A stretch of 64,000 nt of DNA from NCBI RefSeq assembly GCF_027942865.1, contig NC_134509.1, forward strand, positions 20,508,697-20,572,696, read 5' to 3'. Every line of letters starts with the position of its first letter. Within the stretch, counting starts at the first letter, position 1. Shown here one piece after another: positions 1 through 64,000 of the stretch. Under the pieces are notes generated by a model. The model was not told where the DNA came from. It ran no database searches and worked only from the letters and a program-made list of their open reading frames with translations. The DNA comes from Odontesthes bonariensis (lineage: Eukaryota > Chordata > Actinopteri > Atheriniformes > Atherinopsidae). The position numbers and the translations under genes are program-made.

Positions 1-1692
1 GCGGCTCCAACTCTATATATCTATATAGATGGTTCAGTTTAGCTGTAAGTTAGCAGCAGATGCTAGCAAACAATGCTTTCTCATCAATAGTAATGGAGAC
101 CTACATCTTTATCAGAAACATGCCGATAATGTAACGCTAACACACAGAAAGCGGTACATGGCGTTCAATGTAGCAGCGAGAGCGAGGAGAGGACCGGTGT
201 TGTGTTGGAAACATACCTTATCCACACAGCTGCAGGTCAATGAGTTACAGAACGGAACCGTTCAGCCAGAAAGCTTCAGCTAACAAAGTAATGTGGGAAC
301 AATAATGTTCATCTTTCAGAAAGGAGCAGCAATAACTCCTCAGAAGTTGTTGTACGTCATCTTCATTAGCTCAGCTGTTAGCGTTAGCTGCTGCTAAAGG
401 AGAAAATAAGTCAATAAATAAACCATGAGGAGTTATTTCTCAGATGCTTCCATTTCCCTGCTCTGAAGTTCAGGCTCTGAGAGTTGGAGAAGTGATTTTT
501 ACACAATATGTCACCTTTAACTCGGAGTAAAATATTGTAGTCATTAGTCTCCTTCAGCTCCCAGCTCAGTATCTGCAGTGTGGGCAGAAAGAAGTTCCCT
601 CTGGTCTGAAAGGGCCTGATATTTCCTTTGTTAGATTGAGCTCTTCCCCATAAAACTGAGTACCAGGTAATGGAAACTTAGAGCAGCTCACTACAACACA
701 GTCCTCCGCTACATGCACCAACAGCCTAATGAGCTGCTGACCTCAGCCGTAGCACAATGAATCCTAGAAACGTCACTGTCCGCCTGTTTAGGTACTAAAT
801 GCGCTTCAGTACGCTGCTGCTTACAGAGCGGGTGCTTCTCTGAGTCAACCAGGGATAGTTGGGTGCTACTTCATTAAATCTTGGTATCAAGGATGCTTCT
901 GTGCATCCTCGTTGTTCTCAAAGCACCCACAATCCTTTGCAGATGTCCTCGATGACGCAGTCAGACATTACGTAGAGTTCACAATCTCGGGGCAACATGC
1001 ATTTAAATGTAATTTAGGGCACAAGTGGCCTTTACTTACATAGAAAAGTAGGATTTCATTTTATTTTACGTTCCTACAGCCCTTTGGTCAACTGTGGTTG
1101 CTTTAAATGAGTTTTTAAAAGAATAAATTGGGCTGGGACTCGACCCCGGGCCGCTGCGACGGCGTCTGAACCTGGGGAAGTTAAAGTCAAAGTTAGCACT
1201 GTAGCAGCTAACAGCTGTTTATGCTGGCAGTTCATTCTTCACTCCAGCTGTTTTGTGACTCATTTTTTTCAGCTCAGGTGTGAGTGGAGCTGCGATTGTT
1301 ACCGTGACCTTTGGCCTCTTGTCTGAACGCTCCATTGTGCATTTTGCAAATGCAAAGCAGGATCCTTGTTAGGCTGTAAAGATGCGTCTTGAAAGGACAT
1401 CTTGACTTCCAGAAGCACCGACTGTCTGTTCTGAGCTTTGAAGCGACAGTTTGAGTCTTGTTTAGATTTAGTCTCTGTATCCCTGCTGTCAGCTGTCCAT
1501 CACCCCCTCCCCACAGTCTCAGTTTGTGTAATTGACGTTTTTATTGTCTGTCCTGCGGCACAATGAGCTCACCGAGGCAAGTTCCTGATGTTTGGTTTGA
1601 GTTATTCGTCACAACCAACCCTCCCCTAAAGCTTCAAATACAAGACAAACTGTGAAGATTTGACATTAATGAGGTGTCTCCTCTGTGGACAG
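1..1692. other. Intron and upstream sequence of arhgdia; no exon recognised
   Basis: This stretch precedes the last coding exon of the Rho GDI gene. I searched for the preceding RhoGDI exons (the beta-sandwich segment before the DYMVGSYGP strand) in all frames and did not find them, so at least one earlier exon lies left of the window. The region holds only short chance ORFs, such as the one opening near base 29. I see no recognisable mobile element. Confidence 0.5.
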
Positions 1693-1892
1693 TTGATAAA
1701 TCGGACTACATGGTGGGCAGCTACGGGCCCCGCCCCGCCGAGTACGACTTCCTGACCACGGTGGAGGAGGCTCCTAAAGGCATGTTGGCCCGCGGCAACT
1801 ACGTCATCAAATCCAAGTTTACCGACGACGACAAGCACGACCACCTGTCCTGGGAGTGGAACCTGAACATCAAGAAAGACTGGAATGATTAA
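1693..1892 (+). CDS. arhgdia: Rho GDP-dissociation inhibitor alpha, last coding exon
   Basis: This exon encodes the C-terminal part of a RhoGDI, the cytosolic chaperone that extracts prenylated Rho, Rac and Cdc42 from membranes and holds them GDP-bound. The acceptor AG is at 1691-1692. The exon enters in phase 1 (the first codon is shared with an upstream exon) and ends with TAA at 1890-1892. The 66 or so residues contain the family signatures [33 protein letters not shown] and [14 protein letters not shown], which belong to the immunoglobulin-like geranylgeranyl-binding domain. [13 protein letters not shown] and the ending KKDWND resemble the alpha paralogue; the beta (ARHGDIB) form ends in KKEWTE. 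Only the 3' end of the gene is inside the window; the gene runs left to right and ends before the oppositely oriented ppp1r12c gene. Confidence 0.92.
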
Positions 1893-3340
1893 AAGAGGCC
1901 TTTGTGTTAGGAGGGGGGAAGGGAAGGGGGAAGGAGGAAATTAAACTCCCTCACCCCCCTCCCTCATCCCCTCCTCCCATCCCCACCCCGTGTCCACCAT
2001 TTCTGCCTTCTTTGGTTTTACTTTGCTGTGCATCTCATGCTGTCATGCCTTAGTTCCCACCTCACCGTCACCCACCATGGCGTCCTCCCTCACCCTTCTG
2101 TCAGCAGCGGTAGCAGACCCCCCCCCTCTGTATCTCCGTCCATCACCTCCCCACCTGCACAATGTCTCATTGGTTGCACACCTGCACCCCCGCCCCTCCC
2201 CTCCAGCTGTGCCATGTAGCACTTTGGCTCCTCCCTTCTGCTCCTTCTGGTTTTTTGCTGCTTGAAGAGATTAACCCCCATCTTCCACCCCCACCCCAGA
2301 ATGGTGTCTTCCTCTCAGTATGAAGTACATGTGGAAAAGCAACTGTACAATCAACTTTAGTTTGCCTTTTTTTTTTTTTTTTATATATATAATTGTATCA
2401 ATGGTTGTGTAACGTGACTGTATTCACATGTTAATCAGCTGTTGTGTTCATAGCAGACCCCACCACATCCACCCCTCACTAAGCATTCTTGTGCTTACGG
2501 TCTTTTGATATAACCGATACCTGCCTTGTAACAGTTCATTCGGAGCTGCTCTGTAGCACCTCGCTTCCCTAAATGTATTCAGACGGGGGCCAAAGTCAAC
2601 AAGGGAGTGTATAAAGTATTAAAAAAATAGCTGCCTTATGTCCAACGTTATCAGCCTCTGATTACCTCGCTTTGTGCGCACGAGGTCTGTAAATAACGGG
2701 CTGACTCTCTACCATCTGCAGCCCTGTCCCCCCCCCATATTTAAACATTCCTGTGTTTGGAGGGGACTGAATGTTCACACAGAATTGGGGAAAAAAAGTC
2801 TAAAATACCCGTTAAATTCAGTTTTGGCTCTCTTGCTCCTTTTAGCCGTGAGGCCTTAGCACCAAACTACGATCTTGTGGAGGAAAAACATTGTTTTGTT
2901 TTAAATTTGTTGTTCTCTTTGCCTTAATGTACATCATCACCCCCCCACACACACACACACACATACGGTCAGGAGGCGGAGCCAGGCACCGTCTGCTGCT
3001 GCCGGAGACCTCGGTGGTGTCTGGTTTCAGTCGCCGGTCACGAAGAGGAGGCTGACAGGAAGTTCAGGTGACACGACCAGAGAAAACACACTCTGTTTGC
3101 TAGAAGGCTTTTAAAGCGACTCACTAAAAACTTCAAACATTAAAAGGATCAACTCGTACTGTACCAGAGCATATGGATGTAAAACTCTTTGTTTCTTCTG
3201 ATGATAATTATGTATTCCCGCTCCATACATTCCTTCACATTGTACAGTTTCTATGAAAACACTGGCATGCTGGTGGGGTTGTATATTCTATCATCATTTG
3301 TTGTGGCTCTTCTTGGTCAATAAAGATTTTGCTCAATTTG
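1893..3340 (+). other. arhgdia: arhgdia 3' UTR with polyadenylation signal
   Basis: The non-coding stretch after the RhoGDI stop has C- and T-rich low-complexity sequence (about 1900-2300), a poly-T and TA tract at about 2369-2390, and a CA microsatellite at about 2946-2963. The first plausible poly(A) signal, AATAAA, is at 3319-3324 and would give a 3' UTR of about 1.43 kb. The 3' end is inferred from this signal alone. Confidence 0.6.
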
Positions 3341-3710
3341 GCCTCAAACACGGTGGCGTTTTGTACAGTTTCACACAGTGACGGGCACCGATCCTCCATC
3401 TGTGAGGGTCCAAAGGTCGTTAACTGTGGGCGATGATCCGCAGCACACTGTGGCTCAGATAAGAAGTGAAGGTTTGAATCAGAGTGAAGCAGAAAAGCCT
3501 CAAACATCGTGGAGCTGGAGGACGTTTGCAGGAAGAATCAAAACTCCTTATTTCCTCGAACCGAGGCCATGGATGTACTTTATTATCAGAGCAGTTACAG
3601 CTGTTGATATTCTGTCCTCAATAATTAAAAGAAATATAATTGTGTTCCCAGTAAAAACACTTAAGGGGCGACATGAACCCAACAAATACAGAACTGACCG
3701 CTGATAACTA
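3341..3710. other. Intergenic; nothing recognised
   Basis: This is intergenic sequence between the arhgdia 3' end and a Tc1-derived element. Short ORFs on both strands have no recognisable motif. Confidence 0.4.
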
Positions 3711-3716
3711 AGAATA

Positions 3717-4775
3717 CAATACTGTTTAAAAACCTTAATCCAGCCCTTGTTTCTTTATATTTTCCTTCCAAGTTTTTAAAGTGATCTTAATTAATAGTTC
3801 TCCAGGTTTTTTTTTTAGATTTTCTATAGAAATTTTCAGTCTTGTCTAGTTTGTTAAGCCACTTAACTGAGCTTTGAATCATTCAGGCAGGAAAAAGGCT
3901 CCTAACTCAAGGGATGAACCAGTGTTGTGTCCACACATAACAGACAACTTAGCAAAGAAGCCATTTTAAATTGGATCTTTAGGCACTTTGTTACCAGCAG
4001 CCTGTCACAGAGACACGTCATTTGTTCCCATTTCTTTAGTTGCATCTATGAAAAACAGCAAAGATAACACAGTCTGACAGACAGAAAATAGGATTTCTGC
4101 AGCAACAAGGTGATTCCCAAAGAGCTGTTAGCTGAAAACTTGGCATATCTCAGCATGGTGTGCAGTGTGTCCTTAAAACATTTGAGGAAACTGGACAAGT
4201 GGAGGACAAAAGAAGAAGTGTCAGGCCTAAAGAACTATCTACAGCAGATGAACAGGATCTGAAAGTGATGTCCTTAAGAAAGAGGAGAAAATCCAGCAAA
4301 GACCTGACACAGGAGCTGAGAGATGCATCTGGACCTTCAGCTGATCCATCTGCTGTTGGCCCAAGCCTCATCAGAAATGGTCTCCATGGAAGGGTGGCTG
4401 TCAAGAAGCCGTTCTTAAGGAAGGGAAACAGGGAGAAAAGGCTGAGCTGTGCCAAAGGACACAAGAAGTGGACTGAAAATCAGTGGCAGCAGGTCTGATG
4501 GAGGGATGAATCCTCCCCAGAGCCCGGACCTCAACATTATTGAAGCAGTGTGGGATCATGTTGGCAGAGAACGGAACAAAAGGCAGCCGACATCCAAAGA
4601 AGAGCTTTGGGATGTCCTTCAAGAAGCCTGGAGAACTATTCCTGAAGACTCCTTACAGAAATACATTGAGTTTCAAGCTCAATAGAATAGTTTTTTCCTC
4701 ATTTATTGTTTCCTGGAGATATATAAAGAAAATAAAGGGTGGATCAAGACTTTTTCAGACTACTGTACATGTAAA
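3717..4775 (+). mobile_element. Internally deleted Tc1/mariner element, copy 1
   Basis: This is a Tc1-like transposon remnant on the plus strand. Bases 4160-4495 encode the N-terminal DNA-binding part of a Tc1 transposase (HTH-like segments with [19 protein letters not shown] and [17 protein letters not shown]). Bases 4480-4685 encode the C-terminal end ([20 protein letters not shown], then [17 protein letters not shown]). The central part of the catalytic domain is missing at the junction near 4490, so no active transposase can be made. A second copy at 10523-11690, in opposite orientation, has the same junction. Both ends resemble the TTCTTTA-containing tips of that copy, but the exact boundaries are approximate. 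Confidence 0.85.
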
Positions 4776-5787
4776 AATGACTCAGCTGAAACCCGTCGGC
4801 GCTCTCTGGTGGACAGACGTTGTTAAAGCAATATTATTTCTAATGTTTTCAGCTCAAACAGAAGCAACAGATTCTCAACCATTCATGCCCATAATGTATT
4901 TTATACTCAACAGAGTACATCGCCAAAGCAAAGTAGAAATATTACTTACAAATGTATGTCCAAAGGCACAGCATCAAAATACAAACCGACATGCATTTCT
5001 TTGTCATGATAAAGTAAACATTCAAAGGATGGACAGCCATCCGTCACAGGGTGAATACTTTGTGGGGTTTCTGCTTCAGAAGCATCTGGTAAACACAGAA
5101 GAGTGAAACTACGACTAATGCACAGTACTGAAGTTAGAGCTGTAACAAACATCTTCTGTAAGCTTCTGTGAACGTGAGCGATTAGCACCCATCAGCTCAT
5201 CCGACGGGTGCGTCAATAAAAGCGTTAAATACACATTCAGAAGAGCGAGGAGGAATTACAGCAGGAAGCATGGAACCAACACTCATCCTGAGAGAAAACA
5301 CTGACCGCCGGGAGTTTTACTCTAAAGATGTGCAAAACTGGGGCCCATTTTCTTTTGGCACATTGGGAGTCTTTTCTTGTGTGCAACCACCCCAGACAGC
5401 TGACTGGCTTTCTCTGGTTTCTCCACCCTTCAGAGGAGAAGAAAGCTGAGACATCACTGTGAGCCCTCACTGTGCATGGCTTCAAGTCTCTTAATACACA
5501 CTTTTTTTTTTTCCTTACAAAGAATCACAGAAGCAAAGCACATTAAAATATTCCAGTTAAAAAAATACAATAAAAACATAATATAAAATTGGGTGTGAAC
5601 AGGAAGGTCCCGTCGGTCCACAGACGCAGTTCAGCTTGTTATACAGTAGATCTGCCACAACACGAAGGCCCAAACGCAGGCAATAACCCTGAAATCTGTA
5701 CGGTGTTCCAGTTGGATGTCGTCTCTGTCCGGTTTTTGTCCTCTGAATTCTGTAATACCTCTCATATCTCAATGTTTTTCTCCAGGT
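4776..5787 (-). other. ppp1r12c: Probable 3' UTR / downstream region of ppp1r12c
   Basis: On the minus strand this follows the ppp1r12c stop codon (5788-5790). I see no canonical AATAAA on the minus strand here, so the transcript end cannot be placed. Short ORFs on either strand show no family motifs. Confidence 0.35.
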
Positions 5788-7371
5788 TCATCTCGAGAGT
5801 TTGCTGATGACTCGGATGAGGGCGGCGTTCTCATCCTTCAGCCTCTGGTTGTCTGCTCTGAGATCCCCGAGAACCTGCAGACACACGAGGGCGGGGAAAC
5901 ACTGTAAAAACACCCACAGTCGCTCTTCTTCTGGACTATTTTTGTGAGGAAAACATCCAACAAATAGCAGGGAAAAAAAAAGTCAGATATCTGAACTGGT
6001 TTTACTCCTTATTCACCCCTTCAGCACGTGGAGTTGTTGTCCTGTTTAAGGCGAGATAACAGAACCCAACAGGGATAAAACTCCACACTTTAAGACATCA
6101 CACACGGAAACAAACGCACTTAAATCTGCATGTTAGTCTGAAACAGAACTGAGGTGCCAACTGTGCTTCATCTGTGAGGCGGAGATGATGACGATAAGGT
6201 CCAAAATGACCTTATCCCCCGCCCCAACTTTATTTGAAATTTTCTCATCGAGCGGCTTTGGTGTGTGCGCAATGGAAGCATGAATCAAAGCTATAAATCT
6301 ACCTCCGGGCTCTTCAGAGTAGTTTCACATTCAGATATGTGCACATTAAAGGTTAGAGTACTTTAAAAATGAGTCAGAGGTAAATCGTTTCACGGTTCAA
6401 AACCTGCTCTGGTGTGTCACTTTCAGGCTGCAGGGCAGCTCAGTCAGGACTCCTTCAAATCTGCTACTCACACATAATTTAGTGTGACTGATCACGATGC
6501 CACGTTTCTAAAAAGAAGCTGACGAGTGTTACGTTAGCGCAACCCAAAGAGCCACAACAGTCACATCGAGGGCGCTCTGTAGATCTTTGGTAATCAGCTT
6601 CAAACACTCACTTAAGTCTGTTCAAATTATCCACAAAAATTCCCTTTTGTTGATCCGTTTGGAGCAACAAAGTAACTGGATTTTGGCAACACGAAGTAAA
6701 ACTGTTATGTATAAAATATCAGTGGTCAAACAGCAAAACAGCCTGAAGCCTTTTGTGTAAGTTAAATGTTCTTAAAAGGCTTCCCAGGGGCTGGAGTCTA
6801 ACTTTGAGGGTGATTTGGTGCGTTAGGATTGGATAACTGTCTTAATACCGGAATCAACCTCTGACAGGAAAGCAGCGACATTATTACTACAAACTATGGT
6901 AACTGGTTACGTTTGTGTTAATCACTGCATAATAAGAGTGCTTTGAATGCACATGAAGCAGATTTCTGTGGTGAAAAGCTGTACCTTCAGCTCGTCCTCC
7001 AGTTCCACGGCTCTCCTCTGGAGGGCCAACTTCTCCTGCAAACAAAGAGCAGATATGAAACTGTGGCAGAGGCTGCGAATGCTAAACCTTTCAGCACCTG
7101 TTGCCAGTTCTGACAGCGAGCAGTCGGACACTGTGGTTTCATGCAACGCCGAGCTGCAGAGCTGTTAATATGCAGCCATGTTTGCAGTATACGTAGAGCA
7201 GAGCAGCATCAACAGGAAATGACAAGTTTCATCTTTACTTACAAATCTCTCCAGCTCGAGCAGAGCCGGTCGGTCAGAGCTGCTCTCCTGGTTCTGATGA
7301 ACAGAGAAAGTTTATTCATTCACCGGTTTATACAGACGGCTGTAAAACAACACAACGGCTGCACGAGTAAC

Positions 7372-7403
<32 letters not shown>

Positions 7404-9423
7404 ACAGGTAGAACAAAACGATACTGAACAACTCAGAAACACCCACAACAGAAACATTTTTATTCTTCCTTCATGTTTTTAGAAAGATTTTAAGTAATGA
7501 AACTAAAAATAAAACCAACAAACAGAAAATAATCGTTTAGGTCTGATCAGTCAGATTTTCTTCTTCTCTTCAGCTAATTAAACGTTAAAAATTAAACCCC
7601 TGAGCAGACTTCTGTAGGTCTGAGCACACCAGAGTAAGTCGTGGAGTTCCTCAGGGTTCTGTGCTCGGACCGGTTCGTTTCACTCACACATGCTTCCGTT
7701 AGGTAACATTATTAGACATTTCCATAGCTATGCTGACGATACTCAGCTGCACTTATCCATGAAACCAATCAGTCGGTCAGACTACAGGCGTGTTGAAGAC
7801 ATAAAGACCTGGATGACTCAGAACCTTCTGCTTGAGTTGTTATATACTTAAGAGGGTATTTCTTTGGCTTCTGGTACCACAGTGAGGAACCTCTGAGTTA
7901 TTTCTGACCAGGATTTATCCTCTGACTCGCATATAAAACAGGTTTCTAGGACGGCCTTCTTCCACCTTCGTAATATTGTTAAAATCAGGAACATCCTGTC
8001 TCAGAGTGATGCAGAAAAACTGCTCCATGCATTAGTTACTTCAGGATCGGACTACTGTAATTCTTTATTATTGGGCTGTCCCACATATTCTCTGAAAAGC
8101 CTTCAGTTGATCCAAAATGCTGCAGCCAGAGTTTTGATGAGAACTAACAGCAGAGATCATATTTATCCAGTTTTAGCTTCTCTTCATTGGCTCCCTGTTA
8201 AATTCAGAATAGAATTTAAGATTCTTCTCCTAACATATAAAGCTCTTAATGACCGAGCTCCATCATATCTTAAAGATCTCACAGGTGGATATTTTCCTAA
8301 GAGAGCACTTTGCTCTCAGACTGCAGGTTTACTATAGGCCCAGACTGCTGGGGGAGCTCCCATGATGCACCTCTCCTCCCTCTGCATATGACATCAATGT
8401 TGTCATTATCTCCTCTCAACCCCCGGCTGGTCGAGGCAGACGGCCACCCTTCCTGGTTCTGGTTCTGATGGAGGTTTTTTCCTGTTAAAGGGACTTTTTC
8501 TTCCCACCGTCGACTCGTGCACGCTCAGGACGGGGGATCGGATCAAAGAGAAGCCTTGATGAAACGTGTTGACTTCCATAGCAACGAAACTTCTTTTAAT
8601 TGGACCAATTTGATTTTGATAAATTGTAATCGGCTTGAACTGAACTGCGTCTTTGGAGCTATAGAAATAAATCTGAACTGAATCTCTCAGCGACAGAACC
8701 GACACAGTTTCTACATGTTGAATCGAACTGAAATGGTGTCGGCGGTGCTTTTCAATCCGAAAAGATGAGAGAGACAGACGTTCACCCTCTCTGTATAAGG
8801 CCTCCATCTGCCACCGTTAAGCTGAACACACACACATCCAAAAAAGGTCAGCAGCAGCCTCAAACCTGTCGGAGTCTCTCCAGCTCCACTTTGTTCTGGC
8901 TGAGCAGCAGCTCCATCTCCTGCAGCTTTTCCCTCAGAGCCTTCTTCTCCAGCAGCTCCTTGAAGTACAGCTAGATGGAAACACACACAAGCCAAAACAA
9001 GCCGTCAGCGAGCAACAACCTGAAGACAGAAAGTACCACGCCATGCTGTCTGAAAGTGAGGAGAGGCCAGCTTTAACAGCGGACCAACAGATGATTTAAT
9101 GCTGAGAAAAGCTTCAGCAGTCTGTGTGGAAAATGTTACAGCCTGCTGGGTGCACGTACCATTCTGTAGTCTGTGGACGAGTCTCCCAGCTGATTCTCAC
9201 TGAAGAGAAACACAAGAGACTGTTACCAGCTGCTGGAGAACAACTCTGAACACGACAAAGCAACACAAATCTGTCAGACTTCCAGCCTTTTCACTTCAAA
9301 AAGGACAAAAAGACACAGACAAAGATAAATGTCCTGTTAAAGACAAGCACAATTTAACAGTAAAACTCACTAAGAAGTGCTGTTACTGCTCGGATCATAG
9401 AGCTGAGCGTTGTCCTCGTCGTT
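5788..9423 (-). CDS. ppp1r12c: ppp1r12c exons 15-20: C-terminal coiled coil
   Basis: These six short exons encode residues 585-710. Exon 15 (9371-9423) and exon 16 (9160-9199) join at a TAT codon and read [14 protein letters not shown] then [13 protein letters not shown]. Exon 17 (8866-8970) is a heptad-rich helix ([20 protein letters not shown]). Exons 18-20 encode [27 protein letters not shown] and [20 protein letters not shown], the conserved MYPT C-terminal helix. In this family the region mediates dimerisation and interaction with kinases and RhoA-linked partners. The final residue is Arg where mammals have Lys. Confidence 0.9.
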
Positions 9424-12400
9424 CTGAAACAACAAAAACTTATTAAAAAAAAAATAAATAAAAAAAAAAAAAATAAAAAATCACACTCCGACTCCATCTT
9501 CTGAACGTCAGGGTGTTATTTTCATAAATAGAATTTATGTGCCACTTCCATCCTTCAGTTTACTTTAATCCACAGTTTCCCCATTAATTAAAAAATGAGT
9601 TCATGTTAAACATTTTGAAGCTTTTTAGTCATTTTGCCGACAAACCAGTTGAAATGCAGTAAAACCGAGTTTGTCAGCTGATCATCTTCAGTGACATCAC
9701 AACACAGGAAGTGATTCGCTGTCCTCCAGCGTCTGACACGTGAAATGGAAGAATGAAGCCATTTCTGAGCAGAAACCAGCTGCTAACTTCCCCTCAGGAT
9801 TGCGTGATATCCGTTTGAGGCGTTTCTTACTTCTCCGCCCGGCTGAACGATGCCCGTGGACCGTCTTTCCTGTCTCCCTCTCCTCCTGTCCTTTGCTCCC
9901 AGTCGTTTATCTCCCTCTGACTCCGCCTGCTTCACCGAGTCCGTGTCTGAAACACAGAAAGATCAGACATAAAAGAAAGGAAGTAGTTTAATATCTATGG
10001 TCGACCTCCACCTCAGACCACCACAGGCTGAGGCTTTAGAGCAGTGGCTTCACTAGAAGCTGGTTTTGGGTTTGAAAGCTGAATATTTCTGCAAGTTAAG
10101 GATAAAAACTGACCCCATTTACAGATGGAGAAATGCTTCGATTCCCCATCAGAAAAGACAACAAACAAGGGTGGAGGTCTTTCAGATATAAATAAGAATA
10201 TCTCAAAAAGGTGGAAGAAGCGCGTCACTCTAACCACTCTGTGGTGGCCGCCCTGAATCACACTGAATTATTTCCCACCAGCAGCAGTGGCCTTCAGAGA
10301 GTGAGAAAACCACACTTCCTTTAAATAACCATCATAAAGAGAGCTCCACCCGAAATGAGCTCAACACACCTCGTTTTTATTTGGTAGTCGAAACAGAAGT
10401 GACTCTCTTGCATCAGGGTCACTTCAGAGTCAAGATTCACAGAATAAAACCAAACAACAATGTTGTAATTAATCATGAAGGCCAAAATCACACTTCAGTG
10501 GATTTCAGTTCAACGGTGCTTTATAATACTGTGCACATATCTTGACCTCATTTCTTTAGTATTCTGCCAGTAAAATATGAATATAAATACAGTAAATAAG
10601 GCAGAAGCAGAGCTTTAAAGTGAATATCTGGTCTGAGCTCCTTTATCCTCCAACACAGCCTGAACCCTCTCAGACGAGCTTTCTGTCATTTCTTTAAGGA
10701 GTCTTCAGAAATAGTTCTCCAGGCTTCTTGAAGGACATCCCAAAGCTCTTCTTTGGATGTCGGCTGCCTTTTGTTCCGTTCTCTGCCAACATGATCCCAC
10801 ACTGCTTCAGTAATGTTGAGCTCCGGGCTCTGGGGAGGATTCATCCCTCCATCAGACCTGTTGCCACTGATTTTCAGTCCACTTCTTGTGTCCTTTGGCA
10901 CAGCTCAGTCTTTTCTCCCTGTTTCCCTTCCTTAAGAACGGCTTCTTGACAGCCACCCTTCCATGGAGCCCATTTCTGATGAGGCTTGGGCCAACAGCAG
11001 ATGGATCAGCTGAAGGTCCAGATGCATCTCTCAGCTCCTGTGTCAGGTCTTTGCTGGATTTTTCCTCTTTCTTAAGGACATCACTTTCAGATCCTGTTCA
11101 TCTGCTGCAGATAGTTTTTTAGGCCTGACACTTCTTCTTTTGTCCTCCACTTGTCCAGTTTCCTCAAATGTTTTAAGGACACACTGCACACCATGCTGAG
11201 ATATGCCAAGTTTTCAGATAACAGCTCTTTGGGAATCACCTTGTTGCTGCAGAAATCCTATTTTCTGTCTGTCAAACTGTGTTATCTTTGCTGTTTTTCA
11301 TAGATGCAACTAAAGAAATGGGAACAAATGATGTGCCTCTGTGACAGGCTGCTGGGAACAAAGTGCCTAAAGATCCAATTTAAAATGGCTTCTTTGCTAA
11401 GTTGTCTGTTATGTGTGGACACAACACTGGTTCATCCCTTGAGTTAGGAGCCTTTTTTTCCTGCCTGAATCATTCATAGGTCAGAGTTGAGTGGTTTAAC
11501 AAAGAAAAAAACTCCTCTGAAAATAGTCAGGTACAAGAGCTGGACTGAAAATGAGTGAAAAAGCAGCCAATGACCTTCAGAAATCCTGGAGAACTATTGT
11601 TTCAGACCACTTTAAAATCATAAGAAAGTCTGGCTGCTTGGAAGGAACATAAAGAAATGAGGGCTGGATCCTCTACTGTGCACATATGCTTTTCATGTGA
11701 TTAATAACTTCCGTTAAAATATGTTACAACGTTGTTTAGCCGTTTGTTTACCACAACATGTAACAGGAACTTGCTGACTCACCCCTTTCAGCAGGCGTTA
11801 CAGTGATGATGGGGCTCACAGACTGGATGTTTCTAGGTGGTGGCTCGTCGGCTTTGCCCACACTCTTCTCGGCTTCCTTCAGGTCGGTCAGAGTCACACC
11901 CTGCCACCACAAAGCAAAAACACAACCACTCAGAGGCCCCGTGTTGCTCAAACAGCCAAACAGTTACAAAACCCCACATCAGCAGGCTGGTGGCTCCGTC
12001 GAGCTACAGTCCTGGAATAATGAGGTTAACCACATCATTGCTCAGTAAATGATTCCCTCTTTTCCACACCATGTTCAGGCAGGTTTCATTAACTCAGCAG
12101 TTTAAGGATCAACACCTGCAGAACTGGGATCAGTAGATAAAACTACAGCCGCATCATTACCTCCGTTAGATGTCTGATAAAGTGCTTGTGGCTCGGCTCG
12201 CTCGGCCTACTCCTTTGCCTTCTTTTTAGGTGTTAAGTACCTGATTGATGACCAACCTGTGCAGTATAAGCCTGCTGCTGATTGGTCGCCCTGGGTTCAA
12301 ACCGGCCTATCAGCTTTGGGCGCTTTCAAAATGGATGCTCCGTCTTTCTCTGGCCTGCCTGAGATGTGCTGGTGTTTATAAAGTGATGAAAAGGTAAGAT

Positions 12401-15400
12401 TTTCTTTCTTAACTTAACATCTATAAGGGTTCATTCTCCTTCAGTTCACAGAGGCGACCTGTCAGTTGGGTCTCGTTTTGCACCTCTTTGTCCCCTTTTT
12501 TCTTCTTTGTGTTGAATTGTACTGATGGACACAAAAGTATTTTACACCTTTGCTCCGACTCATCTAACTCTATCTAACTCTATCCAATGTAAAGAGAGTA
12601 GGATGGTAAAATATATGAATTATTCCCTAAAGTGGGGCAGTTTAGCAGAGTTTTGGTTCGTCACAAACACAGACGGAGAGGTTGTAGGGGTGGTCTCTTC
12701 ATCGCCACATTATGTGGTAGCTTCGCTGGATTCTTTATCCAAAGTGTCATGAGAAGCTAAAATGAAATCTGATGAAACAAAAGCAGCATATCTATACTTC
12801 TAACACAGAAAAACGCTTATTGCACCTTCTTTTAACCATGTTTTGGTCACACAAAGCACACTGAGTGAGAGATTTAAATAGTGCAATAAGGCTGACCTTT
12901 AAGCTGCCTAAAAGGGACGTTCAGTCTGGTTTTTAGTTCCTCTCAGACACTGCTAACTCTCTGGCTTACAGCCCAACAAATGGGTGGTTTAAAGAAACAA
13001 ATCAGAGCGTCTTTTTTTCTCTAGGATAGAAATAATGAAGGCGTAGATGTGCCTGACAATGAGAGATTAGGAACATCTGAGTAACATCCATGGCTGTACC
13101 TGTGTGGAACGACGAGACTGACGCATCAGCCGAGATCGAGCTTTCCTCTGAGACTCAGACTCTTCGTCTCTAACTGGAGCCTGAAATCTGAATATATCAA
13201 CACCCACAAATTATTTATTTCATTTACAGAACGCACAACGTCACCACAAACTGCCACACCAATCTGTGTGAAATCAAGAAAAATCAAACTGTAGTTGATG
13301 TTGGATATGAGTACTGTTTGTGCTGCTGCTGCTTCTTGTCAGCGTTGGGAGTGTTGGGGCTCTCGGCGGCGCCGGCGGCCCTCGTCTGAGGAGTGGGTTG
13401 GACCCTGGCAGTGCGGCTCGCCTTGTCCTGCTCCTTCTCCTCCTCCTCATCTTTCTCCTCTGATGTCTGGACCACATGAGAGAGGAGAAAAGGCCGGCAG
13501 ATTAAATTAAATCCGCTGTCAACAGCTACAACTTCCATTTATCGCCCAAATGGGGAAACACAATAGAAACTAATGCTGAGATGACGAGCTTTAATCTTCT
13601 TCAGGGCGTGTTCAAACTCACAGATTGAGTGATCTGAGGGCTATTATGACACAGATTCATGTGATTCTTCTTTAAAAATATTCATTGCAGTACAAAGAAC
13701 AAAGCATGACCCCTTTGTTACTTTCTGATGGCTTCATATTGTTCTCGTTTGACCATCAGCCACCACAGCGCAGACTCTGATTACATGTGACAAAGCTAAT
13801 GCTAATGCTAATGTAAAACCACTCTGTAACACCCATCCAAAGTAACCTGAGAGCTGTTAGAGAACGTTCTGGAGTACATGTTTGATCCTGGTCTCTTCTG
13901 AAAGCTCAACTTCTTTCCCAAGCAGTCAGAATCACTCTTCAGTGTTACTGGGACTGTGATTCACTCTGATACCTGTAGATGACAACAGCTGTTGGCTGGA
14001 AAACACGATTAGATCACAGCCTGATTCCTTATCAAGGTCTGGTCCAGTTCTGATAACATTACCACCAAAGTTTTCCCCCCACAGACTCGTCACTGACCTA
14101 CTGTCTCCACCACATCCTGAAGTAGAGATTTAGGTTTGCTACATTTTCGCCTCAGAAACCTAAAAAAATAAAACCATCCAGAGCACGAGCGCTGAGGACT
14201 GGCTGCAGCCATGTTGCTTTACGCGGGACATTTAAAGTTGCTCTGTACACCGTGTGATAAACTTCTTACCTTGTCAGCAGGACTGACTGTAGCTGTGGTC
14301 ACACTCTCCGAGTCTGGACTGGACACATTGGAGCTTTCTGGGGATAAAAGCCAACAAGCATCGTTAGTAATCAGCACGACGCCTCAAAGCGTCGCTCAGA
14401 GCCAGACTGATTTACCGGGGCTGCTCTCTTTCTCTTCGCTCAGCTCCAGGCCTCCTGAAATGCCCCTTTCTTTAGACTGATCCTGCACATTAATCTTGTC
14501 TTTACTGCTCATCCTGCACACTGAGGTCCTGCAAGCAAAAGATGGACACAGTGAGGAAGTACCCGAGGAGCCTTTTCCTTTACTCTGTGTCCGACTACAA
14601 CAATCAAAATATTTGATATACGGGATAAGTTTATTAACCTCCGCCGCCCTTTTTGTGCATTCGCGGCGTTGGAGCCTGGTTGGTTCTGCCTCTCCGTTAC
14701 AGACTGCTCATTACGCCACTGGAAGACAGAAAGACGTGATCCAACTCTCACAAAATAAAACGTAACGCACAGATGAAAAACAAACACCGTCTTACGTTAG
14801 CTTGTTTGTGCGATAATTCCTCCAGAAGCTGCTCCACGCTTTCATCAGCTACATCAAAAGGTGTCTGACCCTGTGAAATTCACGTCCCAGAGAGGAAGAA
14901 ACAAGACGGAGGTGACGCGTCGCATCAAAAGCAAACAAAAAAAGCGTGCGTGGTGGTAAACGGGCTCAACACAGAGGTGTGAGGGCCTCACCCCGTTACT
15001 GCGGGCCTCCATATTGCACAGCTGTTCAGCCAGAATGTGACACGCCTCCCCCTGACCCCAGTGAGCGGCGGCGTGGAGAGGCGTCCAGCCGTCAAAGTCT
15101 GTGGCCGACACGTCCAACCCACACTGACACAGTATCCTGGAGGAACAAAGGACGACAGAGCAGGAAGAGCTGAGTATCGATCAACGGATAAACGTTTATC
15201 AAACGGCAGTTCAGTTAGCTGGTGGAAAATGTTTACTTCAGGGCCTCTATGTAGCCTTTGGCTGCGGCTACGTGCAGCGGGCTGGCTCCGGTCTTTGGGT
15301 GACGAACGTCGGCAGGGAGGCCGTCGGTCAGCCAGGTCCGGGCGTCCGTCATGATCTGCTCTTCCTCCAGTCGTTTTGCTGCCTCCAAGTCCACACCTGG

Positions 15401-18400
15401 ACACAGCGAATCTCGATGTGAAAAATACAGGAATCGCTAACGAATGCTGTGAGCTCTCCAATGATGTAACTCCGGAGGGAAATTAGATATTCAAATGCTG
15501 TGGTTGAGTTTGCATGACACAGCTGCATTAAAGGGGACATGCTATGGAAGAAAATGTCTCTTTTTCTGTGTCCGAAGTCACGACCAACTGAGAAAAAAAA
15601 CATGTCATTCAGTGAGATGTTCAGATTACAAACAGCTTCAATAATCCTCATCAGATCTAAGATTTATAAACATGATTTTTTATTTATTTATTTATTTAGT
15701 CATTCATTATTATCAGTTAGTAGTAGTATTTTTATTAGAATTGGTATTATTATTGTTGTTATTAATATACAATCAAATAATTTTTTTGAGCTACTTGACT
15801 AATTTGAATTTCCCCCATTGGGGGATGAATAAAATATTTTTCTATTCTATGTTATTTAGCCCATTTTCTCGTTATCTCTGCCCAACTTCCACTTCAGATG
15901 ATGCTGCATTCGTCGTACCTCAGACGTGTGAAACCTTTTTCAGTCTCCCGTTTAAACACATGTAGCCGATTCCCATCCAAACGCAGCCCTGACTGAACGC
16001 CACTCACCCCGTCTCTGAGTGTAATCCTGAAGGATGGACTCCGTGGACTCATCCAGAGCAATGTCCAGAGGAACATCACCATCACAGTTCACAGCGGAAA
16101 GAGACGCATCTCGCTGCAAAAGGAATCTGAGGAAACAAACAGAAGGTGACGATCCATTCAACTCAAGAAAGACGACAAAATCCCGTTTAAACAGGCGGCT
16201 CATAATCCCATCACACTATCTGTGTTTGTGGCGCAGAAACATTCAGCCTCCACACTGAGGCCAAACGGCATCAATCAACAACACACTGCGGAGAAACGGC
16301 ATATCAGGTTTGAAATCTTTGGAGCTGCATGCGTCTGTGTGCTCGTCCCGCCCACTCATGCTTCAGCTGGCGTGTTGTTCTGCCAAACACGACAACAATG
16401 TTAGTATTGTTGAGTGTGGAAACACTCTGGCACCCACGCTGTGCTCTGACGCCGCTACACGCTTTAAAAGGACTGATGTCACACTGTATACACACTCTGT
16501 AATGTCAGGGTAGCCGCAGGAGGAAGCAACATGCAGCGGCGTCCATCCCTCACTGTCCACCTGGTTCACGTCGGCGCCGTGCTCCAAAAGGAAGGTCACG
16601 ATGTCCATGCTGCCATCAATGCAGGCCTGTGCAGCACAAAAAAAAAGACGATTAAATCTTTCTTCTGGGTGTTAGTGAAACCTGAGCGAGGCGAACGTGC
16701 CTCACCTGGTGCAGAGCAGTGATGCCGTCAGCATTGGAGCAGTTAACGATGTCTGCCACGTCTTCCCCGTTCTCCTTTTCGGTGTCTTTGGCCTCGTGCA
16801 GCATCGCCCCGGCCTCCTGCGTGTCACCGCTGGCGCAGGCGGCCAGGAACTCGGCGGCCCTGTCAAACCTCACCCTCTTCCTGAAAACAGAGGAGGCACC
16901 TACGTCACCTCAACCCATTCGGACCGGGAGCAGAGTACAGATAAGGGCGAAGGTGATTACCTTAAATAGGAGCTGGATATTTAAGCTCTTAAATGGCTTT
17001 AATGTCAGGTTTCTATTTTCTTTCTGGCACATTTGTGGGGAAACTCTTGGGTTTTCCATTGGTGCACGGCGTTCAAGAACCAGCACACATTAAAGTCAGA
17101 GGGTGAGAAGAAACTAATTCTAAAAAGCTGTGATTTTAGACCATTTCAAGTGAAAACAACACATTTATCATCTGTTGCTTCTGTCCGCTTGAAAAAAATG
17201 ACTCAAACTCGATTTTTTTTTTTTCAGGTCGTTTTCAACCGTGAATGAATCCAGGTTTGGTAGCAACTGAATGTTTCTTACACGAGGTCATAAAAGTGAG
17301 ATTATATCTCAATTCAATGTTCCCGACATGCCGGAAATCATAACTTCAAAGCCTCATTTTTTTTTTTTAACCTTGATGTGGTCGCTGTGTACAGACGACC
17401 AAAAGTGCCTAAATAAAAAATAAATGAATTCATTTTTAATCATCTTTGTATCTATTTTACAATTATCTTTGTAAATTTATTTACACATTATGAATTTTTT
17501 TCAATATTAATTATAATATATATATATATTAACTTTTTTTATTTTCATCACTGAAAAAAAATTTAAATTCAATTCAATTTTCAATTCATTTTTATTTATA
17601 TAGCGCCAAATACAACAAATGTCATCTCAAGGCACTTAGATAGTAAGTCCAATTCAAGCCAATTGGAATTCAATTAATATCAATGATCAATTTCTTTATT
17701 TTGATTATGGTAGTTTTGACCTTCTAAAGTTGCCCAAAGTTTGGGGGGAAAATGAGGCTGAAACACTTCTCTGTGGCCATGTAGTTCAACTTCCCCCAAC
17801 AAACGGTTAATCCAAATAAAAACAGTGTTTAAAGCACTTTGACTAATGTTTTACTGGGTAAAGAACGTAACGCTGAGGTCCGGGACGGGAAACTTACGTT
17901 ACGGACTGCAAAACGTGACCGTTTGTGCCCTTATCTTTGTTTTCTTCCAGGAGGAAATGAGTAATTCTGAGTTTCTAGATGCTATCAAGTTCAGAACAAG
18001 TAAAAATGTTGTAGGCCGGGTCCCCCACGTGTGTGAATTAAATACTTTCTGGATAACAAGTGAGATATACGAACACAAATAAGCAAGTTCAGATATAAGT
18101 TGCTGTTAGATCAGTTGATTGCTGATTCGGTTTTTCCACGAGACTTAAAGACAACAACAACGACTTTTGTTGACGTTTCAGTAGTTCTCAATAAGCTTTG
18201 AATTACATAGTAACCATTAAACACAGGAACAGTTCAATAAGCCTGATACAACAAACTGGGCACAGACTACCACACACCAAGCTGAATGTAGGGCTGGGCG
18301 ATAAATCAATATTATCGAATAATTCAAATCTGCAGTTTATGGCGACTTGTTTAGATGAAAAGCTTTTTTTCCTTTAATGTGCACCGCTCTCTTTGGGCTT

Positions 18401-21400
18401 TCGTAGTAAAGGCGCCAAAGTCATCAGTTATTTGGAACTGGTTCGGTTTTGTGACCTCAGACTCAGGACGAGTAACAACACGTTGAAGGCTGTTGCTTCT
18501 AAAGATGGGAGCACAACCAATTTATTCCAACACCTCAAACAGAGGCATGCCCCCAAGTGGGAGACGCTGTGAGACAGCAGCCCACAACCTCCCGCTAAAG
18601 GCTGATTTACAGTCGTCCAGGAAAGGCTACAGAGAGCCACGTCGTCGGAAACCCTCCCGGAGACGCTCTCCGTCGCTTGCGTGCGTCGGCCAAAATTCCT
18701 GTCTTTCCGTCGAGGAGACGGAGACTCGCGGAGACCGCAAGCGTTGTGATTGGTCGGCTAACAACATAATTTCCAGAATCACTTTTCCGGTTTAGCTCCT
18801 TCCTCTCACAACAACAACACCGCCATTTTGGAAAGAGTTTACTGTGTGCTGGTCAACATTTGGTCAAAATTATTTGCATTTCAAAGCCAATAAGCTCCAA
18901 CAACAGTCTCTCTCTCGGTCGCCATCGTTCACTGTGAGGAGTGGAACGGAGCCGGAAGGTGAACAATCTATCAACGACTTTCACGATAGACGTCGCGAGA
19001 TTAGGTCGTCTAACGTAGCGACGCCTGCTGACCGGGAGGTGAATTGCCTTGCGTATCCGACATCCCCACGGAGAACTTCGAAAGGTTTAATAGCCTCTGC
19101 GTGACCACGGAGTCGGATTGGCCGATAGCTTACGGAGTAGCATATTGAGGCCTTTTGAGACAACCCACATCTGGGTAAAATGTTTTCACCGATGGAAAGC
19201 CATCACAGACGTGGTCACGTTGTATATCGCTAAAGAGATGGCCCGTTTAGACGGTGGAAAAGCCCGGCTTTATGTTTGTAGCGCGTAGTTCTACACAAAG
19301 TTAGCATGTTTCAAAACTCGCGTTTGAATGAAACAAAATTTTAAATTTAGTTTAACTCCCAGAAAGTATGTTCAAAATAAATGCAAAAAACTTGTTTTGA
19401 GTCATTTCTCTCGTTTGTAGTGCGTTTTAAAGAAAGTAGAGAAAGAAAATTAATTGAAATCTCATTTTTAAGTTAATTGCTAATATAGGGCTGTAGCAAA
19501 CAATTATTTAGGTAATCAAGTATTCTATCGATCATTCCATTGATTAATTGAGTAAACTGATAAGAAGTTGCTCTGATGGGCAGAGGGAAATTCGGCAAAA
19601 TATGTTAGCGTATGTTAGCGTGCTTGGGATAGCAGCTAGTTGTGGCACCAATTCTATGGAAATTAGGATCTACTTATCCAACACAATAAAAACAAGTTGC
19701 TTTTTTAAAAAGATTAAAATGTGTCTACAGCACCTAGCCCAAGCCTCAGCTTACTTTCTTCTCTGCTAGCGTCCTTCTCAGTTAACAAGCCTACTGATTT
19801 CCATTAAAATGCTAACCTGTTGTAGCAATGACGTTGTGCTAAGCTAATTCGCTTGTGCAACGGACACATTGTACAGCATTTTCTCTTCTTTTTTCCTCTT
19901 TTTCTGTTTTCGTTGCTTTCTACATCAAATCGAGCTGCTACAAACACAGCACGTGCGCACATTGTGTGACAGTAATAACTGTCCGTGTGAAACAGGGCGA
20001 CCACGGAGCAGAACATGTTGGTAGGGATTAACCGAGGGAGGATTTTTTTTTTTTTGTAATCGAGTTACTAAAATATCTAGGAATCATTACAGCCCCACGG
20101 TAATTCTACTCTCGAATACTTAAATTTCCCTCATCGGTTGCTCGACTACAGCACAACTGGCATCGATTCCTCTTTTAGGCACAATCTTTCCATGAACTAT
20201 GCACTGAACTGTCCCAGGTTGTTAAAATAACTGCACCTCTGAACTTAATGGCCAGCTACTAGATTAATACTCCAGTTTAAAATCATGTTGCAATTCCTCC
20301 ATCACACACTGGCTTCATAGAGCCATTTCTCTGTTTTATTTCAGTTAAATTTATTCTAAAGGCGGACCCCTGATGGTGCATTCAAAGACTAACTGAAAAT
20401 CGGATATCTATCAAACATTAGATACCCCAAAAATTGAAATACCCCAAGATTCCCAAGTCTGGATATCAAACAAAGTAATTAAAGCATTATCATTTCACTT
20501 GTCTTTTAAGTTGATTATATGCTGATGAGAACTTGCTGTCAGCAGCAAAGCAAAAGGGTAAAAGAGGGCTACTTTCCTACTTTTAAGGTACAGTGAATGC
20601 AGCATGATTTGAACTTGAAGTTGGGTGGAGATAAAGATGAGGAGGCTGATTAATTAAACTTTTAGGAATCCACCGCAAATCCGAATGGGTGGCTGAATTG
20701 CATATTTTCAGATCTAGGCAGCCCCAAGAACAAAGGGACATGGTTGCGTTCTTTTAACATTTGTTCTCAAGCACAGAAAAGGGGATATTTTCAGAACATG
20801 TCCCCTTTAAAATGACATGGTCACTGCCCGTGTTCGTTGTACAATGATTGAAATCAAGCACTGCAAAATCTACATCACAGTGCTCCCGAAAAGACCAATA
20901 ATAAACATGTACCGAAGAGAGGAAGAGATATGATTCAGCACAGACAGACTGTGGACAAAATGCTGGACATGAACACTCACTGAGACACACTGCTAGCCCG
21001 CTAATACACACAGCAACCTCCTGCCTAAAAAAATGACCACTGGTAATACATTCAGGCTCCATCAAACCGGTAGATATTTGGCAGCTGGCCTGTATTATGC
21101 TGCGAGGTGTTTATATGATCTCCTCTCCCTCTATCAGCCCACACACAGCATTACTCTCTTTATATAACTGCAGATGTTTAAGCTAGGCTAGTAGCTGTTA
21201 GCCGACCGTTGGTGTTAAAACTATCGGACGGAGACGTTTCCTCACCGTCGTCTGAGGATGGGGCTGCTTTCATCTCTTTCTGGCGATTCTGACTGCTCGC
21301 TCGGCGGGTCGTTAAGCTCGGCCTCGGGCTCCCCTGCACCCTCCCCGGCATCGCCGCGCCACCTCCGCCGGGGCACGTCCGACGCTTTGTCGGTGCAGGA

Positions 21401-21454
21401 ACCGGCCCATCGCTTCAGCTGCTCCCGCCGCTTGGTCCTCGCCGAGTCCCCCAT
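5788..21454 (-). CDS. ppp1r12c: Protein phosphatase 1 regulatory subunit 12C (myosin phosphatase targeting subunit), 20 exons
   Basis: This subunit targets PP1c to myosin light chain and actin structures. The exons, in gene order on the minus strand, are 21246-21454, 16706-16880, 16496-16626, 16008-16126, 15237-15396, 14992-15136, 14796-14870, 14639-14718, 14416-14513, 14270-14337, 13290-13466, 13100-13180, 11783-11900, 9831-9946, 9371-9423, 9160-9199, 8866-8970, 7243-7287, 6985-7035 and 5788-5874. All phases join, giving about 710 codons (human PPP1R12C is about 780). The start ATG at 21454 opens [16 protein letters not shown], the MYPT N-terminal signature. RVRF at residues 72-75 is the PP1-binding motif. 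The segment [18 protein letters not shown] matches PPP1R12C better than PPP1R12A or B. The protein ends [11 protein letters not shown]. The weakest call is the donor of the exon at 13290, a GTTTGA site. Confidence 0.9.
7373..7402. repeat. Poly(A) tract
   Basis: This is an uninterrupted run of about 30 A in an intron of ppp1r12c. A further A-rich run with interspersed T lies at 9440-9480. The length may be affected by sequencing or assembly. Confidence 0.9.
7630..8692 (+). mobile_element. L2/Maui-type LINE, 5'-truncated remnant
   Basis: This non-LTR retrotransposon fragment lies in an intron of ppp1r12c, antisense to the gene. Decayed reverse transcriptase sequence at about 7640-8070 leads into an open stretch at 8071-8334. 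That stretch encodes [36 protein letters not shown] and [16 protein letters not shown], the C-terminal signature of fish L2/Maui-like reverse transcriptases. The 3' part (about 8340-8692) has the characteristic non-coding tail with the CTGGTTCTGATGGAGG stretch. Frameshifts and stops show it is inactive. Confidence 0.85.
9831..13466 (-). CDS. ppp1r12c: ppp1r12c exons 11-14: central region with both ROCK-type inhibitory sites
   Basis: These exons encode about residues 421-584. Exon 11 (13290-13466) is a low-complexity acidic and Gln-rich linker. Exon 12 (13100-13180) encodes [18 protein letters not shown] and RQSRRSTQ; Thr505 in RRSTQGV corresponds to the MYPT1 inhibitory threonine (Thr696 in MYPT1). 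Exon 13 continues [20 protein letters not shown]. Exon 14 contains [11 protein letters not shown], whose Thr576 corresponds to the second ROCK site (Thr853 in MYPT1). Residue numbers come from my exon model. Phosphorylation at these sites lowers phosphatase activity in the family; here it is inferred from conservation. Confidence 0.88.
10523..11690 (-). mobile_element. Internally deleted Tc1/mariner element, copy 2
   Basis: This is a Tc1-like remnant on the minus strand in a ppp1r12c intron, so it is co-oriented with that gene. It encodes the same N-terminal pieces and the same C-terminal end ([20 protein letters not shown]) as copy 1, with the catalytic centre missing at the same junction (near 10870). 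The two ends carry an imperfect inverted repeat: CCTCATTTCTTTAG at about 10538 and CTAAAGAAATGAGG-like sequence near 11652. ACTGTGCACATAT occurs just outside both tips. It cannot encode an active transposase. Confidence 0.85.
14796..16880 (-). CDS. ppp1r12c: ppp1r12c exons 2-7: PP1-binding motif and ankyrin repeats
   Basis: These exons encode roughly residues 70-338. The PP1-docking motif RVRF is followed by [20 protein letters not shown], the first ankyrin-like helix pair. Then come [65 protein letters not shown] and [20 protein letters not shown], which are ankyrin repeats in the usual MYPT order with the conserved TPLH turns. The last part, [19 protein letters not shown], closes the repeat domain. 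Together these surround and reshape the PP1c active site in the family. An acidic insert ([18 protein letters not shown]) lies between the first two repeats. Splice phases 1, 0, 2, 1, 2, 0 and 0 are consistent throughout. Confidence 0.92.
15801..15850 (+). mobile_element. LINE 3' tail fragment
   Basis: A short stretch reading AATTTCCCCCATTGGGGGATGAATAAA resembles the common fish LINE 3' tail 'ATTTCCCTTTGGGATxAATAAAGT'. It lies in a ppp1r12c intron. A similar tail lies at about 24115-24158, followed by (ATCT)n. No coding part remains. Confidence 0.5.
17560..17700. repeat. SINE-like interspersed repeat fragment
   Basis: The sequence TTCATTTTTATTTATATAGCGCCAAATACAACAAATGTCATCTCAAGGCACTT is a widespread teleost interspersed repeat module. 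Here it is a short fragment in the first intron of ppp1r12c, flanked by AATTCAATT-rich sequence. Its class cannot be fixed from this fragment. Confidence 0.5.
18288..18572 (+). mobile_element. hAT-type transposon fragment with BED zinc-finger piece
   Basis: The fragment begins TAGGGCTGGGCGATAAATCAATATTATCG, a common hAT-type tip. At about 18495-18570 the plus strand encodes [20 protein letters not shown], which is the second half of a BED zinc finger (the HLKxxH histidine pair) as found in hAT transposases. The reading frame then stops. From about 18595 the sequence switches to another repeat beginning AAAGGCTGATTTACAG. It is a decayed fragment in ppp1r12c intron 1. Confidence 0.6.
19486..20096. 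mobile_element. hAT-like MITE
   Basis: Left end TAGGGCTGTAGCAAACAATTATTT and right end AATCATTACAGCCCCA are imperfect inverted repeats of the kind seen in hAT-derived non-autonomous elements. The interior has no coding potential that I recognise. The target duplication is not clear. It lies in ppp1r12c intron 1. Confidence 0.5.
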
Positions 21455-21720
21455 CTATTTAACCGCGGAGGACGGTGTTTTTAAAAATAAAACATACGCT
21501 GGCGGACACAGACACACCCTCCATGTGTATACTTTCACTTCCTGGTTCTTGCTCTTGCTCCTGCACTGAATGTGTGGTGGGAGCCTCGAGCGTCGGGAGC
21601 GCGCAACGCTGTGCGGACCTGTCCTTGTGACGTCACCACCGTTGTTTTGTAGTAGCGCCTTGGGGGCAAACGCAGAAATAGCTTCGCGCCACTGCACGCA
21701 GACTGACGACTGTACTTCCT
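21455..21720 (-). promoter_or_regulatory. ppp1r12c: Probable ppp1r12c promoter / 5' UTR with palindromic CRE
   Basis: The stretch directly upstream of the ppp1r12c start codon is richer in GC and CpG than its surroundings. It contains one perfect cAMP-response-element palindrome, TGACGTCA, at 21628-21635, about 175 bp upstream of the ATG. No TATA box is evident. Assignment as a promoter is inferred from position and composition. Confidence 0.45.
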
Positions 21721-22110
21721 ACCATTGTGTTTTCTGAGACCAGTAAAATTATACATCCTTCAAAACCACTCGGTATTTATAGATCTGGGACCAGAACACT
21801 GTGTGACACCTTGATAAACCACACTTCAGAGAAGATTAATGGTCGTGCCGTGTCTTTTTTCTGCATGAGTAAAAGTTCCCTCCCTACTTTTGGGGTGGAG
21901 GGGATGAAAATGTATAGAATCATCTTGTTATTTGCATAATATATAAGAGTAAGACTTGTACAAGTCCAAATATGCTAATGAGCCTGCAGTTCTTATTGCA
22001 CATGTTTAAAAATTGCAGCACGTTTATCCGGTTTTCTTGACAACATACAACGAAAACAAAGATGACTCAAGACCTTTGCACAGTCGCCTCAGTTAAAGTG
22101 ATAATTCTGT
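21721..22110. other. Intergenic; nothing recognised
   Basis: This AT-rich intergenic DNA lies between the ppp1r12c promoter and a decayed Tc1-like element. I see no gene or repeat that I can name. Confidence 0.35.
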
Positions 22111-22119
22111 TGCATCACA

Positions 22120-23600
22120 GGTTACAACTGGTTAAATGCACAATTATCATTTCTAAACTCACTTTTTTATTTTGGAATTCACATTTACTGGTATAATATT
22201 TTGCAATAGGAACACAAATATACGAATCAATGAGGTTTAAGAGTCAAAAGTTGATTGGACAATATATGGAATCACCTCTCTATTGTCATTTTTATTCAGC
22301 TTGTAATTTGCATTTCTAAAACAAATATATGCACAAGTTGTAAAATATGTTGCAGTTCAATTAGAGTTTAACCAGGTGTCGCAGCTGCTGATTGACAGAA
22401 AACATGAGAGCTGTCAGTGGAAATGGAAAAGATTATAAAACTACTTCAAGAAAGGAATTTAACTGCAAGTGTGACAAAATATGTTGGTTGTTCCCAGTCA
22501 GCTGTGTCTAAGATATCAGACAAGTATAAACAAAATGGGAAGGTTGTAAAAGGTCAAAGAGTCGGGACAGAAAACTCAAAATAGAAAATACTCAACAAAA
22601 TAAATTAAAAACAAATGGACAGAAACAGGAGTCGATGTTTGTGAGTGTAACAGAGACAGTTATGCAGTGTGTATAACACTGTCAACATGTTGATGTATAT
22701 TTCTTTTTTATATAATCAGGTGGACTCTATTTATTGCTAGCTTAAAAACTCATTGTTTGTCATTTCTTTTATGATTTAATTGTACAGACGCTGTATCAGG
22801 GCATACCTCTCATTGCATATCTGTGTGTGCCGTACATGTTTCCAGAGTTTCCAGAAGATAAACGGAGATCGCCTCCGATGAAAACTTCGGGTCCTGTGTC
22901 CGTGTGGTAATCAGTCAAAAAATAATCACAACGCAGGGTGCAGATAAACACCACCGGTTACATGAGCAAACTGAAAGAAACCGGCTGAAGGAACATGGGA
23001 TTTCAATCCAGAAAAGCCAAAGTAAACCATGATTAACACCTAAAGAGAAGAAAAGCAGGTCACAGTGGGCTGAAGAGAAGCAGCCATGGACTGTGGATGG
23101 TTGGATGAAAGTGAGATTCAGAGATGAATCACCAAGGAGATGATGCTGGGACTTTAGTTTGGTCCAATGAAACATAGAAAGATGTCTGGTTGAAGAAAAC
23201 AAGCTCATTTCCACCATCAGTGATGATATGGGGCTGATGTCAGTTAAAGGACCAGAGGAGATGGCAGCCATTACCTCTATAGGAGATGTACAGTTGGACT
23301 CTGACATTTTGGACATTTTCCTCATTCCATCAGTCTAAAGGAGGTTTGGTGATGCTAAGAAAGTGTTTCAGGATGATAATTCATGTTGCAACAGAGCAAA
23401 GAGTGTTCAAACTTTTCTTCAGGAGGGACTCAATGACATGACCAGCAAACAGTGAAAAAAACGCTCCATGACGAGGTTCCATCCTGCAAAGCAAAGGAAG
23501 GTTAAACCTGACTAATGAAGAATTGTGTTTTTAGTGGAATTAAAGAATTAAAGATGTTAGAAAAAACAGAGGAACTGTAACAAAGTGCTAAATGTCATTT
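22120..23600 (+). mobile_element. Decayed Tc1-like transposon (different subfamily)
   Basis: The plus strand contains broken Tc1-type transposase segments. The early part near 22420-22560 has a helix-turn-helix-like reading (ACTGCAAGTGTGACAAAATATG followed by GTTGTTCCCAGTCAGC). Bases 22960-23330 correspond to the middle of the catalytic domain. The track 'TCAGTGATGATATGGGGC' and 'TGGACATTTTCCTC' are Tc1-like on the plus strand, and a long antisense ORF covers the same bases by chance. A later part (23340-23460) has 'CAGGATGATAATTCATGTTGCAACAGAG'. Many stops and frameshifts are present, and about 22690-22860 may be a separate insertion. Boundaries are approximate. Confidence 0.65.
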
Positions 23601-25177
23601 TAAATGCTTTTAATTACAAAAAAACAACTTAAAATGTTGTAGGTATGTTTTACAAAGCAACAGCGTTCAGCTGTTTAAAATGTTTTGTGTCATAATTGGG
23701 ATTTGACAGTTGTAACTCCATGCTTCTTTTTTTTAGTTAGATGTTGTAGATATCTGAAAGCAACATCATAAATAGACACACCGTTACAAAGAGGTTCATA
23801 ATAATCATGAAATCTGCAGCTGCAAATATTAATAAACTGTTCCATCTGCTACGAATAAAGGGTCAAAATACCAAATAACTCTTATGATTTAGGAGGGTAA
23901 ATCCAAGTTAGTTTGACAGCCTTGAAACCCAAAGATTCCTCACTTAATAAGTGTTAAATTAATCATAAAGTAAAGTGATGGCACTTCTGTATTTCCTTAA
24001 TATCTGTATGGTCACTTTATATTTTTAAATTGTTTTTAAAATTTTTAGATTGTTTTTTAAATTGTTTATATTTGTATAAACATTTTTATTGCTTTATTAT
24101 GTCTTGCTACTGGATGCTTGAATTTCCTTTGGGATCAATAAAATATCTATCTATCTAGTAATAGGATACATCAACTTTTAATTTAAATTAAGCACTGTAT
24201 AGTGTGACTTATTAGATAGCTGGTCCCACATTTAGGAATTCCACGTACTGGAATAATGCCAACTTTATTGGGCAGGTCCTCATTTAGAACTACTCAGCCT
24301 GATGGGATATCCACCTTAAAATGGCCTCGAGCATTAGATTTTATCCCTGTGGATCGGTTGCAAAGTGCAGACAGCTGCCACACCCTCAGGGCACAGAGAG
24401 AGGAAAAGATAAGCTCCCAAAATGACTATTGCAAAACTAATTTAATGTAGAAACAATTATAGATCCCATATCTAAAGCATTTCTGTCTGAGTCACCAAAC
24501 AGTACATTAATAACACGCACAATGACCTCCAGGCTCAGTCGCATTGATTTGAAATGAATTTTCTGAATATGAACGCTGACCTCGGCGCCCTGTGAATCAG
24601 CCATGGTGGAAACAATCAATACCTGGCCTTTGGTGTGACCTCTTAGTGAGCTTGTAAACATTCCAACATGGACACAGGGTCAAATTCCACGCCACATTTT
24701 TCCTGTGGCTCTGCGTGTTCACTTCAGCCGCTCTGCTGCGTGCGACCTGCAGAAAGGGAGAGTCGCTGATAGAAGTAAGTTTGCATGTCATTTGCATTTA
24801 TTGCAGGTCCAGTGACAGTTTATGAATACGCCATGTTTGTGGTATTTCTTAGTTTACATGTGTCGAGCTTTACAGATATCACGCAGCATGATGGAAGCAG
24901 ACTTATTTTTGCTTTTTGTGAAGGGGAAACTGAAATAATGATCATATTGGAGCTTTTACCTTACAGATTAGTGGAGAAATCAGACATAGAGTTTCTTTGC
25001 GAGGCATTGGCACTATGGTGACTTCTGTTGTTTTTTCTCTACACCTCCAACTTGCCTTTTCTTCTTCTGATGAATAATGAAACCTTTAAACTGTCTGCCC
25101 ACTCCTTTCACTTCCTATTTTCACATCAAACAACAAAGTTTACAAGTATCCTTTCATTTACATGCAGGTTTTGTAGT
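23601..25177. other. Intergenic and qprt upstream region with LINE tail
   Basis: No exon is recognised here. At about 24115-24158 a LINE 3' tail (TTGAATTTCCTTTGGGATCAATAAAATATCTATCTATCT) is present without its coding part. A possible acceptor (TTACATGCAG, ending at 25168) just upstream of the qprt ATG suggests that a 5' UTR exon may lie further left, but I cannot identify it. Confidence 0.4.
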
Positions 25178-25993
25178 ATGTCTGCATCAAAACACCCGGC
25201 AGCACACTCAGTCCCAGGCCATGCACTGACCCGGCTGGCACGAGAGTGGCTCGCAGAGGACACACCAAACTTTGACCCAGCAGGAGTGTGCGTAGGATCA
25301 GAGGAAGTCGAAGCGAGGTTGTTGTGTAAAACTCCACACAGCATCCTGGCAGGGACCCCTTTCTTCACAGCCGTGTTCACTGAGGTCGGCTGCTCTGTGG
25401 AGTGGATTTATGAGGAAGGAGCTGAGATCGGTAGGCATCACACAACTGCCTCCATAAACCCAACTATTAGATCCCTGGCCAGGCGTTGTGATGGTTGTTG
25501 ACCCCTCTTTCCTGTAAGACCAAGGCCTTTTCTTTTAAAATTGGACTAATTTGGCTTGTAATGAATTTGAATGGACTATAATTGGCTTGAATTGGACTGT
25601 GATTTGGAGCAATATATATATAACAAAAGAATTCAACTGATTTGCATATGTTTGTAAAACTAGAGAGAAAACTACAGGAAGAAATGCACCCGTCAGCCTA
25701 TCAAATCAAATTAAAACTATGCAAAAAGTACAACTATAACCTGAGAAAGTTAACAAATCTAGCATGAGATTTATCTGTTTCACATCCGTTCTCAGGCACA
25801 GATGTGGTGGTTAGCACTGCAGGAAGGTTCCTGGTTCAAATCCTGGCTGGAGCCTTTCTGTGTGGCGTTTGCATGTTCAACCAGTGTGTAATATCCCGTG
25901 ACCCTGAACTGGACTAAGCAGGCATAGGAAATGAATGTATGTATGTATGTATGTATGTATGTATGTATGTATGTATGTATGTATGTATGTATG

Positions 25994-26029
<36 letters not shown>

Positions 26030-29000
26030 GTTCAGCTGGTTACTAAAGAAACTCTCAACTAAAAGCTTTAATCTAGTGTGAATGTTCCCCTGCTTTTTCT
26101 CCAGAACCTCATCGTTGAACTGCATATTGTTGGTTAACTCAATGCCATTTTTCCTGTGTGGTTCTGAGTGCTTTAAGGTCTGAGTAAAAGAAATCCTGAT
26201 GGAGTCAAATTGATAACTTCAAAATCATTAACATATAGATAGATGAATGACGGGCGTGGACTCTCAACACATAAGGCTGGAAAACCATCCTTTCTGAAGA
26301 TGACATGGCTGGTTGTGTGGTGGTTAATCAAGACCAGTTCTGGTGAAAATCAAGTTTTAACCTACACTTAGCATGTTTGTTTTTTTTTATTTAAAGGGGA
26401 ACTGCGGTATTTTCAATATTAAGCCTCTTTTATGAGTCGTCTGCAATGTTTTAGAACCCCCCTCACCGCTTTTTTGATGTTTACTGCTGTCTCCGGTATT
26501 TGCCTAATTTTGATTCATCTCAACCTGCTTCAGAATGGCAAGTCATGCGCATGTCCAAAAAGGTCCATAAAAGCACCATAAACGTCCGTTTTCAAAATCA
26601 TCAACTCACCGGAGTGGTTACGGGTGTGCACTGGTAATCCATATCAAATTTCGTTGCGAAAAGTTGCTTCTGTCGTGTTTTATTTGGCAGCTCGTTCATG
26701 CTCGCACTATTTTCTTAGCCACCTCACAGCCGTGGATAAACTTCCGCTCAGCAGTTGAATCTGACTTGCTATACTCCACACTGGTGGCGGAGTAATATCA
26801 ACGAACATCCAGTCTTCAAGAGAACTCAATGGGATTTACAAAATGTCAAATAAAACACGACAGAAGCAACTTTTCACAACGAAATTTGATATGGATTACC
26901 ATAAACGGACGTTTATGGTGCTTTTACGGACCTTTTTGGACATGCACATGACTTGCCATTCTGAAGCAGGTTGAGAAGAATCAAAATTAGGCAAATACCG
27001 GAGACAGCAGTAAACATCAAAAAAGCGGTTCCCCTTTAAGAGGACACAATGTGAGAAAAACATGTGGCCAATTCCACCAATAAGATTTCCATCTTGTGAC
27101 TCTGCATGACTCTGCTGTGTCTTCTTCCTCTTTGCACAGAGATGAGCAGATCTGAGCTCAGCAGAAACAGGTGTAGTGAAGATGAAAGTTAGTCGAGCTG
27201 ACCACAACATCACTTTAGATCAGTGGCGGCTGCTGACTTTTAAAACAGGGGACGCCCATATTACGCGTTCAGGGTTGTAGTGGCTCGTGCCATCCCAAGG
27301 CAGAAGATAGCAAAGTTAAAAAGAATTAGTTATAACATAGCTGTGTCTAGTATGACAAGTATGCCCAGCAAATACACAGAAAGAAGGTATAGACTTGATC
27401 TGATGGCAGCTGAACATGTCAGCTTCATGTTTCATTCAGGACGGCGGTCACAGCACAAGCTTTTACTGCATATGGTCATATTAACAAACAGGCAAAAAAA
27501 ATCAGAGGAATCCATCAGATATGAGCGCTGTCCAAACTTTCCTACATCATCCATATTTCAAGGATTATTAGATAGCAGGCTAAATGTGTTTTACAGCACC
27601 AAATGAACAGGAAAATAACTCCAGATAAAAGAGTCCATTTTAGTTTTTCTAGAGCCGATAATTTCCCTCATGACTGTGAAAGCTCTGCAAGTGTGAAGTT
27701 AGACAAAGTCCTCATTCAACAAGCCTGTGCACGAGGTTATCCATTTTTATGCAAGTATGAGATGGTTCTGCAAACAATCTGACTGCATAAAGTAGTTTAA
27801 GGTGTTTTATCCATGTTTGAGACAGAAGTGATCACTGCTTCACCATGTCTGATTGAAGCTGGGAGGAACATAATGTGACTGAATCTTGTCATGTTAAAGG
27901 GATGGTTCGCCTCTTTTGACATGAAGCTGTATGACATCCCATACTAGCAATATCATTTATGAACATTGACTTACCCCCTGCTGCGTCCTGTGAGCCGAGT
28001 TCCAGCCTCGTTTTGGTGTTGATGAAAGTAGTCCGGCTAGTTGGCTGGGGCTACAAAAATAAAGTGTTTTGCTTCTCAAAACAATATGCGTTCAAAAGAG
28101 TAATACATTTGCATCACAAAATTGTTCTCCAGGAAAAAGTCAGACCTCACAATCGCTTGGTGCTATTTTCTCTCCCTTCGTATCACTGCACGCTGTGTAG
28201 ACCGTGCAGACCGAGCAGTCCCCTGCTTCTGAGCAGTAAACACTGTGAAACAGGCGCGGCTGTCAGCAGGCGGCAGCACGCTGTGATACGAAGGGAGAGA
28301 AAATAGACCCAAGCGATTGTGAGGTCTGACGTTTTCCTGCACAACGATTTTGTGATGCAAATGTATTCAGAGACAACACGGGAAGCCGGACAGCCTCTCC
28401 CATTCTCTGGCGAAATTGCTACATCTTCAATGTTAAATTGACGATAAAACAGTTATTCACAAAACACAAGATATGCCCTGCATTTACTTTCATAACTACA
28501 ACATGTTGTCCTGTAGCTTAATGAAGTGATTTGTTCTGAAATCGCCGCCGTTCACTGAGGAAATCATGTTATGAAGCCGACATGTTCAGCTGCCATCAGA
28601 TCAACAGGAAAAATGCAGGGGCTGTGCTAAGCTAATCTTTTTATATGATGTGATGTCAGGGCTGTTTAGTATCCAACTTACTTTAAAAGTTGTTTGAGGA
28701 GAAGAGTAAAGAGTTAGAGACGCCTTTAATCACGTGCAATTTGAATTTGAACCTCAGATCTATGTGGTTATCTCTCACCAAAACACAAATAAGTCTGTCA
28801 GTATCTTGAGAAAAAAGTATATATGAAACTAAAATGTACCCAGAGGGTACAGAAGTAGCCCCCGAGGTATGTTATCAATGATTGAATGACACATTCAGTT
28901 TTACAATCCAAATCATTGATTTATCCACTCAAATACTATCTCTGGCAGTTTGTCAGCTGAGTTGATCTTCGTCTGTACCTTTCAACAAACATTGACAGGT

Positions 29001-32000
29001 CCAGATGCTGTCACCCTGGCTGCTGTGGTGAGAGGCCCGGCGAGATGCCTCCTCCTTGGAGAAAGGCCGGCCCTTAACTGCCTAGCCCGGGCCTCGGGGA
29101 TCGCCACTCGCTGTTCTCAGCTCAAAACAATGGCAGACGCCAGCGACTGGCACGGAGAAGTGGCTGGCACGCGTAAGACCACCCCAGGCTTTCGGCTGGT
29201 AGAGAAGTACGCCATGTTGGTGGGCGGCGTGTCCATGCACAGACAGGACCTGAGTGGGATGGTGATGCTGAAAGACAACCACGTCTGGGCATCAGGAAGC
29301 ATCACAGAGGTAGGAGGCTGCACCAAGATCAGTCACAGTTCATTAAAAAGAGCAAACGTGGACCTGGTGGCCCTGCGATCAGAAAGCAACGGTCGTACAG
29401 GCTGAACGTGCAGCAGGATATCAGAGCAGAGTCCAGATACGGCGCACTGCATTAATGCCATTATACTAACAAAGTCTAAAGGGTTTGTCCTTTTCTGCTT
29501 GAAGCAATCACACATCCATCATTGTAAACGTCAATGTTTCTCATGTTATTATTTTACATTTCATGAAACCCTTCCAGCCTCATGCTCGAGCATGTTTCAT
29601 GTCAACGAGCAAACAAGAATCTGGAAGGAAGATTACAAGTCAGGGGATCTTTGTCCTGGGGATTCAAGTTCGCCCGGAGCACTCCATTTGTAGCCTGATG
29701 CAATTGTCCCCCTGTTAGTTTGTCTCTCACTCACTGTTTGGTTAAATTCAGACAACAAAAACTAATTGGTGAGGGTCCAAGGGTCAAAGAAACTTTGATA
29801 GTACGTGAATATTTGTCTTTCATGCCTTTCTCTGTTGACGGTGCGGCCATATTTACAGTCTCATTGGATTTTTTTTACTAAGTGTAAGCATGATGTTTGT
29901 GCTAAAATCCATTCATACGTCTAATGCCAACGCAACACAGACAGTTGAAACAGTCTCATTCACCACTTAAAGCTGCAGTCTGCAACTCTTTTTCAAGCAT
30001 AATGCCTGGAACTGTCCGGGGATTCTGAAAGTAGTACATTAAATACCCCAATACAAAAAAAAAAGAGTTCTCTAGGTCCCCTATATGTCCCGCTAGGTCC
30101 CTCCAAAGCCAGCAGGTTTGTTTACAAAATTGCAGACCGGACCGGTAAAAGGTAACCAATCAGGTTACGAGCTGGGCTCTGCTGCCTGTCAATCACCGAT
30201 TGTGCACGCGCGATACAAGGTAGGCTCGTCCCCACGCTGATTTATCTAGACTATTGAACTTCATTACGGGCTAGTCTACTTACTGTGTCTTCCATGATCG
30301 CAAATGACAGGTGAGTTGATGAATGAGGAGTCGTGTAAGCGCATCTGGCGTGCACGTCTACGTGCACGAGTTGTCATGTGTTTTGATGGGGCGGGACAGG
30401 AAGTTGAATAACTTTTTATTTTTCGGTTAAAAAATAAGCATTTCTTGCATTTTGCGACTACGGAGGTCACCGTTTTCAACTTCAAGCGTTCTGATAGATC
30501 ATGTAAACTCTTAAAATGCCAAAAATTAGGACTTTACGTATGACAACAACAAATCCTGCAGACTGCAGCTTTAAGGTTCAGATTTGTGCCTCTTTAGTGT
30601 TGGAACAGCCTCTATGTTTAGCTTCAGCGTCGTGCTGGTTCTGTGAAGCGTAGCGAACAAATCCAAACCTTTTCCCAACAGTGCTGCTGCCCAGTTTATT
30701 AAAAATAAACAACTCTACTCCAATCCAGGATCTCTGAGTCTTTGGGGAAGTTGAAAAGGGTCAAAAAACACATTTTCTTGGAGACATCTCTGAAGCAAAA
30801 ACAAAGCACCCTGTTGAAATTCCACCAATCCTGCCTTCCACCCACTTTGATGTGCGAGTGAAAAGGATGCAGAAAGAAAGTTTAGTGAGTGGGAGACTGA
30901 TACTGGATAAAACCAGTTTCTTCTAAGGAATACTCAAATATGCGTATTTTAATGTTGCAGACAAGCCAGAAAACATGGGAAAGCATGTCATGGGACCTTT
31001 AAAATCCCATTTTTGGGGACTAAATTTTTTAAATGATTGAATAGTAATAGAATCTGAGAGAGAATTTGAATTTGACCGACTGACTCCTCCATAAAACACT
31101 CAAATCAGAAAGTCACCGGCTCCTCTTTACTTCCTCTTTGGTTTGTTTCTGTAAATGTTGCACAAGTCTGGCCACTGTCATAAGTTCAGATGTGCTCACA
31201 GTACTCTGAACCCCGTTCGTTCTCCAGGCTGTTAAAGCGGCGCGCTCAGTGTGCGGCTTCAGCAGTAAGATCGAGGTTGAGTGCTGTTCCGCAGAGGAGG
31301 GCAGAGAGGCCGCTGCAGCGGGAGCGGACATCGCCATGTTGGACAACTTTCAACCACAGGTAGAAAGCTTAAAGGGATAGTTCGCCTCTTTTGACATGAA
31401 GCTGTATGACATCCCATCTTAGCAATATCATTTATGAACATTGACTTACCCCCCGCTGTGTCCTGTGAGCAGAGTTCCAGCTGAGTTTTGGTGTTGATGA
31501 AAGTAGTCCGGTTAGTTGGCTGGGGTCGCAAAAATAAAGCGTTTTGCTTCTCAAAACAATATGCGTTCAAAAGAGTAATACATTTGCATCACAAAATCGT
31601 TGTGGAGGAAAAACTCAGACCTCGCTGTGTTGACCGAGAACTCCCCTGCTTCCGAGCAGTAAACATCGTGACAGGTGCGGCTGTCGGCAGGTAGCTGTAT
31701 GCATTGATATGAAGGGAGGCAAAAATAGAGCCAAGCGATTGTGAGGTCTGACTTTTTCTGGATGAATGATTTTGTAACTCAAATGTATTACTCTTTTAAA
31801 CGCATATTGTTTTGAAAAGCAAGACGCTTTATTTTTGAGACCCCAGCCAACTAGCCGTACTACTTTCGTCAACACCAAAACGAGGCTGGAACTCGGCTCA
31901 CAGGACGCAGCAGGGGGTAAGAAAATGTTCATATATGATATTGCTAATATGGGATGTCATACAGCTTCATGTCAAAAGAGGCGAACTATCCCTTTAAAGA

Positions 32001-32287
32001 AACACACGGTTGTTTCTTGTTGTCGCTGCATGGAACGAGCAACTCTCCATCATCGTATTTCTCACCTACAGGAGCTCCACGTCGCAGCACGTAGACTAAA
32101 GAAGGAGTTTCCCACTCTTCTGATAGAAGCCAGCGGAGGAGTCACCCCAGAGAACCTAGCTTTGTATTTCTCCTCATATGTGGACATCATTTCTCTGGGC
32201 TGCATTACCCAGGGATGCCCAGTGGCAGACTTCTCTCTGAAGGTTCAAAAGCCTTCTGCAAACAGCATGTACAGAAAACCAATTTGA
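25178..32287 (+). CDS. qprt: Quinolinate (nicotinate-nucleotide) phosphoribosyltransferase, 4 exons, complete
   Basis: QPRT converts quinolinate and PRPP to nicotinate mononucleotide, CO2 and PPi, the entry of the kynurenine pathway into cytosolic NAD synthesis. Exons are 25178-25430, 28999-29309, 31228-31359 and 32072-32287; phases 1, 0 and 0 join exactly, giving 303 codons (human 297). Exon 1 is the N-terminal open-faced sandwich ([28 protein letters not shown]). Exon 2 carries the catalytic [15 protein letters not shown] and [16 protein letters not shown], whose Arg, His and Lys residues bind quinolinate and PRPP. Exon 3 has KIEVECCS and [10 protein letters not shown], with the acidic residues of the barrel. 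Exon 4 has [14 protein letters not shown] and DIISLGCIT. The start is chosen by homology (MSASKHP); the frame stays open upstream but is probably intron or 5' UTR. AATAAA lies at 32407-32412. Confidence 0.96.
25800..25915 (+). repeat. tRNA-like SINE fragment
   Basis: The sequence GGTGGTTAGCACTGCAGGAAGGTTCCTGGTTCAAATCC then CTGGCTGGAGCCTTTCTGTGTGG has a B-box-like GGTTCAAATCC. It matches the general form of teleost SINE-type repeats that continue into TGCATGTTC. It is a fragment in qprt intron 1. A related downstream module (GGATTCTCTCTGGGCACTCCGGCTTCCTCCCACC) occurs alone near 37868-37905. Not a functional tRNA gene: no cloverleaf can be formed. Confidence 0.5.
25935..26027. repeat. Compound microsatellite (GTAT)n-(CT)n
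   Basis: A tetranucleotide run of about 15 GTAT units (25935-25996) leads directly into a dinucleotide CT run of about 15 units (25997-26027). It lies in qprt intron 1. On the minus strand it is falsely translated as a repetitive ORF. Confidence 0.95.
26395..27035. mobile_element. TTAA-flanked MITE, family A (AGGGGAACTGCGG)
   Basis: This long-inverted-repeat element lies in qprt intron 1. It is bracketed by TTAA at 26391-26394 and 27036-27039. The left arm reads AGGGGAACTGCGGTATTTTC. The right arm, in reverse complement, begins AGGGGAAC and then joins the CGCTTTTTTGATGTTTACTG stretch, so about 70 bp of the right arm is deleted. The arms share CCATTCTGAAGCAGGTTGAG and the ACGTCCG-containing segment. 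No ORF of its own was recognised. A second, half copy is at 55460-55835. Confidence 0.8.
27898..28375. mobile_element. TTAA-type MITE, family B, right-truncated
   Basis: This begins after TTAA (27894-27897) with AGGGATGGTTCGCCTCTTTTG and continues TGACATGAAGCTGTATGACA. It matches the complete element at 31373-31993. The fold-back arm TCACAATCGCTTGG...CCAAGCGATTGTGA-like sequence is present (28150-28325), but the outer right arm is missing; the similarity ends near 28375. It lies in qprt intron 1. Confidence 0.75.
29971..30570. mobile_element. TTAA-flanked MITE, family C (AGCTGCAGTCTGCA)
   Basis: TTAA at 29967-29970 and at 30571-30574 brackets inverted tips AGCTGCAGTCTGCA and TGCAGACTGCAGCT, which match over 14 bases. 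The interior is non-coding and contains a short GC-rich stretch. It lies in qprt intron 2. Confidence 0.8.
31373..31993. mobile_element. TTAA-flanked MITE, family B, complete
   Basis: TTAA at 31369-31372 and 31994-31997 brackets the element. Tips AGGGATAGTTCGCCTCTTTT and its reverse complement at the right end match, and the inverted similarity extends about 200 bp inwards, making a large potential hairpin. It sits in qprt intron 3. The left TTAA starts 10 bp after the last base of exon 3 (31359), so only the first nine intron bases precede it. No transposase is encoded. Confidence 0.88.
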
Positions 32288-33840
32288 TAAACTATTGTTG
32301 ACAAAAAGAAACATTCTCCAGTGTGTTCATTTATGTACAGCGTGAACTTCAGTGGTCTATTCTGGGTTAAAAAATAATTCACATCCTGTTTCTCTGTCAT
32401 TTACAGAATAAAAAGTGGAATAGAAAGTGGACTGATTGAAACTCAACCTGCAGAGACATCACAGAATATGGGGGGCAAGCTATGACCGTACTTATATGGT
32501 ACAGAAAGGCTGGTTAGTCTTAGTTTAAAATATGGGTTTAGCCATGCAGATGTGCTTATTTTTCCACCTCTGGATCTCTAAAGTGTCTCCTTCACTCCAA
32601 TTTATTACTGCGACTCACAGGCTTAGACCATCTGTCCTAAAAGTCTCTTCACCGTTTAATGTTCTCACTCAGAAGAAAAACTTTGTGGAAAAATGTGTCT
32701 TTGCATTCTTAACTTAATGCTAAAAGTATAAAAATTTAAAAAGTTATGGCATAAATTACTCACTTTTAGCAATAAATCTAGTTGTGAAGATGACCTAGGC
32801 AGGTTAACTGCCACAATTTATTTTAATATCACAGATTAAAGTCAAGAAAAATATGCTAACTGAAAGGTAGAGCAGAACATTAAATATACTGAATACTTTT
32901 CACAGTTTAAATAAGAGCAGAAATGCAACGACAGCTTCCAGCGTCTTCACAGATCTCAACACAGCTCAAAACAACATGAAATGGACCAATACTGTGAGTA
33001 TAATGTGTAAAAACTGCTACTTTTCAATTCAATTAAGTAATACTTGTCTCATTGCTGCGGTACAAATTATTATTAAAGATGTGTCAGAAATAGATGACAA
33101 AACAAGATAAATTTCAGCTGACGATCATTTAGAAAGTTGAAGTGCAGCAGAGAGGAAGGTGTGGTAGAAATCCTCAGAAATCACTATGAATGGGTTGGGA
33201 TGCTATTTTTGTAGCTTGGCAACAACTTAGCTGATGATGTCACACACAGCGTCAGCAGGTCACACAGGTGCACTCTCAGCAGACAACATGGACAGAAACT
33301 CACAGCCAACAGATCAACATCTGGGGTGCAGATGTGACAGGGACATGTCCAGGATTGTACCATCTGTATCTGTAATCCTCCTCCTTTACAGTTACCGCTC
33401 TGTCTGCAGTCGCTGTCTGCCCGTGTAGTCTCAAAGCTGCACGGAGAGCTGTTAGAGTTATTCCTGTAGCCATGTTCCAGTAAAATAAATAAATAAATAA
33501 ATAATGTTGCCTTTCTGATGTTTCTGCTGTACCGGCGATCTCAAACGTCCAGTGATGATCAAACGAAGAAATGGTTTAAACTTCCTTCCCTTTTCTCCAT
33601 CCTCTTGCTGATCTGCACCCTAGACGTCTCCTCTTAAGTGTGTCTGGATTTTGTTCTTATTGTTCTTATTCCAGGCATTTCTTGGGCTTTGGAAGGCACA
33701 TCATAACAGATGTAAAAAAAACAAATTTGCCAGTTTTACCAGCAGAAATCAGCCCAGGAGTACAGCATCCAGATCAACAGAGAAAAATGTTTGAAAACCA
33801 CCACCTCTCCACTTTTTGAAGAGAACACGTTAAGCTCATT
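32288..33840. other. qprt 3' UTR and intergenic sequence
   Basis: The qprt 3' UTR probably ends soon after AATAAA at 32407-32412. Beyond that the sequence is AT-rich intergenic DNA with an (AAAT)n microsatellite at about 33482-33504. I see no gene. Confidence 0.45.
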
Positions 33841-34029
33841 CATCATCATTTTATTTTAGGGGTCTTTTAGAATATTCAAACCTAATTTAATGTTCAAAAA
33901 GACAATTTTTTTTCTCATATTGAGCCTTTTGTGAAACACTCTGTGGGGATGGTGTCCTCTAAGTGATGAGAGGGGTTGGGTTTGTGTCAGACATAGAATA
34001 GCATTTTTCTTGATGGCCAAAAAGACCTG

Positions 34030-34600
34030 AGCAGGGAACTTCCCCCACAATCGCCCCCTGGGGCATTAATAAAGGTTCCTGAATCTGAATGGATCCTCCA
34101 TATTTTAACTTTTCTATGAGCAGTGGCTTTCTTTCTGGCCACTCTTCCATAAAGCCCAGGTCTGTGGAGTGTACAGCTCATAGTGGTCCTATGAACGGAT
34201 GCAGCAGCCTCCTCTGTGGAGCTTTTCAGCTCCTTCAGGGTTGGCTTTGGTCTCTTTGTTGCCTCTCTGATTAATGTGAGTTTTAGGCAGGTTTGTTATG
34301 GTGCCATATTCTTTTTCCTCTTGTGATGATGGATTTAATGGGGGAATTTTCAAAGATTCAGATATTATTTTATAACCCAACCCTGATTGGTACTCCACAA
34401 CTTTGTCCCTGACCTGTTTGAGAACTCCTCGGTCTTCAGGGTGTTGCTTGCTTGTTGTGGCCTCTGAGGCCTTTCTGAACAGGTGTATACATAAGATCAT
34501 GTGACACTTTGATTGCACTTTGAAATCCACTGGACAAGACAGCATCAGCTACAGACTGCTCGGTGAGTGTAGCTCTGCAAGGTGATGACATTTTTTTAAA
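34030..34600 (-). mobile_element. Tc1-like transposon fragment, N-terminal half
   Basis: The minus strand encodes broken pieces of a third Tc1-type transposase. LKQVRDKVVEYQSGLGYKII is followed by SESLKI and KEYGTITNLPKTH (the HTH region), and CTLHRPGLYGRVARKK marks the end of the DNA-binding domain. Frameshifts separate them and the catalytic domain is absent. Sequence left of 34090 (CCCCTGGGGCATTAATAAAGG) looks like an unrelated LINE tail. Confidence 0.7.
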
Positions 34601-34720
34601 TTTTTTATAGCACATTTCATGTACAAAACAATTCAAAGTTCTTTACATAAAATAAAAGCATTGCAGCGGGGAGTGGAAGAAGCATTAAAATTACATAAAA
34701 GAATATAAAGAGAAACAAAT

Positions 34721-35786
34721 ATAATATCCATCCATCCATCCATTATCTTCTGCTTTTCCGGGGATCGGGTCGTGGGGGCAGCAGCCTAAGCAGAGAAGCC
34801 CAGACGTCCCTGTCCCCGGCCACTTCCTCCAGCTCTTCTGGGGGGACCCCGAGGCGTTCACAGGCCAGCCGAGAAACATAGTCTCTCCAACGTGTCCTGG
34901 GTCTTCCCCGGGGCCTCCTCCCAGTGGGACGGGCCCGGAACACCTCACCGGGGAGGCGTCCAGGAGGCATCCTAACCAGATACCCGAGCCACCTCATCTG
35001 ACTCCTCTCGATGCGGAGGAGCAGCGGTTCTACTCCGAGCCCCTCCCGGATGACCGAGCTTCTCACCCTATCTCTAAGGGAGAGCCCAGACACCCTGCGG
35101 AGGAAACTCATTTCGGCCGCTTGTATTCGCGATCTCGTTCTTTCGGTCACTACCCACAGTTCGTGACCATAGGTGAGGGTAGGAACGTAGATTGACCGGT
35201 AAATCGAGAGCTTCGCCTTCTGGCTCAGATCCTTCTTCACCACGACGGGCCGGTGCAGAGCCCGCATCACTGCAGACGCCGCACCGATCCGCCTGTCAAT
35301 CTCCTGCTCCATTCGTCCCTCACTCGTGAACAAGACCCCAAGATACTTGAACTCCTCCACTTGGGGAAGGATCTCATTCCCGACCCGGAGAGAGCATTCC
35401 ACCCTTTTCCGGCCGAGGACCATGGTCTCGGATTTGGAGGTGCTGATTCTCATCCCAGCCGCTTCACACTCGGCTGCGAACCGCTCCAGCGAGAGCTGAA
35501 GGTCACGGCCCGACGACGCCAACAGAACTGCATCGTCCGCAAAAAGCAGAGACCCGATTCTGAGGTCGCCAAAACGGACCCCCTCAACGCCCTGGCTGCG
35601 CCTAGAAATTCTGTCCATAAAAATTATGAACAGAATCTGTGACAAAGGGCAGCCCTGACGGAGTCCAACCCTCACAGGAAACATGTCCGACTTACTGCCG
35701 GCAATGTGGACCAAACTCTGACACCGGTCATACAGGGACCGAACAGCCCATATCAAGGAGTCCGGCACTCCATACTCCATACTCAA
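34721..35786 (-). mobile_element. Rex3-type (RTE-clade) LINE, 5'-truncated
   Basis: An uninterrupted minus-strand frame of 347 codons (35786-34743) encodes the C-terminal half of a non-LTR reverse transcriptase. VGLRQGCPLSQILFIIFMD is followed by the catalytic box LLFADDAVLLASSG, then EEFKYLGVLFTSEG and [20 protein letters not shown]. The element ends on the left in (CATC)n at 34725-34742, which on the coding strand is the (GATG)n tail typical of Rex3. The 5' part (endonuclease and early RT) is missing, as is usual for these copies. Length and lack of stops suggest a fairly recent insertion. Confidence 0.85.
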
Positions 35787-35884
35787 ATATAATAATTAAA
35801 ATTAATTAAAAATAAGCAACAGTAAAAGATACCATGCACCTGAAGTGGCATCGCTATCGCGGATTATGTACAAATTCACACCTG

Positions 35885-36290
35885 ACGTGGCATCACATAC
35901 CAGTTCAACCTGAGCCACATACTGGAGAGAGCCCTGTGGAAGACGTCCTGTGACTTCCTGTTCCCTCCCCAGGGAACCAAACCACTACAGATGTGTTGCC
36001 TTAACCTCCCACCTGATGAAGATCTTAGAGCATTCTGAGCCACCTCCGACCCTAAGTAGCTACTGTGCTGGTCCTGACTTGGCATCTGAGTGGATGATGC
36101 TGTGATCTACTTGCTGGAGGACACTGGGAGCACTGTGAGAGTCATGTTTTTTTTACTTCTCCAGTGCTTTCAACACCATCGGTCCTTCTGTGCTGCAGGG
36201 GAAGCTGTGGCAGGTGTAGACCAACACCTGATGGCCTGGATTACACAGCAGAGCCCCCCAGGGTAAAGTGTTCTTTGAGTCTTTGTACCA
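35885..36290 (+). mobile_element. Decayed LINE reverse transcriptase fragment
   Basis: Broken plus-strand reading frames resemble the central part of a non-LTR reverse transcriptase: a 'CCACCTGATGAAGATC' stretch (LTSHLMKILE-like) and 'TTCTCCAGTGCTTTCAACACCATC' (the FSSAFNTI core). The latter is followed by GGTGTAGACCAACACCTGATGGCCTGG (GVDQHLMAW-like). Frame changes and stops are frequent. A different family from the Rex3 copy beside it. Confidence 0.6.
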
Positions 36291-37200
36291 TCGATAATCT
36301 GAACAAAAAGACAATGCATCATCATCATTGGACAGTATTAGAACACTACAATCTCATGAGTTTCAAGAATCTTAGAATACTTTCATGTACATGTTTGGTT
36401 TATAGGATTTTAAATGGCCTGGTGCCTTTTCCTTTTTCATATATTTGTCTTGTTTAATTCTCGCTCAGCATCCTCTAATAGAATATCCTCCACACGATAC
36501 CATTTTGCCCCACTGTGTTTGGGAGATGTCCATTCTCTGTGACAGCCACTGATCAGTGGGAGAGCTTACCAGCTGATGTGAGGAGACGTAGCTCTTAACA
36601 ACAACACGGCAGCTCTGAGCTAACAGTGCAATAGTACGCGTTCATTCATTCATTGGTCTTAAAGTATTGGTGAAATAAAGACAGATAATGCCTTATTTAG
36701 AGGCTGTATTGTTGCCCTGTTCTCTCCCGTTATATGGATATACGCGGATCTCCAGTGATCTAAATATCTTCCGAAGGACGCCAACTTTCACCAAACTATT
36801 ATCGTGAGTAGATGAACTTATTTTATGCCAGAAATAAGGTCCAGGTTTAAAAAAAAAAAACGAACTTCCCCTTTAACTCCTGCTTCTTATTACACTGAAT
36901 GATAAGTTTAAGATGAGATCCATGAAACAAACGTGACAAGAAACAGCAAATATGTGAAGTTATTGACTGTAGGCCTTCATAAAATGACTGCTTTGTCACT
37001 TTTTTTACACTTTCTGAACAACTTCAGCCATTAAATGCGCGTGATCAAATCAAAGTATTGCACCATAGTTCTTTGACCGCAGACTTTTCCTTCTTGAAAA
37101 CTGTCAGCAGCTCTTTTTAAACATGGAGAAATGGGGCATAATGAGAGAAAAAAGGAAGCATGACAGAACACAGACATTTAGCTGAAGGTTATGTGATAGC
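36291..37200. other. Intergenic; repeat-like but unassigned
   Basis: Bases 36690-36890 end in CGAACTTCCCCTTTAACTCC, which resembles a TTAA-type MITE tip, but I cannot find the partner end. No gene is recognised. Confidence 0.3.
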
Positions 37201-37204
37201 AGAA

Positions 37205-37314
37205 GTGTCACAACCACCTGTTACGGAAACACCCAGTTTTTTAAAAAGCTGACAGGAAGTGTTGCACACACGTTTCAAGAGGCTCCAACAGCAGTGCTCG
37301 TCTTGATGTGAAAG
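37205..37314 (+). promoter_or_regulatory. Candidate promoter of the integrin alpha gene
   Basis: The 110 bp before the proposed first integrin exon contains an ETS/PU.1-type core, ACAGGAAGTG, at 37252-37261, a RUNX-like CAACCACC at 37211-37218, and an AT-rich TTTTTTAAAAAG at 37238-37249. PU.1 and RUNX sites drive myeloid integrin alpha promoters in mammals. This is inferred from motif and position only. Confidence 0.35.
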
Positions 37315-37357
37315 ATGCACGGGTGGAGTCGCACGTTCACCTACATGGTGGCTGCTG
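37315..37357 (+). CDS. Proposed first coding exon of the integrin alpha gene (signal peptide)
   Basis: ATG at 37315 opens [14 protein letters not shown] and ends in GCTGCTG followed by the donor GTAAGA, phase 1. Exon 2 (52203) starts with CT in the matching phase, so the joined reading is FTYMVAA then [13 protein letters not shown]. This gives a hydrophobic, Ala-rich signal peptide ending just before the FNID start of the mature propeller (compare YNLD/FNLD in mammalian ITGAL/ITGAM). No other ATG exon with fitting phase was found nearer. The call rests on phase, donor, hydrophobicity and strand; the implied intron is 14.8 kb. Confidence 0.6.
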
Positions 37358-40300
37358 GTAAGATGAAATATTTCCCTTCATTTTGGGTCGTATAAGAGCT
37401 GATATTTAACTACAGGGGGACACTTTGGGGGGATTTATGGTTGAGGAGGGAAAAGGTAAAGTTTCAGGTTTGAGAAACTTTTCATTTAAGGCTAAAATGG
37501 ATTTTTCTGAACATTCTTTTTATGCTTTAAAAAAAACTGGATTAAGAGAAGCAGCTACATTTAAATACAAGCTAAATCTTGACCATTTAATGCTTTTCTT
37601 TATTTATTTGGGCTGCACAAGCTGCTCAGTTTGCTTCCACTGGTGTGAAAAAGGACAGTTTAGACCTTTTGACGGTGACTGCTGGTTAATTTGGAGGAAA
37701 CAAACTGTTCCAACAGTGTCTCAAGGAGTTAATTTCCCTCAAGTATGACTGTACTCCTCTTACATTTATCTGACGGCTCTAGTTACTTGTTACTTTTCTA
37801 AATAAGTTCATGACATTTCAAATGTTTTGAGAGCGGCTGGGACCGTTCTCTGGGGAGTTTACATACGTGGATTCTCTCTGGGCACTCCGGCTTCCTCCCA
37901 CCGTCTTAAAACATGGAGGTGACGTTAAATCGGGTTAATATCGGGTCCAGCTCCCCAGCGACTGTGACGTAGTGTCATGGGTTAAATTCTAACAGAACTT
38001 TTTAGTTTAACAGAAATATTTCTGACAATCACTAAAGTCCTTTATTGGATAAATCTACCAGAATTTCACACTTACACCTTTTAAAATGCGTAAAATTGCT
38101 GCTTTTCCTTTAAACTACTGGAAGAAAGTGACATTCAGAGATCATTTTCAGATTTTTTTTTTACCAACCAATTAATCAATATCTTTCAAAGTATGAGTTG
38201 TGGCCTGATATGTAATAGTTTGGTCAACCACCACCATTAATATTTCATAGTGTGAGTGTGATTGGGTCATTTGTCTGCAGCACTGTTCGTATTAAAAGAC
38301 TAAAACATACTTACTGAAGTAAAAGTATATTATTACTTTTACATAATTCTCTGATACTGATCCAACCAACTGCTGAGGAGAACCTTCTTCTACGTAATGT
38401 GAGATATATTGTTGTTTTTCAAATGCACAAAATAAGCGTGAGAACAGGAAATCTCTAATAAAGTAAAAAATCTCTAGTAAAACAAAAACAGAAAGTGAAT
38501 ATAGGAGGAACTAAGCTAAGATTTGGTGTGTGTTCAACATGGGCTGCAGGGGGCGCTATGTGTACAAGTCACATCAGGAGTTTAGTCTGTGCGACACACT
38601 TTGACCATAAATGGAAGAGACAGATGTTCTCTTTTGCCTTTAAAAGCACTGCTTTGTCTGCCTTAATGGATGAGTCTGTTCAAGAGGAGCAACATCTTCT
38701 TCTTTTTGTGTCAGTTGCTGATTTCTGGGTTCTGCACGGGTCCAACAAAAAAAAGCAAACTTTATCGACAACATGTGATTCACCGGAACAGTAAAGCATT
38801 GTAAAATAGATTTTGTGAGACTGTGTCTGAATAGTGATGTATTTTTACAGCTTTTTTGCATCTGGACGAGTCTGTTTGAACCTGTTTTCAAAACGGCAAA
38901 ATGGGTTTATGGTGAGCTTGCATTTAAAGAACATTCTTTGAACATTTGCGTCTCACATGCCAGCCAAGCCACACATCCTGTGTTCACTTTGGTACCTGTG
39001 ATGATGTGTCTTTCAAAGCTAACTGTGTCAGGAGCTATAAGTGTAATCAGGGTTTGAATCAAGCAGCAACACATTTTAGCAGAGCTCCTTGAAGATAGTC
39101 TGTTGCGATATAAATGAGGTAATGTGTTTTTCCACAGAAAAATTAAGAAAGACCTCAGTGTAAACCGATCAATGTCTGATATATTGACGTATTCATCATC
39201 ATGACAATTAGACGTGCACAAATTAAATATCACCGGCCACTTTATCAGCTACACCTTGCCAGTAAAAGGTTGGACCCCCCCCCCCTGTTCCTTCAGAGCT
39301 GCCTTAATTCTTCATACTTTCAACAAGGTGTTGGAAACATTCCTCAGAGATTTTGCTCCACATTGACATGACAGCATCAGGCAGCTGCTGCAGATGTGTC
39401 GGCTGCACATCTATGATGAGAATCTCCCGTTCCACCACATCCCAAAGGTGCTCTGTTGGATTGATCTGGTGACTGTGGAGGCCATTGGAGTGCAGGGAAC
39501 TCATTGTTATGTTAAAGAAACCAGTTTGAGATGATATGAGCTCTGTGACATGGTGCATTATCCTGCTGGAAGCAGCCAACAGAAGATGGTACACTGTGGT
39601 CAGAAAGGGAAGAACATGGTCAGCAGCAACACTCAGGTAGGCTGCTGCATTTAAACGATGCTCAGTTGGTACTAAGGAGCCCAAAGTGTGCAGAGAAAGT
39701 ATCCCCCACACCATTACACCAGCAGCCTGAACCGTTAATGCAAGGCAGGATGGATCCATGCTTTCATCTGAACCGTCTAAATATCGCAGCTGAACTCGAG
39801 ACTCGTCAGACCAGGAAACGTTTTTCCAATCTTCTATTGTCCAGTTCTGGTGAGCCTGTGTGAATTGTAGTCTCAGTTTCCTGCATTCCTTGGTTGGAAC
39901 GAGCGCTTATTGGAGTTACCGTCTGGCACAATATCAGCTTAAATGTAAATATATATATCTATATATCTGTATCTCCATATTGATATTTATATTCATATTG
40001 TAACAATGGTAGAAGTGCATTCAGGGAAAGTCTCAGTCTAGTCTGTCTTGTGCAGCAAGCACTTTTATTTTGACAGGCAATTCACAGGAACAACTTGTGA
40101 AATACAACCAAATACACATGCATTGAACAAGTGGGAGTAACTTTCCGTCTCACCACTTTCAGTTATGGTGCAGATTTACTTGAAATGCAACACGAACAAA
40201 AACCTTGTACTACACTGCGTACAGAACATAAACATAAACACATACAAACTCTACCACAGCACTAAATACAGCACATAAACAGGGAACAGAGAGCACCCAT

Positions 40301-43300
40301 AATGCAATGCGGCAACACACCCACAGCACGCCACAAAACCACATTGACTGATGGATAGTGTGTTTTCACATGATCTAACACAGGGGACATGTGCGCCCAT
40401 ATGGCAGGTGGACTTTTCTCTTTAGATGCTGATACAGTATAGTGGTGAAGCACAAATGTTTCTCCTCTCCACCCACATGAAGGATTCCTGTATGCAGGGT
40501 TGCCTGCTGCTGAGAGGATGCAAAGTGAACAGCTTGTATCTCTGCAGACAATTTGCAAGCATAATTTTCGGAGAAATCGATGTGAATCAAACACTCCTCA
40601 GATGTCATACTTTTCTTGTGCTCACGGTAGTGGTTGTATTGCATTTTTATATTGAACTGATGCCTTGTGAAGACTCTCAGCTGACTTTGGAACATATCTA
40701 TTGCGGCGTATAAACTTAAAAACCAATACAAACGCCGCGGCCGGCTAAGACATGGGGTTTTACTACTGAAGACGCGTCACGCAGATCTATTGCACAAATG
40801 GTGTTGTTTATTGCTCCATCTCACAAGCTTGTACGTAAAAGACAGACACTTACTTCCTTTTGATGCATTTCACGAGCTGTGCAAGGATGCCTCTGACAGT
40901 GCAGTTAATATTATGCTTACGTTTACGGTTACGGTCAACAAAAAGTTTTTCCCCAAGCTCACCCAGCCGCCATGATCCAAGCTCATCCCATCACAGCTGA
41001 GCTCACCTGCTCATTTAAAGGAAAAACACACCCAAAGTGCCACCCACAGACACCGGCGACAGCCTCCTGCTGACGTCATGCATGTGCAAACAAAAAATAG
41101 AATAATACAAAATAAAACAACTCAAAATCAATGTATGGCTCCTACATTCCGGCCCCAAATTATTGCAAGGTAATAATTCACCACCACCACCACAACCTTG
41201 TAGGAGACACCAAAATGCAGAGTGAACATACAAGTCAAGTCAAAGTAAAAAGAAAAGCCAAAAGTTAAAAAAAAAGAGGTTTATGACTGAATGTCCAAAT
41301 AATCCAAAAAGGTCTTCACTGCTCTTCTGCTTCCTGCAGAAGGCAGACTTTGGTTATCGGCCTGTCCAAACAGCTTGTTTTAGTTTTAATCCGTACACTT
41401 CGAACCAGTCCATTTTTATCCGGAACAGCATTCACAATTCTTCCTGTAATCCAAGCACTGCGAGGTGCCATATTGTCCACCAGCACCACGATGTCTCCAG
41501 AAACGAAGTTTCTCTTTGCGGTATTCCATTTCTGGCGCTCCTGAAGCCCAGGAAGGTACTCCTTCACCCAGCGCTTCCAGAACAGATCCACCATGTACTG
41601 CACTTGTTTCCAGCGACGACGAGCATACGTATCCTCCTTCTCAAACACTCCAGGTGGCACCAACGGCTGTGTTTTGAGTAGAAGTAGATGGTTAGGAGTC
41701 AACGCCTCCAGGTCTTGAGGATCCGTCGATGCTTTAGTTATTGGACGGCTGTTAACAATAGCTTCAGTCTCACAAAACACGGTTACCAAACCTTCTTCGT
41801 CCAGGTTCTGCGTTTTCAAAATGGAGCGGAGCACTTTACGGACGGAACGGATTAACCTCTCCCAAGCACCTCCATGGTGCGACGCTGCTGGGGTGTTGAA
41901 AACCCATTTCACATTCTTATGCAGCAGCATGTCGTTAATGAGGTTGTGGTTCAGCTTCTCAATGGCCACCCTTAATTCTCGTTCAGCGCCCACAAAGTTA
42001 GTACCATTATCTGAACGGATTTCCAGGACTTGACCACGACGTGCAATAAACCTTCTGAGACCATTGATAAATGAGTCTGTGTCCAAAGATGCCAACACTT
42101 CAAGGTGTATGGCTCGTATCGCCAGGCAGGTAAAAATGAGCCCATACCTCTTGACTACAGATCTTCCTCGCTTAACCTCAAATGGTCCAAAGCAGTCCAA
42201 ACCAACTCGACTGAAAGGAGGCTCATCAGGAGTTATTCTGTTGTGAGGAAGGTCGGCCATTTTTTGATATCCCGGGGCAGCAGACAATCGACGGCAGATA
42301 ACACACTTGGACAGAACCTTTCGTATGGCAACACACGCACCAGGAATCCAATATTTCTGACGCAGGCGAGACAGCATGTGGTTTCGTCCACCATGGCCTG
42401 TCACTTCATGTACATGTCGGAGAATCAGATTGGAGATGTGCAGGTCTTTAGCGAGTATTACTGGATGCTTCGCCTCTACTGGCATAGCTGCTCTACTAAG
42501 CCGCCCTCCGACCCTAATAAGACCATCATCCAAGATCGGGCTAAGCTTGAAAAGATGACTCGTTCTCCTTACACTCTCTCCTTTTTCCAAGTTGACCAGT
42601 TCCTCCGGAAACCTTGTTCTTTGACAAAAACGGATAACAACTGATTCTGCCACAACCATATCTTCAATGGACAGAACAGACTTTGGCACTTGGGCTTTGA
42701 TGTTTCTCACCCGGACCTGGACTTCCTTCTCCAACTGCTCAGCACTTATACCCGACTGAGTAAGGGTTTCTCTCAGCATCCGTCGATGTTGCACCAAAGA
42801 CAACAGCAAGGTCTTAAACTTGAGAAGCCAACAAACAGCCCTTTTGAGGAGAATCCACAAAGAAAAGTAGCCAATGAGCTTCTCAACTGGACTGACCTGC
42901 TCCACTTGAGCAGCGCTTACAACCACAGCCTTGACCTCCGGGTCTCCAACAAGAGGGTCTTCTAAGGTCTCTGGGTTTTTAGGCCACGTGCTCTCAGGTT
43001 CACAGAGAAAATCAGGACCACAAACCCACGCACCAGTCTTCATAAAAGCCTGAACTTTAACACCTCTTGAGGCCAGATCTGCAGGGTTATTGGACGTGTT
43101 CACATACCTCCATTGTGTTACTTTGGACAGTTTCAGTATTTCTGACACTCTGTTTGCCACGAAGATTTTGAATCGGGATGTTTCATTTTTTATATATTTC
43201 AAAACAGAAGTACTGTCTGTCCAAAAAACAGACTCCTGAAGGTCCATTTGCAGTTCTTTTCTCCACAGCTTGTCCATCCTGCTAGCCACTACTCCCGCAG

Positions 43301-46300
43301 TGAGTTCCATACGGGGAATGGTGACAGGTTTTAAAGGAGCAACACGTGCCTTCCCCATCACAAATGCACTGTGAGTATGCCCTCTGTCATGGAGTAGTAG
43401 GTAAGTCACTGTTCCAAATCCCTCCTCACTTGCATCAGCAAAGTGATGGAGCTGAGCAGAGGCAAGGTCACCAAAGTTCTCAGGTTTCAAGCACCTTCTG
43501 ACTTCCCAATTCTCAAGGTGACGAAGATCTTCCAGCCAGGACATCCATTCTTTGGTAATAGAGCAAGGCAAAGGGTCGTCCCATCCCAGACGTCTCCGAC
43601 AAAGGTCTTGGAGGATTTTCTTGGCAGACAAGACTACAGGTGCCAAGAAACCAAGTGGGTCGTAGACTGAACTAACCACAGACAGTATTCCTCTTCTTGT
43701 GGTTGGTCGGGTTTTGAGTGTGATTTTAAACTTGAATGTGTCAGATTGGACACACCACTGCACGCCCAAGGCACGCTCTACAGGCAAGGCATCACTATCG
43801 AGATCCAGATCTTTCACTTCTTTGGCTCGCTCCTCCTGAGGGATAGCAGCAAGAACTGTGCGTCGGTTACTGATCCATTTAGTGAGCTTAAATCCACCTT
43901 CAGCGCACAAGGCAGTCAACTCTCCACATAAAGACACAGCTTCCCCTTCAGAGCCAACAGACACCAAACAATCGTCAACATAAAAATGGTGCAGTACGGT
44001 GTTAATAGCCACAGAACTGAAACACTTTTTATTGTCCTCAGCACACTTCCTCAGGGCAAAACAGGCACAACTAGGGGAGGAAGTAGCACCGAACAGATGT
44101 GCCACCATTCTGTACTCCACCAGCTCCTGACTGCAATCTCCTTCAGGCCACCACAAAAACCTCAATAAGTCAGCGTCTTCAGCTGGCACCCTGACCTGAT
44201 GAAACATGGCCTCAACATCTGCCATGAGCGCCACAGGTTCTTTGCGGAATCTCGCAAGGACTCCCACCAGCAAACTTGTGAGGTCTGGTCCTTGCAGAAG
44301 TTGAGAGTTCAAAGATGTCCCTTGAAATGTGGCACCGCAGTCAAAAACCAACCACAACGGTCCAACTGCTCAGTTGGAACTCTCTCCGCAAAGCCATTAG
44401 CCAGCATTCCCGACATAAATGTGGTGTAGTCAGAGAAAAAGGATGGATCTTTATTTAAACGTCTTTTAAGGCCCAATGCACGCTGTACTGCAACTGTCTT
44501 ATTGTTTGGCAATTTGAGGCATCTTTGTCTTAATGGCAAACCAATGCTGTAATGACCGTCAGTGAGCTTGGCAGACTCCAAGACGAACTCCATGAAGCGC
44601 TGATCTTCCCTTGACAGACCAGACTGCTCATTCTGCAGGGTCTCGGGGAAATCCACTTTCAGCTGCTTCTCCCAAAGCTCATCAAGCCTCGCCACAGAGA
44701 TTCTATTGACTGTGATATCTGGCTGAAAACACTGTTCACTGATCTGGCAGTCTCCTCGAAGCGGGCCATTCACAGACCAACCCAGGATGGTCTTGATAGC
44801 ATAGGGGCCTCCATCCACTGCACGAATCACCTCCCACGGTTCCAGAGCTTGAGGTACATTAGTGCCGATCAGAAGGTCTACATCTGCGTCAATCTCTGGG
44901 ATTCTTATATGTCTCAGGTGTGGCCATCTTTGAAGGTCTTTTGAGTGTGGTATGTTCCCTCGATTTACAGGCATGCTCCTTTGTGTGAACATCTCGGGTA
45001 AGCCACAAAAGGTGTCAGAATCCAACCCAGCCACTTCCAGATCAGTCAACATGTAGCTGTCCACCACCTTTTCTTGTCCCATAGTTCTGAGGAGTATTCC
45101 CAGCTTCTTACCAGTCAGATTCAGCCGGTTCATTAATCGCTCTGTGCAAAATGAGGCAGTACTCCCCGGATCCAAGAATGCATGTGTAATGACAGTCTCC
45201 TGTCCCCTTTTGGACTTCACCTGGACAGGCAGAATAGAGAGAGCACAGTCCTGTTTACCGGCCCCAGTCAAGCCACTGGACTGCACAGAAACCACTACAC
45301 CTTCTCTGGCCACTTCCGAGCCATCATTAGCCTGAGTTGAGCTCTTTTGTTTTGCGTTGGAGTGGATATGCAACAATGTGGGGTGCTTAAGATTGCATAC
45401 TCTACACAACAAACGTTTTCTGCAATCTTTACTCATGTGCCCAATGCACAGACACCCAAAACACATCTTATTTTCCTTCAAAAAAGACATCTTCTCATTT
45501 TGTGTCCTTTTGTCCAAGAGAAGGCAAATATCCAAACCATGTCCAGCTCCACAAAACGGGCACACTTTACCATGTGAGCTCTCCTTATTGTTTCCAGGAT
45601 CAAATTTCTTCTTGGCAGGTGCTACAGTCGTGGCAAAACTACTGCCTCTAGCTCTTAAGCTAGCCTGAGGTTTTACCAGTCTTGTGTCTATTCTTACAGG
45701 TGTATCTTGTATGTTTCCGAAAAGCGGGTCACTTGCAATTTTGACTTGCCTCTCCACAAAATCCACAATGTTAGGAAATGTGGCTCGATGATGGAACTTC
45801 TCCTGAATATCACAGGCCACACTCCTCCACCGATCCCGCAGCTTATAAGGCAGCTTTTTCACGATGGTCTGCATATTTGTAGGCACGTTCAAGTCACTTG
45901 CAGTGGCTCCCATCGAGTTACAACATTCACGCAGCAGCAGACTGTAGGCCTGTAAAGCCTTGATGTCTTCAGCCTTAATGATTGGCCATAAAAGCACTTT
46001 ATCCATGTAGGCGGCAGCCACTTTGAATGGGTCACCAAAATGCTCCAGAAGTAATGACTTTGCCTTGGTGTATCCATGGGAAGATGGCAGATGTTGGCAG
46101 CTTCTGACCAAATCCTTGGGCTGACCTCTAGTATATTGCTCGAGGTAATACAGACGGTCCTTGTGACTCTGTGTCCTTCCTTCAATGTTGTGCTCAAATC
46201 CTCGTATGAAAGTTTGGTACTGCAGTGGATCTCCATCAAAAACCTGCAGATCTCGCTTAGGTAAGAGGAAAAGTGACTGTTGTTCAACCAATAAAGATGT

Positions 46301-49300
46301 TATTTGATTTTGCCTCTCCAAAACAGTGAGAAAACGCTGCTCCGAATTATTCTCCATTGCAGATGCAGCTGGGTCCAGCTGAAGGTGAGGACGTGATGGA
46401 TGTAATGCACCTTCAGGTGATGCATGCAGACCAGCTCCAATCCTAGCAGTGGGCAGAGTGGGCAGAGCAGTCACAGCAGTGGGCAGACCAGTCACAGCAG
46501 TGGGCAGAGTGGGCAGAGCAGTCACAGCAGTGGGCAGACCAGTCACAGCAGTGGGCAGAGTGGGCAGAGCAGTCACAGCAGTGGGCAGAGTGGGCAGCTC
46601 CATTTTGTTGTGCGTCTTGGGCCTCACAGCAGCATAACTTGAGGGCAAAACAAGATCTTCAGCCCTCATGGTCGATGGCTGTGTGGTGAGCTCAGGCACA
46701 AACGCTGCAGCATCAACATTTAACTGCATTCTCTTGCTTTCCTTCAAATAAGAGTTCATCCCATCCGACCTAGCAGACCTGCGTGACACACGAGACCCTT
46801 CTGAAGCTTTTAACACGCTCACCTTAGCCATGGAAGCTGCCAGCTCTATATCTAAATCCAGCTCCTCCTTCTTTCTTCTCAAGAGTTCCTGCTGCTCCTC
46901 CATAGCATGCTTCTCCCTCAGCAGCTTCTGACGAGCCATAAGAGCAGCTGTTTCAGCCTCAGCTCTCCACCTGGCTGACGATGTAGAGGACATAGATTTG
47001 CTCACCCCTGTACTGCATTTCTTTGATCTCCCGGACACATTAGATACACTGTCACTTGGTCTAATGTGATCTTCAACTGTGTTATCCATATTTTCATTGT
47101 TATTTGAAACAGACCCCAAACATGGTGCAACAGCATCCTCTGCTAGTGCATCTGGGACATCTTGCATATCAAACAGCCATTTATTTGCTTCCTCCACAAA
47201 CGCAGTCTTATGTTCTCCAATACTGTGAAACCATGTGTTTTGGTTTTCTTGTTCTTCCGGCGGGAGCATAGGAATCACAACACCATGAAGATGAGTTGCT
47301 TCTATGAACAAACTTGAAATATTTCCAAGATATGATTTTACCCTTTCAGCATTGTCAGCACTTTGCATTAGGCAATTAATTTCTTTTATTACACCTTTGA
47401 TCTTTCTTACTTTAGCTTGGCGCTCTTCTTGGAGCTTTTCCAATTTAAGTTCAAAAGCTTTGGGTGTAAGTTTTGTTTGTCTCTTCTCACTCGTTTCATT
47501 TCCAACACTTGACTCCATTTTTTTTTTTTTTTTATAAATCACAAAATTAATCCAAAAAACACATCACAAAAATAGCTGCTTTACTGACCACACAGCGCCT
47601 GTGTTTCCACGTGAACAATGTACAATGCGTTGTCGTTCCCTCTAACTTTCCAGTGGAGCTAAGCTAACTCAACCCTAGTCTTCTGTGCATACTAGCAGTG
47701 GGTATTTATGTACCTAAATACCGATAGTCTCGAACCAGACTGACCGTCTGAACCAGAACTACGGCGGTACTCCCAAGCACAAAGCTTCACCCGCTTGACA
47801 CACGAAAGAAAAACTGCAAAAGTCCCAAACAAATAAACCAGCACATCACCTTATGTGAATATACCGCTTAGCCTAGCAGGGAATACATTCATGCATTGAC
47901 AACAAATCTAATCCAAAATGTTTACTGTAACTTTCAACGGAGGCGAGTGTGACGACAAAATGAGTGTAGTAGCAGCAGTATTGTGAATGAATGGGAGTCT
48001 AGCGCGCATTCACGTCTATGTTTGTAACTGGGAAAGCGATCTCAAACATCCAGCGTATCCCGACATTACACTTGAATCTGCGCTTAAACAAAACACTTTT
48101 TTGTTGACAAAATATTGCGGCGTATAAACTTAAAAACCAATACAAACGCCGCGGCCGGCTAAAGGCTGATTCATACTCGGCGCAACCTCGCTCATACTAG
48201 CTGGTCGCAAATGGCGCAAACGGTCACGTGTCCCAAAATTCCGCCACGCCCCCCTTCGCGAGCTAGAAAATCCTCGCGCGGCGCAAGGGCGCGCACACAA
48301 CTTTTTTTCTGACTTTGCGCGCGCTCCACCGGAAACAGCTGACCAAGAAAAAGAAAACATGAACACTGCAGAGACCGCGGTGACTGAGAGGATGCGCCTC
48401 TACAAACATCTGTACGACACGTCTATGAAGTTACACTGGGACAACGTTTGACAAAGTTCGTCTTGTTGCAAAGGACGAACAATCCACCATCTCTTCTGTT
48501 TTTGCCGCAGCCGCTTAGCTCTGAGATACATATACAGTTCTACACCCAGAGTAAATTCATTCCGCATCAGATGTGCCAGCCTCTGCTGACGTGACACCAC
48601 AGGTGGCATTGTGTATGCTTTCTTTGTATGCTTTTCAGCTTGTTTCCTCAACAGTGACGCTCGCTGGTCTGGAGAGAACTGCAAATGTGACGCATTCTCG
48701 GCGCAAACTGCGCTTATGAGCTGAAGGAACTGTGAAGGGGCTGGCGCTTTCGATGACGTCATTAATGGTTCTCGAGCCAGAACAGTTGCGCGTTTGCGCC
48801 GAGTATGAATCAGCCATAAGACATGGGGTTTTACTACTGAAGACGCGTCACGCAGATCTATTGCACAAATGGTGATGTTTATTGCTCTATCTCACAAGCT
48901 TGTACGTAAAAGACAGACACTTACTTCCTTTTGATGCATTTCACGAGCTCTGCAAGGATGCCTCTGACAGTGCAGTTAATATTATGCTTACGTTTACGGT
49001 TACGGTCAACAAAAAGTTTTTCCCCAAGCTCACCCAGCCGCCATGATCCAAGCTCATCCCATCACAGCTGAGCTCACCTGCTCATTTAAAGGAAAAACAC
49101 ACCCAAAGTGCCACCCACAGACACCGGCGACAGCCTCCTGCTGACGTCATGCATGTGCAAACAAAAAATAGAATAATACAAAATAAAACAACTCAAAATC
49201 AATGTATGGCTCCTACAATGTCGATCATCTCTCCAAGAGAACTCTCAATCTCTTTTTTCACAGTCATTCGGACTGGTTGTGATTCTTTCTGACCTTCTTT

Positions 49301-52300
49301 CTCATTTTCTTTGTTTTTCTTCCTCCTTTCTCCCAGTTCAGTCTTCCACTGAACAAATTTTACTGAAGACTCAGCATCATAGCCTTGCTTGATGGGATAG
49401 GCGTTGTTTCTGCAGTTTGCACATTCACCGTACATGCATTCTTTGCCAAGTGGATCACAGCATACAGAGTTGGCAATGACTTCCAAGTCAGTCGTTTCCA
49501 GCAGTTTGAGTGTGTAAAGCTTTTCCACAAGAAAGGATAGGTTTTCATGCACTTTGCAGAGACAGGTTTCTCTGTCCGAAATTGGACGGGTGCACAACCC
49601 AAAAAGGACGCATGCAGCAGAAAAGCGTGTACGACAGCTGACTTGATTGGCATTCAAGAAGAAATTTGCGATGAAGATTTTTTAAGGTATCATTTAGAAA
49701 CCTTTTTTGCATTTTCACTTTCTTTCTTGTTATTGTTTGCTTCTTTCCTGCAGTTAGGCGGCTGTTATCATCTCTCAAGAAAAACTTCTTCACCTTTGCT
49801 TGGAGCTTGCTTTGAGATGTCTGGTACCTACTTCTGTGAAATGACAATCCATGTTTGCTGTTGTGACCACACCGCTTTCTTGAGAAACCAAACACGACCT
49901 GTGTAGTTTTCTGTAGCTTGTAGCGTTTGATTATCTTCCCTGACACAATTTGTGCTATGATCTGACGCTCTCTCTCCTTTTTGGTACTTTGGTAGTTTTG
50001 TCGGATAGTGCTGGTCAATGCATTATGTAGAGTAGAGTTCTTTGAATCCCTACAGCGACTCTCCGATTTCCTATCTGTTTCCGAGTTTTGGCACGAGGGG
50101 ATTCAGTTGCCTGTGATAATCTCTGGATGTGCTTCTTGTATTTTTGGACAGCAGTCGTTTTCTGTTCCAGTAAAATCTTCAATCTTTTGATTTCTCTGTA
50201 TAATTTGGAGTTCTCTCGTCTTATTCTTTTCCGTCCTGACGTCCTTTGTCTGTAATGATAACAAATACAATACCAATACAATTTACCAAGTGAATTTAAC
50301 TGCAAGTATATTTTATTATATTACATACTGCATCATATTGACAGTTCTAATAATGAAAGAACTACACTTCTCTAAATCTATAGCAGCCTACTGTACTGTA
50401 ATATTACACTCATCGACTTGCTGTCACCTAACCATCCTAACCTGGATGTCCCTGGTTGAGGGTCTGGCTCAGGGTCTGGTTCAGGACTCTGCGGTGGTGT
50501 TTCTAATGGTCACTGGTGTTGTTTCAAATTTCTTCCTTTTCTGCATCTTTGCTGAGCCTGTCTCCAATAGTTTCTCTTCTGCCTCTTCTCCCTTTCAGTC
50601 AGAGTAGTCACTGTGCTGGTTGACCCTTCATCCCTCCTCTTCTTCCATCTCTCCCTGTCGTTTTTCAAATTCGCTGCCTTTCTAACAGGGTCAGCGTCTC
50701 TCCGTGCCCTGTACTGTCGTTGTCTTTCTGCTACTGACACCATCTTGACTTACAACATTTTCATGACCTGGAAAGCGACATCATAAATCTTACCTTTACA
50801 GAAAAAATACCCAGAACTCTTGTATAAACTAAAGCAAAATGGTTACAAGTGACTGAAAACATGTGACTGTTATTCATTGTGAAACTCTGTTATCATTAAA
50901 ATCTTGGCACATGCAACAGAGTTGACGATAACAGAGTTGACATCTAACACCATTTTGTATCTAACTCCATGTGCCATCTTAAAACCAGAAAACTCATGCC
51001 ATGACTAAAACCACAATTTTATGAATTTCCATCATATATATATATTTTTTTAAATGAAGAACAGATTCACTACAACATCATAGCAACAGATTTGACGCAT
51101 AATTAATATACTCTTGGTGCATTCTCAACATTTAGCACAAATTATTGAGAGAGAAAGTTAAACATACCTTAGTTCCCTCCAAGGAAGTGAAGAAAAGGAA
51201 GTGACATCACTTGGTGCAGGTCACATGGTTTTATTTGAACGCTGTAGGTTTTTTTTATGCAGTTTTATGACCGACATAACAGAGTTGACAGAGCATGGGG
51301 ACATGTAAATTATTTATTTTTAAAATATCAAGATCAGCTCTATTAGAGGAAAATAACATTCTGTGCAAGTGATTATAAAAATATGTATAGATTTAGCATA
51401 AAAAATCAGCAAATTTTACTGAATTATTTAATGTTTATTGAAGTTGAACATGTGAATCTCTACCCGGGGACATGCATAATTGATGGTATGGGAATCATTT
51501 AATGAATGTTTAACATATAAATTGTGCATAAAATGTACAACAAACATTGTTATGGTGAACATACAGTTTATTTAGTGATAATATTGAAAGTAGATTCTGA
51601 AAAGATTTTTTTTTTGAGAAAATAATGAAAGTTCTTTTGCTGGGACACCAAATGTACCCGCAATTCTGAAATGACCCATATATATATATATATATATATA
51701 TCTGTTACCGCGTTAGATTTGACATATTTATAGAACGTGCGCACGTTAATCTTCTCATATCTGTTTTGTACATCAATAGAGGCTTTTTGTTGTGGATTCT
51801 TGTGCGTTTTGTTGTGCACATGTCAACTATATTTGATCTGTGGTGAGTTTGTAAGGCTGCTGTCTTTAAATTCAATAGAGGTTCCCTGTAATCTCTAAAA
51901 AAGAAAATGTCGCATACCACAAGTAGGTGGATTACAAGTTTTGAATTAGTTTTTTAATTTGGTCACAGATTTAAACTCTAGCTACATTTAATTTACTTTA
52001 ATACATATTTAATTTAAAGAAAATATCAAAAATGTGTTGGAAGTTCACAAGTAATAACAGTGAAGAACAACTTTAAGAATAATTCTGTGATTATTAGTCT
52101 ATTAGCTAACGTTATATATTATTCATCTTTACTATCTATTCTAAACAAGTTGTCACACATTTGAAAACTTGGCTAAAAATGGGACCTTTGGTTTCTTTCC
52201 AGCTGCAGTCATCTCGGCTTCTTCAGCCTTTAACATTGACATGAAGACTCCTGACGTCTATGATGGTGAACAAAATGATTTCTTTGGATATAAAGTGCTT

Positions 52301-55300
52301 CAGTACGACTCTGCCGGGAGCAAAGGGTGAGTTTGCAGCTGCAACCTGGATGATTTGTTGAAATTCATGGCTCTACTTGCTCAGTTGCTGGTGAAGCAGA
52401 TAAAAGACCAACGAGAAGCTGACACAGTTTGTGGTTGAACTCATGCATCCTGCCATGACAACATAATGTACTTTATTTCATTTAGAACTGCAGCTTATGT
52501 TAGACTGACTGTCCTGTGTTATTGTGTTTGACAGGATAATCGTCACTGCACCACTGAGGCTGAATGGAACAGGAGGAATATGCAGAGTTGAACAAAATAA
52601 AACCCCAGCGTATCTCAGCTTTGATGGTATACGCTGATCGCACACCAAATCGCTTCTTAAAAAAGAGAAGCCGCTTCTAAAAATACAGAAATACTAAATA
52701 AAAGTGGAATATTTCAACATGCGGCTGCAAAGCTTGAGCATTTTCTGATACCAGTCAAATGTTGCCGTTGCAGACGATCCTCAGACAAACTTAATGGCCG
52801 TGAAGCACCTTGGCTCTTCGATAGCTGCAGACCCCACAGACTCCCAGTTCACTGTAAGAAAAACACACTTTCTCTGTGACGGTTCTGAGCAAAACAAAAC
52901 AAATCAACACGCCTTTTATGTTCTGCTGCAGGTTTGCAGTCCGAGTTTTGTCCACGAATGTCATGGGAACTCCTACCTGAACAGTTTGTGTTACAACATC
53001 ACAGACGGATTCCAGCGCGTCTCCTCATTCAAACCTACGTTCCAGGGTAAAGGAAACGTAGAAAAGCATCTGCAGTATTTCTGCTGATCTGATATTTGAT
53101 ACTTGTTATCACTCTTTATTTTCAGAATGCACGAAAAAGACAGTGGACCTCGTGTTTCTCTTTGATGGATCAGGGAGCATGACCGAAACAGAGTTCAATG
53201 AAAATAAAAAATTCATAGTGAAAATCATGAGCAGCTTTAAAAACACATCAATCAAGGTCATTTAACTATTACATCTGAAGTTAGATTATAGAGAATGTAC
53301 TGTATTTAATGTTTTAACATTGTTATGATCATGTTTTTTAGTTTGCAGCAGCTCAGTTCTCCTTGAAGACCCGGATGGTTTTTGACTTCAATGATTATAA
53401 GGATGGGACTGCTCTCCAGAAACTTCAGAGGGAACGTCACATGCAGAGTCTCACCAACACACACAAAGCCCTCGAATTTGTGTTGTAAGTTCGGCTGCAT
53501 TACAAGCAACTGGCACAGAGCGCCTGTGAGATTATTTGCTGACGTCATACTAAGCATCACTAACGCCAAATCTACATTTGTTTCAGAAAACATCTGTTTG
53601 AAAACCCAGCCGCAGGCGCCTCTGCTGATGCAGTTAAAGCTCTGGTGATAATCACAGATGGAGATCCCAGTGATCAAAAGTCAAATATCATTGAAAAATA
53701 TGATGAAAAGAACATTGTTCGGTTTGTTATTGGGGTAAGCTGTAATACGTTATAACTCCTTGTTGATTTTTTTACCGGGGATGCCCTGATCAGGCTTTTT
53801 TGCCCCCGAGTCCGAGTCATTTGATTTTGAGTATCTGCCGATACCGAGTCCCGATGCGATACTTCTACAGTACATCAAAAAAATGAAGAAAAGCAAAGAA
53901 ACAGATCCAGGATGTCCCTGATTTTTTAAAATACCTCCACACCGCAGATATTCGCGCCCCCAGCTTCAAGCTGCTGCCGCGTTCTGCTTCACTTTACGGC
54001 ACGCAGCAAAGTGACGTCATGCCGCATGCGTTCTGTGTGGAGTTGAGACCACAGACATAAAAATTCGGGGAGTTATGATTATTGTAGTTGGGGATATACA
54101 CCTTCCTCAGTCGAAATAAATGCAATGTGGAGGCATTGGAGACCCATCCAAGATGGCGGCCGCGCTGATATGTCAGCTCCAAGAGGCAGCGTCAGTCTAT
54201 GAGGCGTCTACGTATATTATGTCTATGGTTGAGTCTGACTCTGTACCACCACATAACAGTAAATAGCTGTTATTTTTTTCCCATTTGTTTTTAAATATAA
54301 TAGTTCTGATAAAAAAAAAAAAAGAACGAGAATAAATATATATATCTATATATACATATAGATATATATCCGATCCCTGATCGAGATGTAACGTCCGATT
54401 CCGATCGAGTCTGAAACCACGTGATCGACACCGATTTCCGATCACATGATCGGATCAGGACATCCCTAATTTTTACCTAAATTATGTCGCTGATAAACTA
54501 ATCACATATATGATGAAACTGTTCTTTTACTGCAGACTTTATAAGCAGACTTCCTATGTTCTATAGGAGGGAAAACCCCGTTTTTAGATATATCTGTGTT
54601 TGTGTCCAATTTTAGTCCAATAATGATGTCAGACTTGAATAATTTGATCTTGCCTTCTGGTTTCAGATTTACAAAGAAGGTAATGAGGAGCGCTATAGAG
54701 ACTTTGGTTCAGACCCAAAAGACAAACACGTCTTCAATATTAAGGCATATAATGGACTTGAAGGGATCCTGGATAATTTTCAGAATAAGATCTTTAGAAT
54801 TGAAGGTGATGTTATCTTTTTCTACTTTAGTTACTAAGTTTGATTGTTTTACTCTTGCAGTTGTAACGCTGACCCCCTTCTTGTCTCATATTTAGGGTCC
54901 AATGTGGCAAGGGCTGGAAACATGACTAAAGAAATGTCCCAGAGTGGATTCAGTGCCGTCTTCTACAAGGTGAGTTTGCACAATGGCTGTTATTGAAGAG
55001 AAAGAAGGAAAATAGTCCTAAACCTCATTGGATCTTAATGTAAATGAGCTACATTCTGCTTTATGGGAACCGGTTTAAAAGACACCCTAATAAAAGGTCA
55101 ATGGCAGAAAGAGTCAATAACCAGATCTTAATATGGAAAAATCTAATGTAGAGCTCAAGCATAAGGACAATTTATTTGTGATCTTCCACTGTGAATGCTG
55201 CCTCATTAGAGTAGGTGGTATCTGTGTTCTGATCACATCTCTCTGTTGACAGGACACCTTGGTTCTGGGTTCTGTGGGATCAAATAGCTGGCGTGGTTCT

Positions 55301-58300
55301 CTCCAAGAATGGAATAAACAAAAGGAAGAACAGATTGTAGATCCAAAAATGGAGATGGACTCGTACATGGGTAAACTCATTAAGTGCATCTTCACCAAAC
55401 TAATCCTGTACCTGTGATTCAATGCCCCAAAAACATTGAGACACTGTGTAAAATGTTAAAGGGGAACTGCGGTATTTTCAACATTAAGCCTCTTTTCTGA
55501 GTCGTCTGCAATGTTTTAGAACCCCCCTCACCGCTTTTTTGATGTTTACTGCTGTCTCCGGTATTTGCCTAATTTTGATTCTTCTCAACCTGCTTCAGAA
55601 TGGCAAGTCATGTGCATGTCCAAAAAGGTCCGTAAAAGCACCATAAACGTCCGTTTTCAAAATCCTCAACTCACCGGAGTGGTTACTGGTGTGCAGCTCG
55701 TTCATGCTTGAACTATTTTCTTAGCCACCTCACAGCCGTGGATAAACTTCCGCTCAGCAGTTGAATCTGACTTGCTATACTCCACACTGGTGGCGGAGTA
55801 ATATCAACGAACATACAGTCTTCCATAGAACTCAATGTGATAACATCCGGGGGTGGGCACGACTGATTGCTCCATAGACATTGGCCAAATCCGGCCTGAC
55901 AATGGTCGGGTTGTTTTTGCTAGCTTTGGCCTTCCGGATCATCTGACCTCACCTATGGTCCCGAGCTGTGGGCAGTGACCGAAAGAACGAGATCGCTGAT
56001 ACAAGCGGCTGAAATAGGCTTCCTCCGCAGGGTGTCTGGGCTCTCCCTTAGAGATAGGGTGAGAAGCTCGGCACATCCGGGAGGGGCTCGGAGTAGAGCC
56101 GCTGCTCCTCCACATTGAGAGGAACCAGATGAGGTGGCTCGGGCATCTGGTTAGGATGCCTCCTGGACGCCTCCCTGGTGAGGTGTTCCGGGGCCGTCCC
56201 ACTGGGAGGAGGCCCCGGGGAAGACCCAGGACACGTTGGAGACACTATGTTTTTCGACTGACCTGGAGCTGGAGGAAGTGGCCGGGGACAGGGATGTCTG
56301 GGCTTCTCTGCTCAAGCTGCTGCCCCCGCGACCCGACCCCCGGAAAAGCGGAAGATGATAGATGGATAGACGGTGAACTGTGAACTTTGCTCTCAGACAA
56401 TGATTTCTGGAAGTGTTCCTGAGCCCATGCAATGATTTTCAGGACAGAATCAGGTCTGTTTTTAAAGCAGAGCTGCCTGAGGGCCAAAAGATCATGGACA
56501 TCCATGATTTAAATGATGTTATGTACTGTAGATGATGGAATATTATTCACACTTTTACACTGAGGAACATCATTCTGAAATTGCTCCACAATGTGTAGAT
56601 GCAGTTTTTTGCAGATTGCTGAACCTCTGCCCATCTTCACTTCCGAGGGACTCTACCTCTTTAAGGCACTCTTTTTATATCCAGTCATGTTACTGACCTC
56701 TAACCAAGTAGCCTAATTAGTATCAACAGGTTCTTCCAGCTGTTTCTTTCTTTTTGGTACTTTTTCTGACTTTTGTTGCCCTTAATCTCAACTTTTTTTT
56801 TTTAAGTGTTACTCTTTTCATGAAATAACATCTAATATGTGTTCTATGTTCTATTCTGAGTAAAATATTGGTTAACTATTTTGGACCTGGGGGTTGTAGA
56901 TGACTGATTACTCTCTTTCACTCGTTTTTTGTGTGTTGTGAGTGATAATTGAGCTAAATATGTTGTGCGACTTATACTGCTACAGGATACTCTACATCTG
57001 TTGGAGAGAGGAATGGGGTTCCTCTATATTTCACGGGTGCTCCACGCTTTAACCACAAAGGACAAGTTGTACTTTTCAGACAGAATGGCGTGAAATGGTC
57101 GCCAATTCAAAGAATTACCAACAGCGAGGTTAGTGACTCTCTTGAGTAGTTTTAAATTTGATTTATCATAAAGTTTTCAAACCTAAAAATGCATGCTGTG
57201 CTTAGCATGTTTAAACCTCAACTAAGCATTATTTTATTTATCTCTGTTTTCTTTATTTAGCAAGAAAAGTCCCATTGAGACACTAGATCTCTTCTTACAG
57301 CGTATCAAAAAACAAATTTTCCATAAAGGTTTAACATGCAAGACAATTCTAATGTTAGTACCATAAAAGATACACATCAGTTAAACAGGACAAGGCACAG
57401 TGTTACAAGTTTAACTTGAAAACTGATGCAAATACCTACTTGTAAGAGATAAAGTCCTATTCAATACAATCTGCTGTGGAGCATCTTTTCAATGGTTACA
57501 GAGAGGAAACCACAGAACTTCCTTGCACTGGCACCTTGTTTTCTCAAGAAGTGACAACAACAAATGATTCATCTTTACTTTCCAGATTGGTTCCTACTTT
57601 GGTGCCGAGCTGTGCTCTTTAGATGTTGACTCAGACGGTAATACTGATTTCCTGCTGGTGGGAGCTCCAATGTTTTACCAGCCTCAGGAGAAGAAAGAAG
57701 GGAGAATCTACATCTATGCTTTGACTGATGAGGTGGGTTGTGATAAGGTTTAAAAGTGTCATTTCTGCATGTGTTTTATTAATCAGTTAGGGGACGGTCG
57801 TATTTCTCATAGACACTCCTGAAGGAAGAGCTAAATGTGATGGCACCATCCATGGGTAGGTTTGGCTCCACTATAGCCAGTCTTGCAGATCTGAATGGAG
57901 ATGGACTCAAAGACGTTGCTGTTGGAGCCCCTCTGGAGGACAATAACAGGGGGGCTGTGTACCTCTACCTTGGAGACGGAAGCAAAGGGATACGCAGCCC
58001 TTACAGCCAGGTGACAAGATTCAAAATTCACGTCTTTATGTCATTGCATCACACAGGATTGCAACCTCTTTATTCGGTGCAGAAATGTATTAAACAATCA
58101 GAGCTATGAGCTGCCCTTGCTTTTGTTGATGCCATTCGTGGTCCTTTAGCTTTTTGTCTGCTCTGGACTCAAACTGGTTTCTTGAGCTTATGTTCGGAAA
58201 CCTTGTCATTCAGCATCATGTGGAAGAATGAGAGACTGGCAGCATGAATGTCTAGCTCAGAAAATTGGTAGAAATTATATCAGGATATGAAGATAAGGGT

Positions 58301-61300
58301 TTTCCAACATCTTATGAAATCTGAGGTGGCCCTTTTGAAAGCAATGGCACGGGGGGCGATGCAAGACAAAGTTTGAATATGCTGCATTTGTCTCCACCTC
58401 CGGTTCCTTATCTTCAAATAGGCACCGTTTCAGTTGTCAAATGTCTTGCTGTTCCAGAGAATCAGGGGAGAGACGATTAAGCCTGGGATAAGGTTCTTTG
58501 GCCAAGCCATCAATGGACGCATCGACCTCGGAGATGATGGGCTTCCAGATATTGTGGTTGGATCACAGGGGGCTGCTGTTGTCTTAAGGTATGGATACTA
58601 TGCACGTTTAATGTGTTCCGTTGCAGTGTGCACAATCTCTAAACCTCCATTTCCTTTGTGCATGAGCAATTATAAACAGTTTTAATCAATGTCCCTCAGG
58701 TCCAAGCCCGTCTACAATGTTACAGCTCACCTGCACTTTCTCCCTGAGGAGATAAGCACAGAGAATATTGACTGCCTGATCAGCACGAAGGAAAATTTAC
58801 ACATGGTTAACGTAACGGCCTGCTTTGAAATGACAGAGGCCACGAAGAGCAACGCAGGTAAAGACCTCAGCCAATAATGTCAACAACAACTGCTTTAGGT
58901 GTGTTATTCTAATCCTGCTGTATGCCTCCGCAGGGGCAGCGGGCTCTGGACTGAACATCTTGTACACACTCAACGTGGAGCCGAGAAGAGAAACATCTCG
59001 AGGTTTCTTAATTCAGAAAGAGAAGAAAACCAGGAATCTTACATCTACCTTTCAGATGGTTGATAAAAGAAAGTGCTTCAGCTATTCCATCTACATGCAA
59101 GTATGAAGACTAATCAAATCACTTTATGTTAAACTCTTAATGCCTTGAACGTTAAAGTTTCTGCTTCCTGCCAGTTTGAGAATGTCTTCACACATTTGAC
59201 AGCAAGTCTTATGCTTTTCGTTTTGCAGAAATGTGTGAGAGACACATTATCACCGATTGACATCAAGTTCAACTTTTCCCAAGACAACAGTGATAACTCA
59301 AGTGCCATCCTGAACATGGACAGCAGCACAGAGGCCAATGTGGAGGTTTGTGCAGGGATTTAAGAAAAAGACTGCAGGCTGAAAGCATCCCAAACTTTGA
59401 AGGAATAAGCCCATACTCACATTAAAGGCATGGTTGGTAATCCTGGAGAGCTAGCAAGATTTGAAAGTGGCACCTCCGCTAAGCTCCACCCCCCCATCAT
59501 CCCGTCAGTGCTCCATCGAAAGCCACGCCCCCACAAACTTGAACGCGCAAACAATAGTTGACACAGGTGGGAGAGGGGGTCTCATCAATCTGTGTTTTGA
59601 TGGCCTGGAAGTTGACAGATCTTTCTCATGGCTAAAAACAACAAGAAGAAGCTAATGTTAGCATTGGGCTAATACGAGCTACAAAAGTAGCCAAGTTGGC
59701 AAACATTACATATTTCATGAAAATAACAAGGCCTGTCCAGGGTGTACCCCGCCTCTCGCCCATTGACTGCTGGGATAGCCTCCAGCCCCCCCGCGACCCG
59801 ACCGACGGATTCAGCGGTATAGATAATGGATGGATGGATGAAAATAACTAATCCTGCCTCCGGCTTTCTTTTTCTTCACCTTTTAGCTGGCCGAGCCGTT
59901 ACAAGTAATGGTAGTTTTGGCTGCATTTTCAGGCAGAATGGGCAGAACTGGACATGAAGGCATCTGATTGGTTTTTTGTCCTCGGCCCGAGGAGTTTGGA
60001 TTGGTCAGCTTTTTGTCAGTCCTGCAGCTGCCACAGAGGTCTGATTATTTTCGGCCCTTTTTCTAAATACTTCATGTATAGATTACTCTAAGGATAGACG
60101 GACCTGAACAGGATTACCAACCATGCCTTTAAGTTTAAGCTACAGCTGTAACACACAAAAAATATTCCACATGAAGCACTTTAGATACCTTGTCTAATGC
60201 AGTCTTATCACATTGTTTAATAGAGCATATATTACATAAATGTTCTTCATATTTATTTACATGAATCCCAGTTAGTACGAGCACATGAAAATAATTCAAC
60301 CAGCTCTTATCATCGCTGCTACTTAGATACTTTTGGCCCAGTTACCTCAGCTAATTACCTTTCTAAGCAGCCACCTAGTATAGCTCAGGTCTGCTGCAGC
60401 CCACCGACAGTGACAACAGCATTAATAATAGTTGACAAAACAACAGTGGATGGAGCCCACCAATTACTGATGGAGAAACAGAAGGTAGAGAAACAACGTT
60501 AACTCGTTAAAGGCTGTTTCTAAGTTGGTGTGAAATGTTGACATAATCAGCTGTTAGGCTGCCGAACACTAATGAGCCCTCGGGATGTCTGACGCATTAA
60601 CGTTACCTGTTGCACTATTAATCTTTACAGCTATGAGCTTGTCATAAACCAAAATCCACCGCATTGTTATTGGGAACAAAGTTCTTTCTGTTAATATTGT
60701 TAACCCATCTTTGCCAGAGGGGCAGCTGGGCACACCTGGAAGAGTTAAGGCTCTAGCATGGTTGCCGCGTCTGCTAGCGCGAGCGGTGTTGATGACGTCA
60801 CGATTTCGTGCCCGCCATGTATAGTGGTGCAAGTCGTTGCGCCAGTAGTTGCAATTTTCTCCGTCACATAGGTTAAAGTTACCGCTACTCTACAACCAGG
60901 AAAGTGGAGAAGAAAACAATGCCGCTGTCAAGAGCAAGAATACTGTAATTAATGATACTGCTGCAGTTTTCGGATCATTTTAATTTTTTAATTCAGTTAA
61001 TAGAGGTGAAGGTCTGAAGCCCCCGGCATCAACAGAGTCTCTGCCCTCTTCTTTGCCTTCACGTATCTGTCCCGTAGCTTCTTCCACACATTCTTACAGA
61101 ACTCTCCCTCTTTCCCCAAAGTTCTGCCAATCTCTGTGCATCAGTTTGGGGAGTTTATGTGCTCCCTGTGCTGTTTCACTGCAGTTTCGTACAGCTGCCT
61201 GTACAAACGCACCTCCTCACTGAGCCTGGTCTCACATCGGTCCATCCGGTTCGTTGTGCTCGGCGCCGCCAAGTTACAAAAATCGACTGGTGCACGACAA

Positions 61301-63913
61301 TGCGCTGCGCCGTCTTTTCAAGGGAAGCGCCATGCCTGAAATGTCATTTTGACGTCACGGTGCGACACCGCCGTGACAGACGCGGCAACCATGCTAGCGC
61401 CTTTAAAGGCGGGGTAGGGGATCTTTTTCTGGAACATTTTTTTACATATTGCTTGAAATACTCTTCACACCCCCATTGCAACCAATTAATTAAAAGTTTT
61501 TACACAAATATGAAAAGTTTTAGTGGCCTCTAGGACGTACAATCTAGGAAAAACAGTATCCAATCATTGTGAACGGACCGTTCACAATGATTGGATACTG
61601 ATGCCGTCTATCAAACTGCAATCTGCTCCTCCTTCCCCCTCCTTCCCCCTGTGCGCGTACCCTACTCCGTGAACGAAGCTTGGCAGGAAGCTAAACTAGA
61701 GCCAGCTTGGCTAGCACCTAGCATTATTAAGAGTATAGTTAGCATAAACTAAATACTAAATACTAAATACGGCAATGATCGATGCTTGCTGTCAGAACAG
61801 CGCTCGTGCACCTTCGTGCTCGTGCGCGTTCATGTACTCTAGAGGCGTGCCTTCGGGGGGAAAGTGAAGAAAAGGGTTGGGACTTTTTACCTGTGTATTT
61901 TCAAAAATGCAGCTTCGCTGGACTCAAAATCCAGGATCTCCTACCCTACCTTTAAGCACCAAACGCACACAGAACACTGTGGGTGATGAGGCCAGTTGAG
62001 TTAACCAATCAGATTAGACTGGGCGGGGTCTTCGTCCTGAATCGCTTCTGTTTTTATCAGAAAACTCATGAATATGAGAGAGCAAACAGCGCTCTTCTTA
62101 CTGATGTACTCTTTCATTTTTTTTACAGGTTCCCTTTCACAAACAGTGCAGAGAAAACGATGTCTGTATCGCTAAACTCGAAGTGGATTTCAGCTTCCTG
62201 TAAGTATCTCTGACAAACAGAGCGGCAGCATTTTTACTGAAATCGTATATCTGACTGAACATAACAGGTATTCTAACTCTTTTAGGTCTTCAACATTGTT
62301 GGTGAAAGAAAACAACTACTTCAACATTTCTATAAGTCTGTCTAATCATGGCGACGACTCGTATAACACCAGCCTGACTATCCACTATCCTCCGGGCCTC
62401 TCCTTTTCGAGGATGATTTTAACAGAGGTGACATGATTTAAACCTGCTTTATAATGTCAAAGCATTATTATACTGCAGAAACACACCAAAATTTACCCAT
62501 TAAAGTCGATTTACAGATCTTTTACAGAAAAGATACAGAACTTATTAATATTTATACTTTAAACAGGCTCCTTTAAGGTGAATTAAAACGTTATATGATT
62601 ACTTGGTCACAACTTGTCTCTCTGATCTTCACTTTTTGGATCTATCCTGTCAGAGTATTGCACAGGCAGTGATATAAATGTTGCTGATCTAGACACTTAA
62701 TGACTTCATGAGTAAATTAACCACCTCTGTCAGCATCTCTAAGGTCCTGCTCCTGAACTACTACATCACACATAGAATAACCACACATCAGATGTGTATG
62801 GACTACAGAACAGAATGGATTAAAGAGTCATTTCCAGGTTGAGTCAACAACATACCACCTATTAGTTGTTCGACACCAATAAACCCACATTGGCTGATAA
62901 CAGCCATAGCAGACTCGGGTAGCTCTGAGGAATGTGTATTGATTTAACTGGTGTATGAGAAGCAGTGCAAACTCAAACAAGTGAACCAATCAACAAATTC
63001 TTAAAATCTGAGTTCATACTCCCAGATGGGTGGAGTTTGCCTACATGTAGAGGCAGCTTTTTTTTATGCTTTGCTGATGGGGATTGTGGGAATTGTGCTA
63101 AAAGCAACAAAGTGCATGTTGTGAATATTACATATCAGACGTCACCCTTCTGAAATCACCAAAGTTACTAAACTTAAATAGATCTCAGGTGCATTTATAT
63201 TGTAGTTTGATAACGTACGGTATCTCCCCCATACTTGTTGCTATGTTTCTGTATTTTCGATGCCAACGGAACAGACTTTTTTTCCCCGTTTGAAACCCAC
63301 ACAGGATGTGAAAGCTGTCAGTTTTCACAGCAGAGACGCAAATTCTCGTCACTTGGCTGAGAAATGTAATTTGATCTTGCATGTGTCATATCAGAGTCAA
63401 CTATCAACCTTTTCCAACAGGCCTCGAGACCAACGCTCCACAGCTGCAAAGATCTTGACGGAGTACTCGACAAGACTATGTGCGACATCAGCCCTCCGGT
63501 GTTTCGCAGCCAAATTACTGTGAGTCATACCACACCCAGACGCCTTCCTGACAGACAGAGCTGAGGGTTCACGAATGGAGGAATTGTAGACATTTTCTTT
63601 GAGTTTGAATCAAATCTAACGCAGTCGTCTCTTCTTCCATGAAGGCAAAATTTAAAGCTTCTTTCCACGTCATGAAAGATTTTGCGTGGAATGACACGAT
63701 GTCTATGACCATTGCTGCAAAAAGGTACATAAGAGGCATCTTAAACAAGCTAACATAGAATACAGCCAAACATTTGTCCCGTGTGTATTATCTGATCATC
63801 ACAAAAGCTGTCTCTTGTTTCCTCAGTGACAGTTCAAACTCCAGCTCGAGTGGGATTGTTTCTGTGACCAAAAGTATTCCAGTACAATATGAAATCGGAA
63901 TGGCATTAACAGT
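37315..63913 (+). CDS. Integrin alpha with I domain, leukocyte type (ITGAM/ITGAX/ITGAL group); 23 exons, 3' end outside window
   Basis: This is the alpha subunit of a leukocyte adhesion receptor, expected to pair with beta-2. Exons are 37315-37357, 52203-52326, 52535-52626, 52774-52853, 52932-53046, 53126-53256, 53342-53484, 53587-53734, 54667-54805, 54896-54969, 55253-55370, 56986-57128, 57586-57732, 57813-58010, 58458-58588, 58700-58857, 58934-59100, 59229-59345, 62129-62199, 62286-62427, 63421-63519, 63645-63724 and 63827-63913. All phases join; about 915 codons lie in the window, and the transmembrane helix and GFFKR tail should follow to the right. Order: signal peptide, propeller blades, I domain, remaining blades with three calcium loops, thigh and part of calf. 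[16 protein letters not shown] and the FFGQ propeller segment resemble ITGAM/ITGAX more than ITGAL. The extra domain of ITGAE is absent. Exon 1 is less certain than the rest. Confidence 0.92.
37358..39229. other. Integrin intron 1, left part
   Basis: This intron sequence contains a SINE-like downstream module (about 37840-37980, with CACTCCGGCTTCCTCCCACC). No coding sequence is recognised. Confidence 0.4.
39230..39935 (-). mobile_element. Tc1-like transposon, C-terminal half
   Basis: The minus strand from 39900 to 39304 encodes the C-terminal part of a Tc1-type transposase. [18 protein letters not shown] is followed by [20 protein letters not shown], then [20 protein letters not shown] and [15 protein letters not shown] small deletion removes the middle Asp-containing block, since the frame passes from [19 protein letters not shown] to the [15 protein letters not shown] block. 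The left end reads CACTTTATCAGCTACACCTTGCCAGTAAAAGGTTGGACC, typical of this Tc1 subfamily. The N-terminal half is missing. Confidence 0.85.
40262..40698 (-). pseudogene. Transposase-like pseudogene, C-terminal part (separated by the BEL insertion)
   Basis: This is the downstream portion of the minus-strand gene whose upstream part lies at 49218-50743. It reads [20 protein letters not shown], then [20 protein letters not shown] and [17 protein letters not shown]. The reading starts exactly at the 5-bp target duplication (40694-40698) left of the BEL element and is in frame with the other part. HIDFSENY looks like a catalytic-Asp strand of an RNase-H-fold nuclease; that is an inference. A one-base shift near 40420 moves the frame to [20 protein letters not shown], after which the sequence decays. 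I cannot assign the family to a named superfamily. Confidence 0.7.
40694..40698. repeat. Target-site duplication, left flank of BEL element
   Basis: ATATC here corresponds to ATGTC at 49218-49222, a 5-bp duplication with one transition. Five bp is the usual length for BEL/Pao insertions. The site lies inside the transposase-like pseudogene, and its reading frame resumes across it. Confidence 0.7.
40699..41146 (-). repeat. 3' LTR of BEL element (448 bp)
   Basis: On the minus strand it begins TGTAGGAGCC and ends CCGCAATA. It contains a palindromic CRE (TGACGTCA) at about 41073-41080 and a poly(A) signal AATAAA on the minus strand at 40812-40807. By eye it differs from the 5' LTR at only three positions once the Harbinger insertion is removed (near 40810, 40823 and 40878). 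Confidence 0.9.
41316..44357 (-). CDS. BEL/Pao pol polyprotein: RT, RNase H, integrase (start-less frame)
   Basis: This 1013-codon open frame has no ATG at its beginning (it opens at a TTG), so it is the continuation of the gag-pro frame beyond a lesion. Approximate order: early RT ([10 protein letters not shown], residues 4-13), RT catalytic box FYVDD (about 125) and an RNase H segment [11 protein letters not shown] (about 303). Then come the integrase HHCC zinc region (HEVTGHGG about 650, CVICRR about 682), DDE core residues in VGLDCFGPF (about 718), [10 protein letters not shown] (about 782) and [10 protein letters not shown] (about 829), and a C-terminal [14 protein letters not shown] domain. 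In the family it makes cDNA and integrates it. The frame is otherwise free of stops, consistent with a young insertion. Confidence 0.93.
44309..47518 (-). CDS. BEL/Pao gag-protease (and start of RT)
   Basis: The likely start is ATG at 47518 ([16 protein letters not shown]); an upstream in-frame ATG at 47542 precedes only a Lys run from a homopolymer. The N-terminal 200 residues are coiled-coil-rich ([40 protein letters not shown]). Pro/Thr-rich repeats follow ([19 protein letters not shown]) from a 51-bp minisatellite at 46449-46597. Zinc-knuckle-like Cys/His clusters lie around residues 655-725 ([29 protein letters not shown]). An aspartic protease loop, [12 protein letters not shown], lies near residue 789 and WSVNGPL follows. 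The frame ends soon after VPTEQLDR, where the pol sequence continues in another frame. Confidence 0.92.
46449..46597. repeat. 51-bp in-frame minisatellite in BEL gag
   Basis: There are about 2.9 units of a 51-bp repeat, each made of a 30-bp part (GTGGGCAGAGTGGGCAGAGC then AGTCACAGCA) and a 21-bp part (GTGGGCAGACCAGTCACAGCA). Because 51 is a multiple of three, copy-number change keeps gag open and adds or removes 17 residues. Antisense ORFs across it (Ser/Gly/Gln-rich) are artefacts. Confidence 0.92.
48113..49217 (-). repeat. 5' LTR of BEL element, interrupted by a Harbinger insertion
   Basis: Bases 48113-48162 and 48820-49217, with one TAA copy, form a 448-bp LTR matching 40699-41146. The extra 657 bp equals the nested element (654 bp) plus one 3-bp target copy. 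It starts on the minus strand TGTAGGAGCCATACATTG. Confidence 0.92.
48163..48816 (-). mobile_element. PIF/Harbinger-type element nested in the 5' LTR
   Basis: Termini (A/T)GGCTGATTCATACTCGGCGC are inverted repeats, and TAA flanks both sides (48160-48162, 48817-48819), the TWA target of PIF/Harbinger. The empty site survives in the other LTR (GGCTAAGACATGG near 40743-40755), proving insertion. On the minus strand 48762-48400 encodes about 120 residues: [40 protein letters not shown] and [13 protein letters not shown]. The RRWWVRP-like motif marks the N-terminal part of Harbinger transposases. The DDE domain is missing, so the element is non-autonomous. Confidence 0.85.
49218..50743 (-). pseudogene. 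Transposase-like gene of unplaced family, N-terminal and middle part, broken
   Basis: On the minus strand the start is ATG at 50743: [20 protein letters not shown], a strongly basic N-terminus. After a probable intron (about 50512-50249; acceptor TCATTACAG) follows [20 protein letters not shown] and a coiled coil. A one-base shift near 50025 leads to [20 protein letters not shown] and [20 protein letters not shown], and [10 protein letters not shown] second shift near 49590 leads to [15 protein letters not shown] and the Cys cluster [17 protein letters not shown]. The frame runs into the BEL insertion at 49218-49222 and resumes at 40698. I believe this belongs to a multi-copy animal family with a basic leader, Cys cluster and RNase-H-like core, but I cannot name it. 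The breaks make it a pseudogene. Confidence 0.7.
50883..51289. repeat. AACAGAGTTGAC repeats upstream of the transposase-like gene
   Basis: The 12-mer AACAGAGTTGAC occurs at 50915-50926, 50930-50941 and 51278-51289. AACTCTGTTATC at 50883-50894 is the exact reverse complement of GATAACAGAGTT at 50927-50938, so an inverted pair also exists. They lie 140-550 bp upstream of the start of the pseudogene. Such spaced repeats could be transposase-binding subterminal motifs or a promoter array; function is inferred. Confidence 0.55.
51290..52202. other. Integrin intron 1, right part
   Basis: This AT-rich intron has a (TA)n run at 51679-51701 and no exon. The far end of the transposase-like element may lie here (for example near GGGACACCAAATGTACCC at 51640-51657), but I found no partner inverted repeat. 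Confidence 0.4.
52203..53046 (+). CDS. Integrin alpha exons 2-5: N-terminal propeller blades
   Basis: Exon 2 starts the mature protein ([20 protein letters not shown], then [14 protein letters not shown]). Exon 3 gives [19 protein letters not shown], the first FG-GAP-like strand with a conserved Cys. Exon 4 reads [20 protein letters not shown]. Exon 5 has [20 protein letters not shown], the blade-2 Cys-rich loop (compare TCDQNTYLSGLCY of human ITGAL). These blades lead straight into the I domain, as in all I-domain integrins. Extracellular. Confidence 0.92.
53126..54805 (+). CDS. Integrin alpha exons 6-9: I (von Willebrand A) domain
   Basis: This domain binds ligand through a metal at the MIDAS site. 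Exon 6 has [18 protein letters not shown]; the DxSxS motif spans residues 165-169. Exon 7 has [19 protein letters not shown] and [12 protein letters not shown] with the MIDAS Thr. Exon 8 has [15 protein letters not shown], supplying the MIDAS Asp, and [13 protein letters not shown] strand (KNIVRFVIG). Exon 9 completes it with [16 protein letters not shown] and [20 protein letters not shown], the mobile C-terminal helix. All metal-coordinating positions seen in ITGAM/ITGAL are kept, so a functional domain is expected. A hAT MITE lies in the intron between exons 8 and 9. Confidence 0.93.
53777..54468. mobile_element. hAT-type MITE in integrin intron 8
   Basis: Tips CGGGGATGCCCTGATC and (reverse complement) TAGGGATGTCCTGATCC are imperfect inverted repeats. 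The flanks TTTTTTAC (53769-53776) and ATTTTTAC (54469-54476) form an 8-bp target duplication with one mismatch, as expected for hAT. The inside is non-coding, with an A-rich and TA-rich stretch at 54310-54370. Confidence 0.8.
54896..58588 (+). CDS. Integrin alpha exons 10-15: remaining propeller blades with calcium loops
   Basis: Exon 10 ([17 protein letters not shown]), exon 11 ([20 protein letters not shown]) and exon 12 ([17 protein letters not shown]) form blades 3-4. Exon 13 has [20 protein letters not shown] with a DxDxDG calcium loop. Exon 14 has [20 protein letters not shown], a second loop, and [20 protein letters not shown]. Exon 15 has [20 protein letters not shown], a third loop, with [12 protein letters not shown]. 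The loops match those at equivalent positions in ITGAM/ITGAL. FG-GAP repeats are otherwise canonical. Confidence 0.92.
55460..55835. mobile_element. Half copy of TTAA MITE family A
   Basis: After TTAA (55456-55459) the sequence AGGGGAACTGCGGTATTTTC continues through the left half of the element seen at 26395-27035, with one internal deletion of about 70 bp near 55695. The right half is missing. It lies in integrin intron 11. Confidence 0.75.
55928..56375 (+). mobile_element. Rex3-type LINE 3' fragment
   Basis: The plus strand carries the last part of a Rex3-like reverse transcriptase, related to the copy at 34721-35786: [20 protein letters not shown] and [19 protein letters not shown], with a frame break in the GVPPEELEE region. 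It ends in GATAGATGGATAGA. It lies in integrin intron 11. Confidence 0.8.
56500..56870. repeat. Interspersed repeat remnant
   Basis: The segment with GAGGAACATCATTCTGAAATTGCTCCACAATGTG, CTCTGCCCATCTTCACTTCCGAGGGACTCTACCTC and CAGCTGTTTCTTTCTTTTTGG follows the layout of an abundant teleost repeat. I cannot fix its class. It lies in integrin intron 11. Confidence 0.4.
58700..63913 (+). CDS. Integrin alpha exons 16-23: thigh and beginning of calf domains
   Basis: Exon 16 ([18 protein letters not shown] and the [11 protein letters not shown]ys) starts the thigh domain. Exon 17 has [20 protein letters not shown]. Exon 18 has [18 protein letters not shown], the conserved thigh strand. Exon 19 has [20 protein letters not shown], the genu/calf-1 Cys pair. 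Exon 20 has [20 protein letters not shown] and LSFSRM. Exon 21 has [10 protein letters not shown]. Exon 22 has [19 protein letters not shown]. Exon 23 has [20 protein letters not shown]. Several NxS/T glycosylation sites are present. Exon 23 ends at 63913 with donor GTAAGT in phase 2; the rest lies outside the window. Confidence 0.9.
59426..60128. mobile_element. TTAA-flanked MITE, family D (AGGCATGGTTGGTAATCCTG)
   Basis: TTAA at 59422-59425 and 60129-60132 brackets tips AGGCATGGTTGGTAATCCTG and CAGGATTACCAACCATGCCT, a perfect 20-base inverted repeat. A LINE 3' tail (CCTGTCCAGGGTGTACCCCG to GGATGGATGG, about 59732-59840) is inserted inside it. It lies in integrin intron 18. Confidence 0.85.
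60748..61402 (-). mobile_element. PIF/Harbinger-type element with MADF/Myb-like fragment
   Basis: Tips AGGCTCTAGCATGGTTGCCGCGTCTG and its near reverse complement at 61377-61402 are flanked by TTA (60745-60747, 61403-61405). The minus strand between about 61260 and 61010 encodes [20 protein letters not shown] then [13 protein letters not shown] and [20 protein letters not shown]. This is the spacing of a MADF/Myb-like DNA-binding domain, the second protein of Harbinger transposons. A stop after INSP breaks it. No transposase is present. Confidence 0.75.
61407..61951. mobile_element. TTAA-flanked MITE, family E (AGGYRGGGTAGG)
   Basis: TTAA at 61403-61406 and 61952-61955 brackets tips AGGCGGGGTAGGGGATC and (reverse complement) AGGTAGGGTAGGAGATCC. 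Inside lies a 47-bp near-perfect palindrome (61554-61600). The left TTAA overlaps the TTA target copy of the adjacent Harbinger-type element, so the two abut exactly. Integrin intron 18. Confidence 0.8.
62428..63420. other. Integrin intron 20; nothing recognised
   Basis: This is intron between exons 20 and 21. No coding segment or named repeat was seen. Confidence 0.4.
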
Positions 63914-64000
63914 GTAAGTGGTAATATTCATTATTAAAAGTTCTTTGTAATCTACATCAGCTGTTCGATTACAATATTAGTTGTTCAGTTTTATTTAAAC

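Follow-up and report, generated by a model that had tools for sequence, protein, structure and literature searches.

A very likely three-layer nest of transposons in Odontesthes bonariensis and its order of insertion

The layers of the nest

The analyzed window, a stretch of 64,000 nt from Odontesthes bonariensis, very likely contains a three-layer nest of transposons, with a Harbinger-type MITE within an LTR of a BEL/Pao element, which itself lies within a DNA transposon (the outer element). The order of insertion is outer element, BEL, Harbinger. This order had been proposed in an earlier note, and it is borne out by the empty sites of both steps; the two outcomes named there as refuting were looked for, and neither was observed. 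The nest is an ordinary kind of event, and it can serve as a textbook relative clock, with exact empty sites for comparison at both steps. The bounds of 40262..50743 given in the note turned out to be wrong: 50743 is the start codon, while the outer element itself extends to its terminal inverted repeat (TIR) at 51677, and its other side is truncated at 40337. Nucleotides 40262-40336 lie outside the outer element and form the end of another repeat, which is LTR-like and present in high copy number. The layers comprise the following features.

49218..51677, minus strand: outer DNA transposon (probably Sola2-like), 5' part with TIR, subterminal sites and N-terminal exons; matches L009 and L010
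40337..40698, minus strand: outer DNA transposon past the BEL insert, up to the truncation at 40337; contains HIDFSENY, the motif with the first catalytic Asp
40699..49217, minus strand: BEL/Pao LTR retrotransposon, whole insert (Pfam, LTRs, solo-LTR copies with 5-bp duplications)
40699..41146, minus strand: BEL 3' LTR, 448 bp, with the empty Harbinger site (LTR alignment)
48113..49217, minus strand: BEL 5' LTR, 1105 bp with the Harbinger insert counted (LTR alignment)
44309..47518, minus strand: gag/protease frame (Pfam DUF1759; aspartyl protease match weak, below cut-off)
41316..44369, minus strand: RT/RNase H/integrase frame (Pfam Peptidase_A17, Integrase_H2C2, DUF5641)
40694..40698, unstranded: left BEL target-site duplicate, ATATC, mutated from ATGTC (comparison with BEL-free copies)
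49218..49222, unstranded: right BEL target-site duplicate, ATGTC, ancestral (comparison with BEL-free copies)
48163..48816, unstranded: non-autonomous PIF/Harbinger-type element, 654 bp, AGGCTG...CAGCCA (ends, copies)
48160..48162 and 48817-48819, unstranded: left and right Harbinger target duplicates, TAA (exact repeat)

The continuity of the BEL flanks was analyzed in other copies of the outer element. All three copies that matched both sides of the site in a DNA search (L009, L010, and L011) are free of BEL, and their flanks meet across a single 5-bp target, with the joined sequence GGAACATGTCGATC in L009 and L010 and GGAACATTTCCATC in the diverged L011. These one-copy targets confirm that ATGTC and ATATC at the edges are a 5-bp target duplication. 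The two closest BEL-free copies have ATGTC; of the two duplicates, it is the left one, ATATC, that has mutated. The proposed interruption of the outer frame at 49218 and its resumption in register at 40698 are in congruence with the C1 copy, in which a single frame of 478 aa runs through the BEL site.

The assignment of the insert to BEL/Pao agrees with the Pfam matches to Peptidase_A17 (1.6e-46), DUF5641 (4.9e-29), and DUF1759 (6.3e-06). Integrase_H2C2 (8.9e-12) was also above the cut-off; RVT_1 (1.6e-06) was just below it, and rve (4e-04) was below it as well. The RT/RNase H/integrase sequence is in another reading frame than gag/protease and overlaps it by 61 nt. The window element has gag/protease, Pao-type RT/integrase domains, and LTRs in common with BEL/Pao elements as outlined in the relevant part of PMC3118150, and no feature was found that distinguishes it from that outline. 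Short duplications and solo LTRs of this family were seen in the genome: 11 solo LTRs with a 5-bp duplication were present among 20 copies examined, and the duplication was exact in eight of them. An apparent excess of one-base mismatches in the BEL duplications was dropped, as the same flanks surround two of the three solo LTRs with a mismatch.

Alignment of the two LTRs covered 448 bp, with 3 mismatches (99.3% alike) and one gap. The gap is exactly 657 bp long, which is the predicted sum of the 654-bp Harbinger and one TAA duplicate, and the predicted intact empty site is present in the 3' LTR. All 3 derived substitutions sit in the 5' LTR. The inverted arms of the Harbinger are 33 nt long and 88% complementary. 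A first look at the genome yielded 772 candidates, and 39 other near-full-length copies with identities of 98-99% were listed. The ends were read in five other copies, and each has an exact 3-bp duplication (TAA, TAA, TTA, TTA, and TGA) and the right end CAGCCT, compared with CAGCCA in the window copy. The element is named PIF/Harbinger-type from its ends only, i.e., the TNA duplication and the TIRs. For teleost PIF/Harbinger elements, the description drawn on from PMC9179366 gives TIRs of 25-50 nt, a Harbinger transposase, and a Myb-like protein. The 3-bp duplication and the TIR of about 33 nt are similar, but the window element has no transposase match inside: its 163-aa frame yielded no Pfam match and neither a Harbinger transposase nor a Myb-like protein, as expected for a non-autonomous element.

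Two other histories of the nest were considered. It is extremely improbable that the BEL flanks never formed one gene and were brought together by a rearrangement or an assembly error. Such a join could account for the one base that differs between the two target duplicates and for the loss of the left end of the outer gene at a repeat that lacks a matching duplication, but the same flanks are united across exactly one 5-bp target in three other copies, the site lies inside an open 478-aa frame in one of these three, and 5-bp duplications occur at other insertions of the BEL family. The idea that the Harbinger was already carried by the parental BEL deserves just as little credence. No point in its favor was found, reverse transcription would have placed a copy in both LTRs whereas the site in the 3' LTR is intact, and none of the other scored LTRs is interrupted, with one of the 38 cut at base 410.

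The favored order, outer element before BEL before Harbinger, gives the following course. A probably Sola2-like cut-and-paste transposon inserted at an AT repeat, with its transposase gene on the minus strand. BEL/Pao then integrated into a coding exon of the outer element, about 40 codons ahead of the first catalytic aspartate, and duplicated ATGTC. Thereafter, the 654-bp non-autonomous Harbinger entered the 5' LTR at TAA, mobilized by a transposase encoded elsewhere. The outer gene has additionally lost its 3' part at 40337.

The outer DNA transposon and its transposase

Two features mark the edges of the outer element.

51650..51677, minus strand: outer 5' terminal inverted repeat GGGTCATTTCAGAATTGCGGGTACATTT, 28 bp (core count and inverted partners)
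39995..40336, unstranded: high-copy LTR-like repeat adjoining the truncation of the outer element; the repeat ends lack a matching duplication

The TIR has a length of 28 bp in the window family, and it is similar in L055 and L059. With up to 3 mismatches allowed, the genome contains 11 occurrences of its 23-base core, including the window's own, and none of the reversed control. Inverted partners are present in L007, C1, and C25, and in three copies the TIR end is bordered by unrelated flanks. Target duplications of 4 bp were found in five elements or families (GCCT, ACAT, ATAT, AATT, and GTAA); the window copy is without its 3' end. Full-length relatives in the genome are 4.7-4.8 kb long, and the element at C25 is short, about 1 kb. 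The region 49218-51677 matches L009 with 97% and L010 with 95-100%, and the values for 40337..40698 are 98% with L010 and 78% with L011. A protein search yielded 52 matched stretches across the genome, and one relative has three copies on different contigs with identities of 98.8-99.96%. The missing 3' part of the gene was not found elsewhere in the window (tblastn). A simple insertion of the repeat at 39995-40336 as the splitter of the gene was rejected, because the flanks mismatch and the gene never resumes.

The outer family encodes a DDD transposase with a predicted RNase-H fold. Asp391 is present in 16 of 16 rows, Asp474 in 15 of 16, the sole exception lying past the broken end of L027, and Asp516 in all 14 rows that reach this position; E507 is variable. 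The predicted structure matches integrase/Mos1, with a pTM of 0.50 for the whole model. No match in the plain Foldseek list reached E 0.001; its top ranks were herpesvirus terminase nucleases, with RNase H lower in the list, and these ranks may reflect the common RNase-H-like fold. The proteins tested had no meaningful match in Pfam, NCBIfam, PHROGs, or PDB sequences, no relatives were confirmed in viral contigs and prokaryote genomes, and a literature search with motif words of the protein found no paper. The family is thus easily missed in annotation, as there is no Pfam or NCBIfam model match despite 52 matched stretches and near-identical copies.

The lack of a transposase match in Pfam and NCBIfam would also fit a host gene family or a pseudogene. 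However, this is very improbable given the dispersed copies with TIR ends, unrelated flanks, and 4-bp duplications, the short element at C25, the three nearly identical copies of the relative on different contigs, and the predicted integrase-like fold.

The transposase-like nature of the outer gene, stated in the earlier note, therefore stands, whereas its status as unplaced does not, because by its features the DNA transposon is probably, though by no means certainly, most like Sola2. Sola transposases are of the DDD type. The portion of PMC3627910 on Sola2 reports 4-bp target duplications, short TIRs, and, in one family, a transposase of 888 aa. The 4-bp duplications and the short TIRs are shared by the outer family, a likeness by features. 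An AWWT target form is given there for two amoebozoan Sola2 groups, not for all Sola2 (PMC3627910); ATAT and AATT fit it, but GCCT, ACAT, and GTAA do not. Subterminal arrays, which several loci of the outer family have, are not mentioned in that portion.

Subterminal arrays of the outer family

Four putative sites were found in the window, located 172-546 bp upstream of the start codon.

51278..51289, minus strand: subterminal site GTCAACTCTGTT, offset 389
51085..51096, minus strand: subterminal site GTCAAATCTGTT, offset 582
50930..50941, minus strand: subterminal site GTCAACTCTGTT, offset 737
50915..50926, minus strand: subterminal site GTCAACTCTGTT, offset 752

Lineage-specific 12-mers occur at nearly equal 5' offsets of about 390, 582, 737, and 752, and inverted at about 778 and 798, in lineages in which the noncoding DNA between them is no longer alignable. 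With offsets defined from the window, L055, L059, and L063, the 5' array was found in five of nine loci (these four and L051; scores 29-32, control maxima 22-24), and it was not found in L062, L058, L061, and L048. Two of the loci were added after the offsets had been set, and L051 confirms the array, whereas L048 does not.

The offsets of the 3' array are about 580, 560, and 540 from the 3' end, and about 202 for an inverted site. A score of 24 was reached in five of 18 loci, i.e., L055, L059, L063, and L007, which define the array, and L037, which shares its word with L059 and might not represent a separate lineage. L047 and L050 scored 20 with a word that is the 5' array word of their relative L051, a score within reach of the controls (one L063 shuffle 21, one L061 shuffle 20). 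Eleven of the 18 loci had no 3' array, with L061 (21) and L051 (20, another word) equivocal; many of the stretches are short.

The 12-mers probably form transposase-binding arrays. We slightly favor the view that putative recognition sites are kept at fixed distances at both ends, with the motif rewritten in each lineage and the spacing held to a few bases. The motif would presumably be rewritten along with the DNA-binding domain of the lineage's own transposase. Alternatively, the arrays might act on the transposase gene as promoter or silencer elements, to which we assign a minor probability. The position of the window sites upstream of the start codon would suit this function, but L007, L055, L059, and L063 have a second array of the same motif at 200-585 bp from their 3' end, and three sites are retained in the short element at C25.

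If fixed-distance recognition sites are indeed present, the ruler-like ends imply that a vertebrate DNA transposon assembles into a rigid nucleoprotein complex with multiple sites; Mu and Tn7 are the systems for comparison. Held spacing together with a changing word would be a natural experiment, in which a comparison of the lineages could reveal the rule that connects transposase and site. CACTA elements also have subterminal repeats, with short binding sites repeated within their ends. The same is described for the hAT element Hermes in the pertinent part of PMC10368747. The outer family resembles both in having short repeated sites within the ends, but its putative sites, compared with CACTA and with Hermes as described there, keep their positions within a few bp while the motif changes.

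A candidate excision footprint

One further feature lies in the outer gene.

40433..40439, unstranded: TACAGTA, window-only 5-bp insertion at TA that shifts the transposase frame (compared with L009 and L010)

The window has GCTGATACAGTATAGTGG, in contrast to GCTGATATAGTGG in L009 and L010, so that TA is replaced by TACAGTA; L011 is gapped there. This string is likely an excision footprint of the Tc1/Sleeping-Beauty type and thus a fourth event, in which an element of this kind probably would have inserted into the outer gene and left it again, at a time not fixed relative to the BEL and Harbinger insertions. Sleeping Beauty footprints have the form TAC(A/T)GTA according to the passage on them in PMC3432063, and TACAGTA at TA corresponds to it; the difference is that the donor element is not at the window site.

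A 5-bp tandem duplication followed by one substitution could also have generated the string, and we regard this as the less likely but still plausible origin. The following five bases, TATAG, differ from TACAG by one mismatch, the copies are also separated by other small indels, and Tc1-type ends gave only two loose matches among the loci examined. Nevertheless, a duplication would need a second specific change, whereas a footprint would need one insertion and excision that gives the exact string.

Empty sites and the order of the insertions

The genome searched, probably that of a teleost to judge by its genes and transposon types, comprised 945 Mb in 187 contigs, the window being C4:20508697-20572696. 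The right part of the outer element, a minus-strand Sola2-like DNA transposon, yielded 11 matched stretches, the window's own included. Three other genomic copies, L009 (contig C1), L010 (C6) and the diverged L011 (C3), were uninterrupted across the point at which the window carries the following insert:

40699-49217, BEL insert

The window flanks overlap there by 5 bp, and the uninserted site reads GGAACATGTCGATC in L009 and L010 and GGAACATTTCCATC in L011. Because these copies carry the empty site, the BEL target can be read as ATGTC. The right duplicate (49218-49222) still has this sequence; the copy on the left (40694-40698) has mutated to ATATC. Compared with L009, the window's right part shows 47 differences over 2443 sites; compared with L010, it shows 36 over 2361 once L010's own insert is excluded. 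The C1 copy has a single open frame of 478 aa spanning the BEL site. As the earlier note had proposed, the two flanks once formed one gene; they are joined in all three relatives.

The BEL LTRs are 448 bp (3′) and 1105 bp (5′) long. Aligned over 448 bp, they show 3 mismatches and a single gap of 657 bp, which is exactly the 654-bp Harbinger-type element plus one TAA, as had been claimed. Scoring was applied to 40 of the 111 genomic candidates of the LTR family; of the 38 that are not the window's own pair, 37 span all 448 bases unsplit, and the remaining one spans bases 1-410. As the 3′ LTR lacks the insert and the other scored LTRs are not split, the Harbinger-type element entered after BEL and in one LTR only. 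Together with the empty BEL sites in the relatives, this places the outer element before BEL and BEL before Harbinger. The analysis confirms both the nest and its proposed order; as an event it is of an ordinary sort, and the internal evidence for it is unusually complete.

All three LTR differences represent changes on the 5′ LTR, since the 3′ LTR base is common to all 10 other LTRs read whole. The LTR divergence of 0.67% indicates a young BEL insertion. Flanks were read in 20 copies of the family, 11 of them solo LTRs and 9 adjoining internal BEL sequence. The solo LTRs have an exact 5-bp duplication in 8 cases (one within an AT repeat) and one mismatch in 3, which shows that the family generates 5-bp target duplications. 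Two of the three mismatched copies (C16:8455803 and C16:8755830, 300 kb apart) have identical flanks (atcaa/atcat); they do not represent two insertions but one that was duplicated, either segmentally or in the assembly. Within the window BEL, a minisatellite with 51-bp units lies in the gag frame (46445-46597), and the gag/protease and polymerase frames, which are different frames, overlap by 61 nt (44309-44369).

For the Harbinger-type element, 40 of 772 genomic candidates were scored, and the 39 besides the window copy are near-full-length with 98-99% identity. The ends, read in 5 of these 39, start with AGGCTG and end with CAGCCT in every case, flanked by exact 3-bp duplications (TAA, TAA, TTA, TTA and TGA); the window copy ends with CAGCCA, one substitution away. 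Eight further pieces, partial or more diverged, adjoin some of the 39 copies. At five sites, a full copy has a second or third piece directly adjacent or very close to it, some of these being inverted (C4:33746130-33747434, C21:13091199-13093186, C14:29725874-29727232, C18:16283096-16284405 and C26:11044629-11045989).

Other copies of the outer element were also hit. The C1 copy has two TIRs about 9.4 kb apart with a BEL-like gag fragment between them (L009 1929-2372, 67-71% to window 45704-46141), and therefore it also took insertions. In the C6 copy, the interruption is a repeat with 97% identity to window 34809-35358 (L010 4706-5250), and about 36 outer-element bases are missing where that repeat sits.

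Bounds of the outer element and a probable excision footprint

Both edges in the earlier note had to be moved. Position 50743 is the start codon, and the element continues past it as far as 51677, where its terminal repeat ends; beyond this point the flanks are unrelated in three copies. The proposed left edge at 40262 falls within a separate high-copy repeat (39995-40336) of LTR-like TGT...ACA shape, whose flanks showed no matching duplication. As the outer gene does not resume past this repeat, the outer element is truncated at 40337. Just left of the repeat lies a long minus-strand frame (39304-39906), which we take to resemble a Tc1-type transposase remnant.

At 40433, the window reads GCTGATACAGTATAGTGG versus GCTGATATAGTGG in L009 and L010, so that TA has become TACAGTA, a 5-bp difference that puts the transposase gene out of frame; in L011 this position falls in a gap, which makes that copy uninformative. 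TAC(A/T)GTA is given as the footprint of Sleeping Beauty excision in PMC3432063. The word by itself is not rare, with 4 occurrences in the window, and a tandem duplication plus one substitution would also produce it, which we regard as unlikely. The 5-bp difference sits at a TA between close copies, and for this reason, rather than because of the word, TACAGTA is probably a Sleeping Beauty-type excision footprint and would be a fourth event, separate from the ordered series of three.

Subterminal arrays of the outer family

Near the ends of the outer element and its relatives, 12-mer words specific to each lineage are repeated at the following offsets from the element end.

Subterminal arrays in the window and at other loci of the outer family
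Window, 5′: GTCAACTCTGTT or one-base variant; 389, 582, 737, 752
L055, 5′: second word; 393, 582, 737, 752; inverted 778, 798
L059, 5′: third word; 391, 584, 738, 753; inverted 779
L063, 5′: fourth word; 387, 581, 737, 763; inverted 788, 809
L007, 3′: 583, 565, 544; inverted 206
L055, 3′: 560, 540; inverted 200
L059, 3′: 585, 545; inverted 202
L063, 3′: 580, 560, 540; inverted 200
C25 element (short copy, about 1 kb): kept sites at 391, 574, 729

Compared with the window's four positions, 11 of 12 5′ offsets agree within 4 bp; the maximum was 6 of 12 in 200,000 random placements and 10 of 12 when whole arrays were slid at random 200,000 times. The DNA between the sites gave no blastn match among the four 5′-array lineages, and ungapped identity was 24-38% in the two stretches measured.

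A 5′ spacing scan set from the window, L055, L059 and L063 also revealed the second site of L055. In the 5′ flank of L051, fetched after the scan was set, it found a fifth word with spacings 189/345/365 and a score of 32 (maxima of ten shuffles, 22-24); a search for the 5′ end itself did not locate it. No 5′ array was found in L062, L058, L061 or L048, the last being the other locus extended after the scan was set. In the 3′ scan, L037 carried the L059 word (score 24), and L047 and L050 gave a weaker signal for the L051 word (score 20, against up to 21 in shuffled sequence from other loci); no 3′ array was seen in 11 of 18 loci. Loci in which no array was seen may have lost their ends or be represented by short stretches, or some lineages may have no array.

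The arrays fit a putative transposase-binding complex of fixed geometry. Promoter elements are the main alternative; we favor transposase binding because the sites lie near both ends, none of the words in L055, L059 and L063 occurs inside the ORF, and each lineage has one word. No published description of this end architecture was found in a literature search that was thin on subscription papers and did not cover the founding Sola paper. What merits further work here is the outer family, with the architecture of its ends.

Three relatives of the outer transposon (L055, L056 and L057 on C2, C26 and C29) share 98.8-99.96% identity over 4.7 kb, and each has an 896-aa stop-to-stop frame; the near-identity and long frames are signs of recent movement. 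In L062 (C18), a repeated word, GGTGGAAATTAC, occurs both within the terminal repeat and next to it, and the scan detected no fixed-spacing array at this locus.
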